Shown here: piece by piece, positions 1-42,571 of the stretch | How the letters are laid out: each line of letters opens with the position of its first letter | Numbering within the stretch: the first letter of the stretch is position 1 | From: Anaerolineae bacterium CG2_30_57_67 | Lineage (GTDB): Bacteria; Chloroflexota; Anaerolineae; Anaerolineales; Villigracilaceae | NCBI GenBank assembly: GCA_001872455.1 | Contig: MNXJ01000087.1 | Coordinates: forward strand, 1-42,571 | Direction: 5' to 3' | DNA length: 42,571 nucleotides | Notes under the pieces: model-generated | Told to the model about the DNA's origin: nothing | The model's database searches: none | Seen by the model: the letters and a program-made list of their open reading frames with translations, nothing else | Translations under genes and position numbers: made by a program

Positions 1-6
1 ATCAAA

Positions 7-91
7 CGGCTCTAAAATTTCAGTTTTCCGGTTTCTGCGGCGCAACCGCGACATATATATCGCGCCACTGGTTCTTGCTGCGTAACATCAG
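7..91. repeat. Terminal inverted repeat, left copy
   Basis: These 85 bases recur in inverted orientation at 42487-42571 with a single mismatch at position 23 (G here, A in the reverse complement of the other copy). The repeat starts one base past the stop codon of the REC gene. It contains a near-palindrome, CGCGA at 47-51 facing TCGCG at 60-64 across an AT-rich centre, plus GGCGC 39-43 and GCGCC 62-66. No reading frame is apparent. It is probably a dispersed intergenic repeat at which an assembly ended; an inversion flank or an assembly fold-back are alternatives. Confidence 0.9.
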
Positions 92-712
92 TTATTTAAG
101 TTCGTTCAGCGCGCGGTAGATTTCCTGTAATTCGGCCTTGATGTTTTCGCGGTCGGCGTTGGATTGGTCGAGCATGGTGGTGAAGGCCGGGCGCTGTTCT
201 TCGGGCAGGGTCGGAATGAGGCGCTCAATGCGTTGAATTTGGGTATTTTTGTGGCGCAGTTTGTGTTCCAGCCGTTCACGATAACCCTGATAAAAGTCGC
301 GGGTGTTAAGCGGCGCGGGGGTCGTCGGTGCGTCTTGCGTCAGTGTTTCGGCAATCGTCAACAAGAATTCTTCGGTGTCAATCGGTTTTTCGATGAAACG
401 CGCTGCGCCCAGGCTGAGCGCGAATTGGCGGTCTTCGGGGGTGACGTAGGTGGCCGAAAGAAAGATAACCGGAATGACGCGCGTGACCGGGTCAAGACGC
501 AAATTTTGCACAAAGGCAAAGCCATCCATTTTAGGCATCAGGATGTCAGTGATAATCAGCGCGGGGTCTTCGCTGTGGGCCTTTTCCAGGCCTTCGATGC
601 CGTTGTGGGCGCTGACGACCTGATAGCCCTTGAAACGCAGGGTGACTTCGAGCAGTTCCAGTACGTTGGGAACGTCTTCAACCACGAGAATGGGGCCTTG
701 TCGAATCATCAT
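92..712 (-). CDS. Single-domain response regulator with helical tail
   Basis: A receiver (REC) domain fills residues 6-125. Acidic pair E12-D13, phosphoacceptor D56 in TDILMPKMDG, S86 and K109 (IEKP) are all present, so phosphorylation should work. No DNA-binding domain follows; residues 145-206 are charged and predicted helical, possibly a coiled coil for dimerisation or partner docking. The cognate kinase is not next to it. It is the last gene of a minus-strand operon and lies 25 bases after the arginase gene. Two adjacent Met codons (712 and 709) are both possible starts. Its stop codon nearly touches the terminal repeat. The output is unknown, probably protein-protein signalling. Confidence 0.85.
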   Translation of the reverse strand: MMIRQGPILVVEDVPNVLELLEVTLRFKGYQVVSAHNGIEGLEKAHSEDPALIITDILMPKMDGFAFVQNLRLDPVTRVIPVIFLSATYVTPEDRQFALSLGAARFIEKPIDTEEFLLTIAETLTQDAPTTPAPLNTRDFYQGYRERLEHKLRHKNTQIQRIERLIPTLPEEQRPAFTTMLDQSNADRENIKAELQEIYRALNELK

Positions 713-737
713 GGCGTTATTTTACCTTACTTCCTGT

Positions 738-1637
738 TCACCCGTTCCAGATGCGGCGTCCCAACGCCGAAACGGTCAGTTCCACCGCCAGTTGGGCGGT
801 GGCATTTTGGGTATCCAGAATGGGGTTGACTTCGACCATATCAAGGCCGATTAATCTGCCGGTTTCGGCGGTCATCTCGCAGATGAGATGCGCCTCGCGA
901 TAGGTCAGCCCACCGGTAACGGGGGTTCCTACGCCGGAAGCGTGGCGCGGGTCGAGGGCGTCCATGTCAAAGGAGAGATAAATGCCGTCCACGTCCTGTG
1001 AAATTTGCGCCAGGGCTTTTTCCATGGCGGCGACAATCCCGAAGCGGTCGAGTTGTTCCATGCCCTGTATCATCACCCCGGCGCGGCGCAGGTTGGCTTT
1101 TTCGCCCTCGTCCAAATCACGCGCGCCGATGACGGCCACACGGCGCGGGTTAAGCGCGGCAGTGCCGCCCGGCCACAGGTGAACCAGACGTTCGTCGCCC
1201 ATGCCGCACAGAGCGGCCAGTGGCATTCCGTGGATGTTGCCGGAGGGCGTGGTTTCAGGGGTGTTGAAATCGGCGTGCGCGTCCACCCATAAAACGCCGA
1301 TTTTGCGCCGACGGGCCGCACCAGCCACCGAGCCGATGGCGATGCTGTGGTCGCCGCCCATGACAACGGGAAAGTGCCCGGCGGCGATGGAGGTGGAAAC
1401 CGCTCCGGCGGTACGCCGCGCCATCGGGACAATGCAATCAATATATTTTAGTTTTGGTTCGCTGATTTTGCACATTTCGGCAATCGCCACTTCGACGTTG
1501 CCCCTGTCCTCTACCTGATAGCCCATGGTTTCCAGCTCATCCTGCAGGTGGGCGTAGCGGATGGCGCTGGGTCCCATGTCTACACCGCGGCGGCCTGCGC
1601 CCAGGTCAATCGGAACACCAATAATGTCAATTTGCAT
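738..1637 (-). CDS. rocF: Arginase
   Basis: Hydrolyses L-arginine to ornithine and urea with a binuclear manganese centre, in the cytoplasm. The 299-residue length is typical. Metal ligands are visible: H97 in GGDHS, D119/H121/D123 in DAHADFN, and D224/D226 in SFDMDALDP. The NIHGMPLA stretch near residue 134 is typical of arginase rather than agmatinase. The start at 1637 follows AGGAG (complement of 1641-1650 region) and gives the family N-terminus MQIDIIGVPIDLGAG; a longer in-frame extension has no family similarity. It lies 7 bases after the acetyltransferase gene. Agmatinase or another ureohydrolase is the main alternative. Confidence 0.92.
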   Translation of the reverse strand: MQIDIIGVPIDLGAGRRGVDMGPSAIRYAHLQDELETMGYQVEDRGNVEVAIAEMCKISEPKLKYIDCIVPMARRTAGAVSTSIAAGHFPVVMGGDHSIAIGSVAGAARRRKIGVLWVDAHADFNTPETTPSGNIHGMPLAALCGMGDERLVHLWPGGTAALNPRRVAVIGARDLDEGEKANLRRAGVMIQGMEQLDRFGIVAAMEKALAQISQDVDGIYLSFDMDALDPRHASGVGTPVTGGLTYREAHLICEMTAETGRLIGLDMVEVNPILDTQNATAQLAVELTVSALGRRIWNG

Positions 1638-1644
1638 ACTTCTC

Positions 1645-2439
1645 CTAATTTTTAAGCGCCTCGCGCACGGCGGCGCAGCGTTCACAATCCGGGCGCTGAC
1701 AGAGCAGCGCCAGCGGGTCTTTTTTGATGGTTTCGTAGACGCGGGTGATGAGCGCGCGCAGCGGAAACGTCTGTACCAGTGCGCCGCCAACTGTCAGTTT
1801 TTTGACGAAAGGTTCCATTTGCGTGGCAATGGTTTCAAATCCGGCAGAACAGCCGGGGAAGCCGGGGCAGACAATCGGGTTGCCATCTTCCATCAACGCC
1901 CAGCGGGTGAATTGTTTGCGCCCGGCCAGTTTTTCGGCCAGGTGAATGCTGGTATTGGCGGTATGGTCAACGCCCAAGAGCAGGCACCAGCCGTCGCTGT
2001 TTGCCAGCGCCATCAGCGGGGCAAGTGGGTCTTCCAGAGTTTGTGTGTCCAAAATTTTTTGGACGTTGACGCCGGTAAAAGAAAGAATCGGGTGCATGGA
2101 ACGTTTGGACTCTGGCCGCTGGCGCAAGTGTTCGGCGACGGTGCCCATCATCACGTCGGCGGGCATTTCGGGGCGGAAGGGTTCGGCCAGGCGATTCCAT
2201 TGCTGGGCGCGGGCGTAGTTGACTGCATTGTTGGCCGGGCCGGAGATGGGCGTGAAAAGGGTTTTGTAGGTGTGACTGGGCATCATCAACGACTCGATGT
2301 TGTAGAGCAGGGCGGTCACCAGCGAATCTGCGCCGCCCTCGATGTGTCCAAACGCGCGCAGAGAAGCGTGCGCGATGACCACTTTTTTCTGCAAGCCAAG
2401 TGGCTCAAGCGCCACAATCAGGTCGTTGAAGTTGAGCAT
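1645..2439 (-). CDS. AAC(3)-family N-acetyltransferase
   Basis: A 264-residue member of the aminoglycoside 3-N-acetyltransferase fold family (YokD/FrbF-like), which transfers acetyl from acetyl-CoA to an amino group. Family marks are HASLRAFG near the N-terminus, MMPSHTYK, HPILSFTG, LLLGVDHTANTSIHLAE, and a C-terminal segment with CQRPDCERC, which resembles the Cys-containing tail of YokD-like homologues. Many family members do not act on antibiotics, and an operon with arginase and an enoyl-CoA hydratase argues for a metabolic substrate. It lies 6 bases downstream of the hydratase gene. The substrate cannot be read from the sequence. Confidence 0.8.
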   Translation of the reverse strand: MLNFNDLIVALEPLGLQKKVVIAHASLRAFGHIEGGADSLVTALLYNIESLMMPSHTYKTLFTPISGPANNAVNYARAQQWNRLAEPFRPEMPADVMMGTVAEHLRQRPESKRSMHPILSFTGVNVQKILDTQTLEDPLAPLMALANSDGWCLLLGVDHTANTSIHLAEKLAGRKQFTRWALMEDGNPIVCPGFPGCSAGFETIATQMEPFVKKLTVGGALVQTFPLRALITRVYETIKKDPLALLCQRPDCERCAAVREALKN

Positions 2440-2445
2440 GAAGGG

Positions 2446-3219
2446 TTATTTTCCCTGCCAGTTGGGTTTGCGCTTTTCAAGGAAGGCTTTCATGCCTTCC
2501 TTTTGGTCGGCAGTGGCGAAAAGCATGTAGAACAGGCGGCGCTCATCGGCCTGGCCTTCAGCCAGCGAACCGGCAAAGGATTGCAAGACAGCCTGTTTGG
2601 CAAATTGCGCGGCCAGGGGCGCGCGCGCGGCCACTTGTTCGGCCAGCGCCAGGGCTTCTTGCAGGTAGCGTTCTGGCGGAACAACCCGGTTGACCAGGCC
2701 AAAACGCTCAGCCTCTGCCGCTGAAAGCACGCGGTTGTTGAGGATGACTTCCATCGCCAGGGCTTTTCCAAGCGCGTGGGTAAGGCGCTGCGTGCCGCCC
2801 GCGCCGGGGATAACGCCGATGGTTACTTCTGGCAGGCCAAACTTGGCGCTTTCGGAGGCAACAATCATGTCGCAGGCCAGCGCCAATTCACAGCCGCCAC
2901 CCAGGGCAAAGCCGCTCACCGCCGCAATCAGCGGTTTTTTGATGCGCGGCACCACGTCGAAGAGTTCGACAAAACCACCGGTCAGCATTTCGACCAGCGA
3001 GGCGTCGGCCATTTCTTTGATGTCGGCTCCGGCGGCGAAAGCGCGTTCGTTACCGGTCAGGAGAATGGCCCTGATGGCGGAATCAGCGTCGAAAGCCTGA
3101 AGCGCCCGCCCCAGTTCAGCCAGCAAGGCGTTGTTGAGAGCGTTGAGCGCCTGGGGACGGTTGAGCGTTATCAGCCCGACGCGACCGTGCACTTCGGTGA
3201 GAATCAGCGCGGCGCTCAT
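2446..3219 (-). CDS. Enoyl-CoA hydratase/isomerase family protein
   Basis: A 257-residue crotonase-fold enzyme expected to hydrate trans-2-enoyl-CoA. Oxyanion-hole segments AGADIKE (63-69) and ALGGG (105-109) are present, as are both catalytic acids E111 (GGGCELAL) and E131 (LPEVTIGVIPGAGGTQRL), so hydratase activity is likely. The start at 3219 is chosen because its ATG overlaps the TGA of the upstream YtxH-like gene (ATGA), which implies translational coupling; a start 33 bases upstream would overlap that gene further and lacks family similarity. The specific acyl-CoA is not determinable. Confidence 0.9.
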   Translation of the reverse strand: MSAALILTEVHGRVGLITLNRPQALNALNNALLAELGRALQAFDADSAIRAILLTGNERAFAAGADIKEMADASLVEMLTGGFVELFDVVPRIKKPLIAAVSGFALGGGCELALACDMIVASESAKFGLPEVTIGVIPGAGGTQRLTHALGKALAMEVILNNRVLSAAEAERFGLVNRVVPPERYLQEALALAEQVAARAPLAAQFAKQAVLQSFAGSLAEGQADERRLFYMLFATADQKEGMKAFLEKRKPNWQGK

Positions 3220-3437
3220 GGCAGTTCCGTTTCGCCCATCAGTGCTTTCCAATGATTTTCCATTTCCACGCGCCGCGAAGAGGCGGCTGATTGGATTTCG
3301 CCAACCCAGCCTTGCCCGCGCTGGCTGAGCCTACCGCGCAACGAAGAGCCAGATTCGGGTGCGAGCAGCAAGGCAGTCGCCGCGCCAAATAGCCCGCCAA
3401 CAAACGTGCCAATCAGAAAACCGAAAATTCGTTTCAT
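3216..3437 (-). CDS. YtxH-like small membrane protein
   Basis: 73 residues. A glycine-rich transmembrane helix (about residues 4-27, with GFLIGTFVGGLFGAATALL) is followed by LLAPESGSSLRGRL, the short motif seen in YtxH/GvpP-like proteins, and then an amphipathic tail. A GGAG ribosome-binding site precedes the ATG (positions about 3443-3450 on the complement). It is the first gene of the five-gene operon and is coupled to the hydratase by an ATGA overlap. The family function is unclear, often described as stress- or envelope-related. Confidence 0.75.
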   Translation of the reverse strand: MKRIFGFLIGTFVGGLFGAATALLLAPESGSSLRGRLSQRGQGWVGEIQSAASSRRVEMENHWKALMGETELP

Positions 3438-3473
3438 ATGTCACTCCTTCTTGAAAAAACGCCAGTGATAACG

Positions 3474-3530
3474 GAGTCGAAAGCCTCTCGACTTTCACGC
3501 AAAATCGGAAGATTTTGCGCTCTGCGTCCT
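3474..3530. repeat. Dispersed two-hairpin repeat, copy 1
   Basis: Begins GAGTCGAAAG, has CGACTTTC a few bases later, then GCAAAATC-ggaa-GATTTTGC, a perfect 8-bp stem with a four-base loop. The same order of blocks recurs at 19339-19412, and a partial, degenerate form lies at 34581-34640. It sits between the divergent YtxH-like and panB genes. It is not coding, and could act as a REP-like mRNA-stabilising or mobile palindromic element. Confidence 0.65.
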
Positions 3531-3573
3531 GCGTAAGATTATAGGTCAGATTCATCCGGGATGGAAGGTGGCG

Positions 3574-3579
3574 TATAAT
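3574..3579 (+). promoter_or_regulatory. Probable -10 box for panB-panE
   Basis: A consensus TATAAT lies 85 bases before the panB start codon. A weak TTCATC at 3551-3556 is 17 bases upstream and could serve as the -35 element. Confidence 0.5.
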
Positions 3580-3664
3580 TGGCTGGCGCGTATTGCTCTG
3601 CAAACGTGACTTTAACCTGCACGGGGGACAAAAATTTACCGGACTCTACCTTTTGGAGGGTACC

Positions 3665-4558
3665 ATGAGTACAACCACGGTTTCTGCACCCGTTTCTGCC
3701 CGTAAAAAAATCACCACGCTCAGTTTTCAGCAAAAAAAAGAGCGCGGCGAGCCAATTACCATGCTCACCGCCTATGATTATCCCACCGCCCTGACGCTTG
3801 ACCAGGCCGGGATTGATTCGATTCTGGTGGGCGATTCACTCGGCATGGTCGTGTTGGGCTACGAAAATACCCTGCCGGTGACGATGGAAGAGATGCTCCA
3901 TCACTGCCGGGCGGTTGCGCGCGGCGCAAAAAGCGCCTTGTTGATCGGCGATATGCCGTTCATGTCGTACCAGGTTTCGGCAGAAGAAGCCACCCGCAAC
4001 GCCGGGCGTTTTCTGCAACAGGGCGGCATGGATGCGGTCAAGCTGGAGGGCGGCCGCGAGCGCGCCGATGCAATTCACGCCATCGTCGCGGCGGGAATCC
4101 CCGTCATGGGGCATCTCGGCCTGACGCCGCAATCGGTGCATCAATTGGGCGGATTCCGCGCCCAGGGCAAAACCGCTCTGGCCGCGCAGCGTCTGCTGGA
4201 AGACGCCCAAGTTTTAGCGCAAGCCGGTTGCTTCAGCCTGGTGCTGGAGTCGGTTCCGGCGCAACTGGCAGCCTATATTTCACAGCGCATCAACATTCCC
4301 ACCATCGGCATTGGCGCGGGCGCTGATTGTGACGGTCAGGTGCTGGTTACGCACGATTTGCTGGGGCTGTTCGAGCGTTTTACGCCAAAATTTGTCAAGC
4401 AATATGCCCATCTCAACGCCGAAATGCGCCGCGCTTTTGGAGAATACATGAGCGAGGTGCAGGCGCGCCAATTTCCCGGCGCAGAACACTCGCTAGAGAT
4501 GAACGCAGCCGAATGGCACACTTTTCTGGGGGCGCAGGAATCCCAAAATGAAAAATAA
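3665..4558 (+). CDS. panB: 3-methyl-2-oxobutanoate hydroxymethyltransferase
   Basis: Transfers the one-carbon unit of methylene-THF to alpha-ketoisovalerate to make ketopantoate, the first step of pantothenate synthesis. The 297 residues include MLTAYDYPTA, the Mg-binding LVGDSLGM, the catalytic-site VKLEGG and HLGLTPQSVHQLGG, all family signatures. The start at 3665 is preceded by TTTTGGAGGG with good spacing; the frame stays open for 24 more codons upstream, but these do not resemble the family. It overlaps panE by 11 bases. Confidence 0.96.
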   Translation: MSTTTVSAPVSARKKITTLSFQQKKERGEPITMLTAYDYPTALTLDQAGIDSILVGDSLGMVVLGYENTLPVTMEEMLHHCRAVARGAKSALLIGDMPFMSYQVSAEEATRNAGRFLQQGGMDAVKLEGGRERADAIHAIVAAGIPVMGHLGLTPQSVHQLGGFRAQGKTALAAQRLLEDAQVLAQAGCFSLVLESVPAQLAAYISQRINIPTIGIGAGADCDGQVLVTHDLLGLFERFTPKFVKQYAHLNAEMRRAFGEYMSEVQARQFPGAEHSLEMNAAEWHTFLGAQESQNEK

Positions 4559-5450
4559 CGTTCTGATTGTCGGCTCCGGCGCGCTGGCGACGTTGTTTGC
4601 CGCCCGGCTGGCGCAGGCCGGAGTGACTGTGACAATGCTGGCAACCTGGGAAAATGGGCTGGCGGCGTTGAATACAAGCGGCGCGCGCCTGATTTTGCCC
4701 GATGGCCGCGAAATTTGTCAACCGGTGCACGCCGTCTCCACGCCGGAAGATTGCCGCGGCGCGAGGCTGGCGCTGGTGCTGGTGAAGGCCTGGCAAACCG
4801 GGCGCGCCGCGCGGCAGCTGGCCGCTTGCCTTGCCCCCGATGGTGTGGCGCTGACCCTGCAAAATGGCCTCGGCAACCGTGAGACTCTGATCGAATCGCT
4901 GGGCGCAGAACGGGTGGCGCTGGGAGTCACCACCAGCGGGGCAACGCTGCTTGGGCCGGGGCTGACGCGCTCCGGCGGCGAGGGCTTGCTCTCACTCGAA
5001 GCGCACTCCCGCCTGCAAGCGCTGGAAGTCCTTCTGCGCCGCGCCAATTTTCAGGTGGACATTCTGCCGGATGCCAAGACACTGGTTTGGGGAAAGTTGG
5101 TGATTAACACGGCCATCAATCCGCTCACGGCGTTGTTGGGCATCCCCAACGGAGAATTGCTCAAACGCCGCGGCGCGCGGGCGGTGATGGAAGCGCTGGC
5201 GCGCGAGACTGCGCAAGTGGCAGCGGCTTGCGGCGCGCATCTGCCCTTCGACGACCCGGTTCAGGCGGCGGAGGAAGTTGCCCAAAAAACTGCCGCCAAT
5301 CGCTCCTCCATGTTTCAAGATGTATGCCGCGGCGCGCCAACCGAAATTGACGCCATTTGCGGGGCCGTGGTACGCGCCGCGCGCGAAAAAGGACTTGCCA
5401 CCCCGGTCAACTGGGTGATGTGGCAGTTAATCAGCGTGCAAACAGAGTAG
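4548..5450 (+). CDS. panE: 2-dehydropantoate 2-reductase
   Basis: NADPH-dependent reduction of ketopantoate to pantoate, the next step after panB. The 300 residues begin with a Rossmann nucleotide site (VLIVGSGALATLFAARLAQAG region). The ketopantoate-reductase signature GKLVINTAINPLTALLG supplies the catalytic Lys and Asn residues. Near the C-terminus SSMFQDVCRGAPTEIDAI gives the second signature with the conserved Glu. The start overlaps panB and has an AGGA upstream. Translational coupling of the two pathway enzymes is likely; no panC or panD is nearby. Confidence 0.95.
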   Translation: MKNNVLIVGSGALATLFAARLAQAGVTVTMLATWENGLAALNTSGARLILPDGREICQPVHAVSTPEDCRGARLALVLVKAWQTGRAARQLAACLAPDGVALTLQNGLGNRETLIESLGAERVALGVTTSGATLLGPGLTRSGGEGLLSLEAHSRLQALEVLLRRANFQVDILPDAKTLVWGKLVINTAINPLTALLGIPNGELLKRRGARAVMEALARETAQVAAACGAHLPFDDPVQAAEEVAQKTAANRSSMFQDVCRGAPTEIDAICGAVVRAAREKGLATPVNWVMWQLISVQTE

Positions 5451-5463
5451 AATTATCCCGCGC

Positions 5464-5487
5464 CGCTACAAAATGAAATTTGTAGCG
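5464..5487. repeat. Short hairpin CGCTACAAA/TTTGTAGCG
   Basis: Arms at 5464-5472 and 5479-5487 are perfect complements with a six-base loop. The same arms enclose the terminator at 35950-35999. It may end panB-panE transcription, although no T-run follows. Confidence 0.5.
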
Positions 5488-5489
5488 AC

Positions 5490-5498
5490 TGGTATAAA
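5490..5498 (+). promoter_or_regulatory. Extended -10 promoter for 5524 gene
   Basis: TGGTATAAA fits an extended -10 element (TGnTATAAA) and lies about 25 bases upstream of the start codon. The leader contains CGGAGG as ribosome-binding site. Confidence 0.5.
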
Positions 5499-5523
5499 AA
5501 GAGTCTACTCTCGGAGGTTTTGA

Positions 5524-6438
5524 ATGCGAAAAACAATTTTCATCAGTATTTTTCTGGCGTTACTGTTAGCGCTGACGGCTGTGCCCGCTTCGGCGCAGGC
5601 AGTCATCAGCCTCGATTTTTTGCGGGTACAGTTATGGCCGGAATATGACCAGTCTGCCATGCTGGTCATTTATGACTTTCAAGTTCCAGCCAGCGCCAGT
5701 TTTCCTCAACCCATCAGCATCCGCTTGCCAAAAGATGCTGATTTACTGGCCGTTGCGCAACAGGTCAACCAAAATCTGGTCAACGTGGAGTATGCTCCGC
5801 TCACAAAAGACGGGGAATGGGCCACGCTGAGCTTTACCGCCAACCAAACCGGGGTCTACCACATTGAGTATTATGCGCCGCTCAACAAAAACGCCAGCGC
5901 GCGCGATTACACCTTCACCTGGCCGGGCGATTACGCCGTAACCAAGTTGGAGATCAGCCTGCAAGAACCAACCGGCGCAACGCAGATAAAAACTGACCCG
6001 ACCTTGCCAGATGTCGCTCCTGCCGCTGACAATTTCATCTACCATCATGGCGTTTTTCACGCGGTGCCGGGCGGCAAGCCGTTTCAAATGAAAATCACCT
6101 ACTCAAAGAGCGACGATACCCTCAGCGCCTCGGGAAGCGTTGTCCAAGCGGCGGGCGGCGACCTGGCCGGAAACGGTGTGGCCGGACAAAGCTCTTTCAC
6201 TACCTTTTTACCGTGGATTTTGGGCGGGCTGGGGCTGATTTTGTTGGTAGGCGGCGGGGTGTGGTACTGGCTATCGGGCCGCGCCGAACCTAAATCGCCG
6301 CGCACCCGGCACCGCGCCGGCGCTGAAAGCGAGAGCGCAGAAGACGAACAGATCTATTGCGGCCAATGTGGCAAACGCGCCCAACCCGGCGATGTTTTCT
6401 GCCGCTCGTGCGGAACAAGAATTCGCAAAAACGAATAA
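5524..6438 (+). CDS. Signal peptide, beta domain, TM and C-terminal zinc ribbon
   Basis: 304 residues of unknown function. Residues 1-25 form a signal peptide ending AVPASAQA. An extracytoplasmic beta-rich region follows to about residue 200. One transmembrane helix (FLPWILGGLGLILLVGGGV) then leads to a basic cytoplasmic linker. The C-terminus is a zinc ribbon, YCGQCGKR...VFCRSCGTRIRK, with two CxxC pairs. The ribbon probably lies in the cytoplasm and the beta domain outside, which suggests sensing or anchoring. CGGAGG with good spacing supports the start. It stands alone between panE and the damaged kinase gene. Confidence 0.8.
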   Translation: MRKTIFISIFLALLLALTAVPASAQAVISLDFLRVQLWPEYDQSAMLVIYDFQVPASASFPQPISIRLPKDADLLAVAQQVNQNLVNVEYAPLTKDGEWATLSFTANQTGVYHIEYYAPLNKNASARDYTFTWPGDYAVTKLEISLQEPTGATQIKTDPTLPDVAPAADNFIYHHGVFHAVPGGKPFQMKITYSKSDDTLSASGSVVQAAGGDLAGNGVAGQSSFTTFLPWILGGLGLILLVGGGVWYWLSGRAEPKSPRTRHRAGAESESAEDEQIYCGQCGKRAQPGDVFCRSCGTRIRKNE

Positions 6439-6470
6439 CATTTGTCAACCCATAAAAGGAGACCGAGAGT

Positions 6471-7303
6471 ATGAACGAATTTGCGCTGGTGCTCATTTAC
6501 TTCTTTTATGGGTTGGCCTTTTTTAGCATGGGCTTGCAAGTGGCGTTGGAAGGTGGAAAAACCACCGACCAACGCCTTCGTCATGCCTTGCGCCCGTTGG
6601 TGGCATTCGGCATCATTCACGGCGCAGGAATCCGAACGCCAACGCATTGCCCGCGACTTGCATGATGATATCGGTCAATCACTGACTGCCATTGGGTTGG
6701 GGTTACGCAGTTTGAAAAAACAACTGGGCGATGGCCCCACGGCCAGCATAGCCGGCGCACAAAAAAATTCTCCCCTCGCTGGAGGAGATTCTCAACCAAT
6801 CGCTGGAAGGCCTGCAACACACCATTGCCGATTTGCGCCCCTCGCACCTCGACGACCTGGGTCTGCCTGCCGCTTTACGCTGGTACGCTAACCTGCTCCA
6901 CGAGCGCGCTGGCATCCAATTCCGCGTGGATGTCACCGGTGCAGAGCATGAAATTACGCCATCGGTAAAAATCGCCCTCTTCCGGGTGGTGCAGGAAGCG
7001 CTCAACAACGTTCTCAAGCATGCCCAGGCTAAATATGTTAGCATCCAACTGGAGTTTGGCTTGAATGCAGTTTCTGTCAGTGTGCGCGATGACGGAAACG
7101 GCTTTGACCCACAAAACATCCGCCGCGAACATGGCCGCTTCTCGTTGGGATTAATTGGTATGGAAGAACGCGCCAACCTGCTGGGGGGTAAATTCTCTAT
7201 TCAATCCTGGCCTGGGGGCGGCACACTGGTGGAAGTCCAGGTTCCCTACCAGCAAAAAGAAATGGAGCCTCAATGTGAAAATTCAACTTCTGCTGGTGGA
7301 TGA
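6471..7303 (+). pseudogene. NarX/LiaS-type sensor kinase, internally deleted and frameshifted
   Basis: The pieces lie in three frames. Frame one (from 6471) encodes a first membrane helix, YFFYGLAFFSMGL, up to FGIIHG. The next frame gives ESERQRIARDLHDDIGQSL, the HisKA_3 H-box. After an A7 run at 6763-6769 the third frame gives the rest of the dimerisation domain and an HATPase (QEALNNVLKHA, RDDGNGFDP, GLIGMEERA). Removing one A from the run restores frame two to three, so that shift may be a homopolymer error. The first junction is different: membrane and sensor segments expected between HG and the H-box are missing. The ATG has an upstream GGAG. The downstream regulator is intact. Confidence 0.8.
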
Positions 7304-7922
7304 CCACGCCGTGGTCCGCTCTGGCTTGCGAATGCTGCTGCAAAGTGAGCCAGATGTGGAAATTTTAGGCGAGGCCAGCACTGCCGCTCAGGCAATCGCT
7401 CTGGCACAGTCGCTGCGCCCAACCATCATTTTGATGGATATTGGCCTGCCCGACCTTTCGGGCATTGCCGCTACGCGCGAAATCAAGAAAATTTGTCCTG
7501 AAACAGCCGTCCTGGCGCTGACCATTCACGAAGACGAAGAATACTTCTTTAAAATATTGGAAGCCGGAGCCAGCGGCTACGTCCCAAAACGCGCCGCTCC
7601 CGAAGAATTGCTGACCGCCATCCGCACCGTAGCGCGCGGCGAAGTCTATCTTTACCCGTCACTGGCAAAACTGCTTGTGCGCGACTTTCTCACCCAACCG
7701 CATACTGCCAGCGAAAATAGCGAAAATGACCTGACCGCCCGCGAGCAGGAAGTGCTGTTGCGCCTGGCCGAGGGCGATTCCAACGATAAGATTGCCAGCG
7801 CGCTGGTCATCAGCGTCAGCACCGTGGAGCGCCACCGCGAAAACATCATGCGCAAACTTAACCTGCACTCGCGCGCCGAATTGGTGCGCTATGCCATTCG
7901 CAAGGGCATCATTCAGGCCTGA
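7275..7922 (+). CDS. NarL/LuxR-family response regulator
   Basis: 215 residues: REC domain (2-120) with D9/D10, phosphoacceptor D55 and the conserved Lys in YVPKRAAP, followed by a LuxR-type helix-turn-helix (LTAREQEVLLRLAEGDSNDKIA...VSTVERHRENIMRKL). The start is GTG at 7275, with GGAG seven bases upstream, and lies inside the end of the kinase gene in another frame; an upstream extension in this frame has no REC similarity. It is the partner of the damaged kinase and probably regulates the respiratory genes just downstream, where three ATGGGG/CCCCAT boxes occur. Confidence 0.92.
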   Translation: MKIQLLLVDDHAVVRSGLRMLLQSEPDVEILGEASTAAQAIALAQSLRPTIILMDIGLPDLSGIAATREIKKICPETAVLALTIHEDEEYFFKILEAGASGYVPKRAAPEELLTAIRTVARGEVYLYPSLAKLLVRDFLTQPHTASENSENDLTAREQEVLLRLAEGDSNDKIASALVISVSTVERHRENIMRKLNLHSRAELVRYAIRKGIIQA

Positions 7923-7976
7923 CGCCACGCTGCGCCGTCAGCTCTCCCGGATGTAAACCGTCTGGGAAAGTTTTCA

Positions 7977-8004
7977 ATAGCCGCCAGTTGCAACTGGCGG
8001 CTAT
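7977..8004. terminator. Perfect 28-bp palindrome after regulator gene
   Basis: ATAGCCGCCAGTTG is followed at once by its exact reverse complement, with no spacer, then TTTCT. It lies 55 bases past the regulator stop codon and fits a rho-independent terminator, though the T-run is short and the loop must form from stem bases. Confidence 0.6.
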
Positions 8005-8008
8005 TTCT

Positions 8009-8060
8009 ATGGGGGATTCACCCCATGTCATTAGTGGGACATTTCACAAATTACATGGGG
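8009..8060. promoter_or_regulatory. Three ATGGGG/CCCCAT boxes, possible operator
   Basis: ATGGGG at 8009-8014, CCCCATGT at 8021-8028 and ACATGGGG at 8053-8060 form two inverted pairs, the second with 8-bp arms. They sit between the NarL-type regulator and the first downstream gene at 8164. The position suggests a binding site for the neighbouring regulator; this is inference only. Confidence 0.4.
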
Positions 8061-8163
8061 CGCATACAGGTTTTTCACGTCCCAAAGATTGGGTTATCTC
8101 CGATGTGTTGGTGAATGGGTGCGCCGTTCTCAGACGCCCGCTCACGTTTTTTAGGAGGCCAAA

Positions 8164-8364
8164 ATGAACGAGACACTCGCCCTGCTGGTTGGATTGCTGG
8201 CGCGAATTGGCCTGCCGCTGGTCATCATGGCCGTACTGATCATTTTCCTGCGCCGGCTGGATGAGCGCTGGCAACGAGAAGCGCCAACCGCTCTGGCGTT
8301 GTATCACCCGGAGCAGGGCAGCGGCTCTGTTGGGAGCAAAAAGGTTGTTCGCTCGAAACCATGA
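8164..8364 (+). CDS. Small single-pass membrane protein
   Basis: 66 residues: one transmembrane helix (about residues 5-28, LLVGLLARIGLPLVIMAVLI), then a basic amphipathic segment LRRLDERWQREA and a tail with no further features. AGGAGG precedes the ATG with ideal spacing. The stop overlaps the next small gene as ATGA. It is likely a membrane anchor or small subunit linked to the NrfD-like remnant downstream. It may once have been one gene with the Cys-rich frame that follows. Confidence 0.65.
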   Translation: MNETLALLVGLLARIGLPLVIMAVLIIFLRRLDERWQREAPTALALYHPEQGSGSVGSKKVVRSKP

Positions 8365-8498
8365 AGACCTGCCCGGCTCCACAGGGCAATGCTCCCTGCT
8401 GGCAAACGCACCGCTCCAGCGACGGCCATTTGCTCTCGGCTTGCCTGTCGTGTGGCGTTTTTCGCACCGCCCCAATTCCCGTTCAAATCACCCACTAA
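8361..8498 (+). CDS. 45-residue Cys-rich protein (possible split gene)
   Basis: Starts at an ATG that overlaps the previous stop (ATGA) and encodes 45 residues. It begins MKTCPAPQGNAPCW and later has ACLSCGVF, so four Cys residues (C4, C13, C28, C31) could bind zinc or an iron-sulfur centre. The frame is shifted relative to the membrane protein before it, and a single ancestral protein with membrane helix and Cys domain is possible. The next gene starts 12 bases after its stop, with AGGA at its end. Nothing more can be assigned. Confidence 0.5.
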   Translation: MKTCPAPQGNAPCWQTHRSSDGHLLSACLSCGVFRTAPIPVQITH

Positions 8499-8510
8499 AA
8501 GGAAAATACC

Positions 8511-8935
8511 ATGTATCTTCCCAATATTTTGGGGATGGAACAACACCGTCCCGAAGGCTTCCTCGAAAAACTGGTTGAGCCACTCAAACCTTCGGGACGT
8601 TTCCCCTGTTTTTTGAGAAGATACAAATTTTACTCGGCGCAGTGGCGCCCATCATCGTTTTGCTGACCTCAAAACTGCGCCGAAACCCAAACCTGCGGAT
8701 GATTGCGCTGGCGTTGGTGGTTGGCGGCGTGGTGGCGTACCGCTGGGATACCAATCTCTCCGGCTTGCTGGTGTTGGTTTCGTATCAACCCGGTGCGCCA
8801 GCGATGGCTTACACCATGTACCGTCCCTCGCTGGTGGAATGGCTGGCCGGTCTGGGCGTCGTTGCCTACGGGCTGACGCTTTTCTCACTGGGCGCGCGTT
8901 ACCTGAAAGTGGTAGACCATCGTCTGACGACGTAG
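8511..8935 (+). pseudogene. NrfD/HybB-like membrane subunit, middle deleted
   Basis: The ATG at 8511 has an upstream AGGAAA and opens a frame containing FLEKLVEPLKPSGRFP, resembling the N-terminus of NrfD/PsrC-type quinol-interacting subunits. That frame soon ends. A second frame takes over near 8605: FFEKIQILLGAVAPIIVLL, then two further membrane segments ending in RYLKVVDHRLTT, which matches the C-terminal helices of the family. About 270-290 residues expected between them are absent, judged from usual family length near 400-430. A protein could still start at GTG 8642, but it would hold only the last helices. Electron-transfer function is almost certainly lost. Confidence 0.7.
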
Positions 8936-8968
8936 GGGCGCAGCATTGCTATGCCCCTACGTCGTCAG
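8924..8968. terminator. Bidirectional terminator containing both stop codons
   Basis: Arm CTGACGACGTAGGGGC (8924-8939) and its exact complement at 8953-8968 form a 16-bp stem with a 13-base loop. The arms carry the TAG stops of the plus-strand NrfD-like remnant and of the minus-strand rnhB, and both proteins end Leu-Thr-Thr. It separates convergent genes whose stops are only 21 bases apart. Confidence 0.8.
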
Positions 8969-9586
8969 CTGCAATTTGTTCCAATGAAACGAATGCCGGT
9001 GAACGGGCGACTCGCCCAACGCCAGAAGCGCTTGGCGATGTCGGGCAGTGCCGTAGCCCTTGTGACGGGCGAAGCCGTAGCCGGGATACTGCTCATCCAG
9101 CTGAATCATCACCGCGTCGCGGCTGGTTTTTGCCAGCACCGAAGCGGCGGCAATGCTGAGCGATTGGCTCTCGCCGCGCACCAGACGCGGGCCCGGAAAA
9201 GGGCAGTCCGGCCAGGGAATGTAGTCGAGCAGAAAATGCTCCGGGCGCAGCGGGCAGGCTTCCACGGCGCGGCAAAAAGCCAGCCGTGTGGCCGGCAAAA
9301 TTCCCAGCGCGTCAATTTCTGCGGCGGAGGCTTCGCCCAGCGCCCAGGCGCGGACAACGGATTTAATCTTCAGCGCGGCGCGCTCACGCTGTCGCGGCGT
9401 CATCTGCTTCGAGTCGCGCACCCCGTCCAAGAGGAGACCAATCTGCAAATCAGCGGGTAAAATGACCATCGCCGCCATCACCGGGCCGGCCCAGGCGCCG
9501 CGTCCGGCTTCGTCCATGCCCCCAACCAGTTGAATGTTTTGCTGCCACAAGGCTTGCTCCAGCCCCCAACCGGGCGCTTCACGCAT
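8957..9586 (-). CDS. rnhB: Ribonuclease HII
   Basis: Cleaves RNA in RNA-DNA hybrids and starts removal of ribonucleotides from DNA. 209 residues, usual length. Catalytic acids are visible: D25 and E26 in GGMDEAGRG, D121 in FLLDYIPW, D157 in KTSRDAVM; the GRG segment that reads the 2'-hydroxyl is also present. The start at 9586 overlaps the glycosyltransferase stop by 8 bases. It is the last gene of a three-gene minus-strand operon, and its stop lies inside the bidirectional terminator. Confidence 0.95.
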   Translation of the reverse strand: MREAPGWGLEQALWQQNIQLVGGMDEAGRGAWAGPVMAAMVILPADLQIGLLLDGVRDSKQMTPRQRERAALKIKSVVRAWALGEASAAEIDALGILPATRLAFCRAVEACPLRPEHFLLDYIPWPDCPFPGPRLVRGESQSLSIAAASVLAKTSRDAVMIQLDEQYPGYGFARHKGYGTARHRQALLALGESPVHRHSFHWNKLQLTT

Positions 9587-10298
9587 ACACGCCCAGCCGT
9601 CCGTTGCGGCGAATCACCAACAGGTCGCGGAACATGCGCCAGGAATCGTGCAGAATGTTGATTTTGCTTTCAGGGTTGTAGTACCAGGGGATGGGAACTT
9701 CCAAAATGGGCAGGCCGCGCAGGCTGGCAATGTAAAGCAGTTCCACATCAAAAGACCAGCCCATCAGCGTTTGCGCGTGAAACAAGTCTTCGGCCACGTC
9801 GGCGCGAAACAGTTTGAAACCGCATTGTGTATCGTGCAACCCCGGCAAAACCAGGCTGCGAATGAAGGCGTTGAAGACGCGCCCGGTAAAATGGCGGTGC
9901 GCCGGTTCGTTGTAACGTACTGCGCCGGGCGCTTCACGCGAGGCGATGGCAATGGGAACATCCACCGCTGGAGGCAGAAAGCGCGTAATTTGCTCAACCG
10001 GCATCGAAAAATCGGCGTCGGCAAAAAAGCGGTAACGCCCCTGCGCGGCCAACATGCCCGCCTGTACGGCGCGTCCTTTGCCGGGCTGTTCGTTATGAAG
10101 AACGCGAAAAGTGGGTTGGTGAGCGGCAAAAGTTTGCGCCACGCGCAACGTTTGGTCAGCGCTGCCATTTTCAACGATAATAACTTCGGCGGGGTGCGAC
10201 AAATGCTCAAGAAAATTGGCTACCTGTTGAAGACTTTGCGGAAGGCGGCTTTCCTCGTTGTGAGCAGGAATGACAATGCTGAGGAAGGGTTCAGACAT
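9579..10298 (-). CDS. Family 2 glycosyltransferase, dolichyl-phosphate sugar synthase-like
   Basis: 239 residues with a GT-A fold: LSIVIPAHNEESRL at the N-terminus, VENGSADQT, GKGRAVQAGM and the metal-binding D94-A-D96 (FFADADFSMP). The pattern matches dolichyl/undecaprenyl-phosphate beta-glucosyltransferase-like enzymes, which load a sugar onto a polyprenyl phosphate at the inner membrane face. No C-terminal membrane helices are seen. The start at 10298 gives the family N-terminus; it lies 5 bases after the upstream gene, and its ribosome-binding site is weak, so coupling is likely. The donor sugar is unknown. Confidence 0.85.
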   Translation of the reverse strand: MSEPFLSIVIPAHNEESRLPQSLQQVANFLEHLSHPAEVIIVENGSADQTLRVAQTFAAHQPTFRVLHNEQPGKGRAVQAGMLAAQGRYRFFADADFSMPVEQITRFLPPAVDVPIAIASREAPGAVRYNEPAHRHFTGRVFNAFIRSLVLPGLHDTQCGFKLFRADVAEDLFHAQTLMGWSFDVELLYIASLRGLPILEVPIPWYYNPESKINILHDSWRMFRDLLVIRRNGRLGVYA

Positions 10299-10303
10299 GA
10301 AGT

Positions 10304-11191
10304 TTAGCGGGTGTAGAAGATAATGAAGGTGATGACGCCCGCCACCAGACAAAATTCGGCCAGGCCAAAACCAATCAACAACGCCCATTGCGCGGTGGAC
10401 AAGCCGTTATTTCCTTGGGGAGATACTGCCGGCGCGGTAGAGGCTGGCAGGCTGGGGGCTTCTTCGAGCGGCGCTTCTGCCTCGTCTTTGAAATCGAACT
10501 CCAGCGAGTCAGTATTGTCTGAAGCGGCAGAGAATTCCGGCTGGGCAGTTGATTCGGCGGCGGGTTGCGCGGCGGCGCTGGCCGCCTGCTTGATTCCGCG
10601 TCCGGTAAGAATAACCTGGGCGACTGCGGCAATCGTTTCTGGGCTGAGAGTGGAGCGCCCCTGCGATAGTGATGCGGCGAAGCGTTCCAGCGCATCGCTC
10701 ATCACAATCCGTACAATCGGGCGCACCGACTCAACGTGGGTAACGGGATTGGCCGTCACCAAGATTGCTTCCGTGCTGACCATGCCCTGCAAGCCGGCAT
10801 GTTCCAAAAAAACTTGCAGAGCTTTGCCCATCCGTTGTGTGCGCGTCAGTTGATTGGTGCGCTCGCGCACAAATTTACCCGAGGAGATGGTGCCCCATTC
10901 ACCTTCGCGCGCGCGGTAAATGCCACGCTCATGCAAAACATTGATGAGAAAAACACCCGGCGATCCAATCAACACCAACGCGGCCATTTCAATATCGGTA
11001 CCGCCCAACGTGATATTGCGTAGAAGAATGAAGTTTTGCGGCAAAATCCTTTCGAGAACAGGGATGACTTTATCTTGCGCTTGCAGGCGTGGGTACCAGT
11101 TGAAGCCATACTTGATTGACCCTTGAACACGGTCAACCAATGAGATTTCGCCAGTTTCTGTGCGGAATGGGGTTTTGTCTATAATTTTCAC
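10304..11191 (-). CDS. NERD-like domain protein with C-terminal membrane anchor
   Basis: 295 residues starting at GTG with AGGAGA six bases upstream. Residues 40-180 resemble the nuclease-related NERD fold (LPQNFILLRNITLGGTDIEMAALVLIG, then VFLINVLHERGIYRA), but I cannot confirm the acidic and Gln/Lys residues of a nuclease site. Residues 195-260 are a low-complexity Ala/Pro/Glu linker. The protein ends in a transmembrane helix (ALLIGFGLAEFCLVAGVITFII). The polarity suggests a tail-anchored cytoplasmic protein. It heads the operon with the glycosyltransferase and rnhB. Function unknown. Confidence 0.55.
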   Translation of the reverse strand: MKIIDKTPFRTETGEISLVDRVQGSIKYGFNWYPRLQAQDKVIPVLERILPQNFILLRNITLGGTDIEMAALVLIGSPGVFLINVLHERGIYRAREGEWGTISSGKFVRERTNQLTRTQRMGKALQVFLEHAGLQGMVSTEAILVTANPVTHVESVRPIVRIVMSDALERFAASLSQGRSTLSPETIAAVAQVILTGRGIKQAASAAAQPAAESTAQPEFSAASDNTDSLEFDFKDEAEAPLEEAPSLPASTAPAVSPQGNNGLSTAQWALLIGFGLAEFCLVAGVITFIIFYTR

Positions 11192-11305
11192 GGCTATCTC
11201 CTAACCCGGTGGGCTTTCCAGATTTAAGACACAACTCTATTTTAAGCCATTTTTGCCAATTGGCGGGCAGGCAAAACAACAGAATGCCATTTCAGACCGG
11301 ACGGG

Positions 11306-11311
11306 TATAAT
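11306..11311 (+). promoter_or_regulatory. TATAAT box eight bases before the parvulin start
   Basis: TATAAT is followed by only eight bases before the ATG at 11320, so transcription would begin at or next to the start codon and the mRNA would be leaderless. No clear -35 element is visible. The same layout occurs at 34647-34652. Confidence 0.5.
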
Positions 11312-11319
11312 TGGGCGCT

Positions 11320-12195
11320 ATGCGACAAATTTTCATTGTGGTCCTTCTTTTTCTGCTGACTGCCTGTCAGCCGCTGGCAACGATTGCCCCAACGCCGCTT
11401 CCGCCGACCGAGACGCCCCTGCTCCCCACGCCCACACCCACACCCATCCCTGCGGCGGCAGTCATCAACGGTGAAAGATTGACGCTGGACGAATTCAACG
11501 CTGAATTGACGCGTTACCAACAGGCGCAAACTGCGCTCGGCCAGACCATTGACGAACAAAGCGCTACCAGCGCCGTTCTCGACGAATTGATTGCAGAAAC
11601 GCTCCTGGCGCAGGGCGCGCACGAGGCTGGTTTTCGCCTGGAGGATGCCGCGCTACAAACTCGCCGCGACCAATTGGCGGCCAAAATGGGCGGGGAACAA
11701 GCCTTGCTCGACTGGCAAAAATCTCAGGGTTACACCGAGGAATCTTTTCGGCTGGCGCTCCGGCGCAATGCTGAAGCCGCCTGGATGCGTGACAAAATTG
11801 CAACCGAAATCCCCCAAAAGACAGAACAAGCGCATGTGCGCCAAATTTTGACCTATAATGCAACTGATGCGCAAGAAGTCAGCGACCAATTAGCCGCTGG
11901 CGCAAACTTCAATGACCTGGCCGCCATTTACGACCCGCTAACGCAAGGCGATATCGGCTGGTTTCCACGCAACTATCTGCTCGCGCCTGAGGTCGAAACT
12001 GCCGCCTTTGCGTTGGAAGTGGGCGTAGTCAGCCCGGTCATCCAAAGCGCCATTGGTTACCACGTCATCACGGTACTGGAACGCCAGCCCGACCGACTGC
12101 TCGCCCCCGATGCGCTGCTGACGTTACAATCTCGCGCCGTCAGCGACTGGCTGACAAACCGCCGCCAAAATAGCCAGATTATTCTGGCGCCCTAA
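11320..12195 (+). CDS. Parvulin-type peptidyl-prolyl isomerase lipoprotein
   Basis: 291 residues. The signal peptide ends in lipobox LLTAC with the lipidated C16; a Thr/Pro-rich linker (PTPLPPTETPLLPTPTPTPI) follows. A SurA/PrsA-like helical region starts at INGERLTLDEFNAEL. The parvulin (PpiC) domain runs from HVRQILTYN through GDIGWFPRNYLL to GYHVITVLERQP. It should catalyse prolyl isomerisation or chaperone secreted proteins at the outer face of the membrane. The ATG at 11320 is preferred over a TTG nine bases upstream because it starts the signal peptide directly. There is no usual ribosome-binding site, in keeping with a leaderless message. Confidence 0.88.
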   Translation: MRQIFIVVLLFLLTACQPLATIAPTPLPPTETPLLPTPTPTPIPAAAVINGERLTLDEFNAELTRYQQAQTALGQTIDEQSATSAVLDELIAETLLAQGAHEAGFRLEDAALQTRRDQLAAKMGGEQALLDWQKSQGYTEESFRLALRRNAEAAWMRDKIATEIPQKTEQAHVRQILTYNATDAQEVSDQLAAGANFNDLAAIYDPLTQGDIGWFPRNYLLAPEVETAAFALEVGVVSPVIQSAIGYHVITVLERQPDRLLAPDALLTLQSRAVSDWLTNRRQNSQIILAP

Positions 12196-12211
12196 CAGGA
12201 GAATGACTGCA

Positions 12212-12946
12212 ATGCCTGTAAAACCGACAAGAAACAAGCGAAAGCAACAAAATAGCGGGCTGTTCAACGCCCTGACCCTGTTTGCGCTGATGTTTACCGT
12301 CTTTCTGTGCGGCATCTATACGCTCATCTTCGTCAACCCACAAATCAGCATCAACCCATTTCCGCCGGCGCTTCCCACCCTGACGCCAACGCTGCAACGT
12401 ACTTTCGAGCCAACCTGGACGCCAAAACCCGTTACGCCCACCTTCACTGCTTCGCCAATGCCGCCCACTTTTACCCTTGAGCCAAGCAACACCCCGTATG
12501 TGTTGGGCGCAACCATCGAAGCGACTACGCCCGCGCAAACGCTCCTGCCTATCAATACCCTGCGCCCAGCCAATAGCACTTATACTGCCAGTGTAGAGTA
12601 TTTTGAAAGCACCACACTCAAGCCCAACTCTTCCTGCGGTGATTTGATTGTAGCCGGACGCGTTCTCGATACGCAGAATCAGCACAAACAAGGTTACATC
12701 ATTCACCTGGGTGGATATATTCCTGGAAAATCCTTCAACCCGCCCATCGTCACCCTCACCGGTAGTTCCACCGATTATGGCCCCAGCGGCTTTGAGTTTA
12801 TTTTTGGTGTTCCGCCAGTGGCTTCCAACCACACTTTATGGATACAGCTTTTTGACCAGCAAGGCGCACCCATTTCGGAGCAAATTTTTCTAAGCACCTT
12901 CAATGAGTGCAAGAAGAATTTGATTTTGGTGGGCTTCAAACAATAG
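12212..12946 (+). CDS. Membrane-anchored hypothetical with Thr/Pro linker
   Basis: 244 residues. A short basic N-terminus is followed by one transmembrane helix (ALTLFALMFTVFLCGIYTLIF), a long Thr/Pro-rich linker to about residue 100, and an extracellular beta-rich domain of about 115 residues with two Cys (SSCGD and NECKK) that could form a disulfide. AGGAG at 12197-12201 is ten bases from the ATG at 12212 but only one base from an earlier ATG at 12203, so the second start is chosen. It follows the parvulin gene by 16 bases and overlaps the end of convergent nth by 11. Function not recognised. Confidence 0.65.
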   Translation: MPVKPTRNKRKQQNSGLFNALTLFALMFTVFLCGIYTLIFVNPQISINPFPPALPTLTPTLQRTFEPTWTPKPVTPTFTASPMPPTFTLEPSNTPYVLGATIEATTPAQTLLPINTLRPANSTYTASVEYFESTTLKPNSSCGDLIVAGRVLDTQNQHKQGYIIHLGGYIPGKSFNPPIVTLTGSSTDYGPSGFEFIFGVPPVASNHTLWIQLFDQQGAPISEQIFLSTFNECKKNLILVGFKQ

Positions 12947-13595
12947 CCTGTCCCACGTCACATAACATTTTCAGCGGACACGCCGGGCAATTCGGCTTGC
13001 GGGCGTGGCAGATTTCACGTCCCAGCCGAATCAAGTTCAGGTGCGCGGCGTAATATGTCTTCGGCGGAAGGAGACTCTCCAGATGCGGATGCGCCGCTTC
13101 CACGCTCATTTCCGCCGGACGCAGACCAATCCGCCCGGTGACGCGGTAGACGTGCGTATCCACCGGCAGCGCCGGTATTCCCAGCGAAAAACACAATACA
13201 ATCGCCGCTGTTTTTGGCCCGACCCCGTTGAACTTCATCAACCAGGCGCGGGCTTCCTCCAGCGGCATTTGTTTTAAGAAAGATAGATCGAAATTTTCGC
13301 GCTCGGCAGAGATTTGCTGTAAAACCTTCTGTAGCCGCGGCCCTTTTTGGTTGGCTAATCCCGCCAGCCGAATGCTTGCCACCACTTCGGCAGTGGGCGC
13401 GTCGCGGACGGCTTCCCAGCTGGGAAAGCGCCGCCGCAACGCATCAAACGCCCTGTCCCGATTCACGTCGTTGGTATTCTGCGAGAGAATTGTGGAAATA
13501 AGTTCGTCCACCGCCGGAAGCGGGTTGCGCCAAAGCGGTTCGCCATAAAATTGAAGCAGGGCCGTGTGAACCGCCAGCGCTTTTTCTTTCAGCAT
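12936..13595 (-). CDS. nth: Endonuclease III-like DNA glycosylase/AP lyase
   Basis: 219 residues of the HhH-GPD superfamily, base excision repair of oxidised pyrimidines. The helix-hairpin-helix FNGVGPKTA carries the lyase residue K128, and D146 lies in LPVDTHVYR. Four Cys (C196, C203, C206, C212) form the usual C-x6-C-x2-C-x5-C iron-sulfur site. The LPG of classic Nth is FNG here, so specificity may differ. It is the last gene of the operon, 6 bases after the asparaginase gene. Confidence 0.9.
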   Translation of the reverse strand: MLKEKALAVHTALLQFYGEPLWRNPLPAVDELISTILSQNTNDVNRDRAFDALRRRFPSWEAVRDAPTAEVVASIRLAGLANQKGPRLQKVLQQISAERENFDLSFLKQMPLEEARAWLMKFNGVGPKTAAIVLCFSLGIPALPVDTHVYRVTGRIGLRPAEMSVEAAHPHLESLLPPKTYYAAHLNLIRLGREICHARKPNCPACPLKMLCDVGQAIV

Positions 13596-13601
13596 CTTGT
13601 C

Positions 13602-14648
13602 TTATGCTTTCTGTAACTTAACCGCTGGGCGGCTGAAGCCCACCTGCAATTTGCGGAAGTTGTACAGATTTACGCCAGGGCCATAGCTGCTCATCTCGGC
13701 CAGTTGCGCTGCGTTGAGCGCGCCCAGCGCCTGCAAAATTGCCAGCCCGACGCCATGCCGCGCCCGCGCCAGCGAATCGCCATCGCTGATTTTGATGGCA
13801 ATCCCGATTCCGGGCGAATCCGCGCCGAGCGCGCCGGGGAGCAGGCCAATGCCCTGATAGCCCTCCGCGCCGCCCTTGACGACAATCCGCCCCCGGCCAA
13901 CTTCCATTAACCGGGTATCAAAGCGTTCCGGGCCGCCGACCATATCGGGGTGATGAGTCATGGCGCTTGTAATCGTTCGGCAAGCCTGCGTCCGCGCAGC
14001 GCTCAGCCCAAACGGGTCGCACAGACGCGCATAGCCCAACGCCGCGTTGTAGAGCGGGTCGGCGAAATTAGGCGCGGAGCAGCCGTCAATGCCCAGTTCC
14101 ACCTCTTTTTGGGGCAGATCGCACATTTCAGCAAAGGTCTGCAAAATGCTGACCTGAACGGGGTGGTCAAGGTCGAGGTAATTTTCAATTGGCAACCCGC
14201 GCAGTTTGGCGTGCGCCAACATGCCGGTATGTTTGCCGGAGCAATTGTGGCGGTATGGCGTGGGCAACTCGCCGCGCGCCTTCATGGCGTCAGCGGTGGC
14301 TTCGTGGTATGGATAGTGAAAACCGCACTTCAGGTCATCTACCGTCACGCCAATTTTGGCTTGCATGGTTTTCACGGCGGCAACGTGCTCATCGGTGCCA
14401 GAGTGTGAAGCGCAAATGAGCGCAATTTCGCGCGCTGTCAGGCCAAATTTTTCATGGCCGCCGCGCTCAATAAACGGCAGGGCCTGAAACGGTTTGGCGG
14501 TGGAACGCAAAAAGGTGACAGTTTGCGGGTCGCCCAGCCAGGCCAACAGGCGGCCATGCGAATCAACAATCGCGGCGGCGCCATAATGTACCGATTCGAC
14601 AATTTTGCCGCGGATTAATTCAAAGACGGGTTCAAAATGTTCAGTCAC
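13602..14648 (-). CDS. Type II-like (Rhizobium etli-type) L-asparaginase
   Basis: 348 residues of the Asparaginase_II family (PF06089 type), converting asparagine to aspartate and ammonia. The Ser-Lys pair (S49, K52 in RSTAKPFQ) and the zinc-binding C136, K139 (HNCSGKH) and C190 (IDGCSAPNF) sit within one residue of those described for R. etli ReAV, so it should be active. The start is GTG at 14648, with GAGG five bases upstream. No signal peptide is seen, so it should be cytoplasmic. It lies 8 bases after the metallo-beta-lactamase-fold gene. Confidence 0.9.
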   Translation of the reverse strand: MTEHFEPVFELIRGKIVESVHYGAAAIVDSHGRLLAWLGDPQTVTFLRSTAKPFQALPFIERGGHEKFGLTAREIALICASHSGTDEHVAAVKTMQAKIGVTVDDLKCGFHYPYHEATADAMKARGELPTPYRHNCSGKHTGMLAHAKLRGLPIENYLDLDHPVQVSILQTFAEMCDLPQKEVELGIDGCSAPNFADPLYNAALGYARLCDPFGLSAARTQACRTITSAMTHHPDMVGGPERFDTRLMEVGRGRIVVKGGAEGYQGIGLLPGALGADSPGIGIAIKISDGDSLARARHGVGLAILQALGALNAAQLAEMSSYGPGVNLYNFRKLQVGFSRPAVKLQKA

Positions 14649-14656
14649 AATGGCCT

Positions 14657-15520
14657 CTACTCTTCTTCAATTTCCGGCAAGGCGGTTGGGTGATAGCGTC
14701 GATAGTAATACTGGCGCAATCCATGCCGCAGACGCTGCGTGTATTGTTTGAGATGGTCTGCTGCCGGGTTGAATTCGGCCAGGAACGCCGGAATCATGGC
14801 TTCAAGCGTCTCTAGCGTGGATGGTTTTTGCCCAAGCGTTTCCACTTTGCTGTGGATTTGATTTAGAAAAACTTGCTGCATCTGCGCCGCTGCCAGCGGA
14901 ACAATGCCGCCGCGCCCGCTGACGAGGGTGTAGCCGGCATACGTCGGAGAAAGTAAAATTGCCAGCGAGTCCAGCCAATCAGACAAGTTGGCGTTGGCAA
15001 GGAAGGGCGGCTGATTCTTGACCACCAGATCGCCGACAAAGACGATTTTTTGCTCCGGAAAGACAGCCCAGCAGGCGCCAGCGGCCGGGCCGGGGTGGTG
15101 TTCCAGCACCAGCGGCATGTGACTCCACTGAATGGACATGCGCTCGGTAAAGGTGATTTCGGGCAGCGCCCAGCGAATTCCGCCCAGCCCGGTCACGGAT
15201 TCCCAATCGGCGCCAGTTTCTTCGTTTTGCGCCTTGAGCGTGTTGGGACGGTTGCGAAAGGCTTGCGCGGTCTTTTCATGAGCGATGACGGTGCAATCCA
15301 TGGCGCGCACGCCCAGTGTTCGGTCGGGATGTGAGTCCAAATTGACCAGCAAGCGCTCCACACCACTATTCAGCCCCAAAAGTGTCGCCCGCCATGAGCG
15401 CCCATCTTCCGGCGCGGGCGGCGCATCAATTTGAATCAGGCCGTGCGGTACAGCAACCGCTCCCAGCGTCACACCGGGGTATTGGTCTTCAATGTAAAGA
15501 TGACTGGAAATCGTCTGCAT
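14657..15520 (-). CDS. Metallo-beta-lactamase-fold protein with altered metal site
   Basis: 287 residues. The fold is clear from the spacing of NLDSHPDRTLG (60-70), HHPGPAAG (141-148), FVGDLV (161-166) and VSGRGG (200-205). The usual HxHxDH is D62-S-H64-P-D66-R67, and the Gly-His-Gly loop is Gly-R203-Gly, so several zinc ligands are replaced while D164 and one His remain. It may have a different or single metal, or may be non-catalytic. The start has GAGGAAACT upstream. A second region, residues 215-287, is helical. It lies 7 bases downstream of the sensor kinase gene, so a signalling role is possible. Confidence 0.75.
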   Translation of the reverse strand: MQTISSHLYIEDQYPGVTLGAVAVPHGLIQIDAPPAPEDGRSWRATLLGLNSGVERLLVNLDSHPDRTLGVRAMDCTVIAHEKTAQAFRNRPNTLKAQNEETGADWESVTGLGGIRWALPEITFTERMSIQWSHMPLVLEHHPGPAAGACWAVFPEQKIVFVGDLVVKNQPPFLANANLSDWLDSLAILLSPTYAGYTLVSGRGGIVPLAAAQMQQVFLNQIHSKVETLGQKPSTLETLEAMIPAFLAEFNPAADHLKQYTQRLRHGLRQYYYRRYHPTALPEIEEE

Positions 15521-15527
15521 AGTTTCC

Positions 15528-17579
15528 TCATGAAATTGGTAGGATAAAAACGAAACGTGAACCTTGGCCGGGCGCTGGTTCGACCCATATTGTGCCGCCA
15601 TGTTCCTGCACGGCCAGTTTGCAAAACGCCAATCCGACGCCCAGACCGCCGGGGCCATTTCTGTTCTTCAGGCGGGTAAATTTATCAAACACGCGCTCCC
15701 GGTCGCCTTCAAAAATGCCAGGGCCGTTATCTTGCACCCAAAAACGGATAAAAGCCCCATTACGGCTTGCGCCAACTTCTACCTGTCCATCCACAGGAGT
15801 GTATTTGATGGCGTTCTCGGTTAGATTAATCAGCACCCGCCGAATCATATCCGCATCCACCGCCACCGGGGGCAGGTTGGGTTCAAAATTTTGGCGTAAC
15901 GTCTGGCTGCGTCCATCAGCGCCAGGGCGCACGGCCAGGAAGGTGTCATTGAGCAGAGTCTCCACCGATGTAAGGGTTCGCTCGCCAACCGGATGATTTT
16001 GCTCCAGCCGGTTGATATCCAAAAGGCTGCTGACCAGGCGTTGGATGCGGTCGATCGAATGGTGGGCAATGCGGAAAATGGTCTCCGCGTTGCCGCGTTC
16101 TTCGGGGGCGATGTAAACCTGCAGCATTTCCACGCTGGAAAGGATATTGCCAAGCGGGGAACGCAGGTCGTGGTAAATCATGGCGGCCAGGTCTTCGCGC
16201 AGGGCATCCAGGTCTTTACGCTCGGTGATGTCGCGCAAAATCCACTGAATGCCTTCGGAGTCGTCAAAAAGCACGTTGCGGGCATAAACCTGCACCGGAC
16301 GTTTGTCTTTCTGCCGATTAAACAGGATGGATTCGTACGATGTAGCGGCAGAGACGATTTTCTCAAACTGCCGCCCAGTTTTCTCAAAATTAACATCGTG
16401 GATTTGCTCGATAAGAAATTCGCGCAATTCTGCGGCGCTATAACCCGAAAAAGTAACGGCCTGATGGTTGGCTTCTTGAATGCGGCCCTGCCGGTCGGTG
16501 ATGATGATTGCGTCCATGCTGTCTTCAAACAAGTCGTGATAGCGGCGGCGGGTGGCGTCTAGCTGTTCAAAGAGTTGCGCGTTTTGGATGACGGTTCCGG
16601 CTAGGCTCCCCAGCCCGGTTAGTACCAAAAGCGCGTCGGGGTCGAAGAGTTTATTGGCCGGGTTGAAGGCTTCCAGTGCGCCAATCACCTTGCCCTGGGC
16701 GTGAATCGGCGCGCAGGCCAACGCGCGCACCCGCCCAATCGCCTGCTCGGCCTGCGAAAGGAGCGTATCATCGCCCACTTGTGGCACAATCACAGCGCGG
16801 CCATCGTGCAGCACTCGTCCGGCAATACCGCTGGTGGCTTTCATGCGCAAATTACGAATATGCGCTGCACCTTGCCCAATGGCGGCGCGAAAGGTTAATT
16901 CACCGGCCGTATCCAGCAGACACAATGCAACCGTCTCCACCTGTAGCGCCTGTTGCGTCTGGTTGAGAATGTGCTCAAAGGCTTGCGCCACCTGCAGGGA
17001 TGTGTTCATACTGGCCGCGCTTTCGGCCAGAGCCGTCATCACCCGCGCCTGACGTCGGCTTTCGGCATATAAACGGGCGCTGAGCACGGTCATGCCCGCC
17101 TGGTCAGCAATTGCCTGCATCAGTTCGAGATGTTCGGCGCTGTACGCGTTGGGAGTTGGGTGAACCAGCGTCAGTACGCCGACTAGTTTTTCGCGCGCCA
17201 GCAGCGGCACGCAAATGGCCGATTTCGCCCCGGAACCTTCCTGCAAATCGTCTTCACGGCGCAGCCAGCGCGAATCTTTACTGGTATCTGCCACCAGCGC
17301 GGCCTGCAAATTGCGCACCACCCATCCGGCCAGGCCGCGTTCAACAGTATCTTTTAATTGAATGGTGTTTGACTCGCGCACCTGATTGCCATAGACAATG
17401 GCCGAATCGATCGCTTTGCCGCCATCGTCCATCACCACGATGCTGCCGCGCTCGCCGCCAACATTATGGATAGCCGAAAATAAGACGCGCTGAAGCACCA
17501 ACTTCAGGTCAATGGCGCTGGCAAATTCACGGCTAACTTTGTAGAGTAATTCAACAACGGAACGCTGATCGGTTGACAT
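15528..17579 (-). CDS. Soluble GAF-GAF-PAS sensor histidine kinase
   Basis: 683 residues and no membrane helix. Two GAF domains (about 8-175 and 190-340), a PAS domain (about 345-455, ending in the WILRDITERK motif), a HisKA domain with phosphoacceptor H470 in MIYHDLRSPLGN, then an HATPase with NLTENAIKYTP, DNGPGIF and GLGVGLAFCK. It should sense a cytoplasmic ligand or redox signal and phosphorylate an unlinked regulator, since none is encoded in this operon. It is the first of four minus-strand genes. An extended -10 promoter (17661-17669, complement) lies upstream. Confidence 0.9.
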   Translation of the reverse strand: MSTDQRSVVELLYKVSREFASAIDLKLVLQRVLFSAIHNVGGERGSIVVMDDGGKAIDSAIVYGNQVRESNTIQLKDTVERGLAGWVVRNLQAALVADTSKDSRWLRREDDLQEGSGAKSAICVPLLAREKLVGVLTLVHPTPNAYSAEHLELMQAIADQAGMTVLSARLYAESRRQARVMTALAESAASMNTSLQVAQAFEHILNQTQQALQVETVALCLLDTAGELTFRAAIGQGAAHIRNLRMKATSGIAGRVLHDGRAVIVPQVGDDTLLSQAEQAIGRVRALACAPIHAQGKVIGALEAFNPANKLFDPDALLVLTGLGSLAGTVIQNAQLFEQLDATRRRYHDLFEDSMDAIIITDRQGRIQEANHQAVTFSGYSAAELREFLIEQIHDVNFEKTGRQFEKIVSAATSYESILFNRQKDKRPVQVYARNVLFDDSEGIQWILRDITERKDLDALREDLAAMIYHDLRSPLGNILSSVEMLQVYIAPEERGNAETIFRIAHHSIDRIQRLVSSLLDINRLEQNHPVGERTLTSVETLLNDTFLAVRPGADGRSQTLRQNFEPNLPPVAVDADMIRRVLINLTENAIKYTPVDGQVEVGASRNGAFIRFWVQDNGPGIFEGDRERVFDKFTRLKNRNGPGGLGVGLAFCKLAVQEHGGTIWVEPAPGQGSRFVFILPIS

Positions 17580-17660
17580 ACCTGCCTCACGATTTCCGCG
17601 CCCCTATCTGTGAGAAAATTGCGTCTGATGCGCTCTTTTGACAAGCGGAAATCTTTTGCC

Positions 17661-17669
17661 AGTATAGCA
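17661..17669 (-). promoter_or_regulatory. Extended -10 promoter of kinase-nth operon
   Basis: On the complement TGCTATACT fits TGnTATAAT at seven of eight defined positions, about 80 bases upstream of the kinase start. No good -35 is seen, as is usual for extended -10 promoters. Confidence 0.5.
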
Positions 17670-17756
17670 CAATTGACTTTTTCGCTCAGTTTTCACGCCC
17701 GGGCTGGGTTAGAATAGTAGCATCTTGTTTTTTGCCGTTTTTTGCATGGAGCAGCC

Positions 17757-18434
17757 ATGAGCCTCGACCTTACCCGCATTCAAGCCCTGTGTTTTGATGT
17801 TGATGGAACCCTGAGCGATACCGACGACCAGTTTGTGCAAAAAGTGGAGCCGCTTTTCCGCCCCTTGCGCGCCTGGCTGCCAGAAAGAGACTCTGCCCGC
17901 GCTGCGCGGCGTTTCATCATGTGGGCAGAGGCCCCCGGCAACGCCCTGATTGGCTTCCCTGACACGCTGGAAATTGACGAATCACTCTACCGGCTTTCTG
18001 AATGGTTCGTGCGCCGCCGCCCGCGCCCGCTTAAACATTTTCTGCTCATCCCGGGCGTTAAAGAAATGCTGGAAAAAATCAAAAGGCGCTACCCGCTGGC
18101 CGTCGTCAGCGCGCGCGATGAATATTCCACCCGCGCCTTTCTCGACCAATTTGAGTTGACCCCGTTTTTTAGCGTCATCGTCACGGCCATCACCGCCGCG
18201 CATACCAAACCCTACCCCGACCCTATTTTTTACGCCGCGCAAAAAATGGGCGTCGCCCCGGCAGCCTGCCTGATGATTGGCGACACACCGGTAGATATTC
18301 GCGCCGGAAAAGCCGCCGGAGCGCAAACCGTCGGCGTATTATGCGGCTTCGGCGAAAAAAACGAACTGCGCCGCATGGGAGCAACCACTCTGCTGACCAG
18401 CACCGCCGATTTGTCAGAATTGCTTCACCTGTGA
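17757..18434 (+). CDS. HAD-superfamily phosphatase
   Basis: 225 residues with all four HAD motifs: nucleophile D14 and D16 in CFDVDGTLSDTD, VVSAR (motif II), THTKPYPDP region Lys (motif III) and MIGDTPVDIRAG (motif IV). A cap inserted after motif I is of phosphoglycolate phosphatase type. It probably dephosphorylates a small metabolite, for example phosphoglycolate or pyrophosphate; which one is not readable. The ATG at 17757 has GGAG six bases upstream. Its stop overlaps the GTG of lipB (GTGA). Confidence 0.85.
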   Translation: MSLDLTRIQALCFDVDGTLSDTDDQFVQKVEPLFRPLRAWLPERDSARAARRFIMWAEAPGNALIGFPDTLEIDESLYRLSEWFVRRRPRPLKHFLLIPGVKEMLEKIKRRYPLAVVSARDEYSTRAFLDQFELTPFFSVIVTAITAAHTKPYPDPIFYAAQKMGVAPAACLMIGDTPVDIRAGKAAGAQTVGVLCGFGEKNELRRMGATTLLTSTADLSELLHL

Positions 18435-19144
18435 AATTTCTCGTGCAAGACCTCGGACAAATGGAATATCGCGCTGCTTGGCAGCTGCAAAACGACCTGG
18501 CGCAACAAATTGCGCTTGGGTTGCGTCCTGCCACATTACTGCTGGTCGAACACCCGCATACCTACACCTTTGGCCGTCGCGGTCAGGCCGCCAACCTGCT
18601 GTGGGACGAGGCCGAACTCGCGCGGCGCGGCATTTCCGTTCATTGGGTAGACCGTGGCGGTGATGTCACCTATCACGGCCCCGGACAACTGGTTGGCTAC
18701 CCGCTGCTCCAACTCGACTCTTCGCACATGGAAGACGCCACACCGCGCGCCGATTACGTTGGCTATCTGCGAAACCTGGAAAAAATGCTGATTGTGACGC
18801 TGGCGCAGCTGGGATTGGCCGCCGGACAACTGACCGGTCACACCGGAGTTTGGATTCAGCCGGAAATTGCCAGCCGTTGCCCGCGCTGTGCCCCAGCCGA
18901 CAGGGGCAAACCGGCCAAAATCGCCGCCATCGGCGTTAAAGTAGACGCGCGCGGCGTTACCCGGCACGGTTTTGCGCTCAACGTTGCCCCGCAAATGGAG
19001 TATTTTCAAGGCATTATTCCGTGCGGGCTGAGCGACTACCCGGTCATCAGCCTGGCCGATTTGCTGGAAACTCCGCCAGATATGGAAACTGTTAAAAGCG
19101 CGGTCGTGGCCGCTTTCAGCGAAATATTCGCCCCAGATGTTTAG
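18431..19144 (+). CDS. lipB: Octanoyltransferase
   Basis: Moves octanoyl from acyl carrier protein to lipoyl domains, the first step of endogenous lipoate synthesis. 237 residues; signatures RGGDVTYHGPGQLVGYP, catalytic Lys in KIAAIGVKV, and catalytic Cys in GIIPCGLSDYPVISL. The start is GTG 18431 overlapping the HAD stop, giving the family N-terminus. A Cys-x2-Cys insertion (SRCPRCAPADRGK) sits just before the Lys motif, an extra loop compared with E. coli LipB. lipA is not in the window. Confidence 0.94.
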   Translation: MKFLVQDLGQMEYRAAWQLQNDLAQQIALGLRPATLLLVEHPHTYTFGRRGQAANLLWDEAELARRGISVHWVDRGGDVTYHGPGQLVGYPLLQLDSSHMEDATPRADYVGYLRNLEKMLIVTLAQLGLAAGQLTGHTGVWIQPEIASRCPRCAPADRGKPAKIAAIGVKVDARGVTRHGFALNVAPQMEYFQGIIPCGLSDYPVISLADLLETPPDMETVKSAVVAAFSEIFAPDV

Positions 19145-19338
19145 ATGTCTTTGAACAGGTAACGCAGTAACTGGTGATTACCCACAACACAAGTTGCCAA
19201 ATCGTCTCTGCAGTCAAAAGTGGCATAAATGCCGCCTGCGTACTGCGACATTTATGCCGCTTTGCAAGGCAAAACAAAGATGTGGGGTGTCACCAGGGGA
19301 AAGTCCTGGTGGTGTGCGCGCAAACCATGTCAGAAAGA

Positions 19339-19412
19339 GAGTCGAAAGTCTCCCGACTTTCGAGCAAAATCAGGCCCTTTGCAGGGCGCTTCGCGAAGAT
19401 TTTGCACTCCGC
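19339..19412. repeat. Dispersed two-hairpin repeat, copy 2
   Basis: TCGAAAGTC-tccc-GACTTTCGA forms a 9-bp stem, followed by GCAAAATC and GATTTTGC arms. Here 26 extra bases, themselves GC-rich and self-complementary (GCGCTTCGCG), separate the second pair of arms. Block order matches 3474-3530. Confidence 0.65.
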
Positions 19413-19455
19413 CCATTCCGCGCTGACAACCTTCGCGTGCAGATAGGAAAAGCGT

Positions 19456-19484
19456 TTGACATTTCCCGTCAAAATCATTACACT
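19456..19484 (+). promoter_or_regulatory. Sigma70-type promoter of FHA gene
   Basis: TTGACA at 19456-19461, a 17-base spacer and TACACT at 19479-19484. This is the closest match to a canonical housekeeping promoter in the window, placed about 40 bases before the FHA start codon. Confidence 0.75.
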
Positions 19485-19525
19485 ACATATCACAATTGCT
19501 TTTCTTATTCATTTTTGGAGGAGAA

Positions 19526-20134
19526 ATGGCTCAATTTCAACTGGTGATGCACTCCGGCCCAACCCCCGGTAAGACCTTTCCGCTCGAAGGCGACGTCTTG
19601 ACAATTGGCCGCGAAGCATCCAATCCAATTGCCATCAACGATGCGGAGGTTTCGCGCAAACACACCCAGTTTGTTTTTCAGGGTGGAAAATACATCGTCA
19701 CCGACTTGGGGTCAACCAACGGTACTTTTGTCAATGGAACCCGGCTGACAGGCCAGCAAGTGCTTCAGCCCGGCGATATCATCTCACTCGGCGAACAAAT
19801 CAACCTGCTTTATGAGGCAGTGCAAGTCATTGATCCAAACGCCACCATCATTTCGTCCTCTTCCGCCCGCGTAATGCCTGCTCCTGCCGCACCAGCGCCC
19901 GTAGTGCGGCCAGCAGCGCAACCCGTCTACGCCGGGCAAATTCCCGCCAGTCCGCAGCCTGCCTACACACCCGTCCCGTCCGCAAAAAAAGGCGGCTTGC
20001 CCATCCCAGCCATCCTCGCGGGTGTGGTGTTGTTGTGCGCTGTTTGCGCTTGCGCCGCATTCTTGTGGTATGTGGATAGCAGCGGCGCGTGGTGCAATTT
20101 CTTTCCCTTCCTGTTCGGCTCATCCTGCGGATAG
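19526..20134 (+). CDS. FHA-domain membrane protein
   Basis: 202 residues. The FHA domain (residues 5-95) binds phospho-Thr; R29, S43-R44-x-H46 and the N-G of DLGSTNGTFVNG are intact. An Ala/Pro linker follows to residue 155, then one transmembrane helix (IPAILAGVVLLCAVCACAAFL) and a short Cys-containing extracytoplasmic tail. GGAGGAG precedes the start. With its own promoter and terminator it forms a single-gene unit immediately before the kinase operon, and is a likely membrane docking site for targets of that kinase. Confidence 0.9.
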   Translation: MAQFQLVMHSGPTPGKTFPLEGDVLTIGREASNPIAINDAEVSRKHTQFVFQGGKYIVTDLGSTNGTFVNGTRLTGQQVLQPGDIISLGEQINLLYEAVQVIDPNATIISSSSARVMPAPAAPAPVVRPAAQPVYAGQIPASPQPAYTPVPSAKKGGLPIPAILAGVVLLCAVCACAAFLWYVDSSGAWCNFFPFLFGSSCG

Positions 20135-20152
20135 TTTTCAGTCAGACACACC

Positions 20153-20190
20153 CTTGGAGCGGGAGGAAACTCCCGCTCCAAGTTTTTTAG
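20153..20190 (+). terminator. Rho-independent terminator after FHA gene
   Basis: A perfect 13-bp GC-rich stem (20153-20165 with 20170-20182), loop GAAA, then T6. It clearly ends the FHA unit and separates it from the kinase operon. Confidence 0.9.
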
Positions 20191-20234
20191 CGCACTTATC
20201 CAGACATGTAAAATCGTTGCGTTTTGGGTGAATG

Positions 20235-20264
20235 TTGTCATTCAAGAGCGGGATGGGCTATAAT
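20235..20264 (+). promoter_or_regulatory. Promoter of kinase-phosphatase operon
   Basis: TTGTCA at 20235-20240, 18 bases, then TATAAT at 20259-20264. The predicted leader is about 45-50 bases to the ATG at 20318. Confidence 0.7.
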
Positions 20265-20317
20265 CCCTCCCATCTATTTTTTTTCTCATTCCTTTTTGTT
20301 AAGCCTTTTTGGTGGTT

Positions 20318-22198
20318 ATGGAAACAAAGCACATTGATGGGTCTGTTGGCATAGAAAAACGCACTACCACCGGACAGCTCGCTTCTGGAACCAATCTTGG
20401 CAATCGCTATGTGGTTCAAGAAGTGATTGGTGTGGGTGGTATGGGGTCAGTTTATCGCGCCCGCGATTTGCACTTTCCCAATGTCGTCAAACTGGTGGCG
20501 GTCAAAGAGATGATTAACCAGGCGCCTGACCCGTTGGTCCGGCAGACGATTGTGCAAAACTTTGAGCGCGAGGCCAATATTTTGGCAACACTCAGCCACC
20601 CGTCCATTCCCCGCATTTACGATTACTTCACCCTTGAAAACCGCTCCTATCTGGTCCTGGAGTTTATCAACGGCAAAGATTTGGAAACGGTTCTGGCGCA
20701 AAGCGAAGGCTTTTTGCCGGAAGAACAGGTGCTTGCCTGGGGAATTGAACTGTGCGACGTGATTGCCTTCTTGCACGGCCACAAGCCTGATCCGATTATT
20801 TTCCGTGATATGAAGCCATCCAATGTGATGATTAACCAGCACAATCACATTATTTTGGTAGATTTTGGCATCGCCAAATCTTTTCAGGTCGGTCAAAAAG
20901 GCACGATGATTGGCACGGAAGGCTATTCACCGCCGGAGCAATATCGCGGCGAAGCCAACACACAAGCAGATATTTACGCCCTTGGTGCAACCATGCATCA
21001 CCTGCTCACCCGCCGCGACCCGCGCCTGGAAGCGCCGTTCTCGTTTGCTGAGCGCCCGGTGCGCAAAATCAATCCTAACGTAAGCATTGAAATTGAGGCA
21101 GTCATCAATACCGCATTGCAATACAATGCGTCAGATCGTTTCAAACGTATTGAAGACTTTAAAAGCGCTTTGATGAGCGCCGGAAAAAAAACGGGCATGC
21201 TCCAGCATGTTGCCCCAGTTGCGCCTGTTATTCAGGCTGGCGGCATCAAACCCATCTGGACATTTCAGTGCGAAGATGAAATTCGCGGCAGTTCGATGGT
21301 GTATAACGGCGCTGTTTACACCGGTTGCTACGACAATAACCTCTACGCTCTCAACGCCGCCACTGGTGAATTTATTTGGAAGTATGCTGCCGAGGGTGGC
21401 ATCGTCAGCCGTCCTGCCGCGTATGAAGATATCGTCTATTTTGGCTCTGAAGACCATCGTGTTCATGCCGTCAGCGCCCGTTCTGGCAAGGTGGCGTGGA
21501 TGTATTACACCGATGATCGGGTGCGTTCCTCGCCGCGCGTTGCCGAAGGCCACTTGTTCATCGGCTCGGACGACAAATTTTTACACGCCATCAACCTGAC
21601 AACCGGTCGCCGCGCCTGGACATTTGACACCGGTGCAGAAATTCGCGGTACCCCGTTTGTCATTAACGACCTGGTTTTTTTTGGCAATGAAGCGGGTGAT
21701 TTTTTTGCGCTTAATTTTCACGGGCAAATCAAATGGCGCTATAAAGCCAAGCGCAACATCACTTCATCGCCCTGGGTGCAGGATAACGTCGCCTATTTCA
21801 ACTCCATGGACGGCTACATGTACGCGCTGGATGCCCGCACCGGCTTTTTACTGTGGCGTTTTCGAATGGACAAACCATCCATTGTTTCGCCCATTGTGAA
21901 TGATGGTATTATTTTTACCGGCTCAGCGGATGGTTATATTTATGCGGTGGAAGCCAAAAGCGCCAAAGAAATTTGGCGCTACAAAACCGAACATCAGGTT
22001 AACGGTTCCCCTGTTATTTACCGCGATGCGCTGTACTGCGGCTCGGTAGATGGCAATCTGTATTGCCTGGAATATCGCACAGGCCGCCTGCGCTGGAAAT
22101 TTGCCACAAAAGGCCCCATCACTGCCGCGCCGCTGGCTTATGACGATATTATTTATGTTGGCTCGCATGATCACTACATCTACGCATTGTTGGCCTAA
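20318..22198 (+). CDS. Ser/Thr kinase fused to eight-repeat PQQ-type propeller
   Basis: 626 residues. The Hanks-type kinase domain spans about 31-290: glycine loop GVGGMGSVYRARD, K63 in AVKEM, R163-D164 in IIFRDMKPSNVM, N169, DFG at 182-184 and an SPPEQY motif. No transmembrane helix follows. Residues 308-626 hold eight repeats of about 40 residues (pattern SP-x-YFGS-D-YALDA-TG-x-WRY), a PQQ/YncE-like beta-propeller that probably closes by joining its two ends. The whole protein should be cytoplasmic, with the propeller recruiting substrates or sensing a ligand. The ATG at 20318 is preferred; TTG and GTG codons just upstream are alternatives. First gene of the operon. Confidence 0.92.
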   Translation: METKHIDGSVGIEKRTTTGQLASGTNLGNRYVVQEVIGVGGMGSVYRARDLHFPNVVKLVAVKEMINQAPDPLVRQTIVQNFEREANILATLSHPSIPRIYDYFTLENRSYLVLEFINGKDLETVLAQSEGFLPEEQVLAWGIELCDVIAFLHGHKPDPIIFRDMKPSNVMINQHNHIILVDFGIAKSFQVGQKGTMIGTEGYSPPEQYRGEANTQADIYALGATMHHLLTRRDPRLEAPFSFAERPVRKINPNVSIEIEAVINTALQYNASDRFKRIEDFKSALMSAGKKTGMLQHVAPVAPVIQAGGIKPIWTFQCEDEIRGSSMVYNGAVYTGCYDNNLYALNAATGEFIWKYAAEGGIVSRPAAYEDIVYFGSEDHRVHAVSARSGKVAWMYYTDDRVRSSPRVAEGHLFIGSDDKFLHAINLTTGRRAWTFDTGAEIRGTPFVINDLVFFGNEAGDFFALNFHGQIKWRYKAKRNITSSPWVQDNVAYFNSMDGYMYALDARTGFLLWRFRMDKPSIVSPIVNDGIIFTGSADGYIYAVEAKSAKEIWRYKTEHQVNGSPVIYRDALYCGSVDGNLYCLEYRTGRLRWKFATKGPITAAPLAYDDIIYVGSHDHYIYALLA

Positions 22199-22221
22199 AA
22201 TTTGCTCAAGGAGTTGGCGCT

Positions 22222-23136
22222 GTGCTTAAATTTTTTGATAAACTTCGCAGTCTTTTCAACAAAAAAGAACCGGAAAAACCCGCGCTGGACAACATCGTCA
22301 CTGCGCCGCTTTCAGACGCGCAGTTGCAGTCCATCAAAGCGCTCAGCGCCCATCGCTATGAGCCAATGCAACTGATTGCGACCAGCGCTCAATCCGTTGG
22401 GCGTCAGCGCGAATTGAACGAAGACAGCCTGTTTTGCCTTTCGACCACCATTGCCGGAAACACCAGCAACCCGCCTTTTGGTCTGTACATCATTGCGGAT
22501 GGAATGGGCGGCCACCAATACGGCGAAATCGCCAGCAACACCGCCATTCGAGTCATTGCTGGCTATGTGCTCAAGAAGTTTCACGATTCGCTTTTCAGCC
22601 TGACAGGGACACCGGTGGAAGAGTCGTTACAAGAGATTCTCCAAGCCGCCACATCTGAAGCGCAAAAAGCGGTCTTACACGAAGCGCCTGGAAGCGGGAC
22701 TACCGTTACCGCCGCGCTGATTGTTGGGCAACAGCTGACTATCGCCCACGTTGGCGATAGCCGCGCCTACCTGATTTACAACGACCAGCGCATGGAAGCC
22801 ATCACCCGCGACCACTCACTGGTGCGCCGCCTGGAAGAGTTGGGGCAAATCACTGCCGCTGAGGCGGCGGTACATCCCCAAAGAAACGTGCTTTACCGCG
22901 CATTGGGACAGGGAGAAACGCTCGAATCTGACATCACCACCACGCCTTTCCCGGTAGGCGGCTATCTTTTGATTTGTACCGACGGGCTATGGGGTGTTGT
23001 TTCCGATAACGAATTGCGCCGTATCCTCAACGAAGGGCCAACCATGCAGCGCGCCTGTCAAAATATGATCGCCGCCGCCAATGCCGCCGGCGGGCCAGAC
23101 AATATCAGTGCAGTGCTTGTGCAATTGCTGGGATAA
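22222..23136 (+). CDS. PP2C-family Ser/Thr phosphatase
   Basis: 304 residues, GTG start with AAGGAG eight bases upstream. PPM metal ligands are visible in NEDSLF, IADGMGGHQYG, CTDGLWGV and GPDNIS; VGDSRAYL and RDHSLV complete the signature. An extension of about 55 residues precedes the domain and carries a basic N-terminal stretch. It should remove phosphates placed by the adjacent kinase, giving a reversible switch. It is 23 bases after the kinase gene and 4 bases before the next gene. Confidence 0.93.
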   Translation: MLKFFDKLRSLFNKKEPEKPALDNIVTAPLSDAQLQSIKALSAHRYEPMQLIATSAQSVGRQRELNEDSLFCLSTTIAGNTSNPPFGLYIIADGMGGHQYGEIASNTAIRVIAGYVLKKFHDSLFSLTGTPVEESLQEILQAATSEAQKAVLHEAPGSGTTVTAALIVGQQLTIAHVGDSRAYLIYNDQRMEAITRDHSLVRRLEELGQITAAEAAVHPQRNVLYRALGQGETLESDITTTPFPVGGYLLICTDGLWGVVSDNELRRILNEGPTMQRACQNMIAAANAAGGPDNISAVLVQLLG

Positions 23137-23140
23137 ATAA

Positions 23141-24628
23141 ATGAAAAATATGGCTTCAGGGCCAAATTTTTACTCCATTCTGGGGCTCCCGCGTTCCGCT
23201 ACGCAGGAGGAAATACGCCACGCCTACCTGCAATCTGCCAAGAAACTTCATCCTGACACCAACGTCGCTGCCGGGGAAACGGAAATTTTTCTGGATGTGC
23301 AACAGGCCTATCAGGTGCTGTCAGATCCACAGCGGCGCGCATCGTACGATGCCACGCTCCCGCCAGAAGTTGAAGAAAAAATTGACAGCCCGGTCAATGC
23401 CTCCGTTCTCATCAGCCGCAAACAAATTCCCAGCGGTGGCGAGACCCAACTGCTCTACATCCTGCTGGAATTTTCGCAGGCCAATGCAGAAGAGGATAAT
23501 GGCACACCTCCTTTGAATATTTGTTTGGCGCTGGATACGTCCACGTCAATGAAGGGTGTCAATCTGGATGTGGTTAAAGCCACAGCGGCGCAATTATTGC
23601 GTCGGATGCGTCCGCAGGACATTTTTTCTGTTATCAGTTTTAATGACCGCGCCGAAGTGATTGTGGTCGCCAGCCGTCAACTCAATCTGCACCGCGCTGA
23701 AAATAAAGTGCAAATGTTGCTGGCTTCGGGTGGCACCGAAATTTTGCGCGGTCTGGAATCTGCGTTGGATGAAGTTCGCCGCTATTCTGGCAAGGGAATG
23801 GTCAATCACGTTATTCTGTTGACGGATGGCCGTACGTATGGCGATGAACAGGCCTGCTACAATCTGGCGCAGCAGGCCGCTCAAGATGGAATTGGCATCA
23901 GCGGGCTGGGGATTGGCAGTAACTGGAATGATGTCTTTCTCGACCAACTAGCCACGCTGACCGGTGGCAATTCCATGTACGTCTCACATCCGCAAGATAT
24001 TGAGCGCCTGCTAAACGAGAAATTTAGCCATTTATCACATTCTTTTGCAGAAAACGTTCTTCTACATTTGGAAGAAACCCCCAAGGCTCAAATTAATTAC
24101 GCTTTCCGCCTGCAACCTGAGGTTGGGCCACTGGCTATTGGCGCAGAAATGCAAGTAGGCCCCATTTTGCATAATACGCCGCTTTCCGTTATTCTGGAAA
24201 TGCAGATTTTTGGCGCAAAATCGGACGGCGAGGTATTAGACCTTTTGCGCGGCAGGGTGGAAATCATCTCGGCCTTGCTTCCTCCCCCGGTTCCAGAAAT
24301 TACACTTAAGGTGGTTATCAGCGCCCAGCGCGACACACACACCGAAACGCCGCCACAATCGTTGGTACAGGCGCTTTCCAAATTGACGCTCTATCGCATT
24401 CAGGAAAAAGCACGCGCGGCGGTAAAACAAGGCGAGTATGCCAAAGCCGCACAAAATTTACAACGCCTGGCAACGCATTTGCTTGGGCAGGGAGAACAAG
24501 CCTTGGCGCATACTATTTTGCTCGAAGTGGAAAACATCGAGAAAAATCAATCTTTCACCGAGTCCGGTGAAAAACAAATCAAGTACGGTACGAGAGCCTT
24601 GCTCCTGCCGTCAGGAGGTCGCAAATGA
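23141..24628 (+). CDS. J-domain fused to von Willebrand factor A domain
   Basis: 495 residues. Residues 8-72 are a DnaJ-type J domain with the Hsp70-activating H37-P-D39 (KLHPDTN) and QQAYQVLSDPQRRASYD. A beta-rich strand region is followed by a VWA domain from about residue 125 with an intact MIDAS: D132-x-S134-x-S136, T199 (SGGTEI) and D229 (LLTDGRTYGD). A further 200-residue region has a beta part and C-terminal helices resembling TPR (ARAAVKQGEYAKAAQNLQRL). No signal peptide or membrane helix. It may present metal-dependent ligands to DnaK. M4 is an alternative start. Confidence 0.88.
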   Translation: MKNMASGPNFYSILGLPRSATQEEIRHAYLQSAKKLHPDTNVAAGETEIFLDVQQAYQVLSDPQRRASYDATLPPEVEEKIDSPVNASVLISRKQIPSGGETQLLYILLEFSQANAEEDNGTPPLNICLALDTSTSMKGVNLDVVKATAAQLLRRMRPQDIFSVISFNDRAEVIVVASRQLNLHRAENKVQMLLASGGTEILRGLESALDEVRRYSGKGMVNHVILLTDGRTYGDEQACYNLAQQAAQDGIGISGLGIGSNWNDVFLDQLATLTGGNSMYVSHPQDIERLLNEKFSHLSHSFAENVLLHLEETPKAQINYAFRLQPEVGPLAIGAEMQVGPILHNTPLSVILEMQIFGAKSDGEVLDLLRGRVEIISALLPPPVPEITLKVVISAQRDTHTETPPQSLVQALSKLTLYRIQEKARAAVKQGEYAKAAQNLQRLATHLLGQGEQALAHTILLEVENIEKNQSFTESGEKQIKYGTRALLLPSGGRK

Positions 24629-25122
24629 TCATCTGCCCCAGTTGTAAACATGAAGAACCCTCTGGGGCGATTTTCTGCAGCGAATGTGGTATGCAAATCG
24701 TTGAATTTGAGTCGAAACAGACGCAGCAAATCACTGGTGACCAGAGCGACCTCGGTACAGATCCAATCGAAAGTGCCCCTCAACAGATTGGAAGCGACTG
24801 GATTACCCTGCATTTACTTGATAGCGGGCAAATGTTGCCGATTAGTGATCGCACTGAATTTACCTTGGGACGTATCAGCGACAATCAACCCATTATGCCT
24901 GATGTTGACCTGACGCCATATCGGGCCTATGACCACGGTATTTCTCGTTTGCATGCTGTTATCAAAAGTATCAACGGAAAAGCCATCGTCATGGACCTTG
25001 GCTCGTCCAACGGAACCTACCTAAACGGGACCCGCCTGATGCCTAACATCGAGACCCCTCTGCGGCATGGCGATGTGATTGCTCTGGGAAAGCTAAAGAT
25101 GCAAGTCATTTTATCGGCCTAA
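24625..25122 (+). CDS. Zinc-ribbon FHA protein
   Basis: 165 residues. A zinc ribbon at the N-terminus (C4, C7, C18, C21) is joined by an acidic/Gln-rich linker to an FHA domain (about 68-160) with LGRISDN, ISRLHAVI and DLGSSNGTYLNGT, so phospho-Thr binding residues are intact. The start overlaps the preceding stop (ATGA) and the two are probably translated together. As a soluble reader next to the kinase and phosphatase, it may bridge phosphorylated proteins to a partner of the zinc ribbon. Confidence 0.9.
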   Translation: MIICPSCKHEEPSGAIFCSECGMQIVEFESKQTQQITGDQSDLGTDPIESAPQQIGSDWITLHLLDSGQMLPISDRTEFTLGRISDNQPIMPDVDLTPYRAYDHGISRLHAVIKSINGKAIVMDLGSSNGTYLNGTRLMPNIETPLRHGDVIALGKLKMQVILSA

Positions 25123-25133
25123 GGAGCAAATTC

Positions 25134-25373
25134 ATGCCATCCGTATTAATTCATATCGCCAACGAAGACCCAGTATTGGGTGAAATTGAGCAGCTTCCCG
25201 CCGCCAATGACACTATCATTCTGGTAAAAAACCCCCGGCGGCGTGACGGTAAAGACCTGATTTACTTGCTTGCCAATGTCACCCAGGTTATTTGGCCGAT
25301 GACGCGTGTTAGTTTCATCGAACTGCTTCCCGGAGATGACGAAGAAGAATTGGTCTCCTTCATCCGCGAGTAA
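25134..25373 (+). CDS. Small acidic hypothetical protein
   Basis: 79 residues, preceded by AAGGAG with good spacing. Begins [19 protein letters not shown] and ends [13 protein letters not shown]. Predicted alpha/beta with no membrane helix and no motif that I recognise. It lies 11 bases after the FHA gene and 5 before the OmpR-type regulator, so it belongs to the operon. The product may be an adaptor. Confidence 0.7.
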
Positions 25374-25378
25374 AACCC

Positions 25379-26116
25379 ATGCCTGAAGAATCTGAGCATA
25401 GAAAAATCCTTGTTGTAGACGATGAAGAGCGCATGGTGCGCTTTATTCGCATGAATCTGGAGCATGATGGCTTCCTGGTCGGCGAAGCCTTCAACGGCAA
25501 GCAAGCCGTGCAAAAACTGCGCGACATGACTCCCGACCTGATTCTGTTGGACGTAATGATGCCTGACATGAACGGCTTTGATGTTTTGGAAATTGTGCGA
25601 GAAATCAGTAATGTGCCCGTTATCATGCTGACCGCCAAGGGCGAAGAAGACGATCGCGTGCGCGGCCTGGAGCTGGGCGCGGACGATTACGTCACCAAGC
25701 CTTTCAGCCCACGCGAGTTGGTCAGCCGCGTGAAAGCCGTCTTGCGCCGCACGGAAGGTGTTAGCGGCTCGATGCACGGCCTGTTGGAAATTGACGAACG
25801 CTTGAAAATTGACTTTGACCGCCGTGAAGTTTGGTTGGAAGGGAAAACTGTCAGGCTGCGCCCAACCGAATATCGCCTGCTTTTTCATCTGGTGCAAAAT
25901 GCCGGCTGGGTGGTTTCACATGACCAGCTGCTGGCAAAAGTATGGGGCTACGAATATAACAACGAACCGCACTATGTGCGTCTGTATATTAATTATCTGC
26001 GCCAAAAACTGGAAAAAGACCCGGCCAACCCAAAATACATTCTCACTGAACGGGCAGTAGGCTACCGGTTCGTGGATTTTCGAGGTGACAAACTGCACAG
26101 CGTGGCGCAAGGTTAA
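25379..26116 (+). CDS. OmpR/PhoB-family response regulator
   Basis: 245 residues. REC domain with D14-D15, phosphoacceptor D58, T85 and K107, and a winged-helix DNA-binding domain at about 135-235 ([37 protein letters not shown]). No histidine kinase is adjacent, so it may be controlled by the Ser/Thr kinase, by the unlinked soluble kinase at 15528, or from elsewhere. It is the last gene of the operon; a strong terminator follows. Confidence 0.93.
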
Positions 26117-26170
26117 GTTTGTATTACGCCACTACACCAGAGAGGCGAAGCCTTGTTTACCCATTTTAGA

Positions 26171-26207
26171 GATCAAAAAAGCGACCTTTTCGGTCGCTTT
26201 TTTGATC
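26171..26207 (+). terminator. Terminator of kinase operon
   Basis: Perfect 16-bp stem GATCAAAAAAGCGACC (26171-26186) with its complement at 26192-26207 and loop TTTTC; the T6 run is in the right arm. The palindrome could work in both directions, but no gene reads towards it from the right. Confidence 0.9.
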
Positions 26208-26213
26208 TTGCCC

Positions 26214-26242
26214 TTGCGTTAGAATCTTGGCTCGGCTATACT
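26214..26242 (+). promoter_or_regulatory. Promoter of NarL-type regulator
   Basis: TTGCGT at 26214-26219, 17 bases, TATACT at 26237-26242; the start codon is 33 bases downstream with GGAGG between. Confidence 0.65.
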
Positions 26243-26275
26243 TCCGCTTCATCATAACGGAGGTCTGAAAAAAGA

Positions 26276-26929
26276 ATGGCAAAACAACGGATTCTGCTCG
26301 TGGACGATCACGAAGTTGTGCGTTTGGGGCTGAAAGCTTTATTGGAAAGACACCCCAGTTTTGAAGTAATTGGTGAGGCAGGCTCAGCCCGTGAAGCCAT
26401 TGAACAAGTTACCAACCTGCACCCCAACGTGGTGGTGATGGATATTCGCCTGCCGGGGGTTTCGGGCATCGAAGCCTGTGAAGAAATTGTGCAAACCTTC
26501 CCTGAAACCAAAGTGATTATGCTGACTTCGTACGCTGAAGATGAAATGCTCTTCTCGGCGATTCGCGCCGGAGCCTCTGGCTACATCCTAAAACAAATCG
26601 GCGGCGAGGATTTGGTGCGCGCGCTGGAAGCGGTGGGCCGCGGCGAGGCCCTGCTCGACCCGGCAGTCACCCAGCGCGTCTTTCAGGAAGTGCGTAAGGC
26701 CGTCAAAGACGAAGAAGCCTCGGCTTTTTCGCATCTCAGCCAGCAGGAAAAGCACGTCCTTTTGCTGGTTTCTGAAGGCAAAACCAACCGCGAAATCGCC
26801 AAGGCGCTTTTTTTGGGCGAAGGCACGGTGCGCAACTATGTTTCCAGCATTCTTTCCAAATTGGGCGTCAACAACCGCGCCGAAGCCGCCGCCTACGCGG
26901 TGGAACACAATCTCAAAGAATATATTTAG
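26276..26929 (+). CDS. NarL/DevR-type response regulator, orphan
   Basis: 217 residues: REC domain with D10-D11, phosphoacceptor D56 ([10 protein letters not shown]) and Lys in YILKQIGG, then a LuxR-type helix-turn-helix ([38 protein letters not shown]). The pattern resembles DevR/DosR regulators. It has its own promoter and terminator. No kinase gene is beside it; the soluble GAF kinase of this window (15528-17579), a HisKA type, is not the usual partner class for NarL regulators. Confidence 0.92.
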
Positions 26930-26945
26930 ATGTAAAATGGTTTTT

Positions 26946-26985
26946 CATCAAAAAATCCCGCCAATGCTGGCGGGATTTTTTGATG
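26946..26985. terminator. Bidirectional terminator
   Basis: A 17-bp perfect stem (26946-26962 with 26969-26985), loop AATGCT. Each strand ends its stem in T6, so it serves the plus-strand regulator and the minus-strand operon that ends at 27012. Confidence 0.88.
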
Positions 26986-27011
26986 CAGCGCGAGATTCAG
27001 GTCGCGTTTTT

Positions 27012-27854
27012 TTATGCGGTCTCTTGCCAGGTTTTCTGCATCAACAGCGCGTCCGCTTCCATGCGCGGGCTTTCGCACAGAATGCGCCCGCCCGCGCCGC
27101 TTTCCCGCAGGGCGCGGAACAGGCCGCGAAAATCCAGGTCAGATTCTTCCAGCGGCAGGTGATTTTTCTCGCCTTTGGGGCCATATTCGATGCCCGAAAG
27201 GTGAATGTGCAACCCGCGCAGTGCCTCCGCGCCCAGGGCGGCGGCGTAGGTTTCCAGGCGCGGCATCCATTCCTCGTAGGAGTTCTGGCTGCCGTCGCCG
27301 GGACGCGCGTGCAGGTGGGCAAAGTCGAGGCAGGGCAAAACGCCGGGCAGGTGGCGCGCCATTTCCAGCGTGTCTTCAAACGAGCCCAGCATGGCGCTTT
27401 TTCCCATCGTCTCTGGGCGCAAAATGACCGGGTTGGCGGCGGCGCGTAATTCTTCGAGACAGCCTTGCAAACGCGGCAGGGCAATTTTCAGCACTTCGGC
27501 GGCGGGCTGCTCAAAGTAAGAGCCGGGATGAAAAATGATGTCGGTCGCCCCAGCTAGATTGCCGTAGAAGGCGGCGTCCATCAGGCGCTGACGGCTTTTG
27601 GGCCATTCCTCGGCGCTGGCGTTGATGTTGATGAAGTAGGGCGCGTGCACGCTGAGGGCGATTTGCTGCGCGGCAGCCTCGGCGCGGATGGCGGCGCAGG
27701 TTTCTGGGCTGACGCGCACCGCTTGCACCCAGCCTAGTTCGAGCGCGTCGAGGCCCAGGGCGCGGATGGTTTGGACGGCGCCGACCGAGCCGCCCGGTTT
27801 TTTTGGGGTGGCAATCGGCGCGCCAACGGTTCCAAAGCGAAAGGAAGCGTTCAT
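27012..27854 (-). CDS. nfo: Endonuclease IV family TIM-barrel protein
   Basis: 280 residues. Zinc-ligand motifs of AP endonuclease IV are in order: H70 (SVHAPYF), H109 (FHPGSY), E148 (RPETMG), D177 and H180 (LDFAHLHAR), H216/H218 (LHIHLSG), H232 (KNHLP) and E261 (CESPRM). The Asp two residues before the last His in E. coli Nfo is Lys here, as in archaeal-type relatives. It probably cuts abasic sites; a sugar isomerase of the same fold is the alternative. The ATG at 27854 overlaps the dgkA stop (ATGA) and has GGAG upstream. Last gene of a seven-gene operon. Confidence 0.8.
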   Translation of the reverse strand: MNASFRFGTVGAPIATPKKPGGSVGAVQTIRALGLDALELGWVQAVRVSPETCAAIRAEAAAQQIALSVHAPYFININASAEEWPKSRQRLMDAAFYGNLAGATDIIFHPGSYFEQPAAEVLKIALPRLQGCLEELRAAANPVILRPETMGKSAMLGSFEDTLEMARHLPGVLPCLDFAHLHARPGDGSQNSYEEWMPRLETYAAALGAEALRGLHIHLSGIEYGPKGEKNHLPLEESDLDFRGLFRALRESGAGGRILCESPRMEADALLMQKTWQETA

Positions 27855-28222
27855 AGAATTTTCTCCAAAAGCGGCGGTCCAAGCAAGAGCAGGCCAATCA
27901 ATGCGGCGGCCAGGGCGGCAATCAGCACGGCGGCGGCGCCCACGTCTTTGCCGACTTTTGCCAGCGGGTGGTGGGTCGGGCTTGCTAAATCCACCACCGC
28001 TTCGATGGCTGTGTTGAAAAATTCCGCCGACCAGACCATTGCCATGACGAGAATCAGCACGGCCCAGTCGCGGGCGGGCAGGCTCAGCCACAGGCCGAGC
28101 AGAATCACGAGGCTGGAGACGAAGGCGTGAATCCAGGCGTTTTTTTGGGTGCGCAGAACATAGCCCCAGCCGTGAAAGGCGTGGCCGAAAGATTGCAGGC
28201 GCGACTTCAAGAAGCTCAGCAT
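27851..28222 (-). CDS. dgkA: Diacylglycerol/undecaprenol kinase
   Basis: 123 residues, three membrane helices. The DagK signature AEFFNTAIEAVVDL supplies E67, N70 and E74; KVGKDVGAAAVL follows. It phosphorylates undecaprenol (as in Gram-positive bacteria) or diacylglycerol in the inner membrane. The start at 28222 gives the family N-terminus (FGHAFHGWGYVLRTQKNAWIH). It lies next to ybeY and pgpH, an arrangement widely conserved in Firmicutes and related bacteria. Confidence 0.92.
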   Translation of the reverse strand: MLSFLKSRLQSFGHAFHGWGYVLRTQKNAWIHAFVSSLVILLGLWLSLPARDWAVLILVMAMVWSAEFFNTAIEAVVDLASPTHHPLAKVGKDVGAAAVLIAALAAALIGLLLLGPPLLEKIL

Positions 28223-28223
28223 C

Positions 28224-28679
28224 TTATTCCTGAATTTTGAGATTTTCCAGGCCAAGTTTTTGTAAAATTTCGGTTTGCGCCGCCCACATGCGGGCTTTTT
28301 CTGCGGGTTCGGCGTGGTCGTGGCCGAGCAGGTGCAAAATGCCGTGAACAACCAGCAACTGCGCCTCGTCTTCGGGGCGGTGGCCGAGGGCGGCGGCTTG
28401 CAGGGCGGCGCGCGGCGTGGAGATGAGGATGTCGCCCAGGTAACGGAATCCGGTTTCCGGGTCGGTTTCTTCGGAGGGGAAGGAAAGCACATCGGTTGGC
28501 GCGTCAATTCCCATCCATTGCAGGTTGAGTTCGTGCAGCTGCGCGTCGTCGGTCAGGACGATGGTCAGGTCGGCCTCGGCGGGCGCATCTTGTTGCCGCA
28601 GCGCGGCGCGGGCGGTGGCTTTGACCAGTTCAAAGGGAATGGCCGGGGTCAGGTCTTCGCGGGTTTCGATGAAAATCAC
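28224..28679 (-). CDS. ybeY: Endoribonuclease YbeY
   Basis: 151 residues. The zinc-binding HGILHLLGHDH motif spans residues 112-122, and DVLSFP at 63-68 is also conserved. It takes part in 16S rRNA 3'-end maturation and ribosome quality control. The start overlaps the PgpH stop (ATGA); the dgkA start lies 1 base after its stop. Confidence 0.94.
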   Translation of the reverse strand: MIFIETREDLTPAIPFELVKATARAALRQQDAPAEADLTIVLTDDAQLHELNLQWMGIDAPTDVLSFPSEETDPETGFRYLGDILISTPRAALQAAALGHRPEDEAQLLVVHGILHLLGHDHAEPAEKARMWAAQTEILQKLGLENLKIQE

Positions 28680-30757
28680 GCTGTTTTCCTTTCGGCGGGG
28701 GCGGGGTAGGAGATGCGCGGGTGGTAGAGACCGGTCAGGGTGGTGACGAAGGATTCGGTGATGAGGGTCAAATCTTTCAGCGTGAAGCGCGTGTCGGCCA
28801 GCTGATTTTCGCGCTGACAGTATTCGAGCGCTTTTTGGACGACTTCCTGCAGTTCGGCTTCGGTGGTCGGGCGCATGGAGCGGGCGCGGGCTTCGGTGTT
28901 GTCGGCCAGCATCAGCAGGGCGGTTTCGCGCGAATGGGGGCGCGGGCCGGGGTAGCGGAATTTTTCTTCGTCCACCTGGCTGGCGTCGCCCCCGGCGGCT
29001 TCGACGGCTTTGTTGTACTGGTAGCGCGTCAGCAGTGTGCCGTGATGTTCGAGCATGAAATCCTGAATGCGTTTGGGCAGGCGATATTTTCGTCCCAGCA
29101 CCACGCCGTCAGTGACGTGGCGAATGATGGCGGCGGCGGCTTCGCTGGGCGCTACGTCGTCGTGCGGGTTGAGATTGTTGAGCAATTGGTTTTCGATGAA
29201 AAATGACGGGTTCATGGCTTTGCCGACATCGTGGTAAAGTGCGCCCACCCGTACCAGCAGCGTATCCATGCCCAGTTTTTCGGCGGCCTGTTCGGCCAGG
29301 TTGGAAACCATCAGGCTGTGCTGGTAGGTTCCGGGGGCGTTGCGCAGGAAGAATTGCAGCAGGGGCGAGTCGGAGCGGGAGATTTCCACCAGGCGCAGGG
29401 CGGTCGTCAGGCCGAGAAATTCGGCCAGCAGATATTGCAGCATGAGCGCCACGCTGGCAGAAAGCAACCCCATCAGCAGGGTGGCGCCGAGCAGTTGCAG
29501 CAGGCCGAGCGGGTCGAGTTCGTTGCCGGGCAGAAAATAGGCGCTGATGACGGCCATGCCCGTCAGGCTGGCAACCAGCGCGGCCCAAAAGAATGCGCCA
29601 AAGCGCTGTGCCTTGCCCAGCGCCAGCGCGCCGGTTAGCGAGGTCAGCAGATAGTAGAGAGTCAGTTCGAGGCTGTTGGGGAAGCCGTAGGCGGCCAAGA
29701 TGCTGAGCGCTACCGAAAGAATCAGAGCGCTGCCCGGCCCAAACAGGGTGGCAATCAGCAGGCTGAAGCCGGCCAGTGGAAAAGCGTAGGGCAATAGAAT
29801 TCGCCCGGGGACGACGATGCGCACGGCGGCCAAAAAAGCGATGAAGAGCAGCGCCACCAGCGCCAGGCTGCGGCTGTCGTTGTAATAGAGCGGGCGGCGG
29901 CGGTGGAAGTAGAGGCCGAGAAAAACGGTCAGCGTCGCCACCAGGCTGGCAATCCCCAGATATTCCGAAGTCAAATTGCGCGAGCGGATGAAGCCCAGTT
30001 TTTGCAGTGCTTCCACGTCGGCTTCGCTGAGCACTTTTCCGCGCTGAATAATCATCTCGCCCGCCAGGTAACGCTGGGTGATGGGTTCCACGTTTTGGCT
30101 GGCGCGCACTCGCGCGGCGGCGGTTAATTCTTCGCTGTAGAAACTGTTGGAGGTGATGAATGGAATCACCAGTTCGGCCACCACGCCGGATTGCTCTTCG
30201 CTCAGGCTGTAACTGATCAGGTAGGGCACGCCTTTTTCCACCGCGATGAGTTGTTCCTCGCGCACCGGATTGCGCAGCACGCGCTCCAGCACGGTGGCCG
30301 CCTCGCGTTGAACGCTCAGCCAGCGCACGTCAGAAAAATTGAGCAGGGCCTCCACGCTGGTGGGGGAAAGCGGAACTTCGGCCAACGCCGCCAGGCTGGC
30401 GCGTTTTTCGGCGGGCAGGGCGTTGGTGTCATTGCGCACGCCGTCAATAAATTGCAAGGTGCGGATGAGATTGGTCAGTTGGCGGCGGGCGATGGTTGGG
30501 TCGGGGTCGGTAAAAATGGGGCTGACGTTGTTTTGAGCGGCCTGGCGCGCCTGTTCGGTGCGCACCGTGCTGATGTATTCGATTCCGGCAGGCGCTTCAA
30601 AATCCTGTGGCGCAACCTGCCCCGCAGTGAGTGTCTGGCTGCTGTTGTTGCTGACCGCCGGAAAAATGAGAATAAATGCCGCGCCCAGGCTGGTGGCAAT
30701 CAGCAGCAAAAACGCAAACAGGTCGTGGCGCGGAAATTCGCGTAAACGCGGCAGCAT
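28676..30757 (-). CDS. pgpH: PgpH-like 7TM-HD phosphodiesterase
   Basis: 693 residues. One N-terminal membrane helix (DLFAFLLLIATSLGAAFILIF), an extracellular 7TMR-HDED region of about 220 residues, a block of seven membrane helices and a cytoplasmic HD domain with VGALYHDVGKAMNPSFF. The architecture is that of PgpH, which hydrolyses cyclic di-AMP to pApA. The C-terminal HD ligands (HHG in LEHHGTLL) are present. The ATG at 30757 shares one base with the YqeY stop. Confidence 0.9.
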   Translation of the reverse strand: MLPRLREFPRHDLFAFLLLIATSLGAAFILIFPAVSNNSSQTLTAGQVAPQDFEAPAGIEYISTVRTEQARQAAQNNVSPIFTDPDPTIARRQLTNLIRTLQFIDGVRNDTNALPAEKRASLAALAEVPLSPTSVEALLNFSDVRWLSVQREAATVLERVLRNPVREEQLIAVEKGVPYLISYSLSEEQSGVVAELVIPFITSNSFYSEELTAAARVRASQNVEPITQRYLAGEMIIQRGKVLSEADVEALQKLGFIRSRNLTSEYLGIASLVATLTVFLGLYFHRRRPLYYNDSRSLALVALLFIAFLAAVRIVVPGRILLPYAFPLAGFSLLIATLFGPGSALILSVALSILAAYGFPNSLELTLYYLLTSLTGALALGKAQRFGAFFWAALVASLTGMAVISAYFLPGNELDPLGLLQLLGATLLMGLLSASVALMLQYLLAEFLGLTTALRLVEISRSDSPLLQFFLRNAPGTYQHSLMVSNLAEQAAEKLGMDTLLVRVGALYHDVGKAMNPSFFIENQLLNNLNPHDDVAPSEAAAAIIRHVTDGVVLGRKYRLPKRIQDFMLEHHGTLLTRYQYNKAVEAAGGDASQVDEEKFRYPGPRPHSRETALLMLADNTEARARSMRPTTEAELQEVVQKALEYCQRENQLADTRFTLKDLTLITESFVTTLTGLYHPRISYPAPAERKTA

Positions 30758-31203
30758 CAGGAGGCCAGCAGTTCCCGCACCAGCGCGCTGACCTGGTCGC
30801 CGGGCGCGCGCCCGGCAATTTTGGGCAGGAGCGCCTTCATTACCTTGCCCATGTCGGCGGGCGCGGCGGCGCCGGTTTCGGCAATCGTCGCCTGTACCAG
30901 GGCGCGCAGTTCGTCCGCCGAAAGGCTCTTTGGCAGGAAAACGTTCAAAATGTTAATTTCGGCCTGCGCGGCGGCGGCCAAATCGGCGCGGTCAGCGGCT
31001 TTGGCTTCTTCCAGCGCTTCGCGGCGGGTTTTGATTTCCTTTTGCAAAATTGCCAACACGCCGGCTTCATCCACGCTGATGCGTTTGTCCACCTCAATTT
31101 GCTTGATGGCCGCCAGCGCCATGCGCAGGGTGTCGCGGCGCTGGGTATCGCCGCTTTTCATTGCTTCTTTTACAGCGTCAGTCAGTTGAGTTTTTGTGTC
31201 CAT
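30757..31203 (-). CDS. yqeY: GatB/YqeY domain protein
   Basis: 148 residues, all helical, with the family features RRDTLRMALAAIKQIEVDK and DMGKVMKAL near the C-terminus, resembling the tRNA-binding tail of GatB. The physiological role is not settled. The start at 31203 overlaps the preceding gene by 26 bases. Confidence 0.9.
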   Translation of the reverse strand: MDTKTQLTDAVKEAMKSGDTQRRDTLRMALAAIKQIEVDKRISVDEAGVLAILQKEIKTRREALEEAKAADRADLAAAAQAEINILNVFLPKSLSADELRALVQATIAETGAAAPADMGKVMKALLPKIAGRAPGDQVSALVRELLAS

Positions 31204-31786
31204 GGGGTTGATTATAACTTTCTATCTGGTGATATTCCAGCGCCGTGTGCTTGACGGCGGCGGCAAAGGCAAAGTCAAAATTGGGCTGGCCGGGGTCGTC
31301 CAAATTCATCCAGGCGTGCGAATTGCGCGGCAGCAGCGGCAGAATCAGTGGGCGCAGCGGCGGCAGGAAACTGAGAATCTCCAACGGGTAGTAGAGTCGC
31401 CCGGAGCGGAGATTCCCCTCGAAGCCGGAAGCAGGATACGCCGGAATCTGGGCGGGTTCGCCGCCGGGAGTCTGCTCGCGCCAGCGGGCGACGTAATCGC
31501 TGTGGGCGTAGAAATCCTGCACGGTGTGCGTCAATCTGCCGAAAAATTGCCAGGCCTGGTCAGATTCTCCGCGCTGAAAAGCCCGCCGCGCCGACTGGCG
31601 CATTTGCTCGACGTAGGCATCGGCGGCGGCGAAGGCGTTATTGTCGTAATGAAAGTGGTCGTGGCCGATTTGGTAGCGCAGCGCATCCTGCCCCAGATTG
31701 GCGCGCAGAATGATGTTCAGCGTTTCGGGCGGCAGAAAGGCGTGCAGGGCCTGTTCGGTAATTGCGCGGTGATAGGCGGGTTTCAT
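31178..31786 (-). CDS. HET-C/zinc phospholipase C-like protein
   Basis: 202 residues. HRAITEQAL at the N-terminus, HDHFHYDNNAF and LTHTVQDFYAHSDYV give the His/Asp-rich pattern shared by HET-C-related proteins and zinc-dependent phospholipase C. Metal binding is likely, but lipase activity is not shown. No clear signal peptide. The start overlaps the cyclase stop (ATGA). Its place between a cyclase and lipid- and c-di-AMP-related genes is suggestive of an envelope role, but no more than that. Confidence 0.65.
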   Translation of the reverse strand: MKPAYHRAITEQALHAFLPPETLNIILRANLGQDALRYQIGHDHFHYDNNAFAAADAYVEQMRQSARRAFQRGESDQAWQFFGRLTHTVQDFYAHSDYVARWREQTPGGEPAQIPAYPASGFEGNLRSGRLYYPLEILSFLPPLRPLILPLLPRNSHAWMNLDDPGQPNFDFAFAAAVKHTALEYHQIESYNQPHGHKNSTD

Positions 31787-34545
31787 TTCAATCCTTCCAG
31801 CAGGTAGACTTCCACCGGTTGTGCGCGCCCCTTCACGGTCAGCGGGTCCAGTTTCGTCGCCAGCAGGCTGCCCGCGGCGGCCTCATAGGTCGCCTTGTGC
31901 AGATAAATCTGCCCCGGCTGGGCGCTGGCTTGCAGGCGCTGCGCCATGTTGACCGTGTCGCCGATGGCGGTGTAGTTGAATAACTGGCGGGTGCCCACGT
32001 TGCCGATGATGGCCGCGCCGGTGGTGACGCCCACCCGAAAGATGCGATGAAAATCGAGGTCGGAAAACTGGCTGTGGGCGGCGCGCGCGCGTTCCACAAT
32101 CCGCAACGCGGCGCGGCAGGCGCGCAGGGCGTGGTCGGGCTGCGGGTCGGGGCTGTTCCACATCGCCATGACCGCGTCGCCCATAAATTTATCGAGCGTG
32201 CCTTCTTCTTCGAGAATGGCCTGCGCGGCAATGTCGAGGTAGGTGTTCAGCACGCGGAAAACTTCCTCGGCCTGGTGGGTTTCGCTGAAGGAGGTGAAGC
32301 CCGAAAGGTCGGCAAACAGCATGGTGACGGTGGCGCGCGCGCCGTCCAACTGCAGGTTTCCGGCGCTGGCGAGCAGGCGGTCGCGCACGCGCGGGGCGAC
32401 GACCCGCCCAAAAGTTTGGCGCAACACCTCGCGCTCTTTTTCAATTTTGCGGGTTTCGGTCAGGTCTTCAAAGACAATCGTCGCGCCTTTGGTGACCAGA
32501 TAGGCATCTTTGAGTGGCGAGGCGGAAAGGCGCAACACCAGGTCGCCGCGTGTTGCGCTGTGCGGCGTCAGTTCCGAAAGATGCGTGGTGGTTCCGTTTT
32601 GCAGCACGTTTCCGGCAATGGTTTCGAGCGCCGTGCCAGGGAGCGCATCGCCGAGCGGTTTGCCGAGCGCATTCAGCAGGGTGACGCCCAAAATATCCTG
32701 GGCGGCGTGGTTGAAAAGCGTGATTTTTCGGTTGACATCGGTGGTGATGATGCCAGTGGCGACGGAGGCAAAAATGTCGTCCATCAGGCTCTTCATTTCC
32801 AGGGTTTCGTCGAGCGTGCGGCGCAGGTTGACGAACAGGCGGGCGTTTTCCAGCGCCAGCGCCGATTGCCCGGCGACAGCGGTCAGAAATTCCAAATCAT
32901 CACTGCTGTACGGTTCGCCAGAACGACGCGCGCCGAGCGCCAAAAAGCCGCTCAGCCGCCCCTCGTAGCGCAGCGGGACGAAAACCTGATAGCCGAGGCG
33001 TTGCAGGTTGGCGAATTCGGGCGGCGTCTCCCTTTCGGGCGAGAGCCAGAAGGGGGAACTGCGCCCGGCGAGTTTTTGCGGCAGCGGGTCTTCCAGGCGG
33101 AAGATTTGCCCGGTTTGCTGACGGGTGGCGTGCGGCAGGTAAATTTGTTGCTCATCCTGAAACAGAAAGACGATGAATTTTTCGGGCGCGAGGGCGTTGT
33201 TTAGTTCGCTTTCGAGCAGGGTCAGCGTGCGTTCCAGGTTGGGCGTAGTGACCAACTCATTGGACAGGTGGCTGAGCACGCGGCGATAATCGGCTTGCGA
33301 GCGGTAGAACAGGCGGTCAATGGCGCGCTGAACGAGGTTGCGCAGCGGCAACAGTCCGATGACCATCAGCAGCAGGTAGGCGGCGACGATGAACGGGTCA
33401 CTGGCCTGAATTGTTTGCTGAAAGAGCAGCGAAGCGCCGGTCAGCAGGACAAAAAAAGCCGCCAGCGCCGCGCCGGTTGTCAGCACATAAGTCAGCGCGC
33501 GCCCCAGCCAGCGGTCCACATCCAGCAGGCGATAGCGCAAAATGGCGTACATCACCGAAAGCGGCAGCAAAATCAGCGGCGGAAAGAGAAATTCGGCGCG
33601 AAATTCAGGAATTTTCCCCTGAAAAACAATCGGGATAAAATAAAAAAGGATAATCGGCAAAAAGGCCAGGGTGGCGCCGAAAATGATGACGCGGCTCTGC
33701 TGGCGCACCATGGCCGAGCTGTTGCCCAGCACGCGCCCGATGAGGAAAATCCCCAGCAAAATCATGCCGGTCAAAATGAAAATGTAACCCCAGCGCCACG
33801 AGTCAATGTAGGCCCAGGGAGTGGGCGGCCAGAGGGTGTCGCGGGTAATCAAGGCGGCGAGCGCAATTCCAATCACCAGCGCCAGGTAGGGCAGTCTCGG
33901 CCAGCGGCGCACCCAGCGCACTTCTTGCGGAAAAACCAACGCCAGGTAAGTGAGCGAGGCCCCGGCCAGCGGCAGGCTGAGCCCCCACAGCAGAACCGCG
34001 TGATGCGTGGTGTTCATGTCCAAAAAAGTGGTGGTCAGCAGCGAAACCGCCGCGGTGAAAATGACAAAAGCGCGGGTCGGGCGAAAATCGGGCCGCAGAC
34101 GGTAGGCCCACAGACCGATACCCAAAAACACCGCCCCAACCAAATATGGCATGACGAACAGGGTGATTAAATCCCACAAGCTGGGGTAAATCAGCAGAAC
34201 CGGCCACGTGAAGCGCCGATCCATGGACCGACGGTAAAGTGTGACCATGGATGTTTCGCTATTCCCCTGACTCAGCAGATTTTGTATTTGAGTTGTATTG
34301 CTTACTTTTTGGCCGTTAATCGCCACCAGTTGGTCGGACCACTGAATTCCCATGGTGGCGGCTGGCCAGGAATTATGCATAATTTGACTGACAACATTAT
34401 TTGGCTCCAGCAAAACGCCCAAAAATGGGCTGTGATACCACTGCCAGGCCCACAGCGGCGTCAAAATGAGCATTGCCAGCGCCAGGCCAATGGTTGTCAG
34501 CGGCAGCAGATGGGCGCGCCAATCTTTACGAATCAGGACAAACAT
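31783..34545 (-). CDS. PDZ-7TM-GAF-PAS class III adenylate cyclase
   Basis: 920 residues. One membrane helix, then a PDZ-like extracellular domain (about 45-105, with DQLVAINGQKV), about eight further helices to residue 400, a GAF domain (about 430-565), a PAS domain (about 585-700) and a class III cyclase domain (740-920). Cyclase metal ligands D746 and D790, adenine-selecting K786 and D863, and transition-state N866 and R870 are intact, so cAMP formation is expected. AGGAG lies nine bases before the ATG and a TATAAT (34566-34571, complement) lies close upstream. First gene of the seven-gene operon. Confidence 0.9.
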   Translation of the reverse strand: MFVLIRKDWRAHLLPLTTIGLALAMLILTPLWAWQWYHSPFLGVLLEPNNVVSQIMHNSWPAATMGIQWSDQLVAINGQKVSNTTQIQNLLSQGNSETSMVTLYRRSMDRRFTWPVLLIYPSLWDLITLFVMPYLVGAVFLGIGLWAYRLRPDFRPTRAFVIFTAAVSLLTTTFLDMNTTHHAVLLWGLSLPLAGASLTYLALVFPQEVRWVRRWPRLPYLALVIGIALAALITRDTLWPPTPWAYIDSWRWGYIFILTGMILLGIFLIGRVLGNSSAMVRQQSRVIIFGATLAFLPIILFYFIPIVFQGKIPEFRAEFLFPPLILLPLSVMYAILRYRLLDVDRWLGRALTYVLTTGAALAAFFVLLTGASLLFQQTIQASDPFIVAAYLLLMVIGLLPLRNLVQRAIDRLFYRSQADYRRVLSHLSNELVTTPNLERTLTLLESELNNALAPEKFIVFLFQDEQQIYLPHATRQQTGQIFRLEDPLPQKLAGRSSPFWLSPERETPPEFANLQRLGYQVFVPLRYEGRLSGFLALGARRSGEPYSSDDLEFLTAVAGQSALALENARLFVNLRRTLDETLEMKSLMDDIFASVATGIITTDVNRKITLFNHAAQDILGVTLLNALGKPLGDALPGTALETIAGNVLQNGTTTHLSELTPHSATRGDLVLRLSASPLKDAYLVTKGATIVFEDLTETRKIEKEREVLRQTFGRVVAPRVRDRLLASAGNLQLDGARATVTMLFADLSGFTSFSETHQAEEVFRVLNTYLDIAAQAILEEEGTLDKFMGDAVMAMWNSPDPQPDHALRACRAALRIVERARAAHSQFSDLDFHRIFRVGVTTGAAIIGNVGTRQLFNYTAIGDTVNMAQRLQASAQPGQIYLHKATYEAAAGSLLATKLDPLTVKGRAQPVEVYLLEGLK

Positions 34546-34565
34546 GAGGGGATTCTCCTGCTTTC

Positions 34566-34571
34566 ATTATA
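34566..34571 (-). promoter_or_regulatory. -10 box of the cyclase operon
   Basis: TATAAT on the complement, 20 bases before the cyclase start codon. A hairpin GCAAATC-tct-GATTTGC (34581-34597) lies just upstream where a -35 element or an operator could be. Confidence 0.5.
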
Positions 34572-34580
34572 CCGCGTGGG

Positions 34581-34640
34581 GCAAATCTCTGATTTGCTTT
34601 GCGGGGTGCGACATTCATGCCGCGGTCGAAAGTTGGGAGA
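34581..34640. repeat. Partial copy of the two-hairpin dispersed repeat
   Basis: Contains GCAAATC-tct-GATTTGC, then TGCGACATTCATGCCGC and GTCGAAAGT. The same two latter blocks occur at 19244-19260 and 19341-19349, in the same order. It fills the gap between divergent promoters. Confidence 0.5.
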
Positions 34641-34646
34641 TTTGGG

Positions 34647-34652
34647 TATAAT
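34647..34652 (+). promoter_or_regulatory. TATAAT box seven bases before start codon
   Basis: Followed by seven bases and the ATG at 34660, so the transcript would start at or very near the ATG, and no ribosome-binding site fits. Leaderless translation is likely. Confidence 0.5.
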
Positions 34653-34659
34653 ACCGCCC

Positions 34660-35211
34660 ATGTCCCCTTTTTATACCCGCACCGGTGATGAAGGCACGAC
34701 CGTCGTGCTCGGCGAAGGCCGCGTCACCAAATTTGACCCGCGCATCGAGGCCCTCGGCGCAGTGGACGAAGCCACCGCCGCTATCGGCCTGGCGCGCGCC
34801 ACCTGCCAGGCGCAGCCAACCGCGCCGATTCTGCTCGAAATTCAGCGCGATTTATACAAGTTGATGGCCGAAGTGAGCGCCACGCCCGAAAATCAGGCCA
34901 GATTTCGCGCCATAGACGCCAGCCGCGTTACCTGGCTGGAAACCCAAAGCGACGCGCTGGAAAAAACCGTTGTCATGCCGCGCGAATTTATTCTGCCCGG
35001 CGAGCGCCCCTCCAGCGCCGCCCTGGCGCTGGCGCGCACCGTCACCCGCCGCGCCGAACGCCGCGTGGTGGAACTTTTCCACGGTGGCGGGCTGGAAAAT
35101 CCGCATCTGCTGGCCTATCTCAATCGGCTATCTTCGCTGCTCTTCGTGCTGGAATTAGCCGAAAACGCCTCGGCGGGCGCGCAGACCAAAATCGCCAAGG
35201 ATTTGCCATGA
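34660..35211 (+). CDS. ATP:cob(I)alamin adenosyltransferase, PduO type
   Basis: 183 residues. Transfers the adenosyl group of ATP to cob(I)alamin to make coenzyme B12. Family marks are YTRTGDEGTTVVL at the ATP site, GAVDEATAAIG, ARTVTRRAERR and YLNRLSSLLFVLE. The usual PGG is PGE here, a small difference. The stop overlaps the next start (ATGA). No B12-dependent mutase or cobalamin synthesis gene is in the window. Confidence 0.92.
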   Translation: MSPFYTRTGDEGTTVVLGEGRVTKFDPRIEALGAVDEATAAIGLARATCQAQPTAPILLEIQRDLYKLMAEVSATPENQARFRAIDASRVTWLETQSDALEKTVVMPREFILPGERPSSAALALARTVTRRAERRVVELFHGGGLENPHLLAYLNRLSSLLFVLELAENASAGAQTKIAKDLP

Positions 35212-35903
35212 CCGGAACGCTCATCAACATCGCCGCCATTCTGCTCGGCAGTCTGGCGGGTATTTTTTTTGGCACGCGCCTGCCGGAACGGCTCAAAGAA
35301 ACCGTTGTCAACGGCATGGGCCTGTTCACCGCCGCGATTGGCCTGCAAATGTTCTTCAAAACCAGCAACGCGCTGATTGTGCTCGGCGCACTGATTCTCG
35401 GCGCACTGCTCGGTGAGTGGTGGCGCATCGAAGACGGCATCGCGCGCCTGGGTGAATGGCTCGAAAAACGCTTCTCCGGCACCAGCGCTGGCAGCTCCAG
35501 CCGCTTTGTGCGCGGTTTTTTGGCCGCATCTCTGCTCTACTGCACCGGCCCGATGGCGATTCTCGGCTCCATTCAAGACGGCCTGACCGGCAACTATCAG
35601 ACGCTCGCCATCAAATCGGTGCTGGACGGTTTCATCTCCATCGCCTTCGCCTCCACCCTGGGCATTGGCGTACTTTTTTCCATTTTCCCGGTAGGAATTT
35701 ATCAGGGCAGCATCAGCCTGCTGGCGGGAATGCTGCAAAGCCTACTCACCGAGGCCATGATTACCGAAATGACCGCCACCGGCGGCGTGATTCTCTTTGG
35801 GCTGGGGCTTTCCAGCCTGCTGGAGATTAAAAAAATCCGGGTGGGAAATTTTCTGCCCGCCCTGGCAATCGCCCCGCTGATTGTCTGGCTGCTGGCGCGC
35901 TGA
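35208..35903 (+). CDS. DUF554 membrane protein
   Basis: 231 residues, about seven hydrophobic segments. GTLINIAAILLGSLAGIFFG at the N-terminus, the central YCTGPMAILGSIQDGL and the DGFISIAFASTLGIGVLFS segment are typical of DUF554 (YqgA-like) proteins. It is coupled to the adenosyltransferase by an ATGA overlap. Transport has been suggested for the family; the substrate is unknown. Confidence 0.88.
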   Translation: MTGTLINIAAILLGSLAGIFFGTRLPERLKETVVNGMGLFTAAIGLQMFFKTSNALIVLGALILGALLGEWWRIEDGIARLGEWLEKRFSGTSAGSSSRFVRGFLAASLLYCTGPMAILGSIQDGLTGNYQTLAIKSVLDGFISIAFASTLGIGVLFSIFPVGIYQGSISLLAGMLQSLLTEAMITEMTATGGVILFGLGLSSLLEIKKIRVGNFLPALAIAPLIVWLLAR

Positions 35904-35948
35904 GAAAATAAATATCCGGCGCAGTCTGAAAACCGCGACATAAATGTT

Positions 35949-35999
35949 GCGCTACAAAAAAAAGCTGCCCAATCTGTGGGACAGCTCTTTTTTGTAGCG
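35949..35999. terminator. Bidirectional terminator
   Basis: Arms CGCTACAAAAAA and TTTTTTGTAGCG enclose AGCTGCCCA and TGGGACAGCT, one long stem with a bulge. It lies between the convergent DUF554 and DsbA-like genes. The outer arms match the hairpin at 5464-5487. Confidence 0.85.
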
Positions 36000-36015
36000 T
36001 AAAACGCAGCGTCGG

Positions 36016-36720
36016 TTACTTGCCTGCCGCGGCCAGCGCGGCCTCAATCGTCGTCTGGAAAGCGCCAATCGGCTGAGCGCCCTCGAACAGTGTGCCGTTG
36101 ATGGTGAAGGAAGGCGTTGCTTTCACGCCCGCCTGTTGACCGTCCACGCCGTCCTGGGTCACCTGGTCGGCGTATTTGTTGCTATTGAAGCAGTCATTGA
36201 ACTGCCCCATATCCAGGCCGATTTTCTCGGCAAAGGCAACGATTTTGCGGTCGTTGAAGTTGCCCACGTTTTCGCCATTTTGATTGGCGAAGATGATGTC
36301 GTGCATCTCCCAGAATTTACCCTGGTCGCCGGCGCAGTAGGCCGCCTCAGCCGTGCGGCGCGATTCCGGGCCGATGAATTCGCCGTAAGAACGGTAGACG
36401 AAGCGCACCTTGCCGGTAGCGATGAAGGCGTCAATCAGCTGCTGCTCGGTCTGATTGCTGAAGTTGGCGCAGTAGGGGCATTGGAAATCGGAATATTCCA
36501 CAATCGTCACCGGGGCGTTTTTATCGCCCATCGTGTTGAAATCCACCATCGGGCGGGTCTTCGCCGCCGGGACAGTGACTTCACCGATAGGTTTTAAGTT
36601 AGGCCAGATCAGCGCCAGGGCCAATAGCGCCGCTCCTAAAATAATGATCGAACCGATAATAATGCGCTGAATTTGTTCCTGATGCTCGCGTTTTGCGCGT
36701 AGTTCCTGACGTTTACTCAT
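36016..36720 (-). CDS. Membrane-anchored DsbA-like thiol oxidoreductase
   Basis: 234 residues. A basic N-terminus and one membrane helix (20-40, IIIGSIIILGAALLALALI), then a thioredoxin fold with an inserted helical domain, active site C81-P-Y-C84 (DFQCPYCANF) and cis-Pro in KATPSFTING. Two further Cys (AYCAGDQ and NDCFNS) could pair. It introduces or shuffles disulfides in exported proteins. GGAG is placed well before the ATG. Single-gene unit ending at a bidirectional terminator. No DsbB or VKOR partner is in the window. Confidence 0.92.
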   Translation of the reverse strand: MSKRQELRAKREHQEQIQRIIIGSIIILGAALLALALIWPNLKPIGEVTVPAAKTRPMVDFNTMGDKNAPVTIVEYSDFQCPYCANFSNQTEQQLIDAFIATGKVRFVYRSYGEFIGPESRRTAEAAYCAGDQGKFWEMHDIIFANQNGENVGNFNDRKIVAFAEKIGLDMGQFNDCFNSNKYADQVTQDGVDGQQAGVKATPSFTINGTLFEGAQPIGAFQTTIEAALAAAGK

Positions 36721-37146
36721 GTAGGTTACTCTCCTTCTCTCAAGATAAGTAGTGTGATTTTCCCATGTTCAGGGACTTTTGTAAAGTAAAGAAGATAGGC
36801 TCATTAGGATTTGCCGTGTTGCGGGAAAATTCTTCGTCGCAACCCCGAAAGAGCATCGGGGCAGGCGGGCAGGAGCGCTCCTCACATCGTCCCGATGTTC
36901 TTTGGGAGAATGATACCTTGGCTGAGCAGTAACGCAAATGGCTCATGTGTAGACTAAGTGCAATAAACCAACCCTTTCAATGAGAATTACGCAAATTGGG
37001 CGAATGACGCGATTTTTTTTTCGCGTTATTCGCCCAATTTGGAAAATTCGCGTTAATATTTTTGTTCTTTGAACGACCAGGCCTTGTAGCCTGCACACTT
37101 TTTACACAGAGCCACGAAAATTATTTTAATTTTGGCAAGAAATCAG
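36721..37146. other. Intergenic region rich in palindromes
   Basis: About 425 bases with no credible gene. Contents: a nested inverted repeat (36843-36906), inside it the perfect 12-bp palindrome AGGAGCGCTCCT (36871-36882), and a 50-base hairpin with a T8 loop (36992-37041). A 68-codon minus-strand frame here overlaps these structures and is not called. Confidence 0.6.
36992..37041. terminator. Long hairpin with T8 loop
   Basis: Arms of 21 bases (36992-37012 and 37021-37041) pair at 20 positions; the remaining pair is G-T, a wobble in RNA. The loop is eight T. It lies about 105 bases past the mrfB stop and could end that operon, though a T-run in the loop rather than after the stem is unusual; it may instead be a repeat element. 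Confidence 0.5.
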
Positions 37147-38376
37147 TTACAAATTTGTCTTTTTTGACAATCGTTCCTGGCGGTGATTCAAATCCTCCAG
37201 CCAGTGTTTTTTTTGGTACTCCGGCAGGTTGGCCGTTTCCAGCGCGGCGCGCGCGGCGGCAACGTGTTCCAGCGCGCGCAAATCATCCTTGCGCTGATGC
37301 TCCTCGTATTTTGCCAGTTCCACATGGGCAAAAACGTGCCCGGCCTCGGCGGCCTGCTCCCACAAGCGCACGGCCTGTGTCAGATTTTTTCGGCGCCGCT
37401 CCAGCGTCGAAAGGCGGCTGACCGCCTGCCAGAAATCGGCTTCGGGCAAATTTTCGGCCAGGCCGCGCTCATACAGTTGAGCGGCGTCTTCCCAGCGGCG
37501 CAGGTCTTCAAACAGACGCGCCAGGGCAATCACATCCAGCCCATGTTCAATTTGCGCGCGGTGCGGGTCGTGCAGCCAACCGGCGGTCAGATGTAACAGC
37601 GCTGCCATCGCCACCACGTCCATCGCGTTGTGATAAAAAACCCCTTTCAGAGGGGCGGCGGCGCCGGTGCGTAGAAAATCAAAATAAAGCCAGGGAATTT
37701 CGTAGCCCGGCACTTCCTGGCTGGAGCGCGGCGCGGCCAGCACTTCCTCCTCCAGATATTTCAGCGTGCGGCTGGGCAGGCGGTCGCGCCACAGACGGCG
37801 CGCCAGCGGCAGCAAATCCAGATGGGAAAAATCATCAAAGGGGCAGGGCATCTCGTGCAGGCGGTAGCGCGCCCGCAGCAGGGGCGCGTCAAAAGCCTTG
37901 CCGTTGAACGTCACCAGCGCGCGGCAGGGCGCCAGAAAATCCGTCAGCGCTTGCAGCAGGGCGGGTTCCTCCGCCGGGTCGGGCAGAAAAAACTGCGCCA
38001 GCGCAAATTCATCGCCGACAAAGCGGCCAACCCCCACCAGAAAAGCGTAGGTGCCGGTGCCGCCGCTCAGCCCGCTGGTTTCGGTATCCAAAAAAGCGAA
38101 TTGGGAGGGACTCAGCCCGCCGAGACGCTCATCACGCGCCCAGGCGGCCAGCGTCTGCAAGGGGGTGTCCGGCGTAATTGGCTCGACCCCGTGCTGATAC
38201 TGCGCCGAAAAAGTCTGCCGCGCTACAAAAGCCGCGCCGCGCCGATTGTCTTCCCACGCTCCCGGCAGATTCTGCTCGAGGGCGGGGCGCGCGCGGGCAG
38301 GTTTGACCGGCGGCGAGGGCAGGTCGCTGGCTTTTTTTAACAGACGGGTAAGTTTGTCGAGCGTTTCGCCGGACAT
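37147..38376 (-). CDS. MrfB-like DEDDh exonuclease with TPR tail
   Basis: 409 residues. An RNase H-fold exonuclease domain (about 90-265) with acidic residues D97 and E99 (FLDTETSG), D163 (FNGKAFDAP), H249 and D253 (YHNAMD), a complete DEDDh set. TPR-like helices follow at about 285-400. The architecture matches B. subtilis YprB (MrfB), which with helicase MrfA repairs mitomycin C damage. The ATG at 38376 is chosen because upstream codons reach into the preceding gene. It lies 10 bases after the small membrane-protein gene, in one operon with the MrfA-like helicase. Confidence 0.85.
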   Translation of the reverse strand: MSGETLDKLTRLLKKASDLPSPPVKPARARPALEQNLPGAWEDNRRGAAFVARQTFSAQYQHGVEPITPDTPLQTLAAWARDERLGGLSPSQFAFLDTETSGLSGGTGTYAFLVGVGRFVGDEFALAQFFLPDPAEEPALLQALTDFLAPCRALVTFNGKAFDAPLLRARYRLHEMPCPFDDFSHLDLLPLARRLWRDRLPSRTLKYLEEEVLAAPRSSQEVPGYEIPWLYFDFLRTGAAAPLKGVFYHNAMDVVAMAALLHLTAGWLHDPHRAQIEHGLDVIALARLFEDLRRWEDAAQLYERGLAENLPEADFWQAVSRLSTLERRRKNLTQAVRLWEQAAEAGHVFAHVELAKYEEHQRKDDLRALEHVAAARAALETANLPEYQKKHWLEDLNHRQERLSKKTNL

Positions 38377-38386
38377 AGCCACAGCA

Positions 38387-38689
38387 TCAGTGTAAATTAA
38401 AGGCGCGCACAAAAATCCACAGGAAGGCGAGAAACAGCACAAACGTCAATGAATAGCCGTAGACCTGACGCATCATCAGCGTCAGCCCGGTTTCGTTGCG
38501 CTCCGGGCGCACGGGAACGGATGCGTACAACAGCGCAAAAAACGCCCCTGCCAGAAAAGACAGGCTGGCTGTTACTCCAACGACGACTGCGGGCGCGCCC
38601 AACATTCCCAGCGCCATCGCGCCAAAAAACATGCCAGGAACGACATATTTTAAAAAATTGGTCAATTTTTGACGGAGGACGGGGTTCAT
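38387..38689 (-). CDS. Small three-helix membrane protein
   Basis: 100 residues. Hydrophobic segments at about 14-32, 34-55 and 77-96 (YGYSLTFVLFLAFLWIFV), with a basic N-terminus. GGAG precedes the ATG, and its GG comes from the last unit of the 8-bp repeat at 38699-38754. I do not recognise the family. It sits between the helicase and exonuclease genes. Confidence 0.7.
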   Translation of the reverse strand: MNPVLRQKLTNFLKYVVPGMFFGAMALGMLGAPAVVVGVTASLSFLAGAFFALLYASVPVRPERNETGLTLMMRQVYGYSLTFVLFLAFLWIFVRAFNLH

Positions 38690-38698
38690 TTTTTTTCT

Positions 38699-38754
38699 CC
38701 AGTTGTCCAGTTGTCCGGTTATTCAGCTGTCCAGTTTCCCAGTTTACCAGGTTT
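38699..38754. repeat. Tandem 8-bp repeat, seven units
   Basis: Seven contiguous 8-base units with consensus CCAGTTGT: two exact, five degenerate (for example CCGGTTAT, TCAGCTGT, CCAGTTTC). It fills the whole gap between the helicase stop codon and the ribosome-binding site of the next gene. Confidence 0.8.
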
Positions 38755-41306
38755 CATTCATCGTTCTGCATTCTACCTACGCTCCATCTTTCACTAGTAC
38801 CGGAAAGTTCCGGCACTAGCCTTTCCAGCAGCGCCAGCGACTCGGCTTTGCCGCCAGCGCCATTTTCGCCGCCGGGGCCAACGCAGGACGGACAGCCGTC
38901 CGCGCAAGGACAGGCGCGCACGACTTCCAGCGCACGCTTCAGCAGGTCAGCGCGCAGATGAAATAATTTCTCGCTGAAGCCAATCCCCGCCGGGATGAGT
39001 TCGTAAAATATGACCGCCGGGTTGGGAAAAGATTCGCTTGCCTGCGCTTCGATGTGAACGCCCAAGTCGCCGGGGTCGCACAGCAAAAAAAGTGGCGCCA
39101 ACTGCCCCAGCGCATATCCCAGCCCGGCCAACCCGCTGCGAATGCGAACATTTTGCTCGGTCTGATGGTGACAGGCCGGGCAAAGCGTCGTCAGGTTGCT
39201 CATTTGATTGGCTTGGCGGCGGCGCGCTATCAGGTCGCCGCTTTCGCTGCGCAAAAAGGCGCGAAAGGGGATTTTGTGGTGCACGTCATGTTGGCGTGCG
39301 CTGCTTTCAGCCACGCCGCAGTTCTGGCAACGGAAGCCGTCGCGGGCGCGGACTCGTTCTCGCAGTGACGGCCATTCGGGGCCGTACTCGTTGGGCGCGT
39401 TTGTCCACAGGCCGTCTCGGCTGAGCGCATCTACCAGCGCTGGCGCAATTCCCAGCCAGAAGGCGGTTGTTTCCATTTCTTGCGCAGGCAGGTCGAGCGG
39501 CTCCTGCCCCAGGGGTGCGCGCGTTCCCCAGCGGATTTTTTTGTAGCCCATCACTTGAGCGGTCACCTGAACTTTGCCCCAGCCGTGTTCGGCGGTCTGT
39601 TCGCGGCAGGCAAGCAACGTCACACGGGTTTGTTTGACCGGCTCGGTGTAATACTCCAGGCTGACGGCGGTTGCCAGCGCCAGGTGTTTTTCCAGATCGA
39701 GCGTGTGAATAAAAAATTGCTGGCCTTCGTGCAGGTAAACCGCGCCGGGATGCACCATCCACAGTGCGGAGGCGCCATCCACCTCGCCGATGGTTTGCGG
39801 GTGCGCCTCGCTGGTTTGAATGACAACCGTTTCGGGCGAGGCCGAGCGCAGAGAGACGTCCGCCGCTGGATAGGCATCGGCCATCCAAAATATTTTTTCG
39901 GCGGAGGCGTGCGCCTCGCCGTTGGCGCTCAAAAACTGGAGCAATTCTGCCAGCATTTGGGCGGGAACAGTGCCGAAAGCATCGCCGCGCGCGAAAGGCA
40001 ACTCAAACAAGGCGCAGCGCAGGTGATTGAGCAAAATCAGCAGGTGATTGGGGTCAATCAGCGCCTGTTCGGGCGCGCGCCCAAAGAGATAATCGGGATG
40101 ATGCGCCAGGAACTGGTCAAGCGGGTTGGCTGAAGCGATCAAAATGGCGGCGGCGCTTTCTGCTCCGCGCCCGGCGCGCCCGGCCTGTTGAGTCAGGCTG
40201 GCGACGGAGCCGGGGTAGCCCGTCAGCAATGCCGCGCCCAACCCGCCGATATCAATGCCCAATTCGAGGGCGTTGGTAGCAACGACAACTTTTACCGTTC
40301 CCGCGCGCAAACCCCGCTCAATTTCGCGGCGTTGTCCGGGTAAATAGCCGGAGCGGTAGCCGCGAATGTCGCGCGTACCCGTTTGCAAATCGGTCAGCAA
40401 CATCTCCACGCTTCGGCGTGAGCGCGCGAAGACCACCGTCTGCACCTCTGCCGCGTACAGGTCTCGCGCCAGGCGCGCCGCTTCGGATAAAATTCCCTTC
40501 CGCAGGCCGAGGGTTTCGTCCACGACGGGCGGGTTATAAAGCAAAAAATGACGCTCTCCGCACGCTGAACCGTCGCCATCCACCAGCGTTACCGGGGCTT
40601 CGATAAGGTTTTCGGCCAACTCACGCGGGTTGCCGATAGTGGCTGAAGCCAGTAAAAATTGCGGGGTCGCGCCGTAAAACGCGGCCACGCGCTTCAGCCG
40701 CCGGAGAACGTTGGCTACGTGTGAGCCGAATACGCCGCGATAGGTGTGGGTTTCGTCAAGAATGACAAATTTCAGCCCGCTGAAAAACTCGGCCCAGGTG
40801 GTATGGTGCGGCAAAATGCCGGTATGTAGCATGTCGGGGTTGCTGAAGAGCATGCGCGCTTTTTGCCGTATCACTTTGCGCTGAGATTGGGGTGTGTCGC
40901 CGTCGTAGATACAGGGGCGCAGGCTGTCCAGTTGCCCGCTTTCTGTTGAAAACTGCTCATTGATCGTTGCCAACTGGTCTTGCGCCAGGGCTTTCGTTGG
41001 AAAGAGATACAAGGCGCGGGCGGATGGTTTTTCCAGCAAGGTGGCTAGCACAGGCAAATTATAGGCCAGCGTCTTGCCGGATGCGGTTCCGGTGGCGAGA
41101 ATCAGATTGGCGCCGTGGCGGGCGGCGTTCCACGCCTCGGCCTGGTGACTGTAAAGGTGGTCAATTCCCTGCGCCCGAAGACTATCTGCCAGCGCCGCAG
41201 GTAAATCAGCGGGCAGGGGATGCAAATCCGCCGCGTGAGCAGGGGTGACCCGCCACGCGGCGATATTTTCAGCGGTTTGCGGGTCGCTGCGCCAACGTTG
41301 TAACAA
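38754..41306 (-). CDS. MrfA-like DEAD/DEAH helicase with inserted HNH motif
   Basis: 850 residues. Helicase domain 1 has Walker A ATGTASGKT (71-79) and DETH (184-187); domain 2 includes ATNALELGIDIG and QQAGRAGRG. The C-terminal DUF1998-type region ends in a four-Cys zinc site (C799, C801, C805, C808) as in MrfA/YprA. Within that region an HNH-type motif is inserted at about 650-720: C660-x2-C663, H676-H677 and C709-x2-C712-H-H. The start is uncertain: TTG at 41306 lacks a ribosome-binding site, whereas CTG at 41321 has GGAG six bases upstream and adds TLSAL, which fits the family. It follows degV directly, in the same frame. Confidence 0.88.
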   Translation of the reverse strand: MLQRWRSDPQTAENIAAWRVTPAHAADLHPLPADLPAALADSLRAQGIDHLYSHQAEAWNAARHGANLILATGTASGKTLAYNLPVLATLLEKPSARALYLFPTKALAQDQLATINEQFSTESGQLDSLRPCIYDGDTPQSQRKVIRQKARMLFSNPDMLHTGILPHHTTWAEFFSGLKFVILDETHTYRGVFGSHVANVLRRLKRVAAFYGATPQFLLASATIGNPRELAENLIEAPVTLVDGDGSACGERHFLLYNPPVVDETLGLRKGILSEAARLARDLYAAEVQTVVFARSRRSVEMLLTDLQTGTRDIRGYRSGYLPGQRREIERGLRAGTVKVVVATNALELGIDIGGLGAALLTGYPGSVASLTQQAGRAGRGAESAAAILIASANPLDQFLAHHPDYLFGRAPEQALIDPNHLLILLNHLRCALFELPFARGDAFGTVPAQMLAELLQFLSANGEAHASAEKIFWMADAYPAADVSLRSASPETVVIQTSEAHPQTIGEVDGASALWMVHPGAVYLHEGQQFFIHTLDLEKHLALATAVSLEYYTEPVKQTRVTLLACREQTAEHGWGKVQVTAQVMGYKKIRWGTRAPLGQEPLDLPAQEMETTAFWLGIAPALVDALSRDGLWTNAPNEYGPEWPSLRERVRARDGFRCQNCGVAESSARQHDVHHKIPFRAFLRSESGDLIARRRQANQMSNLTTLCPACHHQTEQNVRIRSGLAGLGYALGQLAPLFLLCDPGDLGVHIEAQASESFPNPAVIFYELIPAGIGFSEKLFHLRADLLKRALEVVRACPCADGCPSCVGPGGENGAGGKAESLALLERLVPELSGTSERWSVGRMQNDE

Positions 41307-41324
41307 AGCAGAAAGCGTCAGCGG

Positions 41325-42188
41325 CTACTCCAGCCCATCCATCAGTTTCATTGGCACAACCGCGCAGCCGACAATCCCAGGCCCGGTATGCACGCCCAGC
41401 ACTGGCGAAATGCGCTTGACTTCTATTTTTGCCACGTTTAAGCGTTCTTCGGCCATTTCGGAGAGCATTTCTGCGCCCTGGGCAAAACGGCCATGCAAAA
41501 CCGTCACCCACACGGGTGTCTTTCCGTACGTCTGTACCAGATGGTCGGTCAGCGCTTCAAGCGCCGCAGGGATGGTGCGGGCTTTTGTGACGGTGCTGTA
41601 TTTGCCATCGTTACGATCAACGCGGATGACAGGTTTGAGTTTGAGCAGTGAACCCATCAGCGCTTGTACGCGGCCAATGCGCCCGCCGCGGGCAAGATAT
41701 TCCAGCGTTTCGAGGGTGTAGATGACCTCGGTGTTGGCGCGGATTTCGGTCAGGCGTGTCTGGATTTTATCCATCGTCCAACCGGCCTTATCGGCCAGCG
41801 CCGCCGCCAGCACCTGAAAACGTTCGCCGCCCGAAAGCGTCAGCGTATCCCAAAAATTAACGTCTGCCACGTCCTTGGCCGCCTCGCCGCCGACCCGCGC
41901 CGCGTTGATGGTTCCGCTTAGCCCGGAAGAAATATGAACCGAGAACATTTGCTTGCCGGTTTCGGCCAGTTTGCGGTAGATGTTTTCGAATATGCCGCTG
42001 GATGGCTGGGCGGTGGTTGGGATGACCGGGCGCATGGCTTCGAGCCGGTTGTAAAACTCATCCGCGCTCAAGTCTGACGCGCTGACTTCGCCTTCGGGGA
42101 ATTGAATGTAAAGCGGCACCTGAGTAATTTGCAGGGCTTCCAACTCTTCTGCGCCCAAATCTGCGGCGCAATCGGTGACAATTTTCAT
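41325..42188 (-). CDS. DegV family fatty-acid-binding protein
   Basis: 287 residues. MKIVTDCAADL at the N-terminus, PTTAQPSSGIF, VHISSGLSGTINAAR and LEYLARGGRIG are the usual DegV/FakB signatures; Thr and Ser residues in the second and third hold the fatty-acid carboxylate. It may act as FakB, presenting fatty acids to a FakA kinase, which is not in this window. GAGAAACT precedes the ATG. It heads the operon with the helicase; its TAG stop is 18 bases before the TTG start of that gene. Confidence 0.93.
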   Translation of the reverse strand: MKIVTDCAADLGAEELEALQITQVPLYIQFPEGEVSASDLSADEFYNRLEAMRPVIPTTAQPSSGIFENIYRKLAETGKQMFSVHISSGLSGTINAARVGGEAAKDVADVNFWDTLTLSGGERFQVLAAALADKAGWTMDKIQTRLTEIRANTEVIYTLETLEYLARGGRIGRVQALMGSLLKLKPVIRVDRNDGKYSTVTKARTIPAALEALTDHLVQTYGKTPVWVTVLHGRFAQGAEMLSEMAEERLNVAKIEVKRISPVLGVHTGPGIVGCAVVPMKLMDGLE

Positions 42189-42486
42189 AGTTTCTCGCTT
42201 TCTGTTTGGTTGTCTCTATTTTACACTGAAAGCCACTTTCCGCTCTTTATCAACTGGCTATCAATTTCCGGCGCAGTTGCTTGCTTTCCCCTTCCATCCG
42301 TCGGCGCGGGACAGGGGTTTCTTAAAGTCACGATGCTTTTTATCGCAAATAGTGCGAATTGACGAATGGCGCGGATAACCCCAGTAAAATTTGTGGAATT
42401 TGCTTATTCGTGTTGGAGATTTTTCGACTTTTAAAAAGCCCTGCGGCGGCGGGATTTGGCCTGTGTCCAATTTTTTGTATTAAAAT
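42189..42486. other. Intergenic region upstream of degV
   Basis: About 300 bases with no credible gene. On the complement GTGTAAAATAG near 42218-42228 could be a -10 region for degV. Sequence at 42350-42415 (GCGAATTGACGAATGGCGCG through TTATTCGTG) resembles the arms of the T8-loop hairpin at 36992-37041 in a degenerate form. Confidence 0.45.
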
Positions 42487-42571
42487 CTGATGTTACGCAG
42501 CAAGAACCAGTGGCGCGATATATATGTCGCGGTTGCGCCGCAGAAACCGGAAAATTGAAATTTTAGAGCCG
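42487..42571. repeat. Terminal inverted repeat, right copy
   Basis: Reverse complement of 7-91 with one mismatch. It runs to the last base of the window, so the true extent may be larger. Confidence 0.9.

Follow-up and report, generated by a model that had tools for sequence, protein, structure and literature searches.

The question raised by this locus is what a J domain and a VWA domain do together in one bacterial protein, and whether Hsp70 has a part in it. The window, which is the whole stretch of 42,571 nucleotides of Anaerolineae bacterium CG2_30_57_67 that was analysed, contains at 23141..24628 on the forward strand an open reading frame that begins with ATG and encodes 495 amino acids; all features named below are on the same strand. 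The original prediction had placed an HPD motif and a MIDAS together in this single 495-residue polypeptide, and both the Pfam annotation and a check of the residues agree with it. Residues 9-70 match the DnaJ family (Pfam: PF00226, E 1.4e-20) and the J domain as a whole, with its helices present in the structural model, covers residues 8-73 (23162..23359), with the HPD motif at residues 37-39 (23249-23257). The VWA match (Pfam: PF00092, E 8.2e-17) covers residues 126-288 of a VWA domain at residues 124-300 (23510..24040), whose MIDAS is intact with DxSxS at 132-136 (D132, S134 and S136), T199 and D229. Having a J domain with HPD, the protein is a J-domain protein, which we take to belong to class C. 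No long hydrophobic segment was seen on reading its sequence. The top NCBIfam match, TIGR03788 (marine sortase target protein, E 9.2e-26), was rejected, since its score of 90 bits, where the cut-off is 552, indicates a VWA core in common and not membership.

The J-VWA protein is the sole full-length match in its own 2.99-Mb genome. All 25 family genomes, its own among them, have a near full-length match, and HPD and MIDAS are both retained in all 25 sequences, so the fusion is not a product of chance. In the tree, the family sequences group with two named relatives in a single clade (support 99/99); three named relatives carry the label Anaerolineae or Anaerolineales, and Chloroflexota in the tree. 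Candidate relatives on mobile elements were rejected: 330 plasmid records matched, none of them with 80% of the J-VWA protein covered at a single place, and none of 47 pattern matches on viral contigs is a relative.

The C-terminus had been predicted to be TPR-like. This did not hold, as no TPR family is among the Pfam matches and the model (pLDDT 90) predicts a beta-sandwich, with strands up to residue 396, and a helical bundle (residues 406-486 in the model, within a segment annotated as 404-488, 24350..24604), which by model, fold and profile comparison is the counterpart of the ArnB bundle. The best match in the fold search was the VWA protein of Catenulispora (PDB: 4fx5, Z 34.4), and the ArnB chain 8s05_B was aligned with Z 30.6 and RMSD 4.0 over 371 residues, in the model range 83-490. 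Lower scores were obtained for the ArnB paralogue 5a8j (Z 26.3), for inter-alpha-inhibitor heavy chain 1 (Z 25.3) and for single VWA domains (Z 25.1 or lower), and the Foldseek list for the same model includes Sec23/24 with an E-value of about 1e-11. When the core of the J-VWA protein was searched alone, its best PDB match was 8s05_A (E 9.8e-10), spanning the VWA domain and the first part of the sandwich. A profile built from 47 homologues with and without J matched ArnB with E 1.5e-26, reaching into the helical bundle, and the Catenulispora VWA protein with E 8.1e-27. The model therefore has the VWA domain, the beta-sandwich and the C-terminal helical bundle of an ArnB-type protein, and the zinc-finger/FHA partner typical of ArnB is encoded directly downstream. 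ArnB consists of the three domains without an N-terminal J domain, and the ArnB match does not include the J domain; hence we call the J-VWA protein ArnB-like and not ArnB.

Five genes make up the operon. A Ser/Thr kinase with a C-terminal PQQ-type beta-propeller (Pfam; 20309..22198) and a PP2C phosphatase (Pfam and NCBIfam; 22222..23136) are found upstream of the J-VWA gene, and an ArnA-like protein with a zinc ribbon and an FHA domain (Pfam; 24625..25122), whose gene overlaps the J-VWA gene by 4 bases, is found downstream, followed by a conserved 79-amino acid protein (25134..25373), recognised by its conserved position after the FHA gene. The next gene, a conserved neighbour, encodes an OmpR-type response regulator (Pfam; 25379..26116), which is perhaps outside the switch itself and could at most be a lead to what the switch controls. 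The original prediction had noted that the operon lacks a MoxR ATPase, and indeed no AAA/MoxR family is among the Pfam matches of the five operon proteins. Its suggestion that Hsp70 stands in for MoxR fared less well: the best relatives are the Catenulispora VWA protein and ArnB, no tie to MoxR was found, and what is conserved around the gene is a kinase, a phosphatase and a zinc-ribbon/FHA protein instead. There is no Hsp70 gene within the operon.

Before the kinase gene, a terminator-like hairpin (20153-20182) is followed by a promoter-like site (20235-20264), and it is possible that the transcription unit starts there; both are consensus matches only, and the region totals of 8 promoter-like and 13 terminator-like sites are near the shuffle means of 5.5 and 9.0. 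With such a start, the gene at 19496-20134, upstream of the operon, would be separate. Its product is another FHA protein, hydrophobic in a stretch at the C-terminus, and the gene possibly forms its own transcription unit.

The gene order of the operon recurs across Anaerolineae. Among 54 J-bearing loci the propeller kinase is upstream in 53, PP2C directly upstream of the J-VWA gene in 51, the zinc-ribbon/FHA gene directly downstream (<150 bases) in 53 and the OmpR-type regulator downstream in 47. Exceptions are L036, which has only about 140 bases upstream, and L132, with about 490 bases downstream; L154 and L155 have no PP2C within the stretch examined. For the 27 J-less proteins, the zinc-ribbon/FHA gene is directly downstream of 25, a propeller kinase was found for 12, another kinase upstream for 9 and PP2C upstream for 22. 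At 66 of 81 loci the FHA gene is followed by the gene for the 79-amino acid protein. This small gene is present in 52 of the 54 J loci, the remaining two ending before or near its position, and in 14 of 26 J-less loci, the other 12 being without a detected propeller-type kinase (one of these, L043, has no upstream sequence). The protein has no match in Pfam or NCBIfam, and none of its PDB matches has an E-value below 0.81; judged by its conserved place after the FHA gene, it is probably the fifth part of the system. The J-less ArnB-like paralogues L158, L159, L160, L143 and L161-L163 lie in larger operons, where the kinases are of other kinds, and FHA proteins with several zinc ribbons are found at some of these loci.

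A VWA protein, a PP2C and a kinase are also adjacent in the TerY-P system (PMC11090510), so the operon could be read as a TerY-P-like stress or anti-phage triad and not as an ArnAB-like switch. In the accessible part of that paper the zinc ribbon or OB-fold is on the kinase; here the ribbon is on the FHA protein, and the operon kinase carries a PQQ propeller and neither a zinc ribbon nor an OB-fold. No TerY-named model is among the Pfam and NCBIfam matches, libraries which may hold none, and PADLOC matched only kinase and phosphatase models, with no match for the VWA, FHA and 79-amino acid proteins. Presence in every genome of the family and in one clade is also unlike a scattered defence cassette. 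We give the TerY-P-like reading little credence.

The ArnA-ArnB pair of Sulfolobus offers the closer parallel in partner proteins. According to the available sections of the papers describing it, loose docking by a zinc finger, phosphorylation of the bundle and binding by the FHA domain are its elements (PMC12852372, PMC6509490). The FHA gene of the operon matches ArnA at ranks 2 and 3 of 34 (5a8i, E 3.5e-5; 8s05_C, E 4.1e-5). The match spans only the FHA domain, an Arabidopsis FHA domain scores better (E 1.9e-8), and ArnA is at rank 45 in the fold search with the FHA partner, one of many FHA domains; the tie to ArnA thus rests on make-up and neighbourhood more than on score. Across 28 aligned FHA partners, chosen from 76 found, the FHA residues GR, SRxH and SxNGT and the four zinc cysteines are invariant. 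Searching all 76 with looser patterns returned CxxC..CxxC in 75 and SRxH in 70; the SxNGT pattern, with 41, is an undercount because it was too narrow and missed SANGT. T33, in the linker of the FHA protein (24625-25122), is kept in at least 90% of the 28 partners, with Q next to it in many rows, and one idea is that it is an intramolecular FHA switch site.

On the side of the J-VWA protein, the last helix of the bundle contains a near-invariant T484-R-x-L487 motif (24590..24601). The counts across 82 rows, three of which are gapped there, are 78 for T, 79 for R and 79 for L, which places the motif among the best-conserved pieces of the bundle, in J-bearing and J-less rows alike. TRxL is also found within the last 40 residues of 30 out of 31 further proteins. 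A leucine three residues after a phosphothreonine fits some FHA domains, and on its sequence T484 is a candidate phosphothreonine for the FHA partner. The model places T484 in a helix, and it may be conserved for folding instead. Its candidate counterparts in ArnB are T371 or T375; as the profile alignment ends about 4 residues before T484, our claim is limited to a position in the same last helix as the ArnB threonines.

We favour, with moderate confidence, a VWA/FHA phospho-switch like ArnA-ArnB to which a J domain that recruits DnaK has been added; its switch part is based on homology, and its Hsp70 part is deduced from the J domain. The propeller-sensor kinase would phosphorylate the VWA protein on threonines of its C-terminal helical bundle, and PP2C would remove the phosphate from them. 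The zinc-ribbon/FHA protein would dock loosely via its zinc ribbon, and once the bundle is phosphorylated the FHA domain would grip it tightly. The J domain would recruit DnaK, most likely acting in cis, to the loosened phosphorylated bundle or to a protein held by the VWA MIDAS, and the action of DnaK would reset or remodel the complex. The analysis itself shows the domains, the predicted fold, the gene order and the conservation of HPD, MIDAS, FHA phosphate-binding residues and zinc cysteines; by analogy we infer the Sulfolobus-type chemistry in this operon, T484 as its site and the action of DnaK. The J domain might act on its own bundle, on a VWA-bound protein or otherwise. One version that we find possible, if doubtful, is a self-resetting switch, in which kinase-driven unfolding would make the bundle a DnaK substrate, the J domain would recruit DnaK and Hsp70 would set the lifetime of the FHA-bound state. 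If true, this would couple Ser/Thr kinase signalling directly to the heat-shock chaperone machine in one polypeptide.

The proposed use of Hsp70 depends on the J domain. The original prediction would be in doubt if the N-terminal region were not a J domain on profile comparison or if HPD were not conserved in homologues; neither check refuted it, since the region gives the DnaJ match described above and the J-bearing homologues of two sets keep HPD in 51 of 55 and 27 of 30 cases, 78 of 85 in total. Five segments were compared in a set of 25 close relatives, made up of L033, L034 and the sequences of the family genomes other than L053 and L064 (23 of 25). Mean identity is highest for the J domain, at 0.644 compared to 0.582 for the bundle and 0.572 for VWA, and its median dN/dS is the lowest, 0.13, with only 22 of 300 pairs unsaturated for J. 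The genome itself encodes two full-length Hsp70s, with two weak partial matches in addition, and has only three J-domain matches, the J-VWA protein among them. On the other side, Hsp70 gene number had no relation to the presence of J when 60 genomes were compared by eye: the 9 genomes that have a J-less operon of this type gave 1-3 Hsp70 matches and the others 1-4, contig-end fragments counted. On its sequence, the J-VWA protein is a putative recruiter of Hsp70.

Seven of the 85 J domains (L040, L148, L150, L153, L100, L115 and L120) still match the J profile without HPD, which counts against Hsp70 use. The same phospho-switch could accordingly exist with J as a structural or protein-binding module that makes no use of Hsp70. 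The replacement of basic residues (positions 30, 31 and 51 of the J-VWA protein are L, Q and L and are basic in both DnaJs of its own genome) and the 27 of 82 homologues without J fit such a module as well. Against it stand the HPD motif, intact in all the same-family sequences and in most J-bearing homologues overall, and the slow evolution of J among the close relatives, the slowest of the five segments; we judge a J domain that makes no use of Hsp70 to be rather unlikely. Since it joins this reading to the favoured one, an ArnAB-like switch as such, with or without Hsp70 use by the J domain, is in our view quite probable.

The reverse emphasis would be a dedicated DnaJ-type chaperone, in which VWA binds clients, J passes them to DnaK, much as the VWA protein of a VWA/MoxR pair works with MoxR, and the kinase only tunes the process. 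The MIDAS motifs DxSxS and TDG are retained across the family and the middle threonine motif in most members, and peptide capture by VWA is described for MoxR systems in the part of PMC7159879 available to us, both of which suit a client-binding protein. Such a chaperone does not explain why the FHA reader is so strictly linked or why the TRxL tail is near-invariant, and J-less versions retain the same operon, so we consider it improbable.

The J-VWA profile has a match at E up to 1e-25 in 118 out of 199 genomes of the class, and in at least 67 of the 199 the match starts at profile position 7 or lower, inside the J domain. Outside the class, at least two J-bearing cases from the wider phylum (G243 and G404) are among the matches listed. 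Sixteen genomes of the order outside the family comprise nine with the full J form, one with J without HPD (G034), two that are J-less (G025 and G039) and four with weak or partial matches only.

For the tree of 82 cores, rows were picked from the matches and not at random; L044, with a short VWA match, was excluded and L043 is partial. The 31 further proteins were used solely for the HPD and tail counts. Open reading frame starts are over-extended in L039, L053, L064 and L068. Stops interrupt the match in L060 and L065, and for both the sequence of the open frame was used; in L060 (G006) the stops inside the J-VWA reading-frame match are either an assembly error or real. J is present on 55 rows of the tree; this distribution needs at least 7 changes, compared to a shuffled mean of 23.1, and well-supported branches make at least 3 of the changes unavoidable. 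Of the 62 rows in one clade, 53 have J and 9 do not, and the J row L132 sits on a very long branch. J was therefore gained more than once or lost repeatedly. Twelve of the 27 homologues without J are beside a propeller-type kinase, and as J-less homologues occur in similar operons, J is an optional part of the VWA/FHA phospho-switch.

The constituent domains and the switch are of known kinds. Neither the fusion of J to an ArnB-like protein nor an operon of these five genes, the one for the 79-amino acid protein included, was found in the literature searched, from which most subscription journals were absent, and both may be new; the closest published cases encountered are the GAP1-N2 GTPase systems and the TerY-P triads. 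The propeller kinase is not, as kinases with PQQ repeats are described for Deinococcus and Streptomyces in the consulted part of PMC1262709. The discussion of PMC12852372, in the portion available, places the ArnB architecture in all domains of life, mostly without such multi-phosphorylation; our results suggest that more proteins of this architecture join in it than is stated there. The switch studied in Sulfolobus would gain a bacterial counterpart with kinase, phosphatase, reader and small protein in one operon, and the J-VWA operon would link it to Hsp70, so that one molecule may be the meeting point of protein phosphorylation and chaperone action. The versions that occur in nature, with J, with J but no HPD, and without J, are ready comparisons for the contribution of Hsp70 to the phospho-switch.

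Among known systems, ArnA-ArnB of Sulfolobus (PDB: 8s05, 5a8i, 5a8j; PMC12852372, PMC6509490) has in common with the operon, as far as the available text describes it, the VWA, beta-sandwich and helical bundle, a zinc-finger/FHA partner, a Hanks-type kinase and threonines in the bundle. Here the system is bacterial and in a single operon, a propeller kinase and PP2C take the place of ArnC/ArnD and PP2A, the zinc ribbon has four cysteines where ArnA has a RanBP2-type finger, and the J domain and the 79-amino acid gene are additional. The Catenulispora acidiphila VWA protein (4fx5) has the core fold in common at about 15% identity. The Sec23/Sec24 core of COPII also combines VWA, beta-sandwich and a helical part, at about 11% identity; unlike the J-VWA protein, these are coat proteins with further domains, and we know of no J domain in them. 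The TerY-P triad likewise has VWA, PP2C and Ser/Thr kinase adjacent and a zinc ribbon within the system; that ribbon is on the kinase, and the available part of its description (PMC11090510) does not mention FHA. Of the GAP1-N2 GTPase systems, as covered by the accessible part of PMC7159879, some contain Hsp70 and a DnaJ-domain protein and others a kinase, PP2C and VWA. DnaJ/Hsp70 and kinase/PP2C/VWA are separate neighbourhoods there, whereas J and VWA are here joined in one polypeptide.
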